DNA from: Methylophaga sp. 41_12_T18
GTDB taxonomy: Bacteria; Pseudomonadota; Gammaproteobacteria; Nitrosococcales; Methylophagaceae
Direction: 5' to 3'
DNA: 64,000 bases
NCBI GenBank assembly: GCA_002163115.1
Contig: MAAI01000052.1
Location: 1 to 64,000 of the forward strand
Part shown: one piece after another, positions 1 through 64,000 of the stretch
How the letters are laid out: the number at the start of each line of letters is the position of its first letter
How positions within the stretch are numbered: the stretch's first letter is position 1
The notes under the pieces: generated by a model
The model's database searches: none
What the model was told of the DNA's origin: nothing
Seen by the model: only the letters and a program-made list of their open reading frames with translations
Made by a program: the position numbers and the translations under genes

Positions 1-270
1 TTAGAGCTTGAGACTGAATCACTTGAACTATCAAATGAGCTCGAATCAGCAGAGTCAGATCTTGAAATTGATATCGAACCGACCACTGCTTTAGAGCTTG
101 AGACTGAATCACTTGAACTATCAAATGAGCTCGAATCAGCAGAGTCAGATCTTGAAATTGATATCGAACCGACCACTGCTTTAGAGCTTGATACTGAATC
201 ACTTGAACTATCAAATGAGTTCGAATCAGCAGAGTCAGATCTTGAAATTGATATCGAACCGACCACTGAT
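1..270 (+). repeat. Three tandem 90-bp in-frame repeats coding a 30-residue acidic unit
   Basis: Units at 1-90, 91-180 and 181-270 are almost identical, and a partial fourth starts at 271 (TTAGAGCTTGAT). Each encodes 30 residues that begin LELETESLEL or LELDTESLEL and end IDIEPTT plus A or D. The array runs off the left edge, so the copy number is unknown. It is a coding minisatellite in the linker before an Hpt domain of the chemosensory kinase. Confidence 0.95.
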
Positions 271-3200
271 TTAGAGCTTGATCGTGAAGCTGAGTCAGCA
301 ATGACTGCTCTCAACTTTGCCGATGGAATTGATCCTGAAATTGCTGAAATTTTCCTCGAAGAAGCGGATGAAGTTTCAACGGAACTAGTCGATTTGATTA
401 CACAGTGGCGACAGCATCATGATCAAGATAGTGTCGCCACTATTCGCCGCCACTTCCATACTCTGAAAGGAAGTGGACGTATGGCTGGAGCAGAGGTTAT
501 TGGCGAACTGGCATGGGCCGTTGAACATCTGCTCAATGAAATGTTAGAAGGTAGAGTCGCCGCCAACAATGCCATTGAACAAGTTGTTGTTGATGCTTTT
601 GCGATCCTGCCTACATTGCTTACTCGTTTCAGTCAGGGTGATATAACGACTACCGAACAAGTTGATGCCTTAATTTCACAAGCAACGGCCTTTTTCGCAA
701 CAGAGGAAGCTGCTGAGGTTGCTGAGGTTGCTGAGGTTGCTGAGGTTGCTGAGGTTGCTGAGGTTGCTGAGGTTGCTGAGGTTGCTGAGGTTGCTGAGGT
801 TGCTGAGGTTGCAAGTATTGAAGCAGAGTCAGATACACTGCAAAGCATTTTCAACGCTGAAGCTACACAACATATTCAAGCCTTACAACTAGCAGCCAAC
901 AAGCTTGATGAGCATCAACTAGTTAATAAAGATCTATTACGCTCAATTCATTCACTGAAAGGCTGCGCCAACATCGCGGAAGTTACACCTATCGCACTGT
1001 TGGCAACTCAATTTGATCAAGCTATACAAAGTTTATATAAACATAATATTCATTTATCTAGTGAACAAATCAAGCTGATCACTGATCTGATTACCGGGAT
1101 ATCAGATGTCTTAGAGAGTATCAAAACTGTAAGTATCGATGAACCTGACATTCGTGAGTTAGCCGATAAAATTTATTTCCTAACTCGAGAAGCTGATAAC
1201 TCTAATGTTAAGCAAGTACTTATCGACCCCGAAATATTAGTTGTCTTCCTCGAAGAAACCGATGAACTGTTAGATAAATACACTAAAAAGCTGAATAAAC
1301 TACAACATCAACCTGATGATATTGAACACCGAGATGCCGTTCATAAAGTATTAGTGAAACTTACTGACAATGCCAATCACAGTAAGTTACCGGAAATTGC
1401 CCAGTTATATCAGTTGCTTGATCAGTTAATTCTAACGCCCGATACGCAAGCAGAGACATTATTTAAGTTATTAGATCAAGGTTACGAAGAGCTCAATAAT
1501 CATATTGAAAACTTAATTCAAAACAAAGCTACACCAGAGCTCACTGAATTTAAGCAAAACGTTGAAGCCTTTATTTCACAAGTTCTAACGGTAGAAGAAC
1601 ATGAGGAACCGTCAACAGCTTCTCACTCATTCTCCATACCTGATATTGATCAAGACTTATTAGAAGCATTTACTGAAGAGGCAGCTGAGCTACTAGAATC
1701 GAGTGAAGCAGCCATAAAACTTTGGCAACAAGACCTTAACAATCAAGCTGCCGCCATGCAGTTACAGCGAGATTTACATACCTTAAAAGGTGGCTCTCGT
1801 TTAGCTGGAATCGCTCCAATTTCAGATTTAACCCATCAAATAGAATCATTAGTGCTGGCTGTTAGCAATGGCCAACAAGAAGGTCATGATGCGTTTTTTG
1901 ATTTACTTCAGCGTTGCCAAGATCGGTTAGCTGAAATGCAAGAACAACTGGCAGCACAATCCAATATTGCTTTCGCCGAAGATCTATTAGCAGAAATTGC
2001 AGTTCATTCCGATGAAAAATCTGCCGAAATTCAAGAGCCAAAAGAACAGATACAGCCCCCCACTCCTGTAGAAATGGCAACTCTTGCTGCAGAAGTTCAG
2101 CAAAAGCCTGTTGAGAGTCCTAAACTTCAAGTACCAGTCGTCCCCGCCGAGCAAATTCGAGTACGAGCTGACTTACTGGATTATTTGACCAACTTTGCCG
2201 GCGAAGTCAGTATCTCTCGTGACCGAGTGACTCAACAAAATAATGCTATTCATCAGCAATTGCATGAGATGGAAGACACGGTATCGCGACTACAAGAACA
2301 ATTACGAAAACTTGAAATTGAAACCGAGACACAAATTCTATTTCGCTACGAAGGAGAAATGCAGGCTCAACAGTCTGAATTTGATCCTTTAGAGCTGGAT
2401 CGTTTTTCAATGATTCAACAGTTATCTCGTGGCCTGACTGAGAGCGTCAGTGATTTAACTGATATCAGTCAGTCAATGCAAGTATTAATGAGTGAAACTG
2501 ATGTTATTTTACTGCAGCAGTCACGACTGAATACTGACTTACAACAAGGTTTAATGAATACCCGTTTATTGCCATTTAAGGGGGTTACTCCTCGCCTAGA
2601 ACGAATCGTCCGACAAACTAACAGTGAACTTGGCAAGCAATCAAAATTAACCATTGTCGGTACAGAGCTCGAACTCGATAGAACCATACTGGATCGTATT
2701 TCTGCGCCCATTGAACACCTACTACGTAATGCGATTGCTCATGGCTTAGAAACACCAAATGAAAGACAACAAGCAGGTAAAGATGAAACCGGCACTTTAA
2801 CCTTAACGCTTGAACGCGAAGGGTCTGAGATTTTAATTACCCTAAGCGATGATGGCCAAGGAATTAATGTCGAAAAAATAAAACAAAAAGCACTCGACCT
2901 GCACCTTATTCGTCTCGATGATATTCCTGCCGATGAAGAGTTAATCCAATTAATATTAAATTCCGGTTTTAGCACTGCTGATGAAGTCTCACAAATTTCT
3001 GGTCGCGGGGTCGGTATGGATGTAGTCAGCAATGAAATTCGTGCTTTAAAAGGTCGACTCAGTATCCACTCTGAAACAGGAAAAGGAACGACATTCAATA
3101 TTCGCTTACCTTTAACGTTATCAATACTGCAAGCTCTGCTGGTTAGCACACATGACCAACAATATGCTGTGCCGTTAGCCAATGTTTATTCAGGCGAACG

Positions 3201-3993
3201 TATCACGGTTAAAGAAATCAAAGCTATTTTGTCGCATGACAGTTCCGTTTACGAATTCAATGGTGAAAGCTATGACTTCGTACCGTTATGTAATTTATTA
3301 GGTCAACCATTTAATCTACCTGAGAGCTCCAAACAACAGTTACCACTACTTTTATTTCGCTCAGGTAAGTTACGCATCGCATTATTAGTCGATTCAATTA
3401 TTAGTAACCGCGAAATTGTTATTAAATCTGTCGGTGAACAACTGGGTAATATTGCAGCGATCAACGGCGCCACCATTCTCGGTGATGGCCAAGTCGTCTT
3501 TATTCTCGATATTCCAACACTAGTCGAAACCCGTTTTGAGGATGCACACCGAAATACACAAGATGCAGCCAACTTGGCATTAGAACTTGCCGAAATACAA
3601 GAACGCACGCCAAGAGCAATGGTTGTTGATGATTCTATTACCATTCGTAAAGCATCGGGCAATCTACTAAAACGTCATGGCTTCGAAGTCACTACCGCTC
3701 GTGATGGTGTGGATGCGCTTGCTCAGCTCCATGAACAGAAACCGGACCTCATCTTACTCGATGTAGAAATGCCGCGGATGGATGGCTTTGAGTTTGCTTC
3801 TATTGTCAGAAATGATGAGAAATTCAGACATTTACCCATCATTATGATCACTTCACGAACGGGTAAGAAACATCGTGATCGAGCAATGGGGATTGGTGTC
3901 AATGTCTATATGGGTAAACCCTACCAAGAAGAAGAGCTCGTTGCAGAAATGCAAAAGTTGCTTGGCGACAATTACCCTCATGCCAAACCTTAA
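1..3993 (+). CDS. chpA: ChpA/PilL-type hybrid chemotaxis histidine kinase, 5' end outside window
   Basis: CheA-family kinase that takes signals from a pilus chemoreceptor and phosphorylates response regulators controlling type IV pili. The frame is open from base 1, so the ATG at 301 is internal and the N-terminus is missing. Counting residues from base 1, repeats fill 1-100. Hpt domains follow, with phospho-His at 153, 317 and 593 in HTLKG/HSLKG/HTLKG motifs, plus one degenerate Hpt near 405-505 lacking the His. The dimerisation helix starts near 721. ATPase boxes are NAIAHG (N910), DDGQG (950) and GRGVGMD (1001), followed by a CheW domain. The C-terminal receiver has acidic pocket D1210/D1211, phospho-acceptor D1254 and K1306. 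It is followed directly by chpC. Family assignment is secure; the symbol rests on the multi-Hpt architecture and the neighbour. Confidence 0.9.
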   Translation, partial: LELETESLELSNELESAESDLEIDIEPTTALELETESLELSNELESAESDLEIDIEPTTALELDTESLELSNEFESAESDLEIDIEPTTDLELDREAESAMTALNFADGIDPEIAEIFLEEADEVSTELVDLITQWRQHHDQDSVATIRRHFHTLKGSGRMAGAEVIGELAWAVEHLLNEMLEGRVAANNAIEQVVVDAFAILPTLLTRFSQGDITTTEQVDALISQATAFFATEEAAEVAEVAEVAEVAEVAEVAEVAEVAEVAEVAEVASIEAESDTLQSIFNAEATQHIQALQLAANKLDEHQLVNKDLLRSIHSLKGCANIAEVTPIALLATQFDQAIQSLYKHNIHLSSEQIKLITDLITGISDVLESIKTVSIDEPDIRELADKIYFLTREADNSNVKQVLIDPEILVVFLEETDELLDKYTKKLNKLQHQPDDIEHRDAVHKVLVKLTDNANHSKLPEIAQLYQLLDQLILTPDTQAETLFKLLDQGYEELNNHIENLIQNKATPELTEFKQNVEAFISQVLTVEEHEEPSTASHSFSIPDIDQDLLEAFTEEAAELLESSEAAIKLWQQDLNNQAAAMQLQRDLHTLKGGSRLAGIAPISDLTHQIESLVLAVSNGQQEGHDAFFDLLQRCQDRLAEMQEQLAAQSNIAFAEDLLAEIAVHSDEKSAEIQEPKEQIQPPTPVEMATLAAEVQQKPVESPKLQVPVVPAEQIRVRADLLDYLTNFAGEVSISRDRVTQQNNAIHQQLHEMEDTVSRLQEQLRKLEIETETQILFRYEGEMQAQQSEFDPLELDRFSMIQQLSRGLTESVSDLTDISQSMQVLMSETDVILLQQSRLNTDLQQGLMNTRLLPFKGVTPRLERIVRQTNSELGKQSKLTIVGTELELDRTILDRISAPIEHLLRNAIAHGLETPNERQQAGKDETGTLTLTLEREGSEILITLSDDGQGINVEKIKQKALDLHLIRLDDIPADEELIQLILNSGFSTADEVSQISGRGVGMDVVSNEIRALKGRLSIHSETGKGTTFNIRLPLTLSILQALLVSTHDQQYAVPLANVYSGERITVKEIKAILSHDSSVYEFNGESYDFVPLCNLLGQPFNLPESSKQQLPLLLFRSGKLRIALLVDSIISNREIVIKSVGEQLGNIAAINGATILGDGQVVFILDIPTLVETRFEDAHRNTQDAANLALELAEIQERTPRAMVVDDSITIRKASGNLLKRHGFEVTTARDGVDALAQLHEQKPDLILLDVEMPRMDGFEFASIVRNDEKFRHLPIIMITSRTGKKHRDRAMGIGVNVYMGKPYQEEELVAEMQKLLGDNYPHAKP
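712..810 (+). repeat. Eleven perfect copies of GCTGAGGTT (Ala-Glu-Val)
   Basis: An uninterrupted 99-bp array of the 9-mer GCTGAGGTT, in frame, gives (AEV)11 between two Hpt domains of the kinase. The 9-bp unit preserves frame, so copy-number change would only alter linker length. The DNA copies are identical, which suggests recent slippage. Confidence 0.97.
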
Positions 3994-4024
3994 CGACTCA
4001 ACGCAACTATTTTAGGACAGATTC

Positions 4025-4483
4025 ATGGCCAATCCTTCTGATTTTATCCACTGTGTATTAGTTCCATTACAAGATCATTTTTTGTTATTGCCTCATCCAA
4101 CTATCGCTGAAGTTATTCCCATGCCTCGCATTAAAGCAACACAGCATGAAACCAATTATCACATTGGCAGTTATACATGGCGCGAGACAACAATGCCTAT
4201 TATCGATCTGGAAAGCATGATTGAAAATAAAACTCCACAATCGGATGACGCTAATAAATTATGCATACTCAACGGCATTAACCCTGATGCCCAAGTCGAA
4301 TTTTATGCTCTACCTTGTTATGGCTCACCCCAGCTAATTACCTTGCATGAATCTGCTATCCAAGCCACGCACGACAGCGATGACTCAGCCTTTCTCCATT
4401 GCCAGATTAAGATCGGTAACAAAGTCGCCTTCATTCCTCACTTGGACAATATCGAAAATTACTTACAACAACTGAGCGAATAA
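4025..4483 (+). CDS. chpC: CheW-like adaptor protein, ChpC type
   Basis: A 152-residue single CheW-like domain protein. CheW proteins tether chemoreceptors to the CheA-type kinase. The sequence opens with the CheW strand pattern CVLVPLQDHFLLLPHPTIAE and has a PMPRI segment typical of CheW beta strands. It starts 31 bp after the kinase stop, behind a TTAGGACAG ribosome binding site, so it is very likely cotranscribed with chpA, as chpC is in Pseudomonas Pil-Chp clusters. The N-terminal half is well conserved and the C-terminal half diverges. The symbol is inferred from position, but CheW membership is clear. Confidence 0.8.
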   Translation: MANPSDFIHCVLVPLQDHFLLLPHPTIAEVIPMPRIKATQHETNYHIGSYTWRETTMPIIDLESMIENKTPQSDDANKLCILNGINPDAQVEFYALPCYGSPQLITLHESAIQATHDSDDSAFLHCQIKIGNKVAFIPHLDNIENYLQQLSE

Positions 4484-4536
4484 AATTCGCTGTTGTTTAT
4501 CTGCATAAGGCCCACAATTCGCGTTAAGATAACGCC

Positions 4537-6480
4537 ATGATTTATTCCAAAATAGTTTCATGCTTTATCTTAGTGCTCAGCCTATTTACCAGTGTGGCGA
4601 TAGCAGCAACAAGTGACCGTCTCAAACAGCGAACTCTCTACCAGCAAGCGCAAAAAGCCTTGCAAACTAATCAGATTCAACAATTTAAAACCTTGCTTCA
4701 TCAATTAGATGACTACCCGTTACAAGCTTATTTAGAATACCGTTATCTTCGTCATCGTTTAAACCATGTTCCCGAACAAACCATCGCACAATTTTTGTTT
4801 GAACATAACGATACTTTTTTTGCTGCTCGGTTAAGAAGTTATTGGTTAGATCGCTTGGCGCAAAAAAAACAGTGGCCTCAATATTTAAAACACTACCAAA
4901 GTCCACAATCCACATCGCGACAATGCTTGCGACTACAAGCACTCAGCGCAACCGGCCAACAACAACAGGCTTTGGCCGAAGTACCGCAACTGTGGTTAGT
5001 GCCACGCTCACAAAAAAAAGCCTGCGATCCCATTTTCAAAGTTTGGCAATCACAAGGCTTAGTCGATGATGAACTACGCTGGCAGCGTATCTTGCTGGCC
5101 CTAAATGAAAACCAGTTCAGCTTAGCAATATACTTAGCAAAGTCTTTAACAGATAATACTGAAGCAAATGCGTGGATTAGTCGCTGGCAACAAATGCATC
5201 GCAACCCAAATTCATTGTTAAAGCAGCTGCCCGCGCCATCAAACAATCAGCAAATTAGTCTCACGCAAGACGTTAGTATCGCTCGAGAAATTATCAAACA
5301 TGGCATTAGTCGACTTGCTCGTAGATCAACCGATAACGCTTTTGAAGCATGGCAACGTATTTCACCTCACTACCAGTTTAGTGAGCAAGATAAACTCACT
5401 GTTCAACGTTATATTGCTAAACGTTCAGCATTAAATCGTGAAGATCGCGCTTTAGAGTTCTTTGCAGATATTCCAGCTGAGCCATGGCGAGTTCGCGCCG
5501 CCTTATGGCAACAGGACTGGCCAGCAGTACAACAAGCGATTCTTAGCCTTAACCTTGATGAACAGCAGTCTTCTCGCTGGCAATATTGGTTGGGCCGCAG
5601 CCAAACAGAGCAAGGTCAACAACAAGCAGCAACAGAAACCTTTCAGTCGCTAATTTTTGAACGTGATTATTATTCTTTTTTAGCTGCAGATAAATTACAA
5701 CAGCCTTACCAAATGAATCATCAGCCTATCGCCGTGACCGAACAGGAATTGACCGAATTTTCACAGCGGCCTGCTATCGATAGGTTACGAGAATTCTATG
5801 TATTAAATATGTCTCTCGAATCGCGTCGCCAAGCCTATGCATTAAAGCAACGGTTATCAAACCGAGAATTACAGTTGCTAGCAACTTTGACCCACCGCTG
5901 GGGCTGGCACAATCAAACCATCGCCTTATTAGGCAAAGCACGCTATTGGGATGCCTTAGATTTACGTTTCCCAGTAGTATTTGATACTGACATTCTTAAA
6001 GCCAGTAAAAAGAATGGCATCGATCCTTCCTGGTTATTTGGTATTGCTCGCCAAGAAAGCGCCTTCAATCCCCAAGCACGCTCACATGTCGGTGCAATGG
6101 GACTGATGCAAATAATGCCCCAGACCGGAAAGTTAATTGCCAAACTAATTAACCGGCCATTAAAGAAAGTTGATGAACTGTTAAATCCTGCTAGAAATAT
6201 TCAACTTGGTAGTGCTTATTTACGTCGAATGTACGATAAAAATCAGCATAACCCTGTTCTCGCCACCGCATCCTACAATGCCGGCCCGCACCGCATAAAA
6301 AAATGGTTACCTAAGCAAGCTTTACCAGCCGATATCTGGATTGAGAATATTCCTTTTAACGAAACAAGAAAGTACACCAGTAATGTCTTAGCCTATGCAG
6401 CAGTGTTCGATTATCAGCGAAAACAAAATATTAGCCCAATCAGCTCACGAATGCCTGCAGTTAACGCTAAAACACCTTAA
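4537..6480 (+). CDS. slt: Soluble lytic murein transglycosylase (Slt70 family)
   Basis: Periplasmic enzyme that cleaves the MurNAc-GlcNAc bond of peptidoglycan, giving 1,6-anhydro products. It has 647 residues, the usual Slt70 length. A signal peptide (about residues 1-24, hydrophobic core ending VAIAA) is followed by a long alpha-helical superhelix with many LxxxxW and QQA repeats. The C-terminal SLT domain contains catalytic Glu507 in ARQESAFNP, then GAMGLMQIMP and later TASYNAGPHR. It lies 53 bp downstream of chpC and 9 bp upstream of cca. No feature links it functionally to the pilus genes, although local wall opening would suit pilus assembly (inference). Confidence 0.93.
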   Translation: MIYSKIVSCFILVLSLFTSVAIAATSDRLKQRTLYQQAQKALQTNQIQQFKTLLHQLDDYPLQAYLEYRYLRHRLNHVPEQTIAQFLFEHNDTFFAARLRSYWLDRLAQKKQWPQYLKHYQSPQSTSRQCLRLQALSATGQQQQALAEVPQLWLVPRSQKKACDPIFKVWQSQGLVDDELRWQRILLALNENQFSLAIYLAKSLTDNTEANAWISRWQQMHRNPNSLLKQLPAPSNNQQISLTQDVSIAREIIKHGISRLARRSTDNAFEAWQRISPHYQFSEQDKLTVQRYIAKRSALNREDRALEFFADIPAEPWRVRAALWQQDWPAVQQAILSLNLDEQQSSRWQYWLGRSQTEQGQQQAATETFQSLIFERDYYSFLAADKLQQPYQMNHQPIAVTEQELTEFSQRPAIDRLREFYVLNMSLESRRQAYALKQRLSNRELQLLATLTHRWGWHNQTIALLGKARYWDALDLRFPVVFDTDILKASKKNGIDPSWLFGIARQESAFNPQARSHVGAMGLMQIMPQTGKLIAKLINRPLKKVDELLNPARNIQLGSAYLRRMYDKNQHNPVLATASYNAGPHRIKKWLPKQALPADIWIENIPFNETRKYTSNVLAYAAVFDYQRKQNISPISSRMPAVNAKTP

Positions 6481-6489
6481 ACTAGCGCT

Positions 6490-7710
6490 ATGGAAATTTA
6501 TCTCGTCGGCGGCGGTGTTCGCGATCAACTATTAGGCTTACCCGTCAAAGATCGGGATTGGGTTGTTGTAGGCAGCACGCCCGAACAACTCTTATCGCAA
6601 GGCTATCAGCCAGTAGGCAAAGACTTCCCAGTGTTTCTACATCCCGAAACACATGAAGAATATGCGCTGGCCCGCACAGAACGAAAAACAAAACCAGGTT
6701 ATCGCGGCTTTGTAGTTCATGCTGCTCCTGACGTAACTCTAGAACAAGATCTGCTACGTCGTGATCTCACTATTAATGCCATCGCACAAACAGCTGACGG
6801 CCAATTAATCGATCCATTTAACGGCCAACAAGATCTCAAAGATAAAGTGCTGCGTCATGTATCGCCGGCATTTGTTGAAGATCCGGTTCGCGTATTACGT
6901 ATTGCTCGCTTTGCTGCTCGCTTCGGTTTTAGCATTGCCGCTGAGACGCAACAACTCATCCAACAAATGATTGCCGCCAAAGAGCTAGATCATCTTGTTG
7001 CTGAGCGAGTCTGGCAAGAATTAGAAAAAGCCTTAGCGACTAAGCAGCCATCGTTGTTTTTCACCACACTCCGAACTGTCGGTGCATTAGAAACTCTGTT
7101 TCCAGATGTCGACCGATTGTTTGGTGTGCCGCAAGTAAAAAAATGGCATCCAGAAATCGATACTGGTATTCACGTCATGATGGTCATCGATCAAGCCGCA
7201 CGCTTAACTGATGACATTGCGGTACGTTTTGCTGCGCTATGCCATGACCTTGGCAAAGGCACCACACCCGCCGATATATTGCCGCAACATATCGGCCATG
7301 AGCACCGTAGCGTTGAATTAACACAACGTTTATGCGAGCAATTACGAGTCCCGAACGACATTAAATCACTGGCACTAAAAGTCGCTGAATATCACACTCA
7401 TGTCCATCTGTTATTTGAGCTGAAAGCGAAGACTATTTTAAAGGTAATTGAAGCCTTAGATTCATTTCGTCGACCAGAACGGTTTGCGCAATATCTACTG
7501 GCCGGTGAAGCTGACTGCAAGGGCCGTCCTGGTTATGAAGATCTAGCTGTTGCTGAAATACCTGTATTCGAACAGTGTTTTTCAGCTGTACAGAAAGTAA
7601 CAGCAAAACCTTTTGTAGAGGCGGGCTTACAAGGCCTAGAAATAGCCCACGCTCTACGTGAGCAACGCATCAACATCATTGACCAAATCATGAACGACTA
7701 CAAACGGTAA
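6490..7710 (+). CDS. cca: Multifunctional CCA tRNA nucleotidyltransferase with HD phosphohydrolase domain
   Basis: Adds or repairs the 3'-CCA end of tRNAs. The 406-residue protein has the class II nucleotidyltransferase start: VGGGVRDQLLG at residues 6-16, then the metal-binding pair D21xD23 in KDRDW. The RRDLTINAIA motif and an R-rich region (RVLRIARFAARFGF) follow. The C-terminal half carries an HD motif (LCHDLGKG), as in the gammaproteobacterial form with 2',3'-cyclic phosphodiesterase and phosphatase activities. It starts 9 bp after slt, so translation is probably coupled. The ATG at 6490 is the only sensible start because the GGG motif follows immediately. Confidence 0.96.
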   Translation: MEIYLVGGGVRDQLLGLPVKDRDWVVVGSTPEQLLSQGYQPVGKDFPVFLHPETHEEYALARTERKTKPGYRGFVVHAAPDVTLEQDLLRRDLTINAIAQTADGQLIDPFNGQQDLKDKVLRHVSPAFVEDPVRVLRIARFAARFGFSIAAETQQLIQQMIAAKELDHLVAERVWQELEKALATKQPSLFFTTLRTVGALETLFPDVDRLFGVPQVKKWHPEIDTGIHVMMVIDQAARLTDDIAVRFAALCHDLGKGTTPADILPQHIGHEHRSVELTQRLCEQLRVPNDIKSLALKVAEYHTHVHLLFELKAKTILKVIEALDSFRRPERFAQYLLAGEADCKGRPGYEDLAVAEIPVFEQCFSAVQKVTAKPFVEAGLQGLEIAHALREQRINIIDQIMNDYKR

Positions 7711-7786
7711 ATTAAATACCGCCTAGATCAATAGCTAGCGTTAATTTTAGGCATACATTCATATACTCCATAGCCCTCACTTCACG

Positions 7787-7792
7787 TATAAT
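7787..7792 (+). promoter_or_regulatory. Candidate -10 element upstream of mch
   Basis: A perfect TATAAT lies 38 bp before the mch ATG in the 119-bp gap after cca. I see no good -35 hexamer at 16-18 bp, so the promoter may be activator-dependent or the match fortuitous. Confidence 0.35.
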
Positions 7793-7829
7793 TTTAGTAA
7801 TTTAATAATTCACACAGGATGCGCCCCTC

Positions 7830-8813
7830 ATGAGTAGTAACATCTCAGCCAACTGGACGAGCGTCAATGCAGCTTGCCAACCTTTAGTTGACAACCTTAT
7901 TGCTGACGCCCAAGCACTACAGCTTGAAATTAGTACCCTGAGCAATGGCACTCGCATCGTTGATGCCGGTATCAACTGCACCGGCGGTCTTGAAGCTGGA
8001 CGATTAATCGGTGAAATCTGCATGGGCGGTCTTGGTACCGTGACACTAGGCAGTAATAGTGGTTTTGACAATTGGCCTTGGTCAGTTAATGTTCATGCTA
8101 AAACGCCGGTATTAAGCTGCTTAGGCAGTCAATATGCAGGCTGGAGCCTTTCCCATAAGAGTGAAGACAGTAAATTCTTTGCACTAGGATCAGGTCCAGG
8201 TCGCGCCTTAGCAGGTCGTGAAGAAGTACTTAAAGAATTTGGCTATAAAGATGAAGCTAAATCAACCTGTATTGTCTTAGAAGTCGATAGCTTCCCACCT
8301 ATTGAAGTTGCAGAAAAAGTGGCTGCCAACTGTGGTATCAAGCCTGAAGACCTAACATTTATACTCACGCCAACATCAAGTTTAGCCGGTGTAATGCAAA
8401 TTGCTATTCGTGTATTAGAAGTGGCAATGCACAAAGCTCACACTTTGCATTTCCCTATGGAAAAAATCGTTGATGGTTTTGGTGTAACACCTGTTGCACC
8501 TCCAGGTGGTGACTTCATGACAGGCATGGGTCGTACTAACGATGCCATTTTGTATGGCGGTATGGTTCATCTATTTATCAATGGCACAGATGAAGAAGCA
8601 CAAGACTTAGCTGAAAAAATGCCTAGTAATACTTCATCAGATTACGGTCGTCCTTTTGCTGAAATCTTTAAAGCTTATGAATATGATTTCTTCAAAGTGG
8701 ATCCAATGTTATTTAGCCCGGCAAAAGTGATTATTACTAATGCTGCTACCGGCAAAAGTTTCACTGCTGGCGAATTAAACAATGAGCTACTCACTACTTC
8801 ATTTGGCCTATAA
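7830..8813 (+). CDS. mch: Methenyltetrahydromethanopterin cyclohydrolase
   Basis: Catalyses the reversible hydrolysis of N5,N10-methenyl-H4MPT to N5-formyl-H4MPT, a step in formaldehyde oxidation to formate in methylotrophs. The 327-residue protein is full length and shows family-wide landmarks: [14 protein letters not shown] near residue 50, [27 protein letters not shown] and [20 protein letters not shown]. An AGGA ribosome binding site sits 10 bp before the ATG. It heads a plus-strand run of C1-cofactor genes and has a hairpin directly after it. This gene is the strongest single indicator of H4MPT-linked C1 metabolism here. Confidence 0.97.
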
Positions 8814-8822
8814 GTAAATTCA

Positions 8823-8849
8823 TTAGGGGCAACTCCAAGTTGCCCCTAA
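8823..8849 (+). other. Perfect 12-bp intercistronic hairpin after mch
   Basis: TTAGGGGCAACT, loop CCA, AGTTGCCCCTAA. No T-run follows, and the next gene starts 13 bp later. It therefore looks like a partial terminator or an mRNA 3'-end stabiliser separating mch expression from the biosynthetic genes. Confidence 0.6.
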
Positions 8850-8862
8850 CTACCTACTCATT

Positions 8863-9792
8863 ATGACACCTCCTCGTATTGTTATCTTCAACGACACCCA
8901 TGGTTGGCACAGTAATCAACTGGTCACAGCTTTAGCTGATTTAGGCATTGAAACTGTACTCGCCGATCTTGCCGACTGCGTTATTGATCTAGACAGTGCA
9001 ACTGGGCTCAACATTCCTGGCTTTGATAATCAATTACCTGCAGCAGCAATGGTCCGAGGCATCGCGCCAGGCAGCTTAGAGCAAATCACCTTACGGATGG
9101 ATGTATTGCATACCTTAGCTGAGCTCAATATTCCTGTATTTAACCCGGCATCAGCTATAGAGCATACGGTTGATAAAGCTCGAACCTCGCTACGGTTGCA
9201 TTTAGCAGGCTTAACGACACCGCGTACTTGGGCCACTGAAAACCGTCAACAAGCAAAGCTAATTGCTCAGCAACAAATAGCTAAAGGTAAGTCGCTGGTC
9301 ATTAAGCCTTTATTTGGTTGCCAAGGTAAGGGTATTGAAAAAATCGACACTATCGACCAGTTTGAAGCTATTCAAGCAGTCGGAGATGCCTTTTATCTTC
9401 AGCAATATATTGAACCCTTTACGCCTGAACAATGGCAGGACTGGCGGTTATTTGTAATTGATGGCAAGGTCTGTGCTGCCATGTCGAGACAGTCTGATCA
9501 CTGGATCACCAATTTTGCTCAAGGTGGCCATTGTCTTGCAACTACGGTTACAGCCGAAATGGAACAACTGGCAATAAAAGCCACCCAAGTCGTACAAGCA
9601 GACTATGCTGGAGTCGATCTAATTAGAACAAAGGAAGGTAGCTTTACCGTGTTAGAAGTAAATAGTGTTCCAGCTTGGAAAGGCCTATTTCAAGCAACTG
9701 GAATTGATGTTGCAAGCAACCTAGCTCAAGCATTAGCCAAACGAATAAAACACCCTTCCACCGCCAACTCAAAGTCAGACCATGCTATCTAG
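8863..9792 (+). CDS. RimK-like ATP-grasp ligase, probable H4MPT glutamate ligase (MptN-like)
   Basis: A 309-residue ATP-grasp protein. The family joins glutamate to a carboxylate acceptor using ATP, and MptN does this for tetrahydrosarcinapterin or H4MPT. Visible ATP-grasp features are SLVIKPLFGCQGKGIEKI near residue 145 (the ATP-binding lysine and glycine loop), WRLFVIDGKVCAAMSR, and the metal-binding end DLIRTKEGSFTVLEVNSVPAW. It follows mch in the same direction, separated by a hairpin, and overlaps the next gene by 11 bp. The role in tailoring H4MPT or methylofuran is inferred from family and position. Equivalent genes are widespread in bacterial H4MPT clusters. Confidence 0.8.
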   Translation: MTPPRIVIFNDTHGWHSNQLVTALADLGIETVLADLADCVIDLDSATGLNIPGFDNQLPAAAMVRGIAPGSLEQITLRMDVLHTLAELNIPVFNPASAIEHTVDKARTSLRLHLAGLTTPRTWATENRQQAKLIAQQQIAKGKSLVIKPLFGCQGKGIEKIDTIDQFEAIQAVGDAFYLQQYIEPFTPEQWQDWRLFVIDGKVCAAMSRQSDHWITNFAQGGHCLATTVTAEMEQLAIKATQVVQADYAGVDLIRTKEGSFTVLEVNSVPAWKGLFQATGIDVASNLAQALAKRIKHPSTANSKSDHAI

Positions 9793-10651
9793 TCAGAATA
9801 TAGAAGAAAGTATCCGCTGGGCGTGTGAACAGGAAGTTGCAGCTCCAAAGCCTGGCAATGTTAACTGCTTTAGTGATGGCCACAATATGCAAGTGCAAGA
9901 CTTCATCGCCAGTGCACATGCTATTGCTCCCGTCTTAGCCCAACAAGATATCGCTATTGGCGAATTGATTCTGCAAGCAATACAAGCCACCCGCACCGTT
10001 GTCGATTGCAATACCAATCTAGGCATTGTGTTACTTTTTGCCCCTCTTTGCTATGCTGCCCATCATTGTGAAAGCTTTGACCAACTACCCGCTGAATTAG
10101 AGCGCGCACTCAATGCTCTAACCGTTTCTGATGCCGAAAATTGTTATCAGGCGATTCGATTAGCCGAAGCTGGCGGGATGGGCAAAGAACAAAATCAAGA
10201 TATTAATGACACCCCAACAATTACCTTAAAACAAGCGATGTTATTAGCCCAAAATAGGGACAATATAGCCAAACAATACGGGAATAATTTCCGAGAAATT
10301 TTCCATCTAGGCCTGCCAAGTTTGACAGCTGCGATTAAATGTGAAGAAAGTATTGAATGGGCTACCGCTTTAGCGTATCTTACGATCTTATCAACCGAGC
10401 CTGATACTTTGATTTGTCGAAAGCAATCATTAGAGCAGGCCAGGGCAGTGACAACGCAAGCAAGAAATTTATTACGTAAAACTAAGAACAACAACAAGTT
10501 AAGTAACAATAAATCAGATATAATTGCTTGGGATAAAGAATTAAAGAAGAACTCAATTAACCCTGGAACCACCGCAGATTTGACCGCAGCGACATTATTG
10601 CTGTGCGCATTCCAGTCAATGTTTTCTTCACAAAGAATTTTGATACCTTGA
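9782..10651 (+). CDS. CitG/MdcB-like (triphosphoribosyl-dephospho-CoA synthase family) protein of the H4MPT cluster
   Basis: A 289-residue member of the CitG family, whose founding enzyme makes the triphosphoribosyl-dephospho-CoA prosthetic group. Family signatures are EVAAPKPGNVN near residues 17-27, NTNLGIVLLFAPL, and a C-terminal NPGTTADLTAATLL. It overlaps the upstream ATP-grasp gene by 11 bp, so it is translationally coupled. The homologue in Methylobacterium H4MPT clusters is called orf5. There is no citrate lyase nearby, so the ancestral CoA-derivative role is unlikely. A transfer on a ribosyl or pABA intermediate of H4MPT is plausible but unproven. The linker near residues 230-255 is Asn/Lys rich. 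Confidence 0.75.
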   Translation: MLSSQNIEESIRWACEQEVAAPKPGNVNCFSDGHNMQVQDFIASAHAIAPVLAQQDIAIGELILQAIQATRTVVDCNTNLGIVLLFAPLCYAAHHCESFDQLPAELERALNALTVSDAENCYQAIRLAEAGGMGKEQNQDINDTPTITLKQAMLLAQNRDNIAKQYGNNFREIFHLGLPSLTAAIKCEESIEWATALAYLTILSTEPDTLICRKQSLEQARAVTTQARNLLRKTKNNNKLSNNKSDIIAWDKELKKNSINPGTTADLTAATLLLCAFQSMFSSQRILIP

Positions 10652-10676
10652 TGCTTTTTAGCGGACAGTATTGAGC

Positions 10677-10705
10677 AGGACATACGTTCCTTGATCACGT
10701 ATAAC
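10677..10705 (+). promoter_or_regulatory. Candidate promoter for fae
   Basis: AGGACA (10677-10682, 4 of 6 to the -35 consensus), a 17-bp spacer and TATAAC (10700-10705, 5 of 6). Initiation would fall near 10711, inside the inverted repeat that follows. Confidence 0.4.
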
Positions 10706-10732
10706 CTCCGACTTAAAACCATTAAGTGGAGG
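10705..10732 (+). promoter_or_regulatory. Inverted repeat covering the fae leader ribosome binding site
   Basis: CCTCC-(G)-ACTTAA, loop AACCA, TTAAGTGGAGG: eleven pairs with one bulged G. The right arm ends in GGAGG, which continues as GGAGGGG and is the Shine-Dalgarno of a short leader ORF starting at 10737. It could be an RNA hairpin hiding that site. If transcription starts near 10711 it would instead be a DNA operator around +1. Confidence 0.55.
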
Positions 10733-10736
10733 GGAA

Positions 10737-10772
10737 ATGGGTATTTTTAACAATTTTTTTGGAACAGGATAA
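10737..10772 (+). CDS. Possible 11-residue leader peptide upstream of fae
   Basis: ATG at 10737 opens [11 protein letters not shown] and stops at TAA 10770-10772. A strong GGAGGGG lies just upstream, and the stop is only 5 bp before the fae ATG. The peptide is glycine, phenylalanine and asparagine rich. Its placement suggests translational coupling with fae, or attenuation together with the preceding inverted repeat. It is too short for codon statistics, so expression is inferred from the ribosome binding site only. Confidence 0.4.
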
Positions 10773-10777
10773 TTAAC

Positions 10778-11296
10778 ATGCCAGTAATCGATCGCGTACT
10801 TGTAGGTGAATCTTTAGTCATTGAAGATGGTGACTTAGATAACGTAGCTCACATTGACTTACTTATGGGCCCACGTGGCTCAGCAGCAGAAGATGCTTTC
10901 TGCCGCACTATGACAGACCAAAAAGCCGGTGTTAACGGTCTTTTAGCTGTTGTTGCTCCTAACCTTATGGTTAAACCTGCGACAGTTATGTTTAACAAAG
11001 TTACTATCAAAAACATGAAGCAAGCTGTTCAAATGTTCGGCCCTGCACAACGTGGTGTTGCGTTAGCAGTAGCTGAATGTGTTGAAAACGGTACAATCCC
11101 AGCTAGCGAAGCTGATGATTGCTTCATCTGTGTTGGTGTATTTATCTCTCCAACAGCTGACAGTGATCAAAAAATCCAAGACTGGAACTACCGTGCGACT
11201 AAAGAGTCAATCGAACGTGCAGTAGCTCGTGAGCCTAAAGCGGCTGACGTTGTTGCACAATACAAAGACAGCGCACACCCATTTGCAGCTAGCTAA
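10778..11296 (+). CDS. fae: Formaldehyde-activating enzyme
   Basis: Catalyses condensation of formaldehyde with tetrahydromethanopterin to methylene-H4MPT; it is cytoplasmic and usually among the most abundant proteins of methylotrophs. The 172-residue protein matches Fae along its full length: [20 protein letters not shown] at the start, then [20 protein letters not shown] and [11 protein letters not shown]. Codon choice is visibly biased (GGT, CGT, GTT), consistent with high expression. Its own ribosome binding site is AGGA, 8 bp before the ATG, and overlaps the end of the short leader ORF. A hairpin follows the gene. Confidence 0.98.
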
Positions 11297-11319
11297 GTTG
11301 TAAATCAGTTCAAAGCATT

Positions 11320-11339
11320 GCCCTCTCTTTAGAGAGGGC
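11320..11339. terminator. Shared hairpin between convergent fae and hisA-like gene
   Basis: GCCCTCTC, loop TTTA, GAGAGGGC. The stop codon of the minus-strand HisA-like gene lies inside it. There is no strong T-run on either side, so it is at best a weak bidirectional terminator. Confidence 0.5.
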
Positions 11340-12039
11340 GGTGTCCTGTTTCAAAACGTCTAAGCACACCGCTGCTTATCGCTCCCCTATGCAATGCACT
11401 TGCTATTAGTGCGGCATCAATTCCTTGCTCAGTTAAACTCTCCAAGTCAGCCTCATTACGAATTCCACCTGCAGCAACAATTCGGCTATTTACAGCTAAA
11501 CCTTTCATTTTATTTAACAACATAAAGTCAGGCCCCATAGCCTCACCTACAAAATCTAAATTCATCACAATGACATCTTCAGGCCAAGCTTCAGGTTGTG
11601 CTAACAGTGAGTCATTACCTAAGAATTTTCCATGCTGTAGATCCAAAGATAAAACCCCACTTCGTGTATCACTATTTGCTATTAAATCTAACTCGACCAA
11701 ACTCTCACTAGCAAGAATGCAGCGGAGCCCTTTAATATTAGCCAGCTGTTGCCAGTCCTGCCGTGTTTGTATTCCTGCATCTAACCAGAATTCAGTATCC
11801 GGAAAATATTGGTGTAATTTGCTATAAAAATCGATATTAAATTGCTGCTTAACAATCGCATCCAAATCTGCAATATAGATCGTGTTAAAAGGATGCCATG
11901 TTAAAAAGTCTCTTATCACTTCAATAGGTTCCACTGATGAGGTCAGTACTGATTGCAACGGTGCATAATTAGCCCTATCACCTCCGCTAGCATGGACAAC
12001 AATCCCCCCCTTTACATCAATGACCGGTATAATTTGCAC
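11329..12039 (-). CDS. HisA/HisF-like TIM-barrel protein of the C1 cofactor cluster
   Basis: A 236-residue (beta/alpha)8 barrel of the HisA/HisF family. HisA itself isomerises an N-ribosyl phosphate to a ribulosyl phosphate. Both acid-base aspartates seem present: D8 in IIPVIDVKGG and D133 in LSLDLQHGKF. Phosphate-binding loops VAAGGIRNEADL and ALIASALHRGA are also there. It starts with GTG behind GAAGGAAG. It lies on the opposite strand, convergent with fae and only 23 bp from the divergent mfnD. No his genes surround it, so a role in H4MPT or methylofuran synthesis is inferred from context. A stray histidine isomerase is the alternative. Confidence 0.75.
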   Translation of the reverse strand: MQIIPVIDVKGGIVVHASGGDRANYAPLQSVLTSSVEPIEVIRDFLTWHPFNTIYIADLDAIVKQQFNIDFYSKLHQYFPDTEFWLDAGIQTRQDWQQLANIKGLRCILASESLVELDLIANSDTRSGVLSLDLQHGKFLGNDSLLAQPEAWPEDVIVMNLDFVGEAMGPDFMLLNKMKGLAVNSRIVAAGGIRNEADLESLTEQGIDAALIASALHRGAISSGVLRRFETGHRPL

Positions 12040-12062
12040 TGTACTTCCTTCAAAAAACTCAA

Positions 12063-13055
12063 ATGAAACTATTCGTTTACGAACATATTACCAGTGGTGC
12101 TTTAACCGGACAGGATCTTCCTCAAAGTCTTGCTCATGAAGGCGATGCGATGCTCACTGCTATTTTGCAAGATCTTGCAGAAATACCACAGCTGGAATTA
12201 GTCATCTTACGTGATGTTCGTCTGCAAGCTATCGCTAAACTAAATAACGACATAAGCTTGGATTATTTATGGGTTAGTAGTTCCAGTAGCTTTGATCAAC
12301 AATGGCAGCAAGCTTTATCAATAGCTGAACATAGCCTGCTCATTGCACCAGAAACAGAGCAACAGCTCATCTCTATTCAACAACAAGTTATAGACAGTGG
12401 TAAACGTTATCTTGGATGCTCACAACATGCAACAGCATTAACCACTGACAAGCTCGACTGCTTCCAACTCTTAACAAGCCATGGCATTACAACGCCAACA
12501 ACCAAGCTTGCTACAGATTGGCATCTCGCTGATTTTAATTACGCTACCAGTTTTATCGTTAAGCCTGTCGACGGTGCTGGTTGCATTGATACCATGCACT
12601 TTCAAACACCACAACAAGTCAGTCGCTACCTAGAACAACAACCAGAGCCCAAGCTCTCAAAGTTGATTGTTCAACCTTTTATTGTCGGAGAAGCGGCCAG
12701 CCTTAGCTTGTTTATTGATGAAACAGTTTCAGTATTAGCCTTAAATGGCCAACAGATCAGCCAACAAGGTTCACAGTTAATTTGTACGAGCTCTAATACC
12801 AACAATACATTATTAGCTAAATTACCTTTAAATCAGGCTCAAGAGCTTGTAGATAGAATTTTTGATATCATTCCCGGCTTGTGGGGCTTTGTCGGCATTG
12901 ATCTAATCCTATCGGCTTCTGGCCCTGTTGTAATTGAAATTAACCCACGATTAACGACATCTTATCTTAATCTTAAGTCTACATTAACTAACAACCCTGC
13001 TGAATTGCTAATTAATGCAATACCTAAGCAAATAGCCTCAAGGTTTGCATCATGA
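12063..13055 (+). CDS. mfnD: ATP-grasp ligase, MfnD-like (tyramine/tyrosine-glutamate ligase)
   Basis: A 330-residue ATP-grasp protein resembling MfnD, which adds glutamate to tyramine in methanofuran synthesis. It begins MKLFVYEHITSGALTG, a start typical of this subfamily in methylotrophs. The ATP-grasp core shows LTTDKLDCFQLL near residue 140, SFIVKPVDGAGCIDT, and the catalytic end GFVGIDLILSASGPVVIEIN followed by PRLTTSY. No clear Shine-Dalgarno precedes the ATG, and only 23 bp separate it from the divergent HisA-like gene, so its promoter must lie inside that gene. It overlaps the next gene by 4 bp (ATGA). Confidence 0.8.
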   Translation: MKLFVYEHITSGALTGQDLPQSLAHEGDAMLTAILQDLAEIPQLELVILRDVRLQAIAKLNNDISLDYLWVSSSSSFDQQWQQALSIAEHSLLIAPETEQQLISIQQQVIDSGKRYLGCSQHATALTTDKLDCFQLLTSHGITTPTTKLATDWHLADFNYATSFIVKPVDGAGCIDTMHFQTPQQVSRYLEQQPEPKLSKLIVQPFIVGEAASLSLFIDETVSVLALNGQQISQQGSQLICTSSNTNNTLLAKLPLNQAQELVDRIFDIIPGLWGFVGIDLILSASGPVVIEINPRLTTSYLNLKSTLTNNPAELLINAIPKQIASRFAS

Positions 13056-14092
13056 CAAAACACGCTTCTTACTTTTCAGGTTGGGATATTGGCGGTGCCC
13101 ATGTGAAAGTGGCTCGCTGTGATCACTCTGGGAAACTAATTGAGGTTATTCAACTAGCCTGCCCTCTTTGGAAAGGCATTGAGCACCTTCATATAGCAAT
13201 ACAATCAGCTCAACAGCAGTTGGGTAATCAAGGTGATATTTCAGCGATTACCATGACCGGAGAGTTAGTTGATATTTTTGCCGATCGACAAACTGGTGTT
13301 AGTGAAATTTTAGCTTGTATTAACAACTATATACCAGCCGATAAAATTCATGTTTTTGCTAGTAAGCAATGGTTATCTCCTGCTGATTCCAAAATACAAT
13401 GGCAAGATGTAGCCTCGATGAACTGGTTAGCTAGTGCTAACTTCGTAGCTAATAATATTGCTGATGGTTTATTTATTGATCTAGGCAGTACTACCTGTGA
13501 CATTATTGCTATTAACAATGGAGTAGCTTGTCCGCGAGGCTTTGATGATCATCAACGTCAACTCTCTCGTGAGCTCCTCTATACCGGTGCAATAAGAACT
13601 CCTTTGCTCGCACTGACCAATCAAGCTCCTTTTAATGGCCAACTGTTTAGCCTAGCTGCAGAGGTATTTGCAACCACGGGGGATTGCTGGCGCTTGCTCA
13701 ATAAAATTGAAGCCGACATGATTATTGACGACAGTGCTGATGGCCAGCCATGGCAACCGGAAGATTGTGCTCGTCGTATTGCCAGGTTGATTGGCAGTGA
13801 TGCTGATGACCATTCGCCTCAACAATGGCAGCAACTCGCGCAATGGTTTGCCGAGCAGCAACTACATCAGGTCATTAATGCTTGTCTGCAAGTAATATCT
13901 AATCATAACTTATCCTTAGACGCGCCGATTATTGGTGCTGGCGTAGGTCGTTTTATCGCCCAACAATGTGCGCAGCGACTCGAACGACCTTATATTGATT
14001 TCGCTAGCCAAGTCAGTCCCTCATTATCAGCAGCTGCAGATCATGCTCCTGCGACTGCCATTGCTCTTCTAGCTCAACAACAGTTCACGTAA
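13052..14092 (+). CDS. mfnF: H4MPT-linked C1 pathway protein, MfnF-like furan-tyramine coupling enzyme
   Basis: A 346-residue protein with an actin/hydantoinase-like fold. In archaea MfnF joins the aminomethylfuran diphosphate to gamma-glutamyl-tyramine. The sequence shows SGWDIGGAHVKVARCD at the start, ITMTGELVDIFADR, GLFIDLGSTTCDIIAI near residue 150 and GAGVGRFIAQQ. These phosphate-loop motifs are also found in the group annotated only as a probable H4MPT-linked C1 transfer protein. It is coupled by a 4-bp overlap to mfnD, with pabB 10 bp downstream. The function is transferred from the archaeal homologue and not tested in this lineage. Confidence 0.75.
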   Translation: MTKHASYFSGWDIGGAHVKVARCDHSGKLIEVIQLACPLWKGIEHLHIAIQSAQQQLGNQGDISAITMTGELVDIFADRQTGVSEILACINNYIPADKIHVFASKQWLSPADSKIQWQDVASMNWLASANFVANNIADGLFIDLGSTTCDIIAINNGVACPRGFDDHQRQLSRELLYTGAIRTPLLALTNQAPFNGQLFSLAAEVFATTGDCWRLLNKIEADMIIDDSADGQPWQPEDCARRIARLIGSDADDHSPQQWQQLAQWFAEQQLHQVINACLQVISNHNLSLDAPIIGAGVGRFIAQQCAQRLERPYIDFASQVSPSLSAAADHAPATAIALLAQQQFT

Positions 14093-14102
14093 AATAGGCA
14101 CT

Positions 14103-15488
14103 ATGACAGCGAATTTCCCCTCCTTATGTATTGAACTCCCTTATAAACCGGACAGTGCCGACTATTTCGAAGCTATTCGTGATTTATCGTGGCCAGTGTT
14201 TCTGGATAGTGCCAATACAGATCTTGATAGTGGCCGCTACGATATTATGGCTGCTGATCCATTTATTACCTTGCAAACACGTGATTTAGACACCTGTATA
14301 GATTATCGTGACGGTAAACAACAACATAGCAGTGACGATCCATTCACAATATTGCAGTCTATTCTCGCCCCCTTATCACAAGCGAGTTCAGACCTGCCGT
14401 TTACTGGCGGTGCAATAGGTTATTTGGGTTATGATCTAGGCCGTAGAATTGAAGATATTCCACAACAAACTATTGATGCTGAAGATCTTCCTGAGATGGC
14501 GGTTGGCATCTATGATTGGGCCATTGTTATTGATCATAAAAATAAACAATGCTTTTTGGCCAGTAATGGCTGCGATCCCAAAACAGATGAAAACTGGGAT
14601 GCACTCGTTAACAAACTTAGACAACCAGTCGAGAAACAGCAAGCGAAGTTCACGGTCTCGGGCAAGTTACAAGCTAACTTTGACAAAGCCAGTTACCAAA
14701 GTGCATTTAACAAAATTAAATCCTATATCGTTGAAGGCGATTGCTATCAAGTCAACCTAGCTAAACGCTTTGAAATTGAAGCCCAAGGCGATCCATGGCA
14801 TGCCTATAAACTTTTACGTCAATATAATGCGGCTCCGTTTTCGGCCTATTTTGCTACAGACTCAGCAAGTATTTTAAGCTCATCACCAGAACGCTTATTG
14901 CATGTTGCCGAACAGCAGGTTGAAACCAAGCCAATAAAAGGCACACGTCCTCGTGATTTACTAAATAAAAGTAACGATGAAGCACTCGGTATTGAACTAC
15001 AAAACAGTATCAAAGATCGTGCTGAAAACCTGATGATTGTTGATTTGTTACGTAATGACCTAGGCAAAGTCTGCGTGCCGGGCTCGATTTCAGTACCGAA
15101 ACCATTCGAACTGGAATCATTTGCTACTGTACATCACTTAGTAACTACCATTGTTGGCAAGCTTGAGCAGAATGAAACGGCCGTTTCTTTATTAAGAGCA
15201 TGCTTCCCTGGTGGTTCAATCACTGGCGCACCCAAGCTACGAGCAATGGAAATCATTGAAGAGTTAGAACCTCATCGCCGCGGTGTGTATTGTGGCAGCA
15301 TTGCTTACATTGGCTTTGATGGAAAAATGGATAGTAACATCACCATTCGCACTCTCGTTTACAACGATAATCGACTGCGTTTTTGGGCTGGCGGCGGTAT
15401 TGTTGCTGACTCTGATGTAGATGCTGAGCACCAAGAAATCCTTGATAAAGCTTCCGCTATACTCAAGCTAATAGAAAAGCTGCATTAA
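14103..15488 (+). CDS. pabB: Aminodeoxychorismate synthase component I
   Basis: Converts chorismate and ammonia to 4-amino-4-deoxychorismate, the precursor of p-aminobenzoate, which feeds both folate and H4MPT. The 461-residue protein belongs to the anthranilate synthase I/PabB family, with SPERLL, ETKPIKGTRPR (the PIKGT catalytic lysine typical of PabB), VDLLRNDLGKVC, PGGSITGAPKLRAMEI and WAGGGIVADSD. There is no PabC fusion and no glutamine amidotransferase partner in the window. Its position inside the cofactor cluster suggests pABA supply for H4MPT. An anthranilate synthase is less likely given the PIKGT motif. Confidence 0.92.
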   Translation: MTANFPSLCIELPYKPDSADYFEAIRDLSWPVFLDSANTDLDSGRYDIMAADPFITLQTRDLDTCIDYRDGKQQHSSDDPFTILQSILAPLSQASSDLPFTGGAIGYLGYDLGRRIEDIPQQTIDAEDLPEMAVGIYDWAIVIDHKNKQCFLASNGCDPKTDENWDALVNKLRQPVEKQQAKFTVSGKLQANFDKASYQSAFNKIKSYIVEGDCYQVNLAKRFEIEAQGDPWHAYKLLRQYNAAPFSAYFATDSASILSSSPERLLHVAEQQVETKPIKGTRPRDLLNKSNDEALGIELQNSIKDRAENLMIVDLLRNDLGKVCVPGSISVPKPFELESFATVHHLVTTIVGKLEQNETAVSLLRACFPGGSITGAPKLRAMEIIEELEPHRRGVYCGSIAYIGFDGKMDSNITIRTLVYNDNRLRFWAGGGIVADSDVDAEHQEILDKASAILKLIEKLH

Positions 15489-15490
15489 TA

Positions 15491-16078
15491 ATGTTGGTCG
15501 TGAAATTAGGCGGTAGTCTCTATAACACGAAAGAACTCAAAGCTTGGCTCACAGTATTAGCCAGCTATGCTGAACAACAGACTATTATTATCGTTCCTGG
15601 TGGTGGCCCTTTTGCCGATCAAGTACGAACAGCTCAGCTACTCCATCAGTTTGATGATCATCATGCTCACCACATGGCCTTATTAGCAATGGCTCAATTT
15701 GCGTTGCTAATTTCGGGTTTAGAGCCGCAATGCCAACTCTATTATTACGACAAAACTAATCAACCATCAATACCGTCATTATCAGTGTGGCTACCTGAAC
15801 AATCTATACTTGCCTATAGTGAAATTTCACAAGATTGGTCGGTCACTTCAGACAGTCTTGCATTATGGTTAAGCCAACAATTAGATGCAGAGCAATTAAC
15901 GCTCGTTAAGAGATGTCCGCAAAAGAGTCAATTGATAGCCGAGCTAGTACAAGCACAAATATTAGATGCAAGTTTTGAACAATTTTATCGTCAACAAGCG
16001 ATCAAAACTGACATCATTCATTATCAAAACTATGCTGCTTTTAATAATGACAATCAGAATACTGTAATCCATCTATGA
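15491..16078 (+). CDS. mfnE: Amino-acid-kinase-fold protein, MfnE-like furan phosphate kinase
   Basis: A 195-residue small member of the amino acid kinase superfamily. It carries MLVVKLGGSLYNTKELKAW at the N-terminus (the LGGS phosphate loop) and IIVPGGGPFADQVR near residue 38. Archaeal MfnE phosphorylates aminomethyl-furanmethanol phosphate to the diphosphate used by MfnF. It sits 2 bp after pabB and overlaps the next gene by 4 bp, so the whole block 12063-17283 looks like one operon. Length matches MfnE and is too short for aspartokinase or acetylglutamate kinase. Confidence 0.78.
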   Translation: MLVVKLGGSLYNTKELKAWLTVLASYAEQQTIIIVPGGGPFADQVRTAQLLHQFDDHHAHHMALLAMAQFALLISGLEPQCQLYYYDKTNQPSIPSLSVWLPEQSILAYSEISQDWSVTSDSLALWLSQQLDAEQLTLVKRCPQKSQLIAELVQAQILDASFEQFYRQQAIKTDIIHYQNYAAFNNDNQNTVIHL

Positions 16079-17283
16079 CTAACGACTCACCTACTCTTAA
16101 CGCGTTACTAGAACATCTCCAGCAGTTCACCAGCCAATCCGCTATAAATTCATCTTTATTAGCTATCCAAGAAGATGCAAACAATCATGAGCAAATTAAC
16201 AGCCTCTGTCGGGCGCTAATAAATGAAGGTCAGCGTCATAACCAAAGTGCATGGGCAGCACATATGACATCATCACCAACTGCTGCCAGTATTTTAGGCC
16301 AAGTATTAGCAGGCTTACACAATGGTAACTTGCTATCACCACAGCTATATCCCTTATTAGATAAAATCGAACAACAACTAATAAGCTGGTTTTGTCAGTT
16401 ATATCGCCATCAATACGGTCATTTCACTGCCGGGGCGACCTACGCTAACCTAGAAGCACTTTGGCAAGCTAGAGAACATGCAAGCCACGATTCAAAGCTG
16501 GTTTATGGCAGTCATGCTAGTCACTTTTCTGTGGCAAAAGCCTGTCAGGTATTAGGTCTTACTTTTCAAGAAATTGACACTGATCAATATGACCGAATAT
16601 TGCCATCGGCATTAGCTGAAGTCTGCCAACAACAAGTACCTATTGCAGTCGTACTCACTGCTGGTACGTCGGCTTGTGGCGAAATAGATCCACTCTCGGA
16701 GTGCATACAAATATGTCAGGCATTTGATTGTTGGAGCCATGTTGATGCGGCTTGGGGCGCTGGCCTTGTGTTATTAGAACAATATCAACCGCTCTTCTGT
16801 GCTGTAGCAGATGCAGATTCGCTCACTATCGATCCACACAAAGCCTTTTCGCAACCAAAACCATGTGGCCTATTACTCTACCAGAGGCCATTACAGCCGT
16901 TATTTGCTATTGATGCAAACTACCTAGAACACCCACCTAAACAAACACTACCGGGCTCATTTGGGGGTGAGTTATTTCTACCATTATGGTCTAGCCTAAT
17001 GTTTTCCGGCGTTGCTGACTTACGTAAGCAAATGCAACATCGGCTACAGCAAGCGCAATGTTTTGCTGAGTTCCTAACATCGCAGCCTTACTGGTGGCAT
17101 CATCAGTCTCCAACAGGAATAATTTGCTTTAGGCCTTCAGCTGACATTAATTTAGATGATTTAGTAACTTTAGGATTATTCTCAAAAGCAAAAGTGAATA
17201 ATAAGACGGTATATCGCTGTGTTTTTGCTTCACAAGCTGCCCAAGCTACTAGCTTAATTACTGCGCTTGAGCCTTTTTGCTAA
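16075..17283 (+). CDS. mfnA: PLP-dependent decarboxylase, MfnA-like (L-tyrosine decarboxylase)
   Basis: A 402-residue group II (glutamate/tyrosine-type) PLP decarboxylase. It shows a substrate-binding start (AAHMTSSPTAASILGQ), VYGSHASHFSVAKACQVLG, TAGTSACGEIDPL, HVDAAWGAGLVL and the PLP-lysine motif TIDPHKAFSQPKPCGLLL. Archaeal MfnA makes tyramine, the phenolic core of methanofuran. Its place as last gene of the mfnD-F-pabB-E block argues for that role. Its 3' end overlaps the convergent damX gene by 26 bp. Aspartate or glutamate decarboxylation cannot be excluded from sequence alone. Confidence 0.75.
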   Translation: MTNDSPTLNALLEHLQQFTSQSAINSSLLAIQEDANNHEQINSLCRALINEGQRHNQSAWAAHMTSSPTAASILGQVLAGLHNGNLLSPQLYPLLDKIEQQLISWFCQLYRHQYGHFTAGATYANLEALWQAREHASHDSKLVYGSHASHFSVAKACQVLGLTFQEIDTDQYDRILPSALAEVCQQQVPIAVVLTAGTSACGEIDPLSECIQICQAFDCWSHVDAAWGAGLVLLEQYQPLFCAVADADSLTIDPHKAFSQPKPCGLLLYQRPLQPLFAIDANYLEHPPKQTLPGSFGGELFLPLWSSLMFSGVADLRKQMQHRLQQAQCFAEFLTSQPYWWHHQSPTGIICFRPSADINLDDLVTLGLFSKAKVNNKTVYRCVFASQAAQATSLITALEPFC

Positions 17284-18709
17284 TTTGTTTTTGCACGCTA
17301 TCAAAGCGGCGTAACCATGAAGGTAGCGTATTCAAGGGTGCTGGCCAACTACTACTTGCTGTAAGCGCTGTTTGTTTACTGTTATAGACACCGTAGACCA
17401 GTGCATACCAAACACGACCATTACGGATACTTTCAAACTCAGCCACATCACCAGCCAATGCATATTTTTCAATAAACTCGGTGACCTCTTGATGCTGCCA
17501 AGAGCCCATTAACTGAAATGTATAGTCCGTAGCTCGTTGCTTAAGAATCCAATCTTGTTGATAAAGATCAGCTTGCTCAACGGATATTGCCGACACTTCG
17601 GCATCAGCCGTCAATATCAACGTCGAAGGTTGTAAACTCTTCTCCCTCTGCTGAACGGCAACAACTTGCTCATCACTTTGAACAGTTAGCTCATCGATTA
17701 ATAACAATAATTCATTTCGCTCAGCCTGCTCTGAACTTAGAATAGCATCATCTTCAACAACCACTGTTGCCAACTCTTCCTGAATTAACTCCGGTAACTT
17801 AATGAGTTCATTATCAGCTTCATCACTGCTAAATAGTTCGTTAATATCAGATTGATAAACCAATAGGGAGATCAGTAATACTGATATTGCCAATATTCCT
17901 AGCCAACGCACAATGACAGTAACGTTAATATTTACCGGACTAACAAACGAGGGATGAATGCCCAACAATTTTTGATGAGCTAATTGGTTTAGCTTTGCCG
18001 GGTTGCCTGACGATTGCTGATAAAATCGCTGCATTTCTTTGCTGGAGAAAGGAGATGCACCTTGATAACCTGCGTCTAATAAGCGTTGTAATAAATAGGT
18101 CGCAGACTCTTGTTCCGATAGTTCGGGTAAATCAACGTGCTGTATACGCTGTTGAAGCAGGTTAAACTCACTAACATCAGCAGTGGCAGTTATAATTGCT
18201 TGTAATAAAAAGGTATCATTACGTCGCCAGTGCAACCATTTTATTATCTCTGTCCTGACTTCTTCTGGCAGCAACTCAAAATCATCAACCAGCAATAAAG
18301 GTTTAATATTAATTTTCTGTAATTGAGTAAATCGTTGCGTCAATTTATCTGCCAGAGCTTCGCCAGAAAGGACACCCTGAGTATCAATACCAAATGCTGT
18401 TAAACATTGTAATGCTAGCGATTGAACATCCCGGGTTGATTCGCTATTGAGAGTACAAGTTCGGAGACCATCACCTGCCTTTAACTGCAGTTGTGCCAAT
18501 AAACAACTTTTGCCGACACCAGGCTTGGCTATTAACAATCCTATTTGATTTGTCGCTTGAACCAAGTGCAATAATAAATTAAGTCGTTGCTCGACTTGCT
18601 TGCCATTAAAAAATGAATTTGCATCTACAGTCTGACTGAAAGGCGCAGATTTCAACGCTAACCGCGAAATATAACTAGGTTCAGCAGAGGGTGATGCAAG
18701 TTCACTCAT
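17258..18709 (-). CDS. damX: DamX-like AAA ATPase with SPOR domain
   Basis: A 483-residue inner-membrane, divisome-associated protein. The N-terminal half is an ExeA-like ATPase with Walker A in AKPGVGKSCLLAQLQ near residue 83 and Walker B in KPLLLVDDFELLP. One transmembrane helix (WLGILAISVLLISLLVYQ, about 270-287) precedes an acidic periplasmic linker. The last 80 residues form a SPOR domain (DYTFQLMGSWQHQEVTEFI) that binds denuded glycan strands. The position after aroB is the standard gammaproteobacterial aroK-aroB-damX order. The 3' end overlaps mfnA by 26 bp tail to tail. Confidence 0.85.
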   Translation of the reverse strand: MSELASPSAEPSYISRLALKSAPFSQTVDANSFFNGKQVEQRLNLLLHLVQATNQIGLLIAKPGVGKSCLLAQLQLKAGDGLRTCTLNSESTRDVQSLALQCLTAFGIDTQGVLSGEALADKLTQRFTQLQKINIKPLLLVDDFELLPEEVRTEIIKWLHWRRNDTFLLQAIITATADVSEFNLLQQRIQHVDLPELSEQESATYLLQRLLDAGYQGASPFSSKEMQRFYQQSSGNPAKLNQLAHQKLLGIHPSFVSPVNINVTVIVRWLGILAISVLLISLLVYQSDINELFSSDEADNELIKLPELIQEELATVVVEDDAILSSEQAERNELLLLIDELTVQSDEQVVAVQQREKSLQPSTLILTADAEVSAISVEQADLYQQDWILKQRATDYTFQLMGSWQHQEVTEFIEKYALAGDVAEFESIRNGRVWYALVYGVYNSKQTALTASSSWPAPLNTLPSWLRRFDSVQKQISKKAQAQ

Positions 18710-18724
18710 AACAAAATATAACTC

Positions 18725-19807
18725 CTAATGCTGGAACAACTCCAATGTTTCAGCCAGTTTATCCCTTGAATAATTATCACTCATGACAGCCTGACCAATT
18801 CCTTGCAGTAATACGAGACGAATCACGCCATCTTTTACCTTTTTATCTACGGCCATCAAGGACATAAATTGCTCCGAACTCATACCTTCAGGTGTTGTAA
18901 CTGGCAGGTCAGCAGCTAATAATAATGCTTTGATACGGTCAACATCTTGAGTTGTAAGCCAGCCTAAGCGCTGTGATAAATCAGCAGCCATCACCATGCC
19001 ACAAGCAATAGCCTCGCCATGCAACCAATTTCCGTAACCCATACCAGTTTCAATAGCATGGCCAAAGGTATGGCCTAAGTTCAATAATGCACGAACCCCA
19101 TGCTCAAGTTCATCCTCAGCAACCATCTTGGCTTTATCTATACACGAACGTTCAACCGCTTCAGCAAGTGCTGCTGGCTCCCGATGCTTTAAAGCGGTCA
19201 TGTTGTCTTCTAGCCATTCAAAAAAGTCTAGATCATTGATAAGACCATACTTTATAACTTCCGCAATGCCTGAAGATAATTGACGGTCATCTAGTGTATT
19301 TAAAGTATTGGTATCAGCAATCACACATTGTGGCTGGTAAAAAGCGCCTATCATGTTCTTACCTAAGGCATGATTAACCGCCGTTTTCCCACCTACAGAT
19401 GAATCCACCTGAGACAGTAATGTTGTAGGAATTTGAATGAATGGCACACCGCGCTGATAACAAGCAGCTGCGAAGCCAGTCATATCACCAATCACCCCAC
19501 CACCTAATGCAATCAAGGTCACTTGGCGAGAAAAGTGCACTGATAATAACTGATCAAAAACCTGATTTAACACATCTAATGTTTTAAATTGCTCTCCATC
19601 TGGTAAAACAACGGATTCACATTGATATGCTTGCAAAGAATCTAGTAGCGCTTGTAAATATAAAGGGGCAACGGTTTCATTGGTCACCACTAATACTTCC
19701 TTACCTTTGATATGCTGAGTTAACAACTCGGGCTGCGCCAAAAGGTCTCGACCTATATAAATAGGATAACTACGTTCATCTAATGCAACGTGTAAGGTTT
19801 TCATCAT
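18725..19807 (-). CDS. aroB: 3-dehydroquinate synthase
   Basis: Second enzyme of the shikimate pathway: converts DAHP to 3-dehydroquinate using NAD and a divalent metal. The 360-residue protein has VTLIALGGGVIGDMTGFAAA, IQIPTTLLSQVDSSVGGKT, the metal-binding residues in HTFGHAIE and HGEAIACGM, and a KYGLI segment. Two adjacent ATG codons at the 5' end make the start uncertain by one residue. It follows aroK by 8 bp and is probably cotranscribed with it and damX. Confidence 0.97.
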   Translation of the reverse strand: MMKTLHVALDERSYPIYIGRDLLAQPELLTQHIKGKEVLVVTNETVAPLYLQALLDSLQAYQCESVVLPDGEQFKTLDVLNQVFDQLLSVHFSRQVTLIALGGGVIGDMTGFAAACYQRGVPFIQIPTTLLSQVDSSVGGKTAVNHALGKNMIGAFYQPQCVIADTNTLNTLDDRQLSSGIAEVIKYGLINDLDFFEWLEDNMTALKHREPAALAEAVERSCIDKAKMVAEDELEHGVRALLNLGHTFGHAIETGMGYGNWLHGEAIACGMVMAADLSQRLGWLTTQDVDRIKALLLAADLPVTTPEGMSSEQFMSLMAVDKKVKDGVIRLVLLQGIGQAVMSDNYSRDKLAETLELFQH

Positions 19808-19815
19808 GTTTAGTA

Positions 19816-20337
19816 TTATTTTCCCAATTCTTCTAATTGCTTTATTACCATTGAAACAGTGTGTTGAATTGACTGTTCACCGGTCCGTAACACTACATCC
19901 GCTACATTTTGGTATAAAGGATCACGCTTTTCCAGTAACTCAATAATTTTCTTTTTTGGATCTTCAGTTTGTAATAAAGGCCTATTTTTATCTTTAGAGG
20001 TACGTTTCAATAACTGCTCTTCTGATGCCGCTAAATACACCACATGTCCTTGCGCTCGTAGGGCTCGGCGATTTTCATCAGCCAAGATTGCTCCGCCGCC
20101 AGTAGCCAGCACGATATTTTTTAAACATGTTAATTCGGCAATGACTTTTTTCTCTCGTTCACGAAAACCTTGTTCACCTTCCATTTCAAAAATCCATGAA
20201 ATAGATACACCAGTGCGTTTTTCTATTTCACGATCACTATCGTAAAAACTGCGTTTAAGTACTTTTGCAAGTTGTCGACCAACTGTTGACTTGCCGGCAC
20301 CCATTGGTCCAACTAAAAAAATATTGCCTGATATCAC
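19816..20337 (-). CDS. aroK: Shikimate kinase
   Basis: Phosphorylates shikimate at the 3-OH with ATP. The 173-residue protein has Walker A GPMGAGKSTVGRQLA near residue 11, the shikimate-binding DSDREIEKRTG segment, ATGGGAILADENR and the lid region NRPLLQTEDP. The start is GTG at 20337, giving MISGNIFLVG, the usual AroK opening. It is separated from the upstream pilQ gene by a clear terminator, so aroK-aroB-damX should have their own promoter in the short stretch 20338-20370. Confidence 0.96.
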   Translation of the reverse strand: MISGNIFLVGPMGAGKSTVGRQLAKVLKRSFYDSDREIEKRTGVSISWIFEMEGEQGFREREKKVIAELTCLKNIVLATGGGAILADENRRALRAQGHVVYLAASEEQLLKRTSKDKNRPLLQTEDPKKKIIELLEKRDPLYQNVADVVLRTGEQSIQHTVSMVIKQLEELGK

Positions 20338-20370
20338 GTAATTTTCATCTCACTTTACTTTCAGTCTACA

Positions 20371-20397
20371 AAAAAGCCGGATCATAGATCCGGCTTT
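20371..20397 (-). terminator. Rho-independent terminator after pilQ
   Basis: On the minus strand the stem AAAGCCGGATC, loop TAT, GATCCGGCTTT is a perfect 11-bp match, followed by TTTTTT-rich sequence within the run at 20371-20375. It ends the pilMNOPQ transcript ahead of aroK. Confidence 0.88.
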
Positions 20398-20420
20398 CAT
20401 CATATCAAACCTGTGTTTGA

Positions 20421-22463
20421 TTAAAATTTAAGGCTGTCCTTAATAATTTTAGGTGTTATGAATACTAACAATTCTCGTTTTGTATCATTATTTGATGTCG
20501 ACTTAAATAAGAAGCCTACATAAGGTAGATCACCAAAGAATGGAACGCGAGTAGAAGAATTTATGGTCGATTGCTCATAAATCCCCCCCAAAACTACTGT
20601 CTCACCATTATCAACTAATACCTGCGTTTTAACTGAACGCGTATCAATACTTGGTACCCCAAGGAATATCTCACCGACTTCATCCTTGTTAACTTCAAGA
20701 TCCATCACAATACGATCATCTGGTGTAATTTGTGGCGTCACTTCTAATTTCAACACCGCCTCTTTAAATGAGACAGAAGTTGAACCACTAGAGCTTGCTT
20801 CTTGATAAGGAATCTCCGTACCTTGTTCAATAATTGCTGTTTGCTGATTTAATGTCACTACTCGTGGGCTAGAAATAATTTCACCTTTACCCTCTTGTTG
20901 CATAGCAGACAGTTCTAACTCCAAAATCGCATTGAAGGGAAGTTTTGCAAATGCTAACCCTAAAGTTGAACCTCCAGTAACAGGTAAGTTAACGTTCAAG
21001 GAGTCACTCAGATCAAGGCCAGGAGTGACAGTGTCACCATCAGCTCCCACAGTAAAGTCAGAACTACTGCCAGAAAAGGCTGTGCCTAAAGTATTACTCT
21101 TACCTGAAAGACCAAAATTAACTCCTAGCTCTTTGGTAAAGTCATTATTTGCAATAACGATACGTGCTTCAATCAAGACTTGGCGGACAGGAATATCTAA
21201 TTTTTCTATTAACTGTCGAACTTGAACTAATTGATCTGCTGTATCACGAATAAGTAATGAGTTGGTACGTTCATCGACCGTAACGCTGCCTCTATCAGAA
21301 ATAAATCCAGTCGGATCAGCGCCTGAGCTTGAACCCGAACCAGAATCTATAATGGCAGCTAGCTCAGTTGCTTTAGCAAAGTTAATTTCAATGATTTCTG
21401 AATACAATGGCTCCAATTCAACCAACTGTTTTAATGCCTCTAACTCTTGTTTCTCACGCGCCGCAATTTCTGCCGCTGGTGCGATCAGCATCACATTACC
21501 ATTTTGGCGCATCGCCAAACCTTTGGTTTTTAAAATGATATCTAAAGCTTGGTCCCAGGGTACATTTTTCAACCTCAAGGTTAAATTGCCTTGCACCGTA
21601 TCACTGGTAACTAAATTCATTCCAGTAAAGTCCGCAAGTAGCTGTAAAACTGCACGGACTTCTATATTTTGAAAGTTTAATGATAGCTTTTCGCCATTAT
21701 ACCCAAACTGATCTTTACTATCGGATGATTTAGTCTCTTCTGAAACGGGCTTAACTTCTAAAACCAGTTTTTTTTCAGATTGATATGCCAGATGCTCAAA
21801 TTTACCCGATGTTGATAAAGTTAATTGCGTATTATCGCCTTTTTTAACGCTATCAATCATTTGTATCGGTGTCGCAAAATCAGTGACATCTAACCGACGA
21901 TGAAGATTCTCAGGCAAATCAACGCCCATAAGGTCAATAACAATCGTATCGCGCTCTTGGTGAACATCAACGGTTGCTGCTTCCTCACTCAACATTATTG
22001 TTAATAAACCTTCGCCATTCTCACCGCGGTGAAAATCAATATCAGTCACAGATTGCTCACTATTATCATTAATTGAAGTCGCTAATGCGCCGCCATCAAT
22101 TGTCACAATAATGATATTGCCATCTTCAGTGATAGTATAAGGTGCTTTTTGAACAAGATTAACCACCATTCGTGTCCGGCCACCAGCTTCGACGGTAGAA
22201 ACACTTCTCGTTAAGCCAATATTGATTTGCTCTGTTTTTTTATCTAACTTATTGGTTATGCCAGAAAAGTCTAAAACAATTCGAGCTGGTTCATCGATAG
22301 AAAAACTATTTAAATCAGTCACTGGTTCTGAAAAAGTTAATACTAATTGTGCTTTCTCCCCAGGCAGTGATGAATAGCCTACTGATTGTAACTCAGTAGC
22401 CGCTGCCAAACTTGCAAAAAACACCAGATATAATGTGATCAAGCTCTTAGAAAGTGTAGTCAT
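20421..22463 (-). CDS. pilQ: Type IV pilus secretin PilQ
   Basis: Outer-membrane secretin through which the type IV pilus exits. It has a signal peptide (MTTLSKSLITLYLVFFASLA), two AMIN domains that bind peptidoglycan (ARIVLDFSG and IVIDLMGVDL segments), STN and secretin N domains (NIEVRAVLQLLADFTGMNLV, VDERTNSLLIRDT), and the secretin pore (LIEARIVIANNDFTKELGVN to VFITPKII). I prefer the ATG at 22463, which has AAGGG about 8 bp upstream and a clean signal peptide. A longer start at 22550 would add 29 residues without a ribosome binding site. It is the last gene of pilMNOPQ, followed by a terminator. Confidence 0.93.
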   Translation of the reverse strand: MTTLSKSLITLYLVFFASLAAATELQSVGYSSLPGEKAQLVLTFSEPVTDLNSFSIDEPARIVLDFSGITNKLDKKTEQINIGLTRSVSTVEAGGRTRMVVNLVQKAPYTITEDGNIIIVTIDGGALATSINDNSEQSVTDIDFHRGENGEGLLTIMLSEEAATVDVHQERDTIVIDLMGVDLPENLHRRLDVTDFATPIQMIDSVKKGDNTQLTLSTSGKFEHLAYQSEKKLVLEVKPVSEETKSSDSKDQFGYNGEKLSLNFQNIEVRAVLQLLADFTGMNLVTSDTVQGNLTLRLKNVPWDQALDIILKTKGLAMRQNGNVMLIAPAAEIAAREKQELEALKQLVELEPLYSEIIEINFAKATELAAIIDSGSGSSSGADPTGFISDRGSVTVDERTNSLLIRDTADQLVQVRQLIEKLDIPVRQVLIEARIVIANNDFTKELGVNFGLSGKSNTLGTAFSGSSSDFTVGADGDTVTPGLDLSDSLNVNLPVTGGSTLGLAFAKLPFNAILELELSAMQQEGKGEIISSPRVVTLNQQTAIIEQGTEIPYQEASSSGSTSVSFKEAVLKLEVTPQITPDDRIVMDLEVNKDEVGEIFLGVPSIDTRSVKTQVLVDNGETVVLGGIYEQSTINSSTRVPFFGDLPYVGFLFKSTSNNDTKRELLVFITPKIIKDSLKF

Positions 22464-22564
22464 AAAAGACGCCCTTATTTTCTGGAAAACACCCTGTGCG
22501 CATATCATCTTCTGCTGTTTATGCATCATAATTCCATCTTTGCTAGTCATGTTAGTTATAGCCT

Positions 22565-23119
22565 TTAATTTACATCTGCAATAGAAAGAGAAGAGTCACG
22601 TTCCATATATCGACCATCTCCCTCCGCTACAATTTCTTTCAATTTTAACTCCATCTCGGAGATGGATAAAATCTTTCCATGATTTCGTCCCATATAGTTA
22701 CCTATTTGTGCCCGGTGAATAACACCATCTGACGAACGAATGAGTGCCCAGACTGTCTCTTTCTCAAGAGTGCCCATTAATTGCAGGCTGGCTAAATCAT
22801 AAAATTCTAAAGCTTCTTTCCGGCGATGCTTATCTGGATGTATACCATTATCTTCAACAATTGGTTGTTCTATTTCAAGAGGCATTTCCACCACAGTCCG
22901 AACAAATGGACTTCTCAACTCTGACGCGTTGTAACTATACTTTTCATAAGCTTTCAATACCGGCAAAGGTGGAATGTCTGCTTTTTGTTGAGATTTCACC
23001 GTCGAGACATAAGCGCTAAGGTCATCTTTCTCATGTTGACAGCCAGTAACAACAACTAGGGCAGATATAACAATCAGAATTTTTAATGTTTTCACCATTC
23101 TTTTCAATTCCCTAATCAT
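22565..23119 (-). CDS. pilP: Type IV pilus lipoprotein PilP
   Basis: Inner-membrane lipoprotein linking the PilMNO platform to PilQ. The 184-residue protein has a lipoprotein signal ending VVVTGC (lipobox cysteine near residue 27), then an unstructured N-terminal stretch. The C-terminal homology region carries ELRSPF, YDLASLQLMGTLEKETVWAL and GNYMGRNHGKI, as in other PilP proteins. A second Met at residue 8 is an alternative start. Its ATG lies 2 bp after the pilO stop. Confidence 0.9.
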   Translation of the reverse strand: MIRELKRMVKTLKILIVISALVVVTGCQHEKDDLSAYVSTVKSQQKADIPPLPVLKAYEKYSYNASELRSPFVRTVVEMPLEIEQPIVEDNGIHPDKHRRKEALEFYDLASLQLMGTLEKETVWALIRSSDGVIHRAQIGNYMGRNHGKILSISEMELKLKEIVAEGDGRYMERDSSLSIADVN

Positions 23120-23121
23120 CC

Positions 23122-23709
23122 TTAGTCAACGTCTTGATCAAAGTATCTATATGTTTTGGCGGTAATATCCATACTCATCTTACCGCCATCTTTACCAATC
23201 GGTTTTAGTGTCAAATTATGCATTGTCACAATTCTTGGTAGTGCCGCAACGCCACTAACAAACTCTCCAAATTGATGATAATCGCCAGTTACTTTTATTG
23301 AAATTGGCAGTTCCGCATAAAAATCAATGGGCCGCTCGCCTTCAGGCTTAAACAATTCAAACTCCAAACCATTAATAAGCCCAGTACGTGAAATATCAAT
23401 CAATAAATCCGCTACTTCACTTTTTCTAGGTAACTGTTTAAGCATCGACGAAAATACTGTTCTCATCTCAATCATTTGCTCTTTGTAGGCTTCTAGATTT
23501 ATTGCCTTGGCAGTTTTAGCTTCAAATGATTTTTTTAATTGTTGCTCTTTTTGCTCCAGACTTTCTAGTTCAATTTGCTTATCTTTTATCACAAAATAAA
23601 AGCCTGCACCCCAAACTGCTGCGCACAATAAAATGATGGCTACTATTTTTATCGGCAACGGCCATTCGCCACTCTCATTAAAATCTAACTCATCTAAAGA
23701 CAGTTCCAT
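23122..23709 (-). CDS. pilO: Type IV pilus assembly protein PilO
   Basis: Bitopic inner-membrane protein that pairs with PilN in the alignment subcomplex. Of 195 residues, there is a short cytoplasmic N-terminus with WPLPIKI and one transmembrane helix (VAIILLCAAVWGAGFYFVI, about 23-41). A coiled coil (LESLEQKEQQLKKSFEAKTA) and a ferredoxin-like periplasmic domain (DLLIDISRTGLINGLEFELF, GDYHQFGEFVSGVAALPRIV) follow. It directly follows pilN (stop and start adjacent). Confidence 0.93.
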   Translation of the reverse strand: MELSLDELDFNESGEWPLPIKIVAIILLCAAVWGAGFYFVIKDKQIELESLEQKEQQLKKSFEAKTAKAINLEAYKEQMIEMRTVFSSMLKQLPRKSEVADLLIDISRTGLINGLEFELFKPEGERPIDFYAELPISIKVTGDYHQFGEFVSGVAALPRIVTMHNLTLKPIGKDGGKMSMDITAKTYRYFDQDVD

Positions 23710-24273
23710 TTAGCTCTCTCCATCTTCTTTTTTAGGTTTTGATTCATTCACCCCTAAGGTGAATTTCCTAATAGCATTGCTCTTCGATGAAGTACGTTTA
23801 ATGACATTCAATTTAGATTCTTCGAATTCAGTATTATCATCAAGTTTGCGCATAAATACAGAAACCCTTGCATTTGATTGTGCAACCCCGTCTAGAGTTA
23901 AAGTATTCCCTTGGCGAGCCACTTTTTCTAAATGGATGCCTTCCGGTACTGTTTTCACAATTGCTTCAAAGACTTTAACAACTTTAGGTCGACTCGCTTG
24001 CAACTCTTGAATAACTTGCATTCTCGCTAATAAACGATCTCGTTCCGCCTCTAATGTCTTTATTTCCTTTATTTTCTTATTTAATTCGACAATTTCTCGA
24101 TCCAAGAAGGCATTTCGATTATTTTGTTCATCAAGCATACTATCTGCAAATAAAATAACGCCATACAAAATTGCCGCAGCAAAAATAAACGCTGCAATTA
24201 GGCTAGTGAAAAACTGTTGTTGCCGCTCTTGCCGACGCTCTTCTCGCCATGGCAGAAGATTAATACGGGCCAT
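23710..24273 (-). CDS. pilN: Type IV pilus assembly protein PilN
   Basis: Inner-membrane partner of PilO and PilM. It begins MARINLLPWREERRQ; the INLLPWR motif inserts into the groove of PilM. A transmembrane helix at about 22-42, a coiled coil (NRNAFLDREIVELNKKIKEI) and a periplasmic ferredoxin-like domain complete the 187 residues. The ATG overlaps the last base of the pilM stop codon, which indicates translational coupling. Confidence 0.95.
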   Translation of the reverse strand: MARINLLPWREERRQERQQQFFTSLIAAFIFAAAILYGVILFADSMLDEQNNRNAFLDREIVELNKKIKEIKTLEAERDRLLARMQVIQELQASRPKVVKVFEAIVKTVPEGIHLEKVARQGNTLTLDGVAQSNARVSVFMRKLDDNTEFEESKLNVIKRTSSKSNAIRKFTLGVNESKPKKEDGES

Positions 24274-25331
24274 TAGTCAAAACTCCTCATTGCTAAACCA
24301 GAGGCAATCATCATTGAGGGAGCATCATTACTTAATGCCTGAATTTTTACTTTAGCGCCCAACACCATCTCTGAGAAGGGGTTCGCAATTGAAGTTGATG
24401 TGCCCGTTTCTTCCTCTATCATTGCATCAATCCCTTTAATAGACGCGCATCCGCCGGCAAGAATAATATGATCGATAGATTGATATTGCGTAGATGCTGA
24501 AAAGAAAAATTGTAATGCGCGTGTTACCGTCGTTGTCATCGAGCGTTTAAATGGTTCTAGAACTTTAGGACCATAATCATCAGGTAAATTATTTTCTTTT
24601 TTGGCTCGGCCAGCCTCTTGATAAGACATGCCATAGTGTCGCTCAATATCTTCAGTCAGCATTCTGCCACCAAAGGTTTGTTCACGGGTAAATACAATTT
24701 TGCCATCGACTAAAACATGTAATGTCGTTAATGTTGCTCCAACATCGGCAATCGCCACTGTTAAGCCTTCACCATAATGAGGCATTTGTTTAGCAATTAA
24801 GCTGTATGCATTTTCCATCGTATACGCTTCAACATCAACCAGTTTGGCTTTTAAACCTGCATTTTCTAAGACTTCGGTTCTGGCGTCGACATTTTCCCGA
24901 CGGGAAGCAGCTAATAAAACATTCACAGCATTAGCATCCACGGCAGATGGCCCCACCACCTCAAAATCTAACCTCACTTCTTCCAATGGATAAGGGATAT
25001 AATTTTCTGCTTCCAACATAATCTGATCTTCCATTTCACGTTCAGATAGTGAATCAGGGAAAGAAATTATTTTGGTGATTGCTGAATTTGCAGAAACAGC
25101 GACTGCTGCTTCCTTTGCTTTTGTACCAGAACGTTTGACAGCTCGCTTCAGCGCACCGGAGACTTCATCGGCATTCTCAATTCTGCTCTCAACAACGGCA
25201 TTAACTGGCAAAGGTTCAACTGCATACGACTCTACACAGTACTTATTTCCTTTCCAGGCAAGCTCCAGTACTTTAACAACTGATGAACTTATATCTACCC
25301 CTAATAAGGGGGATTTTTTACGTCCAAACAT
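24273..25331 (-). CDS. pilM: Type IV pilus assembly protein PilM
   Basis: Cytoplasmic actin/FtsA-like ATPase that anchors the alignment complex to the inner membrane. The 352 residues show LLGVDISSSVVKVLELAWKG at the N-terminus, LTVAIADVGATLTTLHVL (phosphate 2 motif) and IDHIILAGGCASIKGID (adenosine motif). It is the first gene of the pilMNOPQ operon, divergent from ponA across 194 bp, the standard gammaproteobacterial arrangement. Confidence 0.95.
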   Translation of the reverse strand: MFGRKKSPLLGVDISSSVVKVLELAWKGNKYCVESYAVEPLPVNAVVESRIENADEVSGALKRAVKRSGTKAKEAAVAVSANSAITKIISFPDSLSEREMEDQIMLEAENYIPYPLEEVRLDFEVVGPSAVDANAVNVLLAASRRENVDARTEVLENAGLKAKLVDVEAYTMENAYSLIAKQMPHYGEGLTVAIADVGATLTTLHVLVDGKIVFTREQTFGGRMLTEDIERHYGMSYQEAGRAKKENNLPDDYGPKVLEPFKRSMTTTVTRALQFFFSASTQYQSIDHIILAGGCASIKGIDAMIEEETGTSTSIANPFSEMVLGAKVKIQALSNDAPSMMIASGLAMRSFD

Positions 25332-25410
25332 GTGCAGTCCTAATTCCCATTTACACTAATAATATAATTACATCTACAGTTACAGTCACTACTTAAAGTG
25401 ATTTATTAAG

Positions 25411-25439
25411 ACTATAGTGCATGTCCCTAAAAAAAACAA
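25411..25439 (-). promoter_or_regulatory. Candidate promoter for pilMNOPQ
   Basis: On the minus strand TTGTTT (25434-25439) is separated by 17 bp from TATAGT (25411-25416), about 80 bp upstream of pilM. The -10 matches 5 of 6 and the -35 only 3 of 6. The region is very AT-rich, so chance is possible. Confidence 0.3.
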
Positions 25440-25525
25440 TAGTATAGATATCATTATCCTGATTCTGTAATTTTATATATACTTTATGAACTTAATACCC
25501 AAATTTGGTTTTCAAACACAATCCT

Positions 25526-27922
25526 ATGTTTCGTTTTTTTCGCCACTTACTGACCTTAATAATAATCTCATCAGGCCTTATTGCAATAGCTATTGCAATA
25601 ATTTATTCCACTTTGGCCCCAAACCTACCTGATGCTGCGACACTCAGAGAAACGCAACTGCAAGTGCCTCTACGCATTTTTAGCGCCGAAGAGCGGTTAA
25701 TTGCCGAGTTTGGTGAAAAAAGACGTATTCCAACTGAATACCATGAAATCCCTCAACATCTGATTCATGCCATCCTAGCTTCCGAAGACGATCGTTTCTT
25801 TGAACATCCTGGCGTCGATTACCATGGTTTATTACGAGCGGCTTATTCTTTAGTTACGACTGGAGCAAAGGCGCAAGGGGGAAGCACAATCACCATGCAG
25901 GTCGCTCGCAACTTCTTTCTTAGTCGCGAGAAAACATATGTAAGAAAACTCAATGAGATTATTCTGGCACTTCAAATTGAGCAAGCATTAACCAAAGAAG
26001 AAATTCTAACACTGTATTTAAATAAAATTTATCTTGGTAACCGGGCTTATGGTGTCGGTGCTGCAGCCAATGTTTACTACGGTAAACCTTTACAAGAACT
26101 AAATTTGCCTCAATTTGCAATGATTGCAGGCCTGCCTAAAGCGCCGTCTAAATTTAACCCGCTCGCCAACCCTGAAAGAGCGCAATTACGTAGAGACTAT
26201 GTACTACGCCGCATGTGGGAAGTCGGTTTTATTAGCCAACAAGATTACCGCACAGCGGTTCAAGCACCGATTACCGCCAGTTTCCATAGTCGTGATGTAG
26301 AAGTCTATGCACCCTATGTCGCTGAAATGATACGCACCCAATTAATCGAACAATTTGGTGATGATGCATACAATGCTGGCTTTAATGTCTATACAACAAT
26401 CAGAGCAGACCATCAGCAAGCAGCAAACACGGCCTTGCAATCCGCATTATTGGCCTATGACAAACGACATGGTTTTCGAGGAGCAATTCAAACCTTTGAG
26501 TTAACAGATGATCTTTCTGCCGAGACATATGAACAAATGATCTCTGCATATGATTCAATCGGACCATTACATCCTGGTTTAGTAACAACTATTAACAATG
26601 ACGTCGCCACCATCTATATTCAAGATACTGGTTACGTGGACTTAACACTGTCTTCGCTGAAGTGGGCTAGAAAACAACTCTCAACTAATAGCCGTGGAAA
26701 AATACCTAAAAAAATATCTGATGTCCTAAATGTCGGTGACCTGATCTATTTGCATCAAAATCAGCACCGACAATGGCAGTTAGCACAACTACCTGAAGCT
26801 CAAGGTGCCTTAGTAGCTGTAGCTCCTTTTGATGGCGCTGTCACCGCTTTAAATGGTGGTTTTGAGTATTTTCAAAATAAATTTAACCGGGCCACTAAAT
26901 CTCGCCGTCAACCTGGCTCGGGATTTAAACCTTTTATCTATTCAGCCGCCTTGGATAAAGGCTATACCGCGGCCAGTATTATCAATGATGCACCGGTCGT
27001 ATTTGATGATCCAGGACTAGAAAATGTTTGGCGTCCAGAAAACTATAGTGGCAAATTTTTTGGTCCTACCCGGTTAAGAGTCGCATTAACCAATTCACGT
27101 AACCTTGTATCCATTCGCTTATTGCGTGATATCACAGCAGCTTATGCTATCAACCATGCCAAAAAATTTGGTTTCGATAGCTCACAAATGCCCAAAAACC
27201 TATCTTTAGCTCTCGGTAGTGGTAATGCCGCGCCATGGGATATGGCCAAAGCTTATGCTGCACTTGCCAATGGAGGTTACCGGGTTGAGCCATACATCAT
27301 TCAGCGTATTGAAGATGCCCATGGCAATATTATCATGCAAGCACAGCCTGCTACGGTATGTGAGAGCTGCCCTATCGGTATCGCTGATGATAATGCCGAC
27401 AGTACGCTTGGCTTTCGACCTGCGAAACGCATTATTTCGCCACAAAATGCCTATCTCATGAATAGTTTATTACGTGATGTTGTGCGTTATGGCACCGGTA
27501 GAAAAGCCTTATCTTTAGGAAGAACAGATCTCGCTGGCAAGACAGGCACCACAAATGACCAAGTAGATGCTTGGTTTAACGGCTTTAACCCTGAGCTTGT
27601 AGCAATCAGCTGGGTTGGCTTTGATTCTCCAAAAACCTTAGGTAGATATGAAACTGGTGGTCGAGCAGCACTGCCTATGTGGATAGACTTTATGAAGGTC
27701 GCTTTAAAAGATGTTCCCGATGAGCCCTTACAGCAACCAGTTGATATGGTGACAGTCAAAATAGATCCAGAATCAGGGCTGCTCGCGCCAGCCAATGCCA
27801 GCAATGCGATCTACGAAACATTCCGTAAGCAGTTCCTACCACAAGAAATGGAACCAGAAATAACTACCATTGTTGACAATGGTAATGACTCATCAGCATC
27901 ACCTATTATTGATTTGTTCTAG
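25526..27922 (+). CDS. mrcA: Penicillin-binding protein 1A, bifunctional glycosyltransferase/transpeptidase
   Basis: Class A PBP that polymerises and cross-links peptidoglycan (also called ponA). One N-terminal transmembrane helix (LLTLIIISSGLIAIAIAIIY) is followed by the GT51 domain with catalytic Glu in ASEDDRFFEHPG, GGSTITMQVARN and LNKIYLGNRAYGV. After an OB-like insert comes the transpeptidase with SxxK in GSGFKPF, SxN in TNSRN and KTGTT. An ATG at 25526 (MFRFFRHLL) is favoured over the TTG at 25505. It is divergent from pilM and about 798 residues, the usual length. Confidence 0.95.
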   Translation: MFRFFRHLLTLIIISSGLIAIAIAIIYSTLAPNLPDAATLRETQLQVPLRIFSAEERLIAEFGEKRRIPTEYHEIPQHLIHAILASEDDRFFEHPGVDYHGLLRAAYSLVTTGAKAQGGSTITMQVARNFFLSREKTYVRKLNEIILALQIEQALTKEEILTLYLNKIYLGNRAYGVGAAANVYYGKPLQELNLPQFAMIAGLPKAPSKFNPLANPERAQLRRDYVLRRMWEVGFISQQDYRTAVQAPITASFHSRDVEVYAPYVAEMIRTQLIEQFGDDAYNAGFNVYTTIRADHQQAANTALQSALLAYDKRHGFRGAIQTFELTDDLSAETYEQMISAYDSIGPLHPGLVTTINNDVATIYIQDTGYVDLTLSSLKWARKQLSTNSRGKIPKKISDVLNVGDLIYLHQNQHRQWQLAQLPEAQGALVAVAPFDGAVTALNGGFEYFQNKFNRATKSRRQPGSGFKPFIYSAALDKGYTAASIINDAPVVFDDPGLENVWRPENYSGKFFGPTRLRVALTNSRNLVSIRLLRDITAAYAINHAKKFGFDSSQMPKNLSLALGSGNAAPWDMAKAYAALANGGYRVEPYIIQRIEDAHGNIIMQAQPATVCESCPIGIADDNADSTLGFRPAKRIISPQNAYLMNSLLRDVVRYGTGRKALSLGRTDLAGKTGTTNDQVDAWFNGFNPELVAISWVGFDSPKTLGRYETGGRAALPMWIDFMKVALKDVPDEPLQQPVDMVTVKIDPESGLLAPANASNAIYETFRKQFLPQEMEPEITTIVDNGNDSSASPIIDLF

Positions 27923-27936
27923 TAGCTACGGTGGAC

Positions 27937-29421
27937 TTACTTGACTCGTTTTACTGTCTCGCCTAGTTTTAGCTCTTTATTAGGATAATGACCATTTAAC
28001 AACTGTAGTTGTTGTCTAGCACTATTGGTAATTCGAGAATGTGCAGCCCAGACGTTATAACTATCATATTTAGTCACTGTCACTACATCTAACATTAACG
28101 CTTTGGCTAAATGAACTTCATCACTAGTTAGTGCATGGAAACTACGAGCAGTAGCTAGAAAATGATGATCAACGGTCTTAAACTCGTTACCATCGGTCAC
28201 AGTAGCAAAAAAGATAAATGCTCGGTCTAACAAATAAATAACTGCAACACGTGCCGGTTTACTCTGAATTTCCAACAGGCCGGTATAACCTTCCAAGCCA
28301 TGTTCATTAAGAGCTTGTCCAGACTTTAACTTAGCAATTTTTAATCTCTGTTTAATGAACTCTTTTGGTGATAGTTTGCGATTAATATCAGCAGCGCCCA
28401 TTTCAATGATGGCTTTTCCTTGATTAGAAATAGCTTGCAGACTATCTGGATTATTATTGATTTGCCAACCTAAGGGGAAATCAACAGCAAAAGCCATTTC
28501 TTTATGATAAAAATGATTTTCGCTACGGATACCTTGTTGTTCGCTATCACCAAAGATCATTCCGTTGATACGTCGTAAATACTCTAAACGGCCGACTTCA
28601 GCTTGATCAGCTCCAGCATATTTATCAGCGGCGGCGACCACTTCTTGTAATCGCGTGTCATTATCTGGATGACTGGCAAATAAACCGTGATAACCGCTCG
28701 CTTCACGACCTTGTTGCTTGGCCTGTTCAGCAGCAAACGTTTCTTGATCTTTCAATACTCGAATGACACTCATCATCGCTTGAGGTTCATAACCAGAACG
28801 AGCAAGGTACTCGGCGCCTAAGGCATCGGATTGCAATTCATGCTCTCGGCCATAACCACTGAGTAAGGCGCCACCCAATATATTGAATAAATCTTGAGAC
28901 GGTGCAGCACGAAGCTCAGGAAATAAGATTGCACCGATGGTATAACCGATATTAGCGGCTTGAGCTGCACTTTGTTGGCGTACACCGTGTCGAGCAGTGA
29001 CATGACCTATTTCATGACCTAATACCGCAGCCAACTCTGCTTCAGAGTTTAAATAAGCCATTAAGCCACGAGTGATGTAGATATACCCCCCCGGCAGGGC
29101 AAAAGCATTAATAACCGGCGAGTCTAAAACGGTAAAGCGATAAATAAGATCTTTGCGATGGCTCACCTCGGCAAGACGATCACCGACTGACTGCACATAC
29201 TTCTGCACTAACTCATCTTCATAACGACCATATTGGGCAATAATTTTAGGATGGTTGGTTCGACCGATCGTTATTTCACTATCTTCACTCAACATTACGA
29301 AATCATGCTCGCCACTGACTGGGTTTTGAGCACAAGCTGCTAAGCACAAAAACAACAAAGCCCCCACCAAAAGGCGGAGGCTTTGAATTATTTCACGACC
29401 AGTACTGTTAGGTACGTACAT
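27937..29421 (-). CDS. Periplasmic M48 metalloprotease lipoprotein (BepA/LoiP-related)
   Basis: A zinc protease thought to act in outer-membrane protein quality control. The lipoprotein signal has lipobox LAAC (cysteine near residue 30). The M48 core is MLSEDSEITIGRTNHPKI, then HEIGH in ELAAVLGHEIGHVTARHG, with the downstream glutamate in HELQSDALGAEYLARSGY. The C-terminal 220 residues form a separate, poorly recognised domain instead of obvious TPRs. The ATG at 29421 is chosen: the open frame runs further upstream but through rpmE, which is impossible for a secreted lipoprotein. A terminator-like hairpin lies inside the signal-peptide codons. Confidence 0.85.
   Translation of the reverse strand: MYVPNSTGREIIQSLRLLVGALLFLCLAACAQNPVSGEHDFVMLSEDSEITIGRTNHPKIIAQYGRYEDELVQKYVQSVGDRLAEVSHRKDLIYRFTVLDSPVINAFALPGGYIYITRGLMAYLNSEAELAAVLGHEIGHVTARHGVRQQSAAQAANIGYTIGAILFPELRAAPSQDLFNILGGALLSGYGREHELQSDALGAEYLARSGYEPQAMMSVIRVLKDQETFAAEQAKQQGREASGYHGLFASHPDNDTRLQEVVAAADKYAGADQAEVGRLEYLRRINGMIFGDSEQQGIRSENHFYHKEMAFAVDFPLGWQINNNPDSLQAISNQGKAIIEMGAADINRKLSPKEFIKQRLKIAKLKSGQALNEHGLEGYTGLLEIQSKPARVAVIYLLDRAFIFFATVTDGNEFKTVDHHFLATARSFHALTSDEVHLAKALMLDVVTVTKYDSYNVWAAHSRITNSARQQLQLLNGHYPNKELKLGETVKRVK
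29357..29384 (-). terminator. Terminator-like hairpin inside the M48 protease signal-peptide codons
   Basis: On the minus strand AAAGCCTCCGCC, loop TTTT, GGTGGGGGCTTT pairs along 12 positions if G-U pairs are allowed, then GTTGTTTTTG follows. It lies 80 bp after the rpmE stop but about 37 bp into the protease gene, so it may attenuate read-through from rpmE. Confidence 0.45.
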
Positions 29422-29464
29422 GTTCAATCTCGTATTAAATTGACCACGTAATTGGTCTGGAAAC

Positions 29465-29665
29465 TTATTTTCCGTATTTTTGACGGAATTTATCAACACG
29501 GCCAGCAGTATCAAGCATTTTTTGCTTACCAGTGTAGAAAGGATGACATTCTGCACATACATCCAAAGTCAAAGCGCTGCTACGTGTAGAGCGAGTTTTA
29601 AAGTTATTACCACAGCTACAGGTAACATCAATCTCGTTGTATTCTGGATGGATATCCGCTTTCAT
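29465..29665 (-). CDS. rpmE: 50S ribosomal protein L31, zinc-binding form
   Basis: A 66-residue large-subunit ribosomal protein at the subunit interface. It opens with [12 protein letters not shown] and carries the zinc-ligand type cysteines in TCSCGNNF and [14 protein letters not shown], so it is the zinc-containing paralogue that zinc-starved cells replace with a Cys-less form. It ends FRQKYGK. A good sigma70 promoter lies 73 bp upstream of the ATG. Confidence 0.97.
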
Positions 29666-29737
29666 ATCTGTACTCGTCTGTTATGTTTACTAAAAATTTA
29701 TACCACAAAATTTAAATGTGGACTTGTGAACCGCATA

Positions 29738-29766
29738 ATTCTACTGATCTAACTAACTTACAGCAA
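29738..29766 (-). promoter_or_regulatory. Sigma70-type promoter for rpmE
   Basis: On the minus strand TTGCTG (29761-29766), a 17-bp spacer and TAGAAT (29738-29743) stand 73 bp before rpmE. The hexamers match 4 of 6 and 5 of 6. Confidence 0.5.
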
Positions 29767-29797
29767 GTTTTTTTTAAAGACTAGTGAAAAATACATT

Positions 29798-30367
29798 CTA
29801 CTTCTCAGCAATTAGAAAAGCTTGATTACGTAGACCCTGCTGATGATTACCTAACAGTGAATTATCACTGTAGACTCTCACTTTAAGCTCTGAAAACAAA
29901 ACAAGCAACTCATTATCCGCTAACAAATAGTCCGGATTAGATGGGCCTTGCTGAGTTACCTTTTGTTGGCAGTGAGTTTGATAAAACAATAAACCACCCG
30001 GCTTTAACGCCGCAACTAATGAACAACAAAGCGCACGGTCCAGAAAAAAACTCACCACAATTACATCAAAACTATTTAACTTTGGAGGTGACTGAATTAC
30101 ATCATGCACTTGCGGGTAAATAGTCAGATCTTCATTTGTCGCTTGCTGCTGAAGTTGCTCGATAGCAACGGGCGATAAATCCCAAGCATCAACCTTCAAG
30201 CCAGCTTTTGCTAACAAAACTGAGTTTGCACCTAAGCCACAAGCTAAGTCTAACGCTCGTCCTTCTGCAGGCAATAAAAACTGATTTTGCTGCAGTACTG
30301 TTGCAGCTTTCAGCTCACCACGAGGTTGGCTATATGCAGCATCCCACTTTTCTTGGATTGACGACAT
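29798..30367 (-). CDS. Class I SAM-dependent methyltransferase (TehB-like fold), substrate unknown
   Basis: A 189-residue Rossmann-fold methyltransferase. Motif I is LDLACGLGANSVLLAKAG, the acidic loop is VDAWDLSPVAIEQL, and motif IV is FDVIVVSFFLDRAL. The ATG at 30367 lies 2 bp after the trkH stop, so the two genes are coupled; the upstream open frame inside trkH is not used. It resembles small TehB-like or thiopurine-type methyltransferases, but no substrate can be named from the sequence. Confidence 0.75.
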   Translation of the reverse strand: MSSIQEKWDAAYSQPRGELKAATVLQQNQFLLPAEGRALDLACGLGANSVLLAKAGLKVDAWDLSPVAIEQLQQQATNEDLTIYPQVHDVIQSPPKLNSFDVIVVSFFLDRALCCSLVAALKPGGLLFYQTHCQQKVTQQGPSNPDYLLADNELLVLFSELKVRVYSDNSLLGNHQQGLRNQAFLIAEK

Positions 30368-30369
30368 AA

Positions 30370-31821
30370 TTAACGCCTCCAGAAAGCAGGTGTTAATACC
30401 ACTAATAAAGTAAATATCTCTAGTCGTCCTAACAACATAGCAACACACAGCATCCATTTAGATGGAGAGTTTATATCACCGAAATTGACTCCTACCTCCC
30501 CTAAACCTGGACCTAAATTATTCAAACATGCTGTCACCGCCGAAAATGAGGTCACTACATCTAAGCCGGTTGCCATTAAAAATAAATGCATAATACTGAA
30601 ACAAAATACATATAAGGCAAAAAATCCCCATACCGCACCGACCACTTTGTCCGGTAACGCTTTATTGTTAATCTTAATAGCAAAAATCGCATTTGGATGG
30701 ATCAGCCGTAATACTTCACGGTAACCCTGTTTAAACAACAATAGAACTCGAATTACCTTCATGCCGCCGCCAGTAGAACCGGCACAGCCACCTATATAAC
30801 TCGACATCAATAATAAAATAGGCAAGAAACCAGGCCATAAAGAATAATCTGTGGTGGTAAAGCCTGTTGTAGTACCAATTGATACCGCTTGGAATACTCC
30901 TTGATGAACGGCAGTCCAAGGCTCATCAAAGGTATGGGTAAAATACAGGTATGCCGACGTTACCACTGAAATAAGCAGCAATATCGCTAAATAAACACGC
31001 AACTCTGAATCAGCAAGATAATGACGCACACTACGGTGACGCCAGGCTAAAAAATGTAGCGAAAAGTTCATGCCGGCAATTAGCATGAATAGCACCGTTA
31101 CCATCTCAATAGTTGCACTATTAAAATAGCCGATACTGGCATCATGGGTTGAAAAGCCACCGATCGCAACCGTTGAAAAGCTATGACAAACGGCATCAAA
31201 CCAACTCATGCCTGCCCAATAAAAAGCCACTGCACATGCAATGGTTAGTGATAAATAAATCACCCAAAGTGCTTTTGCTGTTTCAGTAATTCGCGGGGTT
31301 AACTTAGAGTCTTTCATTGGACCAGGCGTTTCTGCACGATAAAGCTGCATGCCACCGACGCCGAGTAAAGGCAATATAGCAACCGCTAATACCACGATCC
31401 CCATTCCGCCTAACCACTGTAAAAACTGACGATAAAAGAGTACGCCTTTCGGCAAAGAATCCAGGTCGGTTAATACCGTTGCCCCTGTTGTAGTCAGACC
31501 AGACATTGATTCAAATACCGCATCGGTAAATGACATCACCGGATAAGTCGTTAAGAAAAACGGTAACGCACCAGACAAGCCCAAGGCGATCCAAAACATA
31601 ACCACCACAATAAAACCATCACGAATTTTTAATTCTTTACGATGTTTTCGCACTGGCAGCCATAGCATGGTGCCAATAATTAACAATAAAACAAACGCAG
31701 TAAAAAAGGCCTGGTCTGCTCCATCTTGGTAATACAAAGACACGGCAAGCGGAGGTAACATGGTGATACTGAACAGGCTAAGTAAGAGGCCCAAAATACG
31801 CTGGATGGTCAGGATCTGCAT
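30370..31821 (-). CDS. trkH: Potassium uptake protein TrkH
   Basis: Pore-forming subunit of the Trk potassium transporter. The 483 residues form about ten membrane helices and four selectivity loops, visible as ESMSGLTTTGATVL, CHSFSTVAIGGFST, QAVSIGTTTGFTTTDY and SAVTACLNNLGPGLG. A GGCAGSTGGGMKVIRVLLLF segment follows the third loop. It needs cytoplasmic TrkA, which is not in the window. It is transcribed with the downstream methyltransferase and starts 4 bp after the lnt stop. Confidence 0.95.
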   Translation of the reverse strand: MQILTIQRILGLLLSLFSITMLPPLAVSLYYQDGADQAFFTAFVLLLIIGTMLWLPVRKHRKELKIRDGFIVVVMFWIALGLSGALPFFLTTYPVMSFTDAVFESMSGLTTTGATVLTDLDSLPKGVLFYRQFLQWLGGMGIVVLAVAILPLLGVGGMQLYRAETPGPMKDSKLTPRITETAKALWVIYLSLTIACAVAFYWAGMSWFDAVCHSFSTVAIGGFSTHDASIGYFNSATIEMVTVLFMLIAGMNFSLHFLAWRHRSVRHYLADSELRVYLAILLLISVVTSAYLYFTHTFDEPWTAVHQGVFQAVSIGTTTGFTTTDYSLWPGFLPILLLMSSYIGGCAGSTGGGMKVIRVLLLFKQGYREVLRLIHPNAIFAIKINNKALPDKVVGAVWGFFALYVFCFSIMHLFLMATGLDVVTSFSAVTACLNNLGPGLGEVGVNFGDINSPSKWMLCVAMLLGRLEIFTLLVVLTPAFWRR

Positions 31822-31825
31822 TTGC

Positions 31826-33337
31826 TTATCTGCTTATGGCTTGTTGGTGATTTGTTCGACGATAATACGCCCACACCATCAACATGAACAGTGCCATAAA
31901 TAACATTGGTCGCCGGCCCCAAGTTACATAAGGTGTTTCGCCCTGCCTGGCTTGCACCATGCCTGTTAATACCGCCTCTTCAAACTGGGCAGTTTGTTGC
32001 TTCAACTCACCGTTAAAATCAATTAATGCTGATATGCCATTGGTCGTCGCACGCACAACTGGCCGGCCCATTTCCAAAGCTCGATTACGCGAAATCTGCA
32101 AATGTTGATGCGGTGCAAAAGAATCGCCATACCAGGCATTATTGGTGGCATTAACCAAGATAGAAGCCTCTGGGACAGTCATTAATACTTCATTTGAAAA
32201 AGTATCTTCATAACAGATTGAGACACCAATATCTTGCCCCGCGGCATGTAATAAAGCCTGCCGCGGCTCACCAGCAATAAAGCTAGACATGGGTAAATTA
32301 AAAAAATCGATTAAACCACGTAACCACTCTAGGGGCATGTAATCACCAAAAGGCACTAAATGGCGCTTATGGTAAAAAGCCTCCTCAGAACCTAGCACCA
32401 TCATGCTATTAAAATAATTGCGACTATTGTCTTGCTTAACCGGTAAGCCAACTAAAATATCCGTGTCATTATCACGAGCTAGCTTTGCTAACGGATCAAG
32501 AAAGTAATCTTTGGCTTGATGGTGGAAAACAGTCACCGCGTTCTCTGGCCAAACAATTAAATCACTTTGCCAATTTTGCTCGGTACGCGCTTGATATAGA
32601 GCAAGGGTCTTAAATAACTGTTCGGGACTCCACTTAATATCTTGTGGAATATTGCCTTGGATCAAACTGACTCTTATCGGCTCGTCTTTAGGGGAAGTCC
32701 AAATATTTTGCTGCAAGAGGCTGCCAGCCAGCCAAATAACAATTACCGGCATCAATAACCACCAGCGACTAAAGAGATAACTCGCAGCTAATAAACCAGC
32801 CGACAGTGCAACTAACCACGACACTCCTAAAACACCTATCACCGGCGTATAACCTGCTAAAGGCCCTGCTATTTGACTGATACCTAATTCCAACCATGGA
32901 AAACCAGTCAAAAACCAAGATTTAAACCACTCAAAGCCTAACCAACTAACAGGCAATAATAGAATCAAATCTAAACTAGAAAAAATCGTGCCCGTTAACC
33001 GCTTTATCAAGACAGCAAGTGCAGCTATATATAACGATAAAAAACTAACAAATAACGCCGTTAAGAGACTCGCTAACAAGACATTGGCATGACCAAAGTC
33101 ATGAATCGCGACATAGACCCATGATACACCGACCCCAAACATGCCTAAGCCAAATAAAAACCCACGCCAGGCAGCTGTTTTAGTGGCTACGTTATGCCAA
33201 CTGAGAAAAAGTAGCAGCAAACTAATGACCGCTACAGGGAAGAAATCAAATGGCGAAAACGCTAGAGGTAAGATTGCGCCAGCAATCAAGGCAACAGCAT
33301 TCCCTTTCTGTCCTAACCAGCCTTGAAAATTGTTAAT
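31826..33337 (-). CDS. lnt: Apolipoprotein N-acyltransferase, probable AUU start
   Basis: Inner-membrane enzyme adding the third acyl chain to lipoproteins. Six to seven N-terminal helices precede a nitrilase-type domain with the triad Glu in WPENAVTVFH, Lys in KRHLVPFGDYMPL and Cys in SICYEDTF. The usual start codons give only a TTG at 33289, beginning MIAGAILPLAFSP. However, the frame upstream encodes INNFQGWLGQKGNAVA, which matches the normal Lnt N-terminus. An ATT at 33337 sits 8 bp after GGAG at the corC end. I therefore place the start there; 33289 is the conservative alternative. Confidence 0.9.
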   Translation of the reverse strand: MNNFQGWLGQKGNAVALIAGAILPLAFSPFDFFPVAVISLLLLFLSWHNVATKTAAWRGFLFGLGMFGVGVSWVYVAIHDFGHANVLLASLLTALFVSFLSLYIAALAVLIKRLTGTIFSSLDLILLLPVSWLGFEWFKSWFLTGFPWLELGISQIAGPLAGYTPVIGVLGVSWLVALSAGLLAASYLFSRWWLLMPVIVIWLAGSLLQQNIWTSPKDEPIRVSLIQGNIPQDIKWSPEQLFKTLALYQARTEQNWQSDLIVWPENAVTVFHHQAKDYFLDPLAKLARDNDTDILVGLPVKQDNSRNYFNSMMVLGSEEAFYHKRHLVPFGDYMPLEWLRGLIDFFNLPMSSFIAGEPRQALLHAAGQDIGVSICYEDTFSNEVLMTVPEASILVNATNNAWYGDSFAPHQHLQISRNRALEMGRPVVRATTNGISALIDFNGELKQQTAQFEEAVLTGMVQARQGETPYVTWGRRPMLFMALFMLMVWAYYRRTNHQQAISR

Positions 33338-33342
33338 TTTTA

Positions 33343-34212
33343 TTACTCCGTTTCGTTATCTTGTGGCTCAGGCTCAGCTAAAATATCCATCTCCAGCAGA
33401 TGAACACGACGGTTATCTGCCCGTACTACGGTAAACTGAAAGCTCTCAATCATGATTTTTTCATCGCGCTCAGGCATATGGCCAAATTGATTGACAACAT
33501 AACCACCGATGGTATCAAAATCGGCATCACTCCACTCCGAATCAAAAGCCTCATTAAAGTCTTCAATCGATGTTAAGGCCTTGATTGTGTAACTGGTTTC
33601 ACTGCGTTTTAAAATCGGGGCATCATCGTCAATATCGTGCTCATCTTCAATCTCACCAACGATCTGCTCCAATACATTTTCAATGGTAATAATACCGGCC
33701 ACACCACCATATTCATCCACCACGATCGCCATATGATTGCGACGAGCACGAAACTCACGCAACAATACATTCAGTCGTTTACTTTCCGGAATAAAAACCG
33801 CCGGCCGTAATAACTCACGCAAATCAAAGTCAAACTTGCTATTAGTGACCACTGCAGATAACAAATCTTTGGCTAATAAGATACCGATAACATCATCACG
33901 GTCATCGTCTATTACCGGAAAACGAGAATGGGCCGTTTCAGTAATCAGTTTTAAGGTATCTTCTGCTGTAGCATCTTTCGACACCATCACGACTTGCGAG
34001 CGAGGGAGCATAATATCCCGTGCCTGCATATCTGATACGTTTAACGCTCCTTCAACAATCGATAAAGCTTCAGCATCAAGGATATGACGCTGGGCAGCAT
34101 CGCGGATCAATTCAATTAATTGTGTTTGGTCTTCCAGCTTCAGGAACTTACTGCCTAAACGTTTAAACCAAGATTGTTTTTTAGTTGATCTACTCAGTCG
34201 TCCGTCACTCAT
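33343..34212 (-). CDS. corC: CBS-domain protein CorC (magnesium/cobalt efflux family)
   Basis: A 289-residue cytosolic protein with two CBS domains ([20 protein letters not shown] and [20 protein letters not shown], each ending in a DD/E-G-VxG-I strand) and a C-terminal CorC_HlyC domain ([31 protein letters not shown]). It lacks the DUF21 membrane part, as E. coli YbeX/CorC does. Its start overlaps the ybeY stop by 4 bp. The miaB-phoH-ybeY-corC-lnt order is conserved in gammaproteobacteria and suggests an RNA/envelope stress operon. Confidence 0.93.
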
Positions 34213-34673
34213 TTGCTGTTCTCTTGATCAAGATAAGGATTCTCAATTTTCAATGATTGCAAAAGTGTTACTTCTAACGCTTCCATATGTTCTGCTTCAT
34301 CGCTGTCAATATGATCATAACCTAATAGATGTAAACAACCATGAATCACCATATGAGCCCAATGATCATTGACTGCTTTATGTTGCTGCTCAGCTTCTTG
34401 TTCGACAACCGAATGACAAATCACCAAATCACCTAATAGCCGAGGCTCCATCGGTATGGGTGAATCGAAAGGAAAAGACAATACATTGGTTGGTTTATCC
34501 TTGCCTCGATAAGTTGAGTTTAACTCTTCGCTCTCATCCGCAGCAACCAGACGAATACTCAACTCACATGCTTGCTCGACTTCTTGCAAAGCGAGCTCAG
34601 CCCAACGTTGAAAATCGGCCTCTTCTGGCAGTGAAGCTTCACAGGCAACTTGCAGATCAACAATCACTGTCAT
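34209..34673 (-). CDS. ybeY: Endoribonuclease YbeY
   Basis: Metal-dependent RNase involved in 16S rRNA maturation and ribosome quality control. The 154-residue product has the zinc motif [11 protein letters not shown] (H-x3-H-x5-H) near the C-terminus, plus [16 protein letters not shown] and [11 protein letters not shown]. An ATG at 34673, one base after the phoH stop, gives [11 protein letters not shown], the normal start. The longer frame from 34697 runs into phoH and is less likely. Confidence 0.94.
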
Positions 34674-34674
34674 G

Positions 34675-35646
34675 TTATGAACTTTCAGCCTTTTCATAAG
34701 CTAACACAACTTTTTGCACTAAAGCATGGCGCACGATGTCCTTAGCTTGGAAAAAGGTAAAACCAATCCCTTCCACATCTTTTAATACATCAATGACATG
34801 ACGCAAACCAGACTTTTGCGAACTCGGTAAATCAACTTGAGTAATATCACCAGTAATCACCGCAGTCGAGTTATAACCTAGTCGAGTCAAAAACATCTTC
34901 ATTTGCTCAGTGGTGGTATTTTGCGCTTCATCCAAAATGATAAATGATTCATTCAATGTTCGACCACGCATATAGGCCAATGGTGCAACTTCAATCACAT
35001 TGCGTTCAATTAATTTAGCGACACGCTCAAAACCAAGCATTTCATACAAGGCATCATATAAAGGTCGTAAATAAGGATCGACTTTTTGACTGAGATCGCC
35101 AGGTAAAAAGCCTAAACGTTCTCCCGCTTCAACCGCAGGCCTAACTAATATTATCCGGCGTGCAAAGTCACGTTCTAAGGCTTCAACAGCACAAGCGACA
35201 GCAAGATATGTTTTACCAGTACCTGCTGGACCAATACCAAAGTTGATATCGTGAGTCATCACCCGTTGCAAATAGTCTTGCTGGTTTTTACCGCGCGCCT
35301 TAACTAAACCTCGCTTGGTTTTAATAACCACTTCTTTTTGTTCAACAGCTGCCAGTATTTCTTGACCGCCCATTTGGCGAATAGCCAGGTGCACTTGCTC
35401 TGCCACTAACACTGTTTGTGCAGTTTCAGCATACAGTTCATGAATCACATCTTGCACACCCGCTAAAATTTCATTTTTACCAATAATTTGAAATTTACCA
35501 CCGCGGTTATTGATTTCTACACCAAAACTACGTTCCATCATTCGAAGATGCTCATCCAAATGACCACAAAGGTTTGCTAAGCGAGGGTTATCAATAGGAC
35601 TAAGTTCAAAACTAATATTGTCGAGCACAGGGGAGGTTGTTGTCAC
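34675..35646 (-). CDS. ybeZ: PhoH-like ATPase (YbeZ)
   Basis: P-loop ATPase of the PhoH family that partners YbeY in RNA metabolism. The core shows [19 protein letters not shown] (Walker A), [37 protein letters not shown] (Walker B) and [14 protein letters not shown] at 35646 with AGGA 9-10 bp upstream gives [10 protein letters not shown] and places the gene just after the miaB stop. The longer frame to 35700 overlaps miaB and lacks support. About 323 residues, the usual size. Confidence 0.93.
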
Positions 35647-35665
35647 AAATATATTCCTAATAAGC

Positions 35666-37006
35666 TTAACTGATACGACTATCAGCCAGCATTTCACCAC
35701 GTAACGAATTAGAATAAGCTTCAGTAATATTTACATCAACAAACTTACCGATCAACGACTCATCACCAGCAAATACCACCGAGCGATTATTTTCACTCTT
35801 GCCGATCACTTCACCTTCACTACGATCTGCTTTTTTCTCAACTAAAATACGCTGGGTAGAACCTAGCATCGCTTTGCTGTGTTTAGCCTCAAGCTCTAAT
35901 AATCGCTCCTGCACTTGTTTTAAGCGAGCTTTTTTCACCTCAGCAGGAACCGAATCAGTAAAGGCTGCGGCTGGCGTGCCTGGGCGCGAGCTATAGATAA
36001 AACTAAAAGAATGATCAAACTCTACATCATTAATCATCTTCATCGTCGCTTGGAAGTCTTTTTCAGTTTCATCAGGGAAACCAATAATGAAATCACTCGA
36101 CATACTAATATCAGGTCGTACTTCACGTAGACGACGAATCTTAGCCTTATACTCTAAACCAGTATGACCGCGTTTCATCAGTGTCAAAATACGATCTGAG
36201 CCCGATTGCACTGGCAAATGTAAATGACTAACCAGCTCAGGCACTTCAGCATAAGCTTCAATCAAACTATCAGAAAACTCTACTGGATGAGAAGTGGTAA
36301 AACGAATCCGGTCAATACCTTCAATCGCAGCAACGTAATTAATCAACAACGCTAAATCAGCGGTATCGTCACCATCCAACTCACCTTGATAGGCATTAAC
36401 ATTCTGACCTAATAGATTAACTTCACGGACACCTTGAGCGGCTAGACCACGAATTTCTATGAGTACTTTGTCAACCGGACGACTGACTTCTTCACCTCGT
36501 GTATAGGGCACGACACAGAAAGTACAGTATTTACTACAGCCTTCCATAATAGAGACAAAGGCAGTCGGGCCATCAGCTCTTGGCTCGGGCAAATTATCGA
36601 ATTTTTCAATTTCAGGAAATGAAATATCGATACTCGGCTTACGACTAGTCTTAACATCATCCAGCATAGTGGGTAGGCGATGTAAGGTTTGTGGGCCAAA
36701 AATCAAATCAACATAGGGCGCGCGCCGACGAATAGCATCACCTTCTTGACTCGCCACACAACCACCAACACCAATAACGAGGTGTTCGCGCTCATCTTTC
36801 CAGCGTTTCCAACGACCTAATTGGTGGAAAACTTTCTCTTGCGCTTTTTCGCGAATCGAACAAGTATTGAGCAACAAAACATCTGCTTCTTCAGCAATAT
36901 CAGTCATTTCCAGCTGATGTGATGCAGCGAGAACGTCAGCCATCTTAGCTGAATCATACTCATTCATCTGACAACCAAAGGTCTTTATATAAAGTTTACC
37001 GGCCAT
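35666..37006 (-). CDS. miaB: tRNA-2-methylthio-N6-dimethylallyladenosine synthase
   Basis: Radical-SAM methylthiotransferase that modifies i6A37 in tRNAs reading UNN codons. It has an N-terminal UPF0004 domain with cluster cysteines in [19 protein letters not shown] and GVGGCVAS. The radical-SAM CxxxCxxC follows in [17 protein letters not shown], and the C-terminal TRAM domain ends [11 protein letters not shown]. 446 residues, full length. It is first in the miaB-ybeZ-ybeY-corC-lnt run and divergent from radC. Confidence 0.97.
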
Positions 37007-37138
37007 GAATTTTCATTATAAAAAAAGGGCAAGTAGAATACTCTTTTTATACAGCTAATACAAAACAAGTTATTGTTTTTGCTGAAAAGACCCTGATATA
37101 GTTAGCCCCCAGCCCAATCACTTCAAGGATGAATATTT

Positions 37139-37813
37139 ATGGCTATCAAAGACTGGCCTATTGATGAACGGCCTAGAGAAAAGCTGCTACGCCATGGCGC
37201 CCATGCATTATCCGATGCTGAGCTGCTCGCTATTTTCCTTCGTACTGGTGTTACCGGCCTATCTGCCGTTGAATTAGCCCGTAATTTACTCAATGCCTTT
37301 GGCAGTCTACGCGCCTTATTGGAAGCCGATCTTAAACTGTTTTGCCAACAACATGGTCTTGGCCCAGCTAAGTTTGTGCAATTACAAGCGGTGATGGAAA
37401 TGAGTCATCGCCATATGGAATCAACCTTGTCGCGAGGCGATGCCTTAGTCGATATTGTCACGACTAAACGATATTTACAACAACGTTTAAGAGCCTATCC
37501 ACATGAAGTATTTGCCTGCTTATTTCTCGATAACAAACATCGAATGATTCAGTTTGAAGAACTGTTTAGAGGCACCTTAGATGGAGCAGCAGTCTACCCA
37601 CGGGAAGTAGTCAAGCAAGCGCTTGCCCATAATGCCGCGGCGGTTATTTTTGCTCACAACCATCCATCAGGACTTGCCGAACCTAGCGAAGCAGATTATC
37701 AAATCACCCAACGTTTAAAAGTCGCTTTAGAATTAATCGATATTCGCGTACTCGATCATATTGTGATTGGCGATGGCGAAAGCGTCTCTTTTGCCGAGCT
37801 AGGCAAGCTATAA
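37139..37813 (+). CDS. radC: RadC/UPF0758 family JAMM-domain protein
   Basis: A 224-residue protein with an N-terminal helix-hairpin-helix region ([30 protein letters not shown]). The C-terminal JAMM metallo-isopeptidase-like domain has [20 protein letters not shown], in which the two His and the Asp would bind zinc. It begins [17 protein letters not shown], the usual RadC start, behind AAGGA. The historical link to DNA repair is doubtful and the substrate is unknown. Confidence 0.93.
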
Positions 37814-37829
37814 CAACGAACAACTCAAT

Positions 37830-38264
37830 TTAAGCTGTATGAGCATCAACGCGACAATATTGACCTGCACAATTCATTAAATAAGGGGTGGTTTTGTGAT
37901 GGAGTTCCAGATGAGACTGCCACCACTCTCTTATAAAAACTAGCAAACCATCCGGGTTTTGATTATCAATCGCCAGTTGGCATATCGCCATAAACTCATC
38001 AGTGACATTATCACTATCTACGATGTAGTCCGCTAAGCCTGGGTATTCAGCAGCGCGCAATAGGCCCTCTTCCGTTTTCATATGAAAGCCAATATATCTA
38101 ACCAATATATTAACTGTTGGCATTAATGCTTCAACACCCTGCCCTTGCTGTAAGAAGTAATGAAAACTGTTGATAGTGGCCAGCACCGCTCGATGCTGCT
38201 CATCAATCAATGCTTCACCTTGAATAAATTCATCCTGCCAATTAATGAAAAATGGTTTATTCAT
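37830..38264 (-). CDS. Bacteriohemerythrin-like protein with altered diiron ligands
   Basis: A 144-residue hemerythrin-fold protein. Typical hemerythrins bind O2 at a diiron site through five His, one Glu and one Asp. Here H24 (DEQHRAV), H61 and E65 (GFHMKTEE) and H118 (WWQSHLE) are kept. The two His that should follow the YP motif (YP at 74-75) are replaced by Y80 and S84, and the final Asp is H123. Three of seven ligands are thus changed, so ordinary O2 binding is doubtful. A strong GGAGG lies before the ATG. It is convergent with radC and monocistronic. Confidence 0.8.
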   Translation of the reverse strand: MNKPFFINWQDEFIQGEALIDEQHRAVLATINSFHYFLQQGQGVEALMPTVNILVRYIGFHMKTEEGLLRAAEYPGLADYIVDSDNVTDEFMAICQLAIDNQNPDGLLVFIREWWQSHLELHHKTTPYLMNCAGQYCRVDAHTA

Positions 38265-38355
38265 GTTGCAACCTCCGTATGAGCTCTAGCTTAAGCATAC
38301 ACCTCTATACATATGCTTTGCTATCAAGTTCTTAACGGAGGGAAGTTCAGATCAG

Positions 38356-39207
38356 CTATACCGAAAAAGGATATTTAATTGCATCATGGTGCTGGTAGCC
38401 GGTGACTTCAAAATCATCTAGGCTAACCCAAGTTTCTAAATCTTCTAATGTCTTAATATCAGGGTTTATTTGTAGCGATGGCGACTCAAAAGGAGTGCGT
38501 TTAATCTGCACATCACGCATCATTTCTAATTGATCTTCATAAATATGAGCATTGACAATTTTATGAAATGCTTTGCCTGCTTTATTACCGGTAATTTGCG
38601 CAATGATCTGCAGTAAAAAGAATACTTGAACCTGATTAAAATTTAACCCCAGTGGTACATCACAAGAACGTTGATATGAGCTTAGATATAAAGTATCACC
38701 TAATAATGAGAAGGTATGACTATGCATACATGGACGTAAACAGCCCATATCAAACTCACCGGGGTTATAGAACGTTAGGATCTCACCTCGGTCATCAATG
38801 CCTTTTGATAAGTTGGCGACTATTTTTGCTAACTGATCCAGCGTTGTACCATCTGGCTTTGCCCAAGCTCGTCCCTGTACACCATAAACGCGGCCCATAT
38901 CATCTGGGCCTTTACGGTATTTATTGTTAAGCCAAACTTCATTGTCATTTGAGTTGGCATCCCATGTTTTAGTACCTAAAGCACGAAAATCAGCGGCATT
39001 ATCATAACCACGGATATAGCCTAAGATCTCAGCAATTGCCGATTTCCAAAAGCTTTTACGGGTGGTAATTAAAGGGAATTGATTGTTGCCCACATCATAG
39101 GTCAAGTCAGCATCGATCACGGTCAAACATCGTTTACCCGTGCGCTCATTTTCTATCCAAGTACCTTCGTCAATAATTCGTTGGCACAAGTCTAAATACT
39201 GTTTCAT
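38356..39207 (-). CDS. thyA: Thymidylate synthase
   Basis: Makes dTMP from dUMP with methylene-tetrahydrofolate. The 283-residue protein has a catalytic cysteine C160 in [10 protein letters not shown], dUMP-binding arginines in [14 protein letters not shown], and [12 protein letters not shown] near the C-terminus. The active-site segment reads LRPCMHSH where many ThyA have LPPCH, seen in a divergent ThyA subgroup. No dihydrofolate reductase gene is adjacent. The ATG at 38656-bp-class alternatives are absent, and [11 protein letters not shown] is the standard opening. Confidence 0.95.
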
Positions 39208-39248
39208 AACTCTACTCTATGGTTTAAATTGAATCTGGCGTTACTTTA

Positions 39249-40169
39249 CTACAAATCGTATTTTTGCATTCTATAAAGCAAAGTGTCGCGACTGACGCCT
39301 AATAAACGAGCGGCACGTGAGCGATTGCCAGCAGCCATTTCCAAGGCTTGCTCAATCAAGTCTAACTCCACTTGCGCCAATTTAATTCCCGTTGGCGGTA
39401 ATACAAAAGCATGATCATTCGCAGCTGCTTCAGGCAACATTTCTACCGGCAAGTCTTCGGCTTGTATTGATTTACCTGGACTTAATAATGCCATTCGCTG
39501 ACAAAAGTTCATTAATTCACGAACATTGCCAGGCCAAGCATAGGTTTGCAGACAATGTTCAGCTGCTTTGGCATATCGAACTACTGCATTTTTTGCCGAA
39601 AATTCGCGACCAAAATGGCGTAATAACAACATAATATCTTCAGTACGCTCACGAAGAGGCGGTAAGTTTAGCGGCACAACCTGAAGACGATAAAACAAGT
39701 CGGCACGAAACTCTTCCTTAGAAACAGCCTGCTGTAAATCCACACTACTTGCAGCCAAAATACGTACATCAACGGTATGTAATTTATGGCTGCCTTGTAA
39801 TTGGCACTCGCCTGCTTCTAAAAAACGTAATACTTTAGCTTGGACCGATAAAGGCAGTGCATTAACCTCATCAAGAAAAACAGTGCCACTTTCAGCCGCT
39901 AAAAACTTGCCACGTAGCTCAATCTCACCATTGGCATTGCAACGACCAAACAAATGCTCTTCCAAGCCTTCCGTCGGTAAAGCGGCACAGTTTATGGTGC
40001 TAAAAGGTTTGTCTTTACGACCGCTTTGAGCATGTAAGGCATGAGCAAGTAACTCCTTACCGGTACCGGTTTCACCGTAAATTAAGACGCTGGCATCACT
40101 GGCGGCAATAATCGGGATAGTCCGCATTAAGTGAGTAATTTGAGGCGATTGACCTAATATCTGTGTCAT
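39249..40169 (-). CDS. Sigma54-type AAA+ regulator lacking the GAFTGA loop, no receiver domain
   Basis: A 306-residue NtrC-family protein made of only an AAA+ domain and a Fis-type helix-turn-helix. Walker A is GETGTGKE (32-39) and Walker B is GTVFLDEVN (95-103). Arginine-finger sequences RADLFYRLQVVPLNLPPLRE and a C-terminal HTH (RSRAARLLGVSRDTLLYRM) are present. After LFG (73-75), where activators have HEKGAFTGA, it reads RCNANGEIELRG, so the sigma54-contact loop is missing. It may work with sigma70, as TyrR does, or be regulatory in another way. It follows the SafE-family gene by 12 bp, with AGGATGA as ribosome binding site. Confidence 0.82.
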   Translation of the reverse strand: MTQILGQSPQITHLMRTIPIIAASDASVLIYGETGTGKELLAHALHAQSGRKDKPFSTINCAALPTEGLEEHLFGRCNANGEIELRGKFLAAESGTVFLDEVNALPLSVQAKVLRFLEAGECQLQGSHKLHTVDVRILAASSVDLQQAVSKEEFRADLFYRLQVVPLNLPPLRERTEDIMLLLRHFGREFSAKNAVVRYAKAAEHCLQTYAWPGNVRELMNFCQRMALLSPGKSIQAEDLPVEMLPEAAANDHAFVLPPTGIKLAQVELDLIEQALEMAAGNRSRAARLLGVSRDTLLYRMQKYDL

Positions 40170-40181
40170 ATGAGCTTCATC

Positions 40182-40904
40182 CTACAAAACATGATGTTCA
40201 TGACCACTATGATCGTCGTGCTGTTGACTATGATCCATCGGCCACAACATGGTTGCCACTGCCATCACAATGATCGATATTCCAGCAATACGTCTTAAAT
40301 GTTTCGCCCTTGCCATTGAAGCAAGCATGCCCGTAAATAAGCCTGCGCCCATCACCGCGGGTAACGTGCCAGCTCCAAAAGCCAACATCACCATCGAAGC
40401 TTTCATTGGTTCACCAACAGTTGCAGCAACAGCTAAGGCGGCATAAACCAAGCCACATGGTAACCAGCCCCAAACAGCCCCTAATAAAAAGGCTTGTTTT
40501 AAAGTTCTAACTGGCAGCAGTTTTTGGCTTATCGGCTGCAGTTTTCGCCAGATCGGTGCCCCGATTCGCTCCATCTGAGCAAATTTTGGAAACCAACCTG
40601 CTAAATATAAGCCCATCGCGACCATCACGATCACGGATAAATAACGCAAAATTAAATGGCCATCAAAGGCAGCTAATGGAGAGCTTAATAAGCCGACTAT
40701 TGCACCTGCGGTGCCATAACTTAATAAACGCCCCAAATTATAATTAAATACATACGGCAGCATTTTTTGCTGACTTTCTCTCACTTCTGCAGGCAAACTT
40801 AGTGTCAAAGCACCGATGACCGATCCACACATTGCAATGCAATGAACAGTACTAAATAAGCCCAACAAAAAAGCAGTGATATATGAAGTGGCGATTGCTT
40901 CCAT
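40182..40904 (-). CDS. SafE/UreH-type sulfite exporter family membrane protein with His-rich tail
   Basis: A 240-residue protein with about six membrane helices. It has HCIAMCGSVIGALTLSLP near residue 22 and GAVWGWLPCGLVYAALA near residue 145; these paired helix-breaking CxMCG and LPCG motifs are typical of the family often found with cytochrome oxidase and copper genes. The C-terminus HSQQHDDHSGHEHHVL is rich in histidine and could bind metal. ATG at 40904 is preferred over TTG at 40907. It is divergent from the TonB receptor, which supports a metal-handling role, but the transported substrate is unproven. Confidence 0.75.
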   Translation of the reverse strand: MEAIATSYITAFLLGLFSTVHCIAMCGSVIGALTLSLPAEVRESQQKMLPYVFNYNLGRLLSYGTAGAIVGLLSSPLAAFDGHLILRYLSVIVMVAMGLYLAGWFPKFAQMERIGAPIWRKLQPISQKLLPVRTLKQAFLLGAVWGWLPCGLVYAALAVAATVGEPMKASMVMLAFGAGTLPAVMGAGLFTGMLASMARAKHLRRIAGISIIVMAVATMLWPMDHSQQHDDHSGHEHHVL

Positions 40905-40968
40905 CAAAAATTAAACCTTAACGTTTTCACATAGGGCGACACTGTAACATGCTGAAAAATGACTATAT

Positions 40969-40984
40969 TGTGTTATTTGACACA
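40969..40984. promoter_or_regulatory. Small palindrome between the SafE-family gene and the TonB receptor
   Basis: TGTGT-TATTTG-ACACA lies in the divergent intergenic region. It could be an operator for a metal-responsive regulator, but no family consensus is recognised. Confidence 0.25.
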
Positions 40985-41061
40985 CATTATCCTTAGAAAA
41001 CACACTTTTTGAAACCAATAAATCATTATATTTACATGGTAAATTTAATTTGGAGTTTGTC

Positions 41062-43116
41062 GTGCGTTATAAGTTTTTGCCACTTTTTATACTAGCCGCT
41101 AGCAGTCAACATGTACTTGCTGAACACGTCAGCTTGCCAGCCATGTCCGTCGAAGGCGTGCCTGGTGAAGCAACACCTTACGAACTGCCTATTTTTGCTA
41201 TTAGTAGCCCTGACACAGGTGATCTCGTCAAACGTTTGCCAGGTGCAAATGTTAATAAAAATGGCCCAATCACCAGCATTGCTCAATACCGAGGCTTATT
41301 TGCTGATCGCGTTAACGTACTCATTGACGGTGTTCGCCTTAATCAAGCCGGCCCGAACCGCATGGACTCTCCTCTTAGCGCAATTCCAAGTTCTCGTTTA
41401 GCAGATGTTTCTGTTTATCGTGGCATCGCACCAGTCAGCACCGGTATCGAAACGATCGGTGGCACCATGACTGCCAACTCAAAACAAGCAGAATTCACTT
41501 CGACTGATGAGTTTGAGTTCCATGGTAATGTCAACGCAGGCTATGCTGAAAATGGCAATACTCGCCAAGCAGGTTTATTAGCAAGCATTGCCAATGCACG
41601 TCACCGCTTCCAAGTAGCTGGTAGTGTTGATCGTGGCAATGATCTTGAGTTTGATGGCGGCGATATTGATCCTAGTAAACATACTCGTGACACGATTAGC
41701 CTTGGATATGGCTTACAACAGAATGGCAATGAGTTCAGCTTAGACATCGAGCACCATGACACAGGCGAGACCGGCACAGCAGCCTTGCCGATGGATATCA
41801 TCTTTGCTCGTGGTGAACACTATAAAACTAGCTTTGATAAAGCCTTATCTAATGGGGCAACAGTCAGTGCTAGCCTGAACTACCAAGACGATGAACACCG
41901 CATGGCAAATTATGTGTTGCGTAGTCCAGGCATGATGCAACGTCATGCTGATGCTGAAGTCGAAAGTGTAGGTTACCGCTTCACTTATGCTCAAAATAAC
42001 TGGTTAGTTGGCATTGACGGTGATCAAGCTGATCACGACACTGATATTTTTGATCCGACCAATACCATGTTTTATATCAATAACTTCAATGATGTTGAAC
42101 GTGATCGCTACAGTGCATTCACCGAATGGTCAGGTAATATCTCATCAAACTGGAAGCTACAATCTGGTGCCCGCATTACTTATGTACAAACGGATGCCGG
42201 CGAAGTTGATTCCAGCATGGCAATGATGAATGCCAATGTGCGAACATTACGTGATCAGTTCAATGCTGCCGACCGTAGCCAAAATGACACCTTAATTGAT
42301 CTCAGCATGGTGTTCACTCACACCATCAATAGCGATATTGATCTTGAGTTTGGTCTAGCTCGTAAACAGCGAGCTCCTAGCTATCAAGAACGTTACCTAT
42401 GGCTGCCAATGCAGTCCACATCCGGTTTAGCTGACGGTAATAATCACATTGGTACGATTGATCTTGATCCTGAAACCGCTTACCAAGCAGAACTAGGTTT
42501 AGATTGGCATACACCTAAAGCAGGCGTATCACCTCGTGTGTTCTACCATCACATTAACGACTACATTCAAGGCACAGCGGTACCGTCATCTAACATGGCA
42601 GCGTTAATGGTCAGCAATATGATGGGCGGCGATACGACACCACTGCAATACAATAATGTTGATGCCAAATTATATGGTGTGGATACCAACTGGTTCGTCA
42701 GCCTAAGCAATGAATGGCAGTTAGACGGAACCCTCAGTTATGTACGCGGTAAACGTCGTGATACTAGCGATAACCTGTATCGAATTGCGCCATTATCAGC
42801 ACGTACCATGTTGAGTTATGTGCAAACTAATTGGCGTATTGGTTTTGAAGCAGAGACTATTGCTCGTCAAAACAAAGTTTCAACTGAAAATGAAGAGCAA
42901 AAAACCAGTGGTTACGCAGTATTTAATCTAACTGGTAATTACCAACCTAAAGATAATGTATTAATTACCGCAGGCATCAACAACCTATTTGATCGTGACT
43001 ATGAAGATCATTTAGCGGGTTATAACCGTATTTCAGACAACGCAGATATTGCCCTAGGTGACCGCCTACCGGGCCTAGGTCGCAGTGCTTATATTGCAGC
43101 CAATGTAAGCTGGTAA
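41062..43116 (+). CDS. TonB-dependent outer-membrane receptor, probably metal (copper-type) uptake
   Basis: A 684-residue outer-membrane receptor: signal peptide (MRYKFLPLFILAASSQHVLA), plug domain (DLVKRLPGANVNKNGP, VNVLIDGVRLNQAGPNRMDS, GIAPVSTGIETIGGT) and 22-strand barrel ending in aromatic YIAANVSW. The plug and barrel hold many Met and His residues (MDIIFARGEHY, SSMAMMNANVR, VSNMMGG), reminiscent of OprC/NosA-like copper receptors. Copper is therefore my best guess. The start is GTG at 41062 with GGAG 6 bp before it; the TTG at 41050 overlaps that site. No Fur box is visible upstream. A strong terminator follows. Confidence 0.82.
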   Translation: MRYKFLPLFILAASSQHVLAEHVSLPAMSVEGVPGEATPYELPIFAISSPDTGDLVKRLPGANVNKNGPITSIAQYRGLFADRVNVLIDGVRLNQAGPNRMDSPLSAIPSSRLADVSVYRGIAPVSTGIETIGGTMTANSKQAEFTSTDEFEFHGNVNAGYAENGNTRQAGLLASIANARHRFQVAGSVDRGNDLEFDGGDIDPSKHTRDTISLGYGLQQNGNEFSLDIEHHDTGETGTAALPMDIIFARGEHYKTSFDKALSNGATVSASLNYQDDEHRMANYVLRSPGMMQRHADAEVESVGYRFTYAQNNWLVGIDGDQADHDTDIFDPTNTMFYINNFNDVERDRYSAFTEWSGNISSNWKLQSGARITYVQTDAGEVDSSMAMMNANVRTLRDQFNAADRSQNDTLIDLSMVFTHTINSDIDLEFGLARKQRAPSYQERYLWLPMQSTSGLADGNNHIGTIDLDPETAYQAELGLDWHTPKAGVSPRVFYHHINDYIQGTAVPSSNMAALMVSNMMGGDTTPLQYNNVDAKLYGVDTNWFVSLSNEWQLDGTLSYVRGKRRDTSDNLYRIAPLSARTMLSYVQTNWRIGFEAETIARQNKVSTENEEQKTSGYAVFNLTGNYQPKDNVLITAGINNLFDRDYEDHLAGYNRISDNADIALGDRLPGLGRSAYIAANVSW

Positions 43117-43119
43117 TCT

Positions 43120-43155
43120 AAAGAAGGTCTCAGCTTATTGGCTGAGACCTTCTTT
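43120..43155. terminator. Bidirectional terminator between TonB receptor and hypothetical gene
   Basis: AAAGAAGGTCTCAGC, loop TTATTG, GCTGAGACCTTCTTT: a perfect 15-bp stem. It starts just after the receptor stop and contains the stop codon of the convergent gene. Confidence 0.9.
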
Positions 43156-43744
43156 ATCTACTCGCGAAAAAATCCGTTAATTGTGTAGCCTGACTTTTAA
43201 GATGAAAACGAGCGACACGTTGTTCATTTGCCTGTGTCGTGTAACGAAACAATGCAATCTGGCCTTGTTGAAATTGTTGCTGTAATGATGCAAAACCCAC
43301 AGCAGATTGGATAGGAAAATCCACCACTTCTGGTCGTCTATCGGACAATAACTTTTGATAAGTCAGCTTATCTTGCTCTAATAACTGCAAGACATTACTG
43401 CTTGCCACTGTTGATTGGCTGAACTGCCAGTTATCAACTTGTGTATCACTGGCCAAAAAATCATAACTCATCGTTTGTTTCTTGCCAGCAGCACCGCCAC
43501 ACGATTGCTTACCCGCCAAATTAATAGGCTGGTTATTATCAATCTGCAAAACGATTAACTCATGATCAGCAAAACTTTCAACCACCTGATCAGTCAACAT
43601 GAAACTCGCCCATATCTCCCCATTTTTAAGCTGGTGAAACATTAAGCTATCGCCACTTTCGCTGGTCAACAACATAGAGTCTGCAGCACGCGCTGGTGTA
43701 GCAATCAACAAACCAAGCATCACGAGTATATAAAGTAATCGCAT
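43154..43744 (-). CDS. Secreted protein of unknown function
   Basis: A 196-residue product with a clear signal peptide (MRLLYILVMLGLLIATPARA, cleaved near residue 20). The mature part is mostly predicted beta and polar, with two cysteines (only one in a CGG motif) and QQQFQQGQIALFRYTT near the C-terminus. I do not recognise the family. It converges with the TonB receptor and shares its terminator. The ATG at 43744 is used because GGAGG sits 4 bp upstream; a GTG one codon earlier is possible. Confidence 0.65.
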   Translation of the reverse strand: MRLLYILVMLGLLIATPARAADSMLLTSESGDSLMFHQLKNGEIWASFMLTDQVVESFADHELIVLQIDNNQPINLAGKQSCGGAAGKKQTMSYDFLASDTQVDNWQFSQSTVASSNVLQLLEQDKLTYQKLLSDRRPEVVDFPIQSAVGFASLQQQFQQGQIALFRYTTQANEQRVARFHLKSQATQLTDFFASR

Positions 43745-43793
43745 CACGCCTCCTTAATACTCTCCGACCCAAGCCTCTTAAATTGGTTCGGCG

Positions 43794-45308
43794 TTAACTA
43801 CTTTTTTCAGTTAACTGGAGGCTAAGATCGATCGATTTTAAGTATTCATTCTCTTGTGTTAAATCAGCTTCTGTTAATGGATGTTTTGCTAGCCAACCTG
43901 CTGGCAAGCCTAGCTTCAATGTTTTCTTGCTGACAGCTAATGATACAAAGGTATCAGTCTTTTCTGACCGACCGCGATTAAAGACCATCGCTAACCGCAA
44001 TAATACCGTCAGTCGCTCAGTCACTTGCTGCAACTCATCCGGTAAGCGTTTGATGTATTTTTTAGGAAACTTCCTACGCTGACCACGCACCATGACCGCT
44101 AAGGCATGCTGCTCTTCGCGAGAAAAGCCCGGCAGATTGGAATGCTCCACCAAATAGGCCGAATGCTTTTGAAAGTTTTCATGTGAAACCGATAAGCCGA
44201 CTTCATGTAATTTAGCTGACCACTGTAAGCGATGTAAACACTCGGGCTGATTAATGTTCCAGCTATTGGCTACTTGCTCAAACATTTGTGTTGCCATCTC
44301 AGCAATGCGTCCAGCATGCGCTTCATCAACCTGATAACGTTGTGCCACAGCTAACACCGTGCGTTCACGCTCATCATCATGCTGAATTCGACCTAATAAG
44401 TCATACAACAAACCTTCACGTAACGCGCCATCGGATACGATCATCCGACTAATACCTAAACGCTCAAATGAAGCTCGAAGTACTGCTACTCCGCCAGCTA
44501 ATACCGTTGCCCGTTCTTGGCTTAAACCGTCCAACGACAAAGCCCTGACATCGCCAGCATCAATCATCGCTGCAATCAACATATCCAAGGATTCAAGCGT
44601 GATTACACCATCATCAGACCAACCATTGGCTTTAACAATACTGGCGACACAACGAATCGTACCGGATGCGCCGACCGCTTCTGTCCAGCCGGCTTTTTTA
44701 TAGGGCCGTTGAATACTTCGTAAACCTGTACCGACAGCAAGCAAGGCCATTTTCATTCGTGATTTACTAATAATGCCATCAGCAAAATAGCGCTGCGAAA
44801 AACTGACACAGCCCATATTGATACTTTCGCGACGAATACCAGTGAAACCTTCACCAATAATGAATTCAGTACTACCGCCCCCGATATCCATTACTAAACG
44901 CCGGGAATCATCAAAGGCTAAGGCATGAGCAACACCAGAATAAATCAGCCGCGCTTCTTCTTGGCCAATAATAATTTCAATCGGATGGCCTAAGGCTTGT
45001 CGCGCTTTGACTAGAAATTGCTGGCTATTTCCAGCCATGCGTAAAGTATTGGTACCCACGATACGAACACTACCCTGCGGTAAGTCTCGAATACGTTCAC
45101 CGAATCGTTCTAAACAGGCGATAGCACGATCTTGAGCTTCAGCTGTTAAGTTATGGTTACTATCAAGGCCGGCACGCAGCTGCACCATTTCACGTAATCG
45201 GTCCATCACCTGGAAATGACCGTCTCGGAGACGGGCAATAATCATATGAAAGCTGTTAGAGCCTAAATCAACGGCCGCTAAGACTTCCTGTTCTATTGCT
45301 TGTTCCAT
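43794..45308 (-). CDS. ppx: Exopolyphosphatase (Ppx/GppA family)
   Basis: Processively releases phosphate from polyphosphate. The N-terminal ASKHA domain shows LAAVDLGSNSFHMIIARL, then GQEEARLIYSGVAHAL and LVMDIGGGSTEFIIGEG, which hold the catalytic Glu and phosphate loops. The C-terminal HD-like domain has LQWSAKLHEVGLSVSHENFQ followed by KHSAYLVEHS. The ATG at 45308 gives 11 residues before the AVDLGS motif, as in E. coli Ppx; starts at 45347 (ATG) and 45374 (TTG) are also open. It lies downstream of phoU behind a terminator, fitting a phosphate-reserve role. Confidence 0.9.
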   Translation of the reverse strand: MEQAIEQEVLAAVDLGSNSFHMIIARLRDGHFQVMDRLREMVQLRAGLDSNHNLTAEAQDRAIACLERFGERIRDLPQGSVRIVGTNTLRMAGNSQQFLVKARQALGHPIEIIIGQEEARLIYSGVAHALAFDDSRRLVMDIGGGSTEFIIGEGFTGIRRESINMGCVSFSQRYFADGIISKSRMKMALLAVGTGLRSIQRPYKKAGWTEAVGASGTIRCVASIVKANGWSDDGVITLESLDMLIAAMIDAGDVRALSLDGLSQERATVLAGGVAVLRASFERLGISRMIVSDGALREGLLYDLLGRIQHDDERERTVLAVAQRYQVDEAHAGRIAEMATQMFEQVANSWNINQPECLHRLQWSAKLHEVGLSVSHENFQKHSAYLVEHSNLPGFSREEQHALAVMVRGQRRKFPKKYIKRLPDELQQVTERLTVLLRLAMVFNRGRSEKTDTFVSLAVSKKTLKLGLPAGWLAKHPLTEADLTQENEYLKSIDLSLQLTEKSS

Positions 45309-45421
45309 ATTCACCAAAAAAGAGTCAATAATGGGAGCATTTTGCATTACATTAGGCCTGCTGACCAGCACCAATACTGATTTACATCATATCTCGTTAA
45401 ATTAATTTAGTTTTATCATAA

Positions 45422-45451
45422 AAAAAGCCCATACCTAGATATGGGCTTTTT
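45422..45451 (-). terminator. Rho-independent terminator after phoU
   Basis: AAAAAGCCCATA, loop (6 nt), TATGGGCTTTTT: a perfect 12-bp stem with A/T tails on both sides. It closes the pstSCAB-phoU transcript before ppx. Confidence 0.92.
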
Positions 45452-45475
45452 AAAATTCGAGCTAACTGCCGCTGA

Positions 45476-46195
45476 TTAGCTATTTTTAGCTTGCAAAACT
45501 TTTTCGATTTTATCGACGCTTAAATGACGAACATCTTTACCTTCAACCAAATAAATAACATATTCACAGACATTCTTAGCATGATCACCAATGCGCTCTA
45601 AAGAGCGTGCCGACCAAATTAAATCTAAGACATGAGAAATATTACGTGGATCTTCCATCATATAAGTAATTAACTGACGCAAAATGCTGTCATATTCTTC
45701 ATCAACACTTTTATCTTCAGCGGCTACTCGCAGTGCGGCTTTTGCATCAAAGCGAGCAAATGCATCCAAAGCATCACGCAACATTTCACAAACATGTTTG
45801 CCTAAGGTCGCTAATTCTCGATAACTTTTCTTTGGTCGATCTTGATCAGACAGATTAAGTGCTTTTCTAGCAATAATATTAGCTTCATCACCGATGCGTT
45901 CTAAGTCAGTAATGGTTTTTAAGATCGCTACAATTAAGCGAAGATCACTCGCGGTAGGCTGACGTAAAGCCAAAATTTGTGTGCACTCTTCGTCAATTTT
46001 CATCTCAAAGTTATTAACTTGCGTATCTTGCTCGATCACCTGACTGGCGAGATCTACATCACCGGTAAATAAGGCTTGTAATGCATCTGCAACTTGCTTT
46101 TCAACCAAGCCTGCCATCGCCAGTACTTGTGATCGAATATCTTGCAGCTCCGCTTCAAATTGCTGTGAAATATGCACTGAACTATTTGTTGCCAT
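45476..46195 (-). CDS. phoU: Phosphate signalling protein PhoU
   Basis: Negative regulator connecting the Pst transporter to the PhoR kinase. The 239 residues form two three-helix PhoU domains, each with metal-binding patterns: ITDLERIGDEANIIARKAL in the first and SARSLERIGDHAKNVCEYVI in the second. It begins with HISQQFEAELQDIRSQVLAM, typical of PhoU. It lies 23 bp after pstB as last gene of the operon. Confidence 0.97.
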   Translation of the reverse strand: MATNSSVHISQQFEAELQDIRSQVLAMAGLVEKQVADALQALFTGDVDLASQVIEQDTQVNNFEMKIDEECTQILALRQPTASDLRLIVAILKTITDLERIGDEANIIARKALNLSDQDRPKKSYRELATLGKHVCEMLRDALDAFARFDAKAALRVAAEDKSVDEEYDSILRQLITYMMEDPRNISHVLDLIWSARSLERIGDHAKNVCEYVIYLVEGKDVRHLSVDKIEKVLQAKNS

Positions 46196-46218
46196 GTTTT
46201 TCTCCTAACGTCTTTCGA

Positions 46219-47064
46219 TCAACCGTAACGGCCAGTAATGTAGTCTTCTGTTTGTTTTTTGCTTGGATTTGTAAATAACTCATCCGTGGCACCAAACTCA
46301 ATTAACTCGCCCATATACATAAATGCCGTGTAATCAGAAACTCGTGCTGCTTGCTGCATGTTATGGGTCACGATAACGATGGTGTATTTGTCTTTCAGCT
46401 CGTAGATCAACTCTTCAATCTTCAATGTTGATAAAGGATCCAAGGCTGAAGCTGGCTCATCGAGTAATAATACTTCTGGTTCAATGGCAATGGCGCGGGC
46501 AATAACTAGGCGTTGTTGTTGACCACCCGACATACCCATTGCTGACTCCTGCAGACGGTCTTTAACTTCGTCCCATAACGCCGCACCTTTCAGTGACTTC
46601 TCGACCACACTATCTAAGGTTAGACGATCGTTAACTCCTTGCAGACGAAGACCATAAGCGACGTTTTCATAAATTGATTTAGGGAAAGGATTCGGCTTTT
46701 GGAAAACCATGCCCACTTGACGACGTAAGTCAGCCACATTGACCGATGGTGCATTCAAGTTGTCGCCTTCAAGCAACATTTCACCTTCAACCCGCACACT
46801 ATCAATCAAATCATTCATCCGATTGAAACAACGTAATAACGTTGATTTACCACAGCCACTAGGCCCGATAAAAGCAGTGACTCGATTCTTGGGAATGGTC
46901 ATATTAATGCCATGCAGAGCCTGCTTGTCACCGTAATAAAGATTAAAGTCTTTAACTTCTATACAGGTCTTTTCATCAGCAAGGTTCACCTTATTGCCAC
47001 GATGAATAGATTCGATATTGATTGCTCGTGCAACCGGCGCTTGTTGTTGTTTAACTGCTTCCAT
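46219..47064 (-). CDS. pstB: Phosphate ABC transporter ATPase PstB
   Basis: ATPase subunit of the high-affinity phosphate importer. The 281 residues include [18 protein letters not shown], Walker [20 protein letters not shown], the Q-loop [19 protein letters not shown], signature [15 protein letters not shown], Walker [13 protein letters not shown] and the switch His in [13 protein letters not shown]. It is very highly conserved, with pstA 2 bp upstream. Confidence 0.98.
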
Positions 47065-47066
47065 TT

Positions 47067-48737
47067 TTAACTCTCATTTGCTTTATAGTTTTCACGCAGA
47101 CGATTACGAATACTGATCGCCGCCAAGTTCAAAACGATAATAATCACGATTAATAACAACGCAGTGGCATATACCAATGGCCGCGCAGCTTCTACATTTG
47201 GACTTTGGAAACCCACATCATAGATATGGAAACCAAGGTGCATAAATTGTCTATCAAGATGTAAGTAAGGAGCTAGATTGTCTACCGCTAAGGCCGGTGC
47301 TAACTTCACCACCCCAACCATCATTAACGGCGCGACTTCACCAGCAGCACGCGCTACAGCTAAGATTAAACCGGTCATCATTGCTGGTGCAGCCATCGGT
47401 AATACAGTACGCCATAAGGTTTCAGCCTTAGTTGCACCCAACGCTAAACTACCTTCACGAATGGCGCGTGGGATACGAGATAAGCCTTCTTCTGTCGCCA
47501 CAATCACCACTGGCACGGTCAAAATAGCTAAGGTGAGTGATGCCCACATCAAACCGGGAGTACCAAAGGTAGGTGACGGCAAACTTGCTTGGAAAAACAA
47601 CTCATCAATGTTGCCACCCAAGAAATATACAAAGAAACCTAAGCCAAACACACCATAAACAATCGATGGCACACCCGCTAAGTTATTCACCGCAATACGA
47701 ATCAAACGAATGATCGGACCTTGTGTTGCATACTCTTTCAAGTAAACAGCAGCAACCACACCAAACGGGGTCACCAACACCGCCATTATCATTACCATCA
47801 TCACCGTGCCGAAAATAGCCGGGAAAACACCACCTTCAGTATTTGCTTCACGAGGGTCGCCAGAAACAAACTTCCACAACTCATGCACATACACCGCCAT
47901 TTTTTCTGGCACCGTCATCGCATTAGGCAGATGAGCTTGCACCACTTTAGCTAATGGAATTTCAACTTCACGACCATCAGACATTCTCACCATCATTTGG
48001 TCACGGTTTAATGCCGCATACAATTTAGCTAAGGTTGCTTGCAGTACTTTATAAGAGTCATCAAACACCTTCTCTGACTCTGTTAGCTCGACGTACTGCA
48101 CTGACCCCGCCACAACATTGTCCAACTCTAATTTACGGCGTTCTAAGCGAATACTCTCTAAACCGGCGTTGATTTTGCCAACCTCACCTCGTTCCAGAGC
48201 TTTAATATCACTTATCAATTGATTACTGCGTTTCAAACGTAGTTGTAGTTCAGCATAAGTACTTTCGCCATCGGCAACCACTTCACCCTGCTGTTTCACC
48301 GCCGTTAAGTAACCATAAAAATGGCCCCACTCACGACGTTCAATCGCCATCAGATCTTGTGGATAAGTGACTTCGCCCATCCAAGGGCCATTGATCCAGC
48401 TAAAATCCAAACCAAAATAATCACGATTACCGACTTTAATTAAATGACGCTCGCCACTCGCCTGACCGGCTGGTAACTCAACCCCAACGCGGTTCAATTG
48501 TCGTGCTGATATTATTTCACTATCAATCAGTTCACCAACCAAAGTAACGCTTTCTTTACCCGGCTCGTTATAACTAATCGACATCAGATCGGCAGGCCAA
48601 AAATGACTAAGGCCGCGTACTGAAATCAGTAATAACAAACCGACCACCATGACCAGGCTAATACTTACTGCGCCAGCATTTAACCAAACCCACGGTGCAC
48701 CACTGCTCATCCACGAAGAAAATGATTTATTAGACAT
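47067..48737 (-). CDS. pstA: Phosphate ABC transporter permease PstA, long form
   Basis: Inner-membrane permease subunit. The 556 residues are nearly twice the E. coli PstA length. A first helix ([19 protein letters not shown]) is followed by a roughly 240-residue periplasmic insert with coiled-coil character ([13 protein letters not shown]). The transport domain has [20 protein letters not shown] and the EAA-type loop [20 protein letters not shown]. Long PstA and PstC occur together in Vibrio and Pseudomonas relatives. The role of the insert is unknown. Confidence 0.93.
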
Positions 48738-48749
48738 AGTTATTTCCTT

Positions 48750-51023
48750 CTACAAACTACTGTATTTATTACGTAAACGCTGGCGTATGACTTCGGCCAC
48801 CGTATTAAACAAAAAGGTCACCATAAACAACACTAAAGCGGCCAAGAACAACACTCGATAATGAGAGCTAGCCACTTCAGCTTCAGGCATTTCAACCGCG
48901 ATATTGGCTGATAACGCTCGGAAACCTTCAAAGATATTAAAGTCCATAATGGGTGTATTACCGGTGGCCATTAATACGATCATCGTTTCACCGACGGCAC
49001 GCCCCAAACCAATCATTACTGCTGAGAAAATACCTGGGCTGGCAGTCAACAACACCACCCGTGTCAGTGTTTGCCAAGGTGTCGCACCCAACGCTAACGA
49101 ACCGATAGTTAAGTGTTTTGGCACACCGAAAATGGCATCTTCAGTAATAGAGAAGATAGTTGGAATAACAGCAAAGCCCATCACCAAACCGACCACTAAT
49201 GAATTACGTTGATCAAAATCGATACCGATGTCATTCAACCATTGCGGCATATTGCCACCAAACAACCATAACTCTAATGTTGGGCTCATCAACATCGATA
49301 CCACACCCACCATAATCACTACCGGCACTAGAATTGCCGCTTCCCAACCATCAGGAATACGATCCCGTAACCGGCTTGGAATACGACTCCATAAATAGGC
49401 CGTTAATATTGTCATCACCGGCAACATCACTAAGATGCTAAATACACCAGGTAAATTACCTTCGACAATCGGTGCTAACCAAAGTCCCGCTAAGAAACCA
49501 AGAATAACGGTAGGCAATGCTTCCATAATCTCAATCGTTGGTTTAACCACTTTACGCATTCTTGCAGACATGAAATAAGCAGTGTAAATCGCACCTAGAA
49601 TACCTAGAGGTACCGCCACCGCCATCGCATAAAAGGCCGCTTTAATGGTGCCGAAAGTAAGTGGTGTTAAGCTGAACTTAGGCTCAAAGTCATTACTCGC
49701 TGATGATGATTGCCAGATATGCTCTGGTTTATCACGACTTTCATACCAAACCTCTTCCCACAATGAATGCCAAGACACTTCTGGGTGCTCATTATCAAGT
49801 GATAATAATTTGGCTTGGCCAGCAGAAGTCACTGCTAACAAACCATTAGCACGAGGAGATAAGGCCATTACTGCATTAGCCGTGTCCACCAGCGGTTCAA
49901 TCAATAAGGTACGCTCTGCCGTGGTGTGATAAATACCCATCACCCCGTCTTGATCTAAAGCAACAAAGCCTTTGCGCGAATATTCAGGCGCAATTGCCAC
50001 AATGGCCGCGTGTTGGTCGTGGAAACTACGTACATTATGCAAGGTATAGTTATTATCAGCATCACGCACTGGGAACCACTGATCGACCTGACCATCACTG
50101 CGACCGACTAAGATTGAAATACCACCGGTCAAAAACTCTATGCTGGTAATATCCGTACCTGATGGCACTGCTTTAATATGTTGAATTAAACGTGGTGCAG
50201 CAATATCAGTGATATCGTAATAAGCAATCATGCCGTTGCTATCAACTAAGTAAAGCTCACGTTGATCGATATCCATCTTTAAATGGGTTGATTGAGCAAT
50301 CGTTGCCAACTCAATGCTGCTAGAGGTTGCTTCAATTGTGTATAAGTCTTCATCCATAAAGTCTTGTTCACGAACCAAACTACTAATCACCAAACGTTTA
50401 TCAGCAGTAACAGCCGCTAAGGTAGTTTGCTCTTCACTACTTTGCACCGTTAACAACTCTAAGGCTGCACCATCAGCATCCACCACCAATAATTCTTTAT
50501 CTAATGGATAGTCAATAAGCGGTGTAATCATTCGCTTATCATTTGGGTAACTGATTTTATAATCTTGTTTAAACAATAACGCTCGACCATCTGCAAAACC
50601 GTATGCAAACACACCGGTTGATGGTGAGCCACTACTAAAACTCGTAATCTCAACATCAGCCGTTATTGGCAATGTTGGTTCTAACAACAGATGACCATCA
50701 TTTGCATCAAAAAACCTTGCTTGGCCCTGCATATTCAGTGTTAATGCAACATCGTTATATTCATTTAAGGTTAAATAACGACTGTTATTGGCAGCCATTT
50801 CATATTCGGATTCAACATCCATCTCGGCACCGTTAAACAGCGGCATAACTACTGTTAACAGATAAAAGAATATCAATACAATGGCAAAAATAACCATCAT
50901 GCCGCCAGCAGCTACACCATATTTAGCACTGCGATCTTTAAACTCGCGCCAAGCACGGCGTCGTTTTGCTATTGGTGAATCTAGTGCCGGTAATACACTG
51001 TCTTTTAAAGTATGTTCAACCAT
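48750..51023 (-). CDS. pstC: Phosphate ABC transporter permease PstC, long form
   Basis: Permease partner of PstA, 757 residues. After the first helix (MMVIFAIVLIFFYLLTVVMP) comes a large periplasmic domain of repeated beta-rich segments (for example LTLNMQGQARFFDANDGHLL, MIAYYDITDIAAPRLIQHIK), which look like propeller blades. The transport domain has FGTIKAAFYAMAVAVPLGIL and an EAA-like loop ([20 protein letters not shown]). It is 98 bp from pstS, with a hairpin between them. The propeller-like insert may contact PstS or the wall (inference). Confidence 0.92.
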   Translation of the reverse strand: MVEHTLKDSVLPALDSPIAKRRRAWREFKDRSAKYGVAAGGMMVIFAIVLIFFYLLTVVMPLFNGAEMDVESEYEMAANNSRYLTLNEYNDVALTLNMQGQARFFDANDGHLLLEPTLPITADVEITSFSSGSPSTGVFAYGFADGRALLFKQDYKISYPNDKRMITPLIDYPLDKELLVVDADGAALELLTVQSSEEQTTLAAVTADKRLVISSLVREQDFMDEDLYTIEATSSSIELATIAQSTHLKMDIDQRELYLVDSNGMIAYYDITDIAAPRLIQHIKAVPSGTDITSIEFLTGGISILVGRSDGQVDQWFPVRDADNNYTLHNVRSFHDQHAAIVAIAPEYSRKGFVALDQDGVMGIYHTTAERTLLIEPLVDTANAVMALSPRANGLLAVTSAGQAKLLSLDNEHPEVSWHSLWEEVWYESRDKPEHIWQSSSASNDFEPKFSLTPLTFGTIKAAFYAMAVAVPLGILGAIYTAYFMSARMRKVVKPTIEIMEALPTVILGFLAGLWLAPIVEGNLPGVFSILVMLPVMTILTAYLWSRIPSRLRDRIPDGWEAAILVPVVIMVGVVSMLMSPTLELWLFGGNMPQWLNDIGIDFDQRNSLVVGLVMGFAVIPTIFSITEDAIFGVPKHLTIGSLALGATPWQTLTRVVLLTASPGIFSAVMIGLGRAVGETMIVLMATGNTPIMDFNIFEGFRALSANIAVEMPEAEVASSHYRVLFLAALVLFMVTFLFNTVAEVIRQRLRNKYSSL

Positions 51024-51071
51024 AAAATCTCAGATATAGCTCTATAAATATTTAAGATATAAAACGAAAAT

Positions 51072-51098
51072 GCCTTGTACCATCCGTGGTAACAAGGC
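51072..51098 (-). other. Intercistronic hairpin between pstS and pstC
   Basis: GCCTTGT-ACCA, loop TCCG, TGGT-(A)-ACAAGGC gives an 11-bp stem with a single bulge. There is no T-run. It probably sets a high pstS to pstCAB transcript ratio by stabilising the pstS 3' end or by partial termination. Confidence 0.55.
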
Positions 51099-51121
51099 GA
51101 TCCATCTTACAAACGTTGCTG

Positions 51122-52084
51122 TTATTTCAGCTTATCTAGCTCTTGTTCAACTACTGATAGTGGTAATGGAATGTAACCATCTTTAACCACTACTTTTTGA
51201 CCTACTTTAGACATCACCATTTTGATAAATTCACGATCAATCGGTGCTAAAGGTTTGTTCGGTGCTTTATTCACGTAAACGTATAGGTAACGTGATAACG
51301 GATAAGAGCCGTTAGCAGCATTCTCTTTAGAAGCTGCAATGAAAGGAGTACCTGGTTTCTTAGTCAAAGCAACCGCTTTAACACCCGAGGTTTTGTAACC
51401 GATACCAGAGTAACCAATACCATTCAAAGACTTGGTCACGCCTTGCACAACAGAAGCAGAACCAGGTTGCTCGTTCACGTTGTTTTTGTAATCACCTTTA
51501 CAAAGTGCTTTCTTCTTGAAGTAACCGTAAGTACCAGAAACTGAGTTACGACCGTAAATTTGAATATTTCCTAAGTCGCCACCTAACTGGTTCCAGCTAG
51601 TGATATCTTCAGCGTTGCCACATTTACGTGTCGCTGAGAAAATCGCATCAACTTGAGGAATAGTCATGCCTTCAATTGGGTTATCTTTGTGTACGTATAC
51701 TGCTAAAGCATCAATCGCAACACGGATTGGCGTCGCTTTGTAACCGTATTTTTCTTCAAACGCTGCATTTTCTTTGTCTTTCATCTTGCGGCTCATCGGG
51801 CCGAAGTTTGAAGTACCTTCAGTTAACGCTGGAGGAGCTGTAGAAGAACCCGCTGCTTGAATTTGAATGTTAACGTTTGGATATTCACGTTTGAACTCTT
51901 CAGCCCAAAGTGTCATTAAATTAGCTAACGTATCAGAACCTACACTTGATAAGTTGCCAGAAATACCGCTTTCTTTTTGATAATCAGGTAATGCTGGATC
52001 AACATCAGCAAACGTTGCGGCAGAAAATGTCATCGACATTACCGACAGCCCAATTAAATACTTCGCAAAATTCTTCTTGAACAT
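51122..52084 (-). CDS. pstS: Periplasmic phosphate-binding protein PstS
   Basis: Solute-binding protein of the Pst system. The 320 residues have a signal peptide ([19 protein letters not shown]), then [20 protein letters not shown], the phosphate-ligand segment [12 protein letters not shown], and [34 protein letters not shown] and [17 protein letters not shown]. This is the long-loop PstS subgroup common in marine gammaproteobacteria. Transcription should start from the Pho-box promoter directly upstream. Confidence 0.96.
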
Positions 52085-52134
52085 CGTTGTTCAACTCCCA
52101 AGTAAAAAATGAATAAATTCAAACTACGGGATGC

Positions 52135-52190
52135 ATTATCATCAAACTATGTGACAATGATATGAACATAATATGACCGTTTTATGACAA
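52135..52190 (-). promoter_or_regulatory. Tandem Pho boxes and -10 of the pst operon
   Basis: On the plus strand GTGACA (52151), ATGAAC (52162), ATGACC (52173) and ATGACA (52184) recur exactly every 11 bp. Read on the minus strand they are four PhoB half-sites of the TGTCAT type, that is two full Pho boxes. GATAAT (52135-52140, minus) follows at 10 bp, the spacing expected for a PhoB-activated promoter. Confidence 0.88.
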
Positions 52191-52286
52191 AGTTAAAATA
52201 CTTACAAAACAACCACTAACGACTTACATTTACCGGTTTTATAGGTGATAATCATCTTGACTCTTTTCACTACGGGCGCAGCTAAA

Positions 52287-52700
52287 ATGAAAAACTCACT
52301 CCTATTAGCCTCAATTTTGTCTCTCTTTATATATAGCACTGCTTTCGCCGACAAACCCGAATGGGCAGGAAAAGATAAATCAAAATCAGCTGCTGACAGC
52401 ATGGAACAGTTCGAAGACGAACTTGATAAAAAACATAAGCACAAAGACAAAAAAGCAAACAAAGCCAAACATGATCTCGATGATGACATCGACGATATGA
52501 AAAAAGACAAAACCAACAAGGCTAAGAAAGATAAAGCGCTTGATGATCTAGATAGTGAAGACAAGCTGAAAGGCTTAGAAAAACAACGTGACAAAAAAGC
52601 CAGCCAAGAACGTAAAGAACTGGGTAAAGGCTCAGAGCAAGGCCAAGCTTCTCGTGAACAACACAGCAAGAAATGGTGGAAATTTTGGGGTGATGAATAG
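52287..52700 (+). CDS. Secreted highly charged Lys/Asp-rich protein
   Basis: A 137-residue product with a signal peptide (MKNSLLLASILSLFIYSTAFA). The mature protein is almost entirely charged, with alternating lysine, aspartate and histidine clusters (KKHKHKDKKANKAKHDLDDD, DDMKKDKTNKAKKDKALDD), and ends KKWWKFWGDE. It is probably disordered or coiled-coil in the periplasm. An earlier GTG at 52245 is open but lacks the signal at the right place. It is divergent from pstS and shares its control region, so a phosphate-starvation role (polyanion or cation binding) is possible but only inferred. Confidence 0.6.
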   Translation: MKNSLLLASILSLFIYSTAFADKPEWAGKDKSKSAADSMEQFEDELDKKHKHKDKKANKAKHDLDDDIDDMKKDKTNKAKKDKALDDLDSEDKLKGLEKQRDKKASQERKELGKGSEQGQASREQHSKKWWKFWGDE

Positions 52701-52715
52701 AGTTGATTCTGGCGC

Positions 52716-53474
52716 ATGGATGATAAAATTTACTTTGACACCATTACTGATAAATGTGACAACTATTTTGTTGTGTACTCCCCCCCTATCCCTGGGTGGA
52801 AGTTCTCCACATTATCAATAAATTATATTTCGAATGTTACGACAAAGCAGGTCGTAGAAGATCTAGTTAACTTGAGTGAAATATGGACTAATAAATTTCC
52901 TATTTCTCTAATGGCAAACTCTTTTGACCAAAAAGGAGACCTTATAGACTTATCAGGTTTTAAGTCTGAGAACTACCTAACCACTATCGTAATAGGTAAT
53001 ACTAAAAAGAAACGCTGGGGTACGGTAAGCAACAATGAATTTCCAGAAATTTCAAAAGAACGATTATTTTCTATCTTTATAGGTCTAGATTTTAAAAAAC
53101 AGTCAGACATCGACAAAACCTCTCTTATTAGAGCTAAATCTGTGAGGAGATTTAGATCCATAATCATATTCTGGACCATTATTCTTCCACTAATTATAAC
53201 TATGCTGGAATATTTCAGTCCTGAATGGATTGGAATACTGGGCATAACATATAGCTTTTGGAAGGCATATAAACAATGGCGTATTGAAACTGGTCGAGAT
53301 GAGAAACCTAAAATTGATCAGCTTAAGGAAGATGACAATAGAACAATGGAACATCACCATTATCACTGCAAACTAAATCCAGAGGCATTTCTAAAGTTGA
53401 AGGTAGAAAACCTGCAATCAATGCAAATTAGTGAAATACAAGAAAAACATAAAGAGATCAAAAACACCAGCTAA
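52716..53474 (+). CDS. Two-helix membrane protein of unknown function
   Basis: A 252-residue protein. An N-terminal soluble domain of about 145 residues (YFVVYSPPIPGWKFSTLSIN, NYLTTIVIGNTKKKRWGTV) is followed by two adjacent membrane helices (IIIFWTIILPLIITMLEYF and WIGILGITYSFWKAYKQW) and a charged C-terminal tail (residues 205-252) with HHHYHC. I recognise no family. The gene is more AT-rich than its neighbours and has no visible Shine-Dalgarno. It starts 15 bp after the charged secreted protein. It probably belongs to the accessory region. Confidence 0.55.
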   Translation: MDDKIYFDTITDKCDNYFVVYSPPIPGWKFSTLSINYISNVTTKQVVEDLVNLSEIWTNKFPISLMANSFDQKGDLIDLSGFKSENYLTTIVIGNTKKKRWGTVSNNEFPEISKERLFSIFIGLDFKKQSDIDKTSLIRAKSVRRFRSIIIFWTIILPLIITMLEYFSPEWIGILGITYSFWKAYKQWRIETGRDEKPKIDQLKEDDNRTMEHHHYHCKLNPEAFLKLKVENLQSMQISEIQEKHKEIKNTS

Positions 53475-53632
53475 CGTGAATAACGGCCCCAACGAGAATG
53501 TAACGAATTATTTCTAAAAACACAGTGCTAAATCAGCTAAACCATTTTTTATGCTCAATAACTAATACTCGCTAACGATGCTGAAGAAGTGATTCATAAA
53601 ACAGCAAGTTTGCATTATCACTAGCTTTAATT

Positions 53633-53651
53633 AATAATAATTCTCATTTGC
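53633..53651 (+). promoter_or_regulatory. Candidate Fur box upstream of the esterase
   Basis: The 19-mer starting AATAATAATTCTCATT matches the Fur consensus at 13 of 19 positions. It sits 78 bp before the ATG of the enterochelin-esterase-like gene. Confidence 0.5.
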
Positions 53652-53683
53652 GCTACTTAGTAATTAAGCATCCTCTAAGTAGC
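53652..53683 (+). other. Inverted repeat in the esterase leader
   Basis: GCTACTTAG and CTAAGTAGC, 9 bp perfect, are separated by 14 bp and directly follow the Fur-like box. It could be a leader hairpin or operator; nothing further can be said. Confidence 0.4.
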
Positions 53684-53728
53684 TAATAACCCAACAGAGC
53701 CCAAGCAATTAGGGCACCTTTAATTTAG

Positions 53729-55351
53729 ATGAAAAATACTTTGTTGATGAAAATATTAATGGGCTGGCTACTTTTAGTCAGCCCTCTTCTTATCCAGGCA
53801 GCTGAACTCTCTGTTGATCACGCTATCAACGAGCGTTATTCACAAGCCGTCGATATCCCGATAGTAGTGAGTGCTGGCGATTATGTCTTTGGCCAACTGA
53901 TTAGCAATGACGCAGAAGTCGATCTGATTTTGCTCGATGACAACGTTAATGATTTAGCAGTACAACGTAAATTAATTAATGGAGAACAAGGCGAACATAA
54001 CTTTCTGTTTGTTGCCACTGACTTAACCAAAACACTGCGTTTGCAAGCAACTGATGACTCAAACAAGTCCCACTTTGACTATCAACTCAAAATCATTCGC
54101 CATATTCCTAAGTCGGAACAAGTTGCTCCCAGCCAACCATTTGTTAGCCCAACCATCGCCGCATTAGCAGACAACATTGCCAATAATGTTTCTACCGATG
54201 CAATCTGGGCCACCATCGCATCACAAGGCACACCGATCATTGAAGAACATGCGGATAGTGACAATGTGGTGATGACCTTTGCTTATAAAGGTGCCAAACA
54301 TAATGTGCGTATCTTTGGCGCACCGGCCAGCGAACATGAGTTTATGGAACAGCTCGACGGTTCTGATATTTGGTATAAAAGCTTTATCGTGCCCAACACC
54401 AGCCGCTTGTCTTATCGCTTATCACCTGATGTTCCTCAATTTTCAGGCACACCTTGGCAACAACGTGTGGCTATACTTGCCACAGCTCAAGCTGATCCAT
54501 TAAATAAACACCCGTTTCCAGCAAAATATGCTGCAAATAACAGCAGTCCGTTTAATTACTTCTCAAGCGTGAATCTAGCAACGGACACTCATAAGTATTG
54601 GCAACCACAAAATAATGTCGCAACAGGTTCAGTGCAAAAACACCGTTTCAGCAGTGATATCCTAGGCAACCAACGTAATATTTGGCTGTATACCTCAGCT
54701 AATTACGTGAAAAATGATCCCAACAATGTGCTGTTATTGATGTTTGATGGCAAACACTACACGTCAAAAGTCGATGTGCCGATGATTTTAGATAATCTCG
54801 TCGCTAACAACAAAATACCAGCCATTGCTGCCGTGTTGATTGATAACCCTAGCCAAAAACTTCGTGCCAGCGAACTGCCAGATAACAAAGACTTTGCCAA
54901 AGCGATGGCAACAGAAATATTACCTTGGGCAGAGCAAACGCTTGGCATCAAATCTAAACCACAAACAACCGTCTTATCAGGTTCTAGCTATGGCGGTTTA
55001 GCCTCCACCAGCATAGCCCTTCGCCACCCAGAACAATTTGGTAATGCACTCTCCATGTCTGGCTCTTACTGGTGGTCACCAGAAGATACACCTGCCAAAG
55101 AGTCTGAATACACAGCGATTAAAATCGCGACCATGCCGAAACAACCCGTTCGCTTTTTCCTCAGTGCCGGCCTGTTTGAAAGTTTCTACAACGGCAAAGT
55201 CAGCATCTTAGAAACCAACCGTCACTTACAACACATGCTCACCGCCAAAGGCTATGACAGTGAATATAAAGAATACGCCAGCGGCCATGATTACTACGTC
55301 TGGCAAGATGTTATTGCAGATGGGTTGATTCATTTGTTTGGAGAAAAATAG
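53729..55351 (+). CDS. Enterochelin esterase-like alpha/beta hydrolase, secreted
   Basis: A 540-residue secreted protein. A signal peptide (MKILMGWLLLVSPLLIQA) leads to a beta-rich domain resembling bacterial pre-peptidase folds, then the Fes-type N-terminal domain (DNVVMTFAYKGAKHNVRIFG). The C-terminal esterase-D hydrolase carries its nucleophile in LSGSSYGGLAS (GxSxG) and a likely catalytic His in YASGHDYYVWQD. Such enzymes open ferric siderophore triesters. The Fur-like box upstream supports iron control. Its last 93 bp are duplicated at 56008-56100. Substrate is inferred from family only. Confidence 0.8.
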   Translation: MKNTLLMKILMGWLLLVSPLLIQAAELSVDHAINERYSQAVDIPIVVSAGDYVFGQLISNDAEVDLILLDDNVNDLAVQRKLINGEQGEHNFLFVATDLTKTLRLQATDDSNKSHFDYQLKIIRHIPKSEQVAPSQPFVSPTIAALADNIANNVSTDAIWATIASQGTPIIEEHADSDNVVMTFAYKGAKHNVRIFGAPASEHEFMEQLDGSDIWYKSFIVPNTSRLSYRLSPDVPQFSGTPWQQRVAILATAQADPLNKHPFPAKYAANNSSPFNYFSSVNLATDTHKYWQPQNNVATGSVQKHRFSSDILGNQRNIWLYTSANYVKNDPNNVLLLMFDGKHYTSKVDVPMILDNLVANNKIPAIAAVLIDNPSQKLRASELPDNKDFAKAMATEILPWAEQTLGIKSKPQTTVLSGSSYGGLASTSIALRHPEQFGNALSMSGSYWWSPEDTPAKESEYTAIKIATMPKQPVRFFLSAGLFESFYNGKVSILETNRHLQHMLTAKGYDSEYKEYASGHDYYVWQDVIADGLIHLFGEK

Positions 55352-55410
55352 GTTTCTAGCACTGCAAAGGATAGCTTATTCGATGGTGATGAGAGTTCAT
55401 CACCTTATTA

Positions 55411-55490
55411 AAGAAACGTATGCATTGCTTAATGTAAAAAAAGAAACTAATATATTGCTTAACCTTTAAAAGCAATCTATGAGTTTCTTA
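55411..55490 (+). promoter_or_regulatory. Three operator-like repeats upstream of hipB
   Basis: AAGAAACGTATGCATTGCTT (55411) and AAGAAACTAATATATTGCTT (55441) are direct repeats with a 30-bp period. A third copy lies inverted at 55471-55490 (reads TAAGAAACTCATAGATTGCT on the minus strand), ending 2 bp before the hipB ATG. This layout fits autoregulation by a HipB/Xre dimer. Confidence 0.65.
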
Positions 55491-55492
55491 TA

Positions 55493-55819
55493 ATGGCATC
55501 ACTATTAGAACAACTAAAAAATCGTAGGTTAAGCCTCAAGTTAAAGCAAAAAGACATGATGCTTCGTGTAGGTATCTCTCGCCAGCAGTATCAACATTTA
55601 GAGTCGAAGGGTAACCCGAGGCTAAACACACTTGAACTCATTGCCAAGGGTTTAAAAAGTGAACTCATGCTGATCCCTACTGAAAAACTTAGTCTTATAA
55701 AAGAAGTTTTGGAGAACGATGCCCAATCATCTTCAACAACAAGCCAGTCATCAAACAAAACAGAAGCTAACGAGCTTTCAAATGATCCGTGGAAGAAGCT
55801 GTTAGAGGATCAGCAATGA
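55493..55819 (+). CDS. hipB: Xre-family HTH antitoxin, HipB-like
   Basis: A 108-residue DNA-binding protein. The helix-turn-helix spans residues 5-60 (LLEQLKNRRLSLKLKQKDMM, LRVGISRQQYQHLESKGNPR). After it a HipB-like strand (KSELMLIPTEKL) and a disordered Ser/Gln-rich tail ending WKKLLEDQQ follow. The stop overlaps the start of a hipA remnant by 4 bp (ATGA), the usual hipBA coupling. With its toxin partner broken it is an orphan antitoxin, probably still repressing its own three-repeat operator. Confidence 0.75.
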   Translation: MASLLEQLKNRRLSLKLKQKDMMLRVGISRQQYQHLESKGNPRLNTLELIAKGLKSELMLIPTEKLSLIKEVLENDAQSSSTTSQSSNKTEANELSNDPWKKLLEDQQ

Positions 55820-56003
55820 CTCTGCACAACAAAGCTGAGGAAGTTAGCATCCTTAAACTCACCTTACATGACAAACTCATCGGCTATTTAGCAGGCTTTC
55901 AAAATGGCCAAATGCATTGAAAGATTTACCAATGAATGAAGAACATAAAGAACAGCTAAAACAACATTGGCGTGGGCTTCAAGCTGATTTCAAGATAAGC
56001 TAA
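55816..56003 (+). pseudogene. hipA: hipA remnant with large internal deletion
   Basis: From the ATG at 55816, 34 codons (to the stop at 55918-55920) read SILKLTLHDKLIGYLAGFQN, which resembles the first strands of HipA kinases (V-L-L-G-x-L-x-G). A second open piece in another frame, 55914-56003, reads ALKDLPMNEEHKEQLKQHWR and on to a stop, looking like a natural C-terminus. The roughly 400-residue kinase body is missing. The two parts probably mark a toxin deleted between its ends. HipA identity of the N-terminal piece rests on position and pattern; the origin of the second piece is uncertain. Confidence 0.55.
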
Positions 56004-56007
56004 CTAA

Positions 56008-56100
56008 AGTGAATATGAAGAATACGCCAGCGGCCATGATTACTATGTTTGGCAAGACGTTATTGCCGATGGCTTAATTCATTTGTTTGGGGAAGATTAA
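56008..56100 (+). pseudogene. Duplicate of the last 31 codons of the esterase
   Basis: These 93 bp encode SEYEEYASGHDYYVWQDVIA and on to a stop. They match 55259-55351 at 82 of 93 bases and 28 of 30 residues, with mostly third-position changes. The match begins at a codon boundary and ends at the stop. The two copies form direct repeats bounding the hipB/hipA-remnant segment. It is either the remains of a tandem esterase paralogue or a target-site duplicate carried by the inserted module. Confidence 0.85.
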
Positions 56101-56487
56101 ATCAGTTTTTCTTTTTCCCGTTGTTATCGCCAGCGAAAAGGCTCTATTTTCCGGATGACGGGGGTAAGTGTTTGAGCGTAGCGAGTTTTTACCCACGCCG
56201 TAAAATCGAGTATTTTCGATGATAAGCGATAACGCCGGGGGCCCTTTTCTTTGGTTCGTTTCTTTTGGGCACGCAAAAGAAATGAACGCCCAGCGGCAGC
56301 GAAGAAGTTTATCTATGAGTAAAAAAGATGATCTTAAAGGGATGCGCCCCCATTTAGCTAATTAGTCATGCTGAAGCATGTAAAAATCAAAACTTAATGT
56401 CTGAGTTTGATTGTTTAAGCCAGTAACGCAACAAAACTAGGGAGTTTGATGTGCAAAATAACGGGGTTAATTACAAGGAAAGCACCA
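56101..56487. other. Non-coding stretch with structured repeat-like DNA
   Basis: No convincing gene. GTTATCGC (56123-56130) and GCGATAAC (56226-56233) could close a stem around about 95 bp containing GGATGACGGGGG and TGAGCGTAGCGAG. A second near-perfect hairpin follows: GTTCGTTTCTTTTG (56254-56267), loop GGCACG, CAAAAGAAATGAAC (56274-56287), 13 of 14 pairs. Near 56336 TTAAAGGGATGCGCCCCC resembles TTAAAGGGATGCGTCCCC near 58070. The style is that of dispersed intergenic repeats in gammaproteobacteria. Confidence 0.5.
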
Positions 56488-56961
56488 ATGAATAAGAGAA
56501 AAAATAAAAACGGATTTACACTTATTGAGTTGGTCATGGTAATTGTAGTTTTGGGCATATTGGCAGCCACCGCATTACCCCGCTTTGTTAATTTGAAAGA
56601 GGATGCAAGCTATTCAACACTTAAGTCTCTTGAGGGTTCTATAGGCACTGCAAGTCAGTTGGTATATTTAAAGTCTATAATTAATGGCTCGCAGAGTTTA
56701 ATAAACTCAAGTGTATTTTTGGAAGATGGTACCGAGATAATTACACGTTATGGATACCCCACAGAGCATTCTATTATGGATGCTATTAATCAAGATTATG
56801 TCGGTGGATGGGGACAGGGAAAGCCATTGCGAGTTAGTTACGGTGGCGGTATTACCAATATTAATATTCACAACAATTGTAAGTTATTTTATATCCCAGC
56901 AAAGTCAATTGATACTCCTGCGCGGGTGCAATCACCGCAAAGTAAAGACGTTTGCTTCTAA
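56488..56961 (+). CDS. Type IV pilin-like (MSHA-type) prepilin, orphan
   Basis: A 157-residue prepilin. A short basic leader (MNKRKNKNG) is followed by the prepilin peptidase site G/FTLIELVMVIVVLGILAA, with the conserved Glu5 of mature pilins. The region ATALPRFVNLKEDASYSTLK resembles MshA-type pilins, and two cysteines (C near residue 139 and C156) could form the C-terminal disulphide loop. The ATG at 56488 has AAGGAA 7 bp upstream; a longer frame from 56446 is not needed. No pilus assembly genes adjoin it; pilMNOPQ is 31 kb away. Confidence 0.8.
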   Translation: MNKRKNKNGFTLIELVMVIVVLGILAATALPRFVNLKEDASYSTLKSLEGSIGTASQLVYLKSIINGSQSLINSSVFLEDGTEIITRYGYPTEHSIMDAINQDYVGGWGQGKPLRVSYGGGITNINIHNNCKLFYIPAKSIDTPARVQSPQSKDVCF

Positions 56962-56989
56962 CTGCTGAAACAAACTAAGGGAGTAAGTT

Positions 56990-57064
56990 ATGCCGAAAGC
57001 TATTACTAAAAAAATCAATGAATGCCTTTTTAGAATTACAAAAAGAGTCATGATTTGGTGCTAG
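56990..57064 (+). CDS. Possible 24-residue ORF after the pilin
   Basis: ATG at 56990 with GGGAG upstream opens MPKAITKKINECLFRITKRV plus four residues, then TAG. It is basic and has two cysteines. It may be the start of a gene whose rest was lost when the cassette region joined here, or a true small protein. Nothing but the ribosome binding site supports expression. Confidence 0.25.
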   Translation: MPKAITKKINECLFRITKRVMIWC

Positions 57065-57110
57065 TACTAAATATTCTAACTTCAAGTGAACACCCTAATT
57101 ATGATTGTGC

Positions 57111-57197
57111 TTATAACGATTAAGCTCAGTTGAGAGCAAAAGTGGGCCGACGACAGGAGCGCCGCTTTTGGCAACCTACTGGATCACTTTGTTATGG
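57111..57197 (-). other. attC-like recombination site 4 (after methyltransferase)
   Basis: On the plus strand the ends are TTATAAC (57111-57117) and GTTATGG (57191-57197). Inner arms GCAAAAGTGGGC and GCCGCTTTTGGC can fold back on each other with mismatches. The methyltransferase stop codon lies inside, as usual for integron cassettes. It is the weakest of the four sites. Confidence 0.5.
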
Positions 57198-57837
57198 TCT
57201 TTAACTTTCTTGCCGCAACAAAATAGCTAGATGCACCTTTATATATCTCTTCAGATTCAACTGCCTGAAACCCACCAGCCTCTAACAAATTGTCTACCTC
57301 AGAGCTCGTGATCCTTCTTATAGGAATGGGAATTAACCCGAGCTTGCACAAGACCCGTACCAACTGAATTTGAAGGTTTACAAAAAATGACATCTTTTGG
57401 CGTAAGCAAGGTGTTACAGAAATAAATAAACCTTCTGGTTTTAACAATTCATTTATTCGCTGCATTACATCCTGAGGATTAGGGACTGTATGCAACATAT
57501 TAAAAGCCAAAATCACGTCATATGATTCGTTAGAATATTTGTTATCAAAGATGTCCGACTGTTCGAAATTTACATTCTCAGTTTTCCCAACAGTAGCTTT
57601 TTCTTTAGCTATTTCAATCATCTTCGATGATATGTCAATGGCATGGATCTCTTTAACTTGACTGGAAAACTGACAAGCTGCTGTGCCAGTCCCGCATCCA
57701 TAGTCCAGAACAATGTCGCTATCCTTCAGAAATTTTCTAGTGTTTTCTCTAGATTTACTATGAATATACTCAAATCTCTCTTCCGTTTTGTCGTAATTTT
57801 TAGACGCGCCATCCCAAAACTCTTCCGATTTATTCAT
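57184..57837 (-). CDS. Class I SAM-dependent methyltransferase in an integron cassette
   Basis: A 217-residue methyltransferase. Motif I is VLDYGCGTGTAACQFSSQ, the acidic loop is IHAIDISSKMIEIAKEKA, and motif IV is YDVILAFNMLHTVPNP, followed by LLKPEGLFISVTPCL. This is the UbiE/Methyltransf_11 type. The C-terminal part has a hydrophobic LVRVLCKLGLIPIPIRRI segment. The gene is AT-rich and flanked by attC-like sites on both sides in the same orientation, so it is cassette cargo. Its substrate cannot be guessed. Confidence 0.75.
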   Translation of the reverse strand: MNKSEEFWDGASKNYDKTEERFEYIHSKSRENTRKFLKDSDIVLDYGCGTGTAACQFSSQVKEIHAIDISSKMIEIAKEKATVGKTENVNFEQSDIFDNKYSNESYDVILAFNMLHTVPNPQDVMQRINELLKPEGLFISVTPCLRQKMSFFVNLQIQLVRVLCKLGLIPIPIRRITSSEVDNLLEAGGFQAVESEEIYKGASSYFVAARKLKTITK

Positions 57838-57859
57838 TCTCTATACCTTAATGGGGAAA

Positions 57860-57956
57860 ACATAACGCCAAGCTCAGCGGCAAATCAAAGTGGCGCGTTT
57901 TTGCGAAAGCAAAAAAAGTGACACTTTGAATTGTCCGCTGGAGCTATTTGTTAAGC
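57860..57956 (-). other. attC-like recombination site 3
   Basis: On the minus strand the site runs from GCTTAAC (57950-57956) to GTTATGT (57860-57866). Long complementary arms (AGCTCCAGCGGACAATTC and CAAAGTG against CACTTTGATTTGCCGCTG and AGCT) have unpaired extra bases, the hallmark of attC. Length 97 bp. This is the clearest of the set together with the Imm10-associated site. Confidence 0.75.
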
Positions 57957-57959
57957 CAT

Positions 57960-58109
57960 TCATTTTAAAATATTCTGTAAAACTCCAGAATACAAATAAT
58001 CACTTTCTGAAATCAAGTTAGTTGAACTTGCGAAACGTTCATGTAACTCAGATCGGATCTTTTTTGAATTAAAGGGATGCGTCCCCTTTAATTTACTCTC
58101 CCTGAGCAT
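57960..58109 (-). CDS. 49-residue ORF filling a short integron cassette
   Basis: The ATG at 58109-58107 overlaps the end box of attC site 2 (GTTAAATG), with AAGG six bases upstream inside the attC. The ORF runs MLRESKLKGTHPFNSKKIRS, continues to YLYSGVLQNILK and stops 4 bp before attC site 3, so it spans the whole cassette. It has no signal peptide or recognised family. The first third covers a hairpin-like repeat (TTAAAGGG/CCCTTTAA), so a worn gene end is an alternative to a real small protein. Confidence 0.4.
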   Translation of the reverse strand: MLRESKLKGTHPFNSKKIRSELHERFASSTNLISESDYLYSGVLQNILK

Positions 58110-58182
58110 TTAACGCCTTGCTAAGCCGAAACATTGTGAGCGAGTCAGCGAATAATTTTTCGGCTTGAGCGTATGGTTATGC
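58108..58182 (-). other. attC-like recombination site 2 (after Imm10-like gene)
   Basis: On the minus strand GCATAAC (58176-58182) to GTTAAAT (58108-58114, fits GTTRRRY). Arms GCTCAAGCCGAAAAATT and AATGTTTCGGCTTAGC pair with bulges. The Imm10-like stop codon sits inside the first box. Length 75 bp. Confidence 0.75.
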
Positions 58183-58536
58183 ATCATTAATGCTCAGTAA
58201 GTTTTCATGACCAGAAAATATTTTCTCGAGCTGAGAAACCAACTCTCTGCTCTCTTCTTGGTTTGCATCAAGCTTGATTTCAAATAAAGATTCACCGATT
58301 TTAATCTCATCTGTATGAACAATCAGAAGATCACCAGACAACTCTACCGATTTGATGACATCAGAACCGCCATTAGTTTGATCATCAAATTCAAAGTATG
58401 GAAGATCATCGCTTCCTGTTTCTGGAATCATTCCTCTTTGGAACATAATGTAGCCAATGGACTCATCTCCGATTCCAGCAATTAATGTTCCTTCAAAATC
58501 TTCACAGCCAATTTGATTTGCAGTGAATGAAATCAT
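58177..58536 (-). CDS. Imm10-like immunity family protein in an integron cassette
   Basis: A 119-residue acidic cytoplasmic protein. The pattern FTANQIGCEDFEGTLIAGIG, then YIMFQRG, then YFEFDDQTNGGSDVIKSVEL, then LSGDLLIVH resembles the Imm10 family found beside polymorphic toxins and often as lone integron cargo. No toxin gene is adjacent. attC-like sites lie on both sides in the same orientation. Family assignment is by pattern only, so treat it as probable. Confidence 0.6.
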   Translation of the reverse strand: MISFTANQIGCEDFEGTLIAGIGDESIGYIMFQRGMIPETGSDDLPYFEFDDQTNGGSDVIKSVELSGDLLIVHTDEIKIGESLFEIKLDANQEESRELVSQLEKIFSGHENLLSINDA

Positions 58537-58554
58537 ACCTCTATTCCTTTACGT

Positions 58555-58612
58555 GCATAACGCCTAAAGAAGACGCGTGTCTTTTGCGTCGTTTTTACTT
58601 TTTTTGTTATAT
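58555..58612 (-). other. attC-like recombination site 1 (after SMI1/KNR4-like gene)
   Basis: On the minus strand ATATAAC (58606-58612) to GTTATGC (58555-58561). Inner arms AAAAACGACGC and GCGTCTTCTTT pair with mismatches. Length 58 bp, typical of short attC sites; the GGCGTTATGC end resembles Vibrio repeats. Confidence 0.7.
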
Positions 58613-58620
58613 TTTTCACT

Positions 58621-59055
58621 TTATTCATATGGTGTTAATTCGATATTTCTCATGAATCCTTCGAATGTATCCGATACTTGATCCGTGTTGCAAGTGCCAG
58701 CGTTGTATTCTAAATACCACACACTCCCATCTTCGGTCTTAATTACATATCGGTTATTAAATGAATCATCCGCAAATGGTACTAATCCTTGAGATGCGTA
58801 CTCTTCATGTGTTTCTATGTCATCAGAAATATCCCCAGCACCACAATTTATTCCAAACATAGTGAAAACTTCCAAGTTTGCATTGGATTTAGAAACAATC
58901 GACGCCTCGCCTGAGAACATGCACCTGCCATAAGTAAATTGAAATTTTTTGAATTCCTCAGGAAGAACAACGTTATATCTCTTTTCAAAGGCAGACACAT
59001 CTTTCGCTGATGTTGGTTGAAATTCATCGAGGATCGGCTCAAATATTTTTTTCAT
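58621..59055 (-). CDS. SMI1/KNR4 (SUKH) family protein in an integron cassette
   Basis: A 144-residue SUKH-superfamily protein, a group often acting as immunity proteins against nuclease toxins. Characteristic segments are TSAKDVSAFEKRYNVVLPEE (helix before the LPEEFKKF motif), FTYGRCMFSGEASI, LVPFADDSFNNRYVI and VWYLEYNAG. It is first of the cassette run on the minus strand and is followed by attC-like site 1. No cognate toxin is visible. Confidence 0.75.
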   Translation of the reverse strand: MKKIFEPILDEFQPTSAKDVSAFEKRYNVVLPEEFKKFQFTYGRCMFSGEASIVSKSNANLEVFTMFGINCGAGDISDDIETHEEYASQGLVPFADDSFNNRYVIKTEDGSVWYLEYNAGTCNTDQVSDTFEGFMRNIELTPYE

Positions 59056-59465
59056 ATTCTCACGTCATTAACAGCTCATGGGCAAAGCACCTGGAAATAT
59101 AACTAGGGTTTAGCGGACACTTTGTCCGCTAACATACTATAGATTCTGAAAGATAACATCGTTGTAAACGTCCTTGTACCAATGTGTTAGATAGAGTTTG
59201 GAGTATAGTCAGTATTTATCCAAGATGTCCACTTTGCTTATTTTATTATCCATTTGTAGGGTGTTACCCTAAATTTGGGCCTTTCAAAAATAGGCTGTAA
59301 ACCCTTTAGTTTCAGTCGATTACAAAGTGCACTGGAATTTTGTTAGCGGACATTTATAGTGTGATTAAACGTTCTTGAGTGTGATTTGGAAAAAAATATC
59401 ACCCACTTTAAACTGGTTTAATTTTTGCTTTATGTGAACAAACAACTCACATAGGTACATGCTTT
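59056..59465. other. 410-bp non-coding region at the edge of the cassette cluster
   Basis: No gene recognised. It holds a perfect inverted repeat of TTAGCGGACA (59110-59132), a third copy of the 10-mer at 59343-59352, a GGGTGTTACCC palindrome near 59260, and TGTGA-N9-TCACA just before the next gene. An integron integrase and a promoter-proximal attI are not visible here. Confidence 0.5.
59110..59132. promoter_or_regulatory. Perfect palindrome TTAGCGGACA-CTT-TGTCCGCTAA
   Basis: A 10-bp perfect inverted repeat with a 3-bp centre, upstream of the cassette run. The same half-site recurs at 59343-59352 and at 10658-10667 near the fae promoter. It may be a regulator's operator or a hairpin. Confidence 0.4.
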
Positions 59466-60104
59466 ATGGTTTCGGTTAACAATAATATTAGCTCGACGAT
59501 CAATTCATCGCTTTCTAGCAAAACAAGCGAAGTCATCGAGGCTGCCAAACAAACGATTAAAGACGCACAGCAAAAACCTGTTCAAGAGACGAGTCAAACG
59601 ACGCTGAGCTCAAGGGGCGAACGACTTGCAGCCTTAAATCAAGATTTTGATATTACTAGCTCAAACTTTGCTATTACTGATGATTTTCTGACTAGATTGG
59701 CGGAGCTTGATTTTATTTCTGCAGATCAATTAACCAGTCTTCAAGAAGAGGTCGGCGTCAACAATTCGTCAGACTCAGAATCATTAACGCTGGCAACGAT
59801 CAAGCAAGATGCCATCGATATTATTGAACGCTTACAAGATGATGGCCAAGCTGACAATTTGGTCGCAATCCTAGAGAAAGCCACCAGCATTATTGATAGT
59901 TTTGGCAGCACCAGTAGTGCAGATACGTTTACTACCATCGCTCAGCTCGAGCAGCAGCTAAATACGACGGATGGCCTCAGTCTAACGGAGCAAGAAAAAG
60001 TGACGTTAAGCGAACTACAAACCGTGTTGTCTATTGCAGAGAAACTCAATCCTCAAAGTCGAACGGCTACTAATATTAATCAATACCTGCAATACCTAGA
60101 GTAA
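59466..60104 (+). CDS. Ser/Thr/Gln-rich cytoplasmic protein of unknown function
   Basis: A 212-residue protein without signal peptide or membrane helix. The N-terminal 60 residues are low-complexity (SVNNNISSTINSSLSSKTSE, KPVQETSQTTLSSRGERLAA). The rest is predicted helical with regularly spaced leucines and isoleucines (ITDDFLTRLAELDFISADQL, LTEQEKVTLSELQTVLSIAE). The style recalls flagellar or secretion accessory proteins such as FlgM or rod-binding factors, but I cannot assign a family. It converges with phoR, and a TGTGA-N9-TCACA palindrome precedes it. Confidence 0.6.
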   Translation: MVSVNNNISSTINSSLSSKTSEVIEAAKQTIKDAQQKPVQETSQTTLSSRGERLAALNQDFDITSSNFAITDDFLTRLAELDFISADQLTSLQEEVGVNNSSDSESLTLATIKQDAIDIIERLQDDGQADNLVAILEKATSIIDSFGSTSSADTFTTIAQLEQQLNTTDGLSLTEQEKVTLSELQTVLSIAEKLNPQSRTATNINQYLQYLE

Positions 60105-60123
60105 TTTTCATCATGAAAACGTG

Positions 60124-61401
60124 TTAATCAACCACCCGCAGCAAAGGAAAGTCACAACTAAACTGTGTGCCTTTATCTAATTCACTACTGACTTTTAACT
60201 CGGCTTCATGACGCTGCAATACGTGCTTCACTATGGCTAAACCTAAACCGGTGCCGCCGGCTTGTTGAGAACGGCCTTTATCAACGCGGTAAAAACGTTC
60301 GGTCAACCGTTCAAGATGCTGCTCTTCAATGCCTTCCCCTTCATCAGCAACTAAGATATGGCCGCCGTGTTTATCCACTGACCAGCTAAGGGTGATTGTG
60401 GTCTGTGCTGGTGTGTATTTGACTGCGTTAAACACTAGGTTTGAAATCGCACTTCGTAGCTCATCAGAGTCTGCTAATAGGTGCTGTTCGCTGTTAATCT
60501 GCAATTGCAGATCATGCTCATTAAACTGCTCTATTTTTTTAGCATCATCAATAATCGAACTTAGCCATGCCGGCATATCGATAGGTTCGTCAGTCAGTTC
60601 TTTTTCGCCGGTTTCTAACCGAGATAAAGCCAATAAGTCGGTGATCATGACATGCATACGTTCAGTTTGTTGTTGCATGGTCGGCAAGGCCGCACCCCAC
60701 ATTTCTACTGGACTATCTTGATTAAATGTTTCTAAATAACCACGTAATACGGTCAATGGCGTGCGTAATTCATGCGATACATTAGCAACAAAGTCACGGC
60801 GCATTTGTTGTAGTTTTAAGGTTTTGGTGATGTCTCGAGCAATCAGTAAACGACCACTGGTCATATAACGCACTATTTTGATTTCTAATCGCATGTCTGA
60901 GTTGCGTGGCGATGGCACGATCAGTTGATGCTCTTCATCAATCGGTGCCGCTATGATGGTTTGAAACTCAGGTGTGCGAATGACATTTTTTAAACGGACA
61001 TGACTGTCTCTAGGCCAATAGAGACCTAGCAATGATTCTGCTGCTTTATTAGACCAAATAACTAAGCTGTCATCACCCAATACCACCACGGCATCAGGTA
61101 AGGCGGCAGTGGTCGCTTGAAAGCGTTTCAAATAACCGGCGAGTTTCTTCTTCCGCTCACGATTTTGTTTTCGTACGCGTTCGATCTCTCGGCAGACATC
61201 ATCAACCACGCCCTCAGCACTGGGTGCTTTCACTTTCTTAGGGTTTCTAACCCAACGATAGAGTTGATTCCAACTGCGTTGCAACCATAAGGCGTATAGC
61301 AATACCGCAAAAAACATCATGGTCATCATTTGCTCGATCAGTAAACCGAGAAAGCCAGACATACTGACAATGGCTGCCAGTCGCCAATTATCCCAACGCA
61401 T
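60124..61401 (-). CDS. phoR: Phosphate regulon sensor histidine kinase PhoR
   Basis: Inner-membrane kinase that phosphorylates PhoB when the Pst system is idle. Of 425 residues, two N-terminal hydrophobic helices (LAAIVSMSGFLGLLI, MMFFAVLLYALWLQ) are followed by a charged linker and a PAS domain (ALPDAVVVLGDDSLVIWSNK). The HisKA motif with phospho-His is NVSHELRTPLTVLRGYLETF. ATPase boxes are NLVFNAVKYTP, VADEGEGIEEQHLERLTERF and GTGLGLAIVKHVLQRH. It starts 12 bp after phoB. Confidence 0.96.
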   Translation of the reverse strand: MRWDNWRLAAIVSMSGFLGLLIEQMMTMMFFAVLLYALWLQRSWNQLYRWVRNPKKVKAPSAEGVVDDVCREIERVRKQNRERKKKLAGYLKRFQATTAALPDAVVVLGDDSLVIWSNKAAESLLGLYWPRDSHVRLKNVIRTPEFQTIIAAPIDEEHQLIVPSPRNSDMRLEIKIVRYMTSGRLLIARDITKTLKLQQMRRDFVANVSHELRTPLTVLRGYLETFNQDSPVEMWGAALPTMQQQTERMHVMITDLLALSRLETGEKELTDEPIDMPAWLSSIIDDAKKIEQFNEHDLQLQINSEQHLLADSDELRSAISNLVFNAVKYTPAQTTITLSWSVDKHGGHILVADEGEGIEEQHLERLTERFYRVDKGRSQQAGGTGLGLAIVKHVLQRHEAELKVSSELDKGTQFSCDFPLLRVVD

Positions 61402-61413
61402 TAATAAATGAAC

Positions 61414-62106
61414 CTAGTCTTCTGCAAAGCGATAACCCACGCCACGTACTGTTTGGATTAAATTATCATGGCCGGTTTCTTCTAAGGCTTTACGCAAGCG
61501 ACGAATGTGTACATCCACAGTTCGTTCTTCGATATACACTGTATCTCCCCACACTTGGTCCAGTAACTGGCCACGGCTGTAGGCACGCTCAGGGGTTTTC
61601 ATGAAAAAGTGTAATAGCCGAAATTCAGTTGGCCCTAATTCGATGCGTTTGTCATCTGCTAAAACACGGTGACTCTTAGTATCTAACACTAAACCACCTA
61701 ATTTTAGTTGCTTAGAATCATCAGCATCACTCGGGCTGTAGCGACGTACTACCGCTTTGATCCGGGCGATAAGCTCGGCGGGTGAGAATGGTTTATTCAC
61801 GTAGTCATCTGCCCCCACGCTTAAGCCCTTAACCATATCTTCGCTTTCGCCTTTTGCGGTCAACATGATGACCGGAATATTAGCTAAAAACTCATTGGCG
61901 CGTAGCCGACGGATAAATTCAATGCCATCCATACCCGGCAACATCCAATCTAATAAAATCAGATCGGGCTGCTGTTTATTTAATGACTCAAAACCGAGTT
62001 CTCCATCACTGGCTAACTCACACTCAAAACCAGATTGTTTTAAGGTGAAGCCCAGCATTTCACGAATCGCTTTGTCGTCTTCTACTACTAAAATCGTTGT
62101 TGTCAT
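61414..62106 (-). CDS. phoB: Phosphate regulon response regulator PhoB
   Basis: OmpR-family activator binding Pho boxes. The 230-residue protein has a receiver with acidic pair in [11 protein letters not shown], phospho-Asp in [18 protein letters not shown] and Lys in NKPFSPAEL. The winged helix follows ([41 protein letters not shown]). A Pho box lies directly upstream, indicating autoactivation, and two more precede pstS in this window. Confidence 0.97.
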
Positions 62107-62154
62107 GATTTTTGTTCCTGACTACATCAAAATTACTGAATGATACGGACTTTA

Positions 62155-62173
62155 TATTACAGTTTTATAACAG
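62155..62173 (-). promoter_or_regulatory. Pho box upstream of phoB
   Basis: On the minus strand CTGTTATAAAACTGTAATA differs from the CTGTCATAAAACTGTCATA consensus at two positions. TATCAT follows about 9 bp later as a likely -10. It lies about 50 bp before the phoB ATG. Confidence 0.85.
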
Positions 62174-62196
62174 TTGCCATCATAGCAAGCTCTCGC

Positions 62197-64000
62197 TTAC
62201 ATCACTGCTTGCACGCAACGTAAAATACCATATTCATATTCGCCACCTAAGGCATCAAACACCGGTTTCAGCCGGCCTTTTTCCATGTCTTCTTGTGACT
62301 CAATCATACTGACTATTTCATTAAACTCAGCCTTTGATAAACCAGTCACTTCACGCACCTCTAATAAGCCAACCTCGATCGCATCGGCCAAATGAGTATA
62401 GATGGTATTACTGGCCACCGAACGTTGTTTAGCAATATCATCGATCGTTAAGCCTTGCTCAAATAACATCAAGGTTTCATTAACAGTGGCAGTTAAGCGG
62501 TTATTAAGCAGAGCAGACAATGGGTGATTAACAATTTCAGCGACAAACTGCTGACCATAACGTTGTAGTTTCTGCTGGCCGACGCCTGATACTCGACCGA
62601 AGTCATTGACCGTTTGTGGCCTGATCTTAATCATGTCTTGCAATGAAGCATCAGAAAACACCACATAGGGTGGCACACCTAGCTCGGTTGCCAATTCAGT
62701 ACGCAATGAGCGCAGTGCTTGCCATAAGGCTTCGTCTTGCGGCCGCACCATGCTTTTCTTCTTTTTAGCGCTGGTTGGTGCTTCTTGTTTAACTTGTTTT
62801 CTTAATTGTAATTTATGTTCACCACGTAATAAGCTTCGACATTGTTCAGTCAACACTAAAGCGCCATGTCGCTCCATATCAATATTAATATAAGACAAGG
62901 CGATTAATTGCCTAAATACACTACGCCATTCCACCGCTGAAAACTCAGTGCCGATGCCAAAGGTACTGATTTGATCATGACCATTACGCTGAATACGCTC
63001 ATCACTTTTGCCCAGCAAGATATCAATGATGTAATTGACACCAAAACGTTGCTCGGTGCGATAGATGCACGATAAGGCTTTTTGGGCTGATTCCGTACCA
63101 TCCCACCTTTCTGGCGGTGTTTGGCAGTTATCACACTGACCACACGGCTGCGCGAGTGTTTCATCAAAGTAGGCTAATAATGTCTGACGACGACAGGTGC
63201 TGACTTCACATAAACCCAACATCGCTTCTAATTTATGATGCTCGACTTGCTTGTGTTGCTGATCAGCATTCGAGTCTTGGGTGAATTGACGCAAAGTAAT
63301 CACATCTTGCAGGCCATAAGCCATCCAGGCGTGGGCAGGTTCACCATCACGACCTGCTCGACCGGTTTCTTGATAGTAAGCTTCAACACTTTTCGGTAGG
63401 TTTAAATGAGCAACAAAGCGTACATCAGGTTTATCGATACCCATACCAAAGGCAATAGTGGCAACAACAATGACGCCATCTTCACGTAAAAACCGTTGCT
63501 GATTGGTTTGTCGTACTTGCTGAGGTAGGCCGGCATGATACGGTAACGCCGTTCGACCTTGGTCGCTGAGCCATTCGGCAATGGCTTCTACTTTTTTACG
63601 CGATAGGCAGTAAACAATGCCGGCATCATTCGGATGATTATTTTCTAAAAATGACCACAAACGCTGCTTGGGGTTATTACCTTCAGAAATCGCATAGTGA
63701 ATATTAGGTCGATCAAAACTGGTCAGAAAGACCCGCGCTGACTCTAGTTGCAGCTGACTGATAATCTCTTGGCGAGTTCGCTGATCGGCTGTCGCCGTTA
63801 ACGCTATCCGCGGTACATCCGGAAAACGTTGATGGAGGATTTTAAGCTTTTGGTATTCCGGCCGAAAATCATGGCCCCATTGCGATACACAATGCGCTTC
63901 ATCAATCGCAAATAAGGAAATATGACAGCGATCAAGCAGCGATAACATCCGATCCATCAACAGTCGTTCTGGCGCGACATAGACCAAATCTAATTCGTTA
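62197..64000 (-). CDS. recQ: ATP-dependent DNA helicase RecQ, 5' end outside window
   Basis: 3'-5' superfamily 2 helicase of the RecF pathway. The frame stays open to base 64000 and reads [14 protein letters not shown], so the N-terminal Walker A part lies beyond the window. Visible are the DEAH box ([20 protein letters not shown]), helicase motifs [25 protein letters not shown] and [14 protein letters not shown], and [12 protein letters not shown]. RecQ-Ct zinc cysteines ([17 protein letters not shown]), the HRDC domain near [19 protein letters not shown] and a C-terminal HTH region complete it. The TTG near 63987 is internal. Confidence 0.95.

Follow-up and report, generated by a model that had tools for sequence, protein, structure and literature searches.

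Orf17 of Methylophaga sp. 41_12_T18: a HisA-shaped barrel with a changed catalytic set in a methylofuran gene island

A gene for a HisA-like barrel lies among the C1 cofactor genes of Methylophaga sp. 41_12_T18, and the question is what such a protein does there. The window, the 64,000-nucleotide stretch of contig MAAI01000052.1 in which the gene was analyzed, belongs to an assembly of 2.43 Mb in 94 contigs. A first-pass annotation, made from the letters of the window, described an open reading frame at 11329–12039 as a HisA-like barrel with intact acid–base residues and proposed an Amadori-type or aldolase-like step on a ribosyl or furan phosphate. The reading frame held up, at 236 amino acids, but it lies on the minus strand (12039..11329) with a GTG start at 12039; the plus strand of the same interval is full of stops. 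The protein matches PF00977 (E 4.8e-24; 85.5 bits, cut-off 23.6), a Shine–Dalgarno-like GAAGGA precedes the GTG, and relatives share 33–60% identity, so this is a real gene and not a chance frame. Its surroundings, with the supporting family models, are these:

7830–8813, plus strand: mch, methenyl-H4MPT cyclohydrolase (TIGR03120, cut-off passed)
8863–9792, plus strand: orf5, MyfB-like ATP-grasp glutamate ligase (NF040720, 223.9 bits, below cut-off 350; TIGR00768 cut-off passed)
9782–10651, plus strand: orf7, CitG-like (PF01874)
10778–11296, plus strand: fae, formaldehyde-activating enzyme, convergent with orf17 (TIGR03126, cut-off passed)
11329–12039, minus strand: orf17, HisA-shaped protein of 236 amino acids assigned to methylofuran biosynthesis (reading frame, PF00977, alignment, tree, model)
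Codons within orf17, minus strand: D8 12018–12016; D87 11781–11779; E112 11706–11704; D133 11643–11641; V164 11550–11548
12040–12062: 23-bp gap separating the start codons of orf17 and the divergent mfnD, holding the GAAGGA of orf17
12063–13055, plus strand: orf1, an ATP-grasp protein nearest to MfnD, the tyramine–glutamate ligase (NF040722, 81.6 bits, below cut-off 400; PF02655)
13052–14092, plus strand: orf9, MfnF homologue (TIGR03123, 326.7 bits, cut-off 244.1 passed; NF040623, 168.3 bits, below cut-off 520)
14103–15488, plus strand: pabB-like aminodeoxychorismate synthase component I (TIGR00553, 369.8 bits, cut-off 328.4 passed)
15491–16078, plus strand: orf21, MfnE homologue of 195 amino acids (NF040622, 73.4 bits, cut-off 300)
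16075–17283, plus strand: MfnA-like PLP decarboxylase of the tyramine type (TIGR03812, 109.7 bits, below cut-off 299.4; PF00282)

The MfnE homologue, at only 195 amino acids, covers positions 1–139 of the 211 in the archaeal model NF040622. Between the convergent fae and orf17, a perfect inverted repeat at 11320–11339, GCCCTCTC-TTTA-GAGAGGGC, overlaps the orf17 stop; it is possibly a two-way terminator and is absent from the terminator-scan listing. Far from the island, a CheA-like reading frame at 301–3993 holds about ten Ala-Glu-Val repeats at roughly 770–870, as read by eye.

The gene is almost certainly the bacterial orf17 and not hisA. Its best NCBIfam model is TIGR00734, matched over the full length at 121.6 bits, below the curated cut-off of 179.85; the HisA model TIGR00007 gives 56.2 bits (cut-off 228.95) and the HisF model TIGR00735 gives 20.7 (cut-off 294.55), so neither is passed. 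At E 0.001 the MfnB family PF04476 finds no match in the protein. In a profile search the scores are bimodal, with Orf17 at 195 bits or more and the other matches at 58 bits or less. The archaeal-type model is less selective. At E 1e-25 across 14 control genomes, TIGR00734 matches Methanocaldococcus jannaschii and Methanosarcina acetivorans and also Thermus composti and Deinobacterium chartae, so at that threshold it cannot separate Orf17 from HisA; its cut-off is passed by only one of the 14. Four loci carry orf17 within longer open frames of 338 to 633 amino acids, where Pfam finds only PF00977, and these were read as run-on frames instead of gene fusions. Among viral contigs, 15 pattern matches yielded no confirmed relative.

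A tree of 84 rows sets Orf17, HisA, and HisF apart as three clades with supports of 100/100, 98/92, and 100/99. Its 32 Orf17 rows are every fourth row of an alignment, with the window counted twice, since its sequence is identical to that of one locus (L033); the 27 HisA and 25 HisF rows come from Pseudomonadota genomes only. With long stems and midpoint rooting, the tree does not give the order of branching among the three. The barrel itself was well called. An AlphaFold2 model built on an 81-row alignment has a pLDDT of 95.2 and a pTM of 0.92; of the solved folds listed as matches, those of PriA and HisA lie nearest (Foldseek E 3e-13; VIA Z 26.4 over 222–226 residues, rmsd 2.3–2.5). The best explanation is a (beta/alpha)8 barrel that descended from HisA and HisF, or shares an ancestor with them, and has since left their chemistry behind.

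The simplest alternative, that this is the ordinary HisA of histidine synthesis, has the PF00977 match in its favor and next to no chance of being right. The lack of his genes beside orf17 was correctly noticed, and the suggested search for another hisA found one. A full HisA is encoded at C63:84813–85499 and HisF at C63:85586–86287, on a different contig from orf17, which rules orf17 out as the sole HisA of the genome. The weak score against TIGR00007 and the separate clade argue the same way.

The residues tell what has been kept from HisA and what has been changed. They were compared in an alignment of 81 rows, the window plus the best 80 of 551 loci, in which four rows ended at a stop codon and one (L095) is incomplete at a contig end. 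In known HisA and PriA enzymes the catalytic Asp pair is D7/D176 (SeHisA), D11/D175 (MtPriA), or Asp9/Asp169 (Actinomyces urogenitalis PriA), as published; besides PMC8141765, the papers drawn on are PMC5020050, PMC11365854, PMC3615186, PMC5404923, PMC9088769, PMC11350729, and PMC9982363. In Orf17, D8 is present in 80 of the 80 rows that reach the position and aligns with the first of the pair. That residue, D7 of SeHisA and D11 of MtPriA, we take to be the catalytic base, which is thus present in Orf17.

The second member of the pair is gone. The catalytic acid of HisA (SeHisA D176, PriA Asp169) aligns with V164, a position that is Val in 69, Ile in 11, and Thr in 1 of the 81 rows and Asp in all 27 HisA and all 25 HisF sequences. 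The mapping comes from three alignments that are gap-free near the site: with PriA 4x2r, with the HisA and PriA chains in the PDB, and with the 27 HisA and 25 HisF. Also, the strand-6 Thr found in 52 of 52 HisA and HisF is Met (M159) in 80 of the 81 Orf17 rows, and the stretch from the strand-5 Asp to this position spans 26 residues in Orf17 against 37 in HisA/PriA. The second aspartate credited to HisA in the first-pass annotation, D133, is indeed conserved in 81 of 81 rows, but it aligns with SeHisA D129 and HisF D130 instead of with the catalytic acid. In HisF the acid–base pair is reported as D11/D130, and D8 and D133 of Orf17 are placed like it on strands 1 and 5.

The phosphate loops show a similar split. 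In the C-terminal half the loop is kept (G191-G192, A213-S214). The distal, N-half site retains G89 and S111, but D87 replaces its first Gly, E112 replaces a Lys/Ala, and Q91 stands where SeHisA has its phosphate-gripping R83; only 18 of the 81 rows have Arg there. R83 and S103 are the distal-phosphate grippers reported for SeHisA, and the S103 position (S111) is Ser or Thr in 81 of 81 Orf17 rows. The earlier statement that both phosphate loops are intact therefore stands for one and partly for the other. D87 is present in all 81 rows, where 27 of 27 HisA and 25 of 25 HisF have Gly; E112 is equally invariant, at a position that is Lys, Ala, or Gln in HisA and Ala in HisF. R194 is found in 80 of the 81 rows and H217 in 81, and R22, Y25, and W152 are invariant in every row reaching them. 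No position has Lys in 85% of the 81 rows.

These changes bear on both chemistries first proposed for the gene. With Val or Ile in place of the HisA catalytic acid in 80 of the 81 rows, a HisA-like Amadori step is unlikely; judged from the residues, Orf17 is very probably not an isomerase of that kind. A type-I aldolase acting through a Schiff base, the other suggestion, is unsupported since the window and the best 80 of 551 loci share no conserved Lys. Orf17 is a known orphan family, and the correction made here is that its catalytic set differs from an intact HisA set.

Published genetics narrow the pathway. In PMC8141765, orf17 of Methylorubrum extorquens PA1 could be deleted only when mxaF was also gone, and the mutant made no methylofuran and no MYFR-Glu intermediates; it still made methenyl-dH4MPT, and plasmid-borne orf17 restored it. 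This phenotype puts the action of Orf17 early in methylofuran synthesis and disfavors a methanopterin step in bacteria, and it bears out the cofactor-cluster setting recognized at first. By orthology with the M. extorquens gene, the Methylophaga protein would be needed, with high probability, for methylofuran before the first glutamylated intermediates. Among the matches listed, only PMC8141765 reports this role for Orf17, in a search mostly outside the subscription journals.

That methanopterin synthesis includes an Amadori-type isomerization of a ribosyl phosphate by Orf17 might still be read from the HisA fold, the retained base D8, the position within an H4MPT gene island, and the sharing of the same 18 of 398 genomes by Orf17 and Mch. 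A methanopterin role was once suggested for MJ0703 of M. jannaschii, which the same paper names as an Orf17 homologue. Against this stand the acid changed to Val/Ile in 80 of 81 rows, the Thr changed to Met in 80, and a distal Arg in only 18 (window plus best 80 of 551), together with a mutant that lacks methylofuran and continues to make methenyl-dH4MPT (PMC8141765). For bacteria the proposal, and with it the ribosyl substrate of the first-pass annotation, is largely refuted and highly improbable.

The neighborhood in relatives agrees with a C1 cofactor setting. The window order mch-orf5-orf7-fae-orf17 is that of the published Methylosinus trichosporium island. Among the best 80 of 551 confirmed loci, whose record titles name only Proteobacteria, genes near orf17 are fae (71 loci), mfnF (69), orf7 (68), myfB (65), mch (62), mfnE (47), mfnD (47), pabB (39), mfnA (22), and mfnB (11). 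Of these 80 loci, 68 have fae directly beside orf17, and in 70 the next marked gene 5' of orf17, on the opposite strand, is mfnD (47) or mfnF (23). One record titled as a Klebsiella pneumoniae metagenome-assembled genome (L144) carries a methylotrophy island with orf17; the label probably reflects a mislabeled bin. The homologues of mfnA and mfnD that neighbor orf17 in the window make it probable that the methylofuran product here is the tyramine form.

A further possibility was that Orf17 stands in for an absent MfnB, which forms the furan, or an absent MfnC, the aminating enzyme. The 64-kb window has no MfnB match, as had been noted, and MfnC is reported as unassigned in M. extorquens. The genome nevertheless encodes one MfnB, its sole match, at C63:69134–69778, with three conserved lysines and adjoining genes for DUF447, DUF6513, and a flavoprotein. 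Among 19 genomes, the host's own and its relatives, Orf17 and MfnB occur in the same 17; among 398 Pseudomonadota genomes, MfnB is present in 20, including all 18 that have Orf17. These data rule out Orf17 as an MfnB substitute, as had been proposed for a missing mfnB step. With no conserved lysine for a Schiff base in the window and the best 80 of 551 loci, and with no PLP enzyme among the fold matches listed, a role in either missing step is very unlikely.

The same survey shows what Orf17 tracks. Orf17 and Mch occupy identical sets of 18 among the 398 genomes, and the two additional MfnB genomes (G209 and G389) both lack Mch, MfnF, and Orf17; the distribution of Orf17 thus matches the C1 pathway rather than MfnB by itself. 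In this sample methylofuran and H4MPT are found only jointly, so co-occurrence cannot tell the two apart. In G209 (L071:9129–10238, G209:C12) MfnB is fused to FolB and the first of the conserved lysines is Thr; the three are invariant in the 26 rows compared apart from this one. In G389 (L164:7935–10951, G389:C19) MfnB keeps all three and sits between aldehyde-dehydrogenase-like and SDR-like genes with an adenylate-forming ligase-like gene nearby, names that were read from sequence; this arrangement may point to furan synthesis outside methanofuran. Because G389 has MfnB with its lysines and no Orf17, furan formation itself seems independent of Orf17, on the example of this one genome.

The reading that best fits these results is that Orf17 is a barrel that left HisA and HisF chemistry and became dedicated to an early methylofuran step, and we give it a rough probability of 0.55. 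Its exact place in the pathway is proposed more tentatively, at somewhat under even odds: it may act downstream of MfnB on phosphorylated furan intermediates, in the conversion of 4-HFC-P to aminomethylfuran phosphate, in formation of the diphosphate, or in coupling to tyramine. The C-half loop (G191-G192, S214) and the Orf17-specific R194 would hold a phosphate or diphosphate. The acid pair D87/E112, also specific to Orf17 and located at the second-phosphate grip of HisA, could bind either a metal ion or the ammonium of the aminomethyl group, and D8 and D133, placed like the HisF acid–base pair, would carry out the proton transfers. The strand ends of the model and the alignment suggest that D87, E112, and R194 lie in the pocket.

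One elaboration casts Orf17 as a furanylmethyl transferase, or as MfnF's partner in such a transfer, joining aminomethylfuran diphosphate to the phenolic group of tyramine or tyrosine and so forming the ether bond of methylofuran. The amine would rest on D87/E112, with R194 and the C-half loop holding the diphosphate, which would liken the barrel to dihydropteroate synthase and ThiE. Those two are heteroaryl-methyl-diphosphate enzymes. The elaboration is improbable, and the link to MfnF coupling is a guess. Mirror-tree comparison over 53 loci gave a partial distance correlation of 0.41 between Orf17 and MfnF; over the 28 loci with nine genes it was 0.12, with pabB highest at 0.475, and the two gene sets disagree.

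Against a catalytic role in the furan branch, purified archaeal MfnA–F are reported to build the methylofuran core in vitro, and that account names no Orf17-type protein there; no pathway step is thus obviously missing. This lends itself to the view that Orf17 is non-catalytic, a scaffold or stabilizer for MfnF, MfnE, or MfnB whose barrel merely binds a phosphorylated intermediate. The gene also diverges faster than its neighbors, with a mean Kimura distance of 1.07 against 0.64 for mch and 0.42 for fae, and in M. trichosporium its reported transcript levels are 38 and 45 against 24353 for fae1. The correlation with MfnF over 53 loci would fit as well, but it falls away in the nine-gene set. 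Through this divergence the pocket residues are invariant; D8, D133, D87, E112, R22, Y25, W152, and H217 are kept in every row that reaches them, across the window and the best 80 of 551 loci, which would be needless in a mere scaffold. A purely structural role is unlikely.

Orf17 is ordinary as a gene find and moderately interesting as a cofactor-pathway step. All 18 Mch-bearing genomes among the 398 Pseudomonadota have it, and a homologue is reported in M. jannaschii. The missing HisA acid, and the invariant residues around what was the distal phosphate site, turn a vague HisA-like label into a short set of candidate residues and substrates.

Among known systems, the closest are the Orf17 proteins of Methylorubrum extorquens (Mext_1835), another PF00977 barrel and one needed for methylofuran, and Methylosinus trichosporium (METTOv1_40015), with the same mch-orf5-orf7-fae-orf17 order; the likeness is one of family and gene order. 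M. extorquens differs in reportedly having no mfnA and mfnD homologues, whereas these are neighbors of orf17 here. The archaeal HisA/HisF family TIGR00734 (hisAF_rel), to which MJ0703 presumably belongs, is the best full-length model for the protein, yet the score is below cut-off. With HisA and PriA the Methylophaga protein shares the fold (VIA Z 26.4 to PriA), the base D8, D133, and the C-half phosphate loop; it differs in the acid replaced by Val/Ile, the Thr replaced by Met, the distal Arg mostly lost, and the new D87 and E112. From HisF it is set apart by its own clade, by 20.7 bits to TIGR00735, and by the changed strand-6 Asp and Thr that HisF and HisA have in common, but it resembles HisF in its paired strand-1 and strand-5 Asp residues, the Ala-Ser of the last phosphate loop, and the His at 217.
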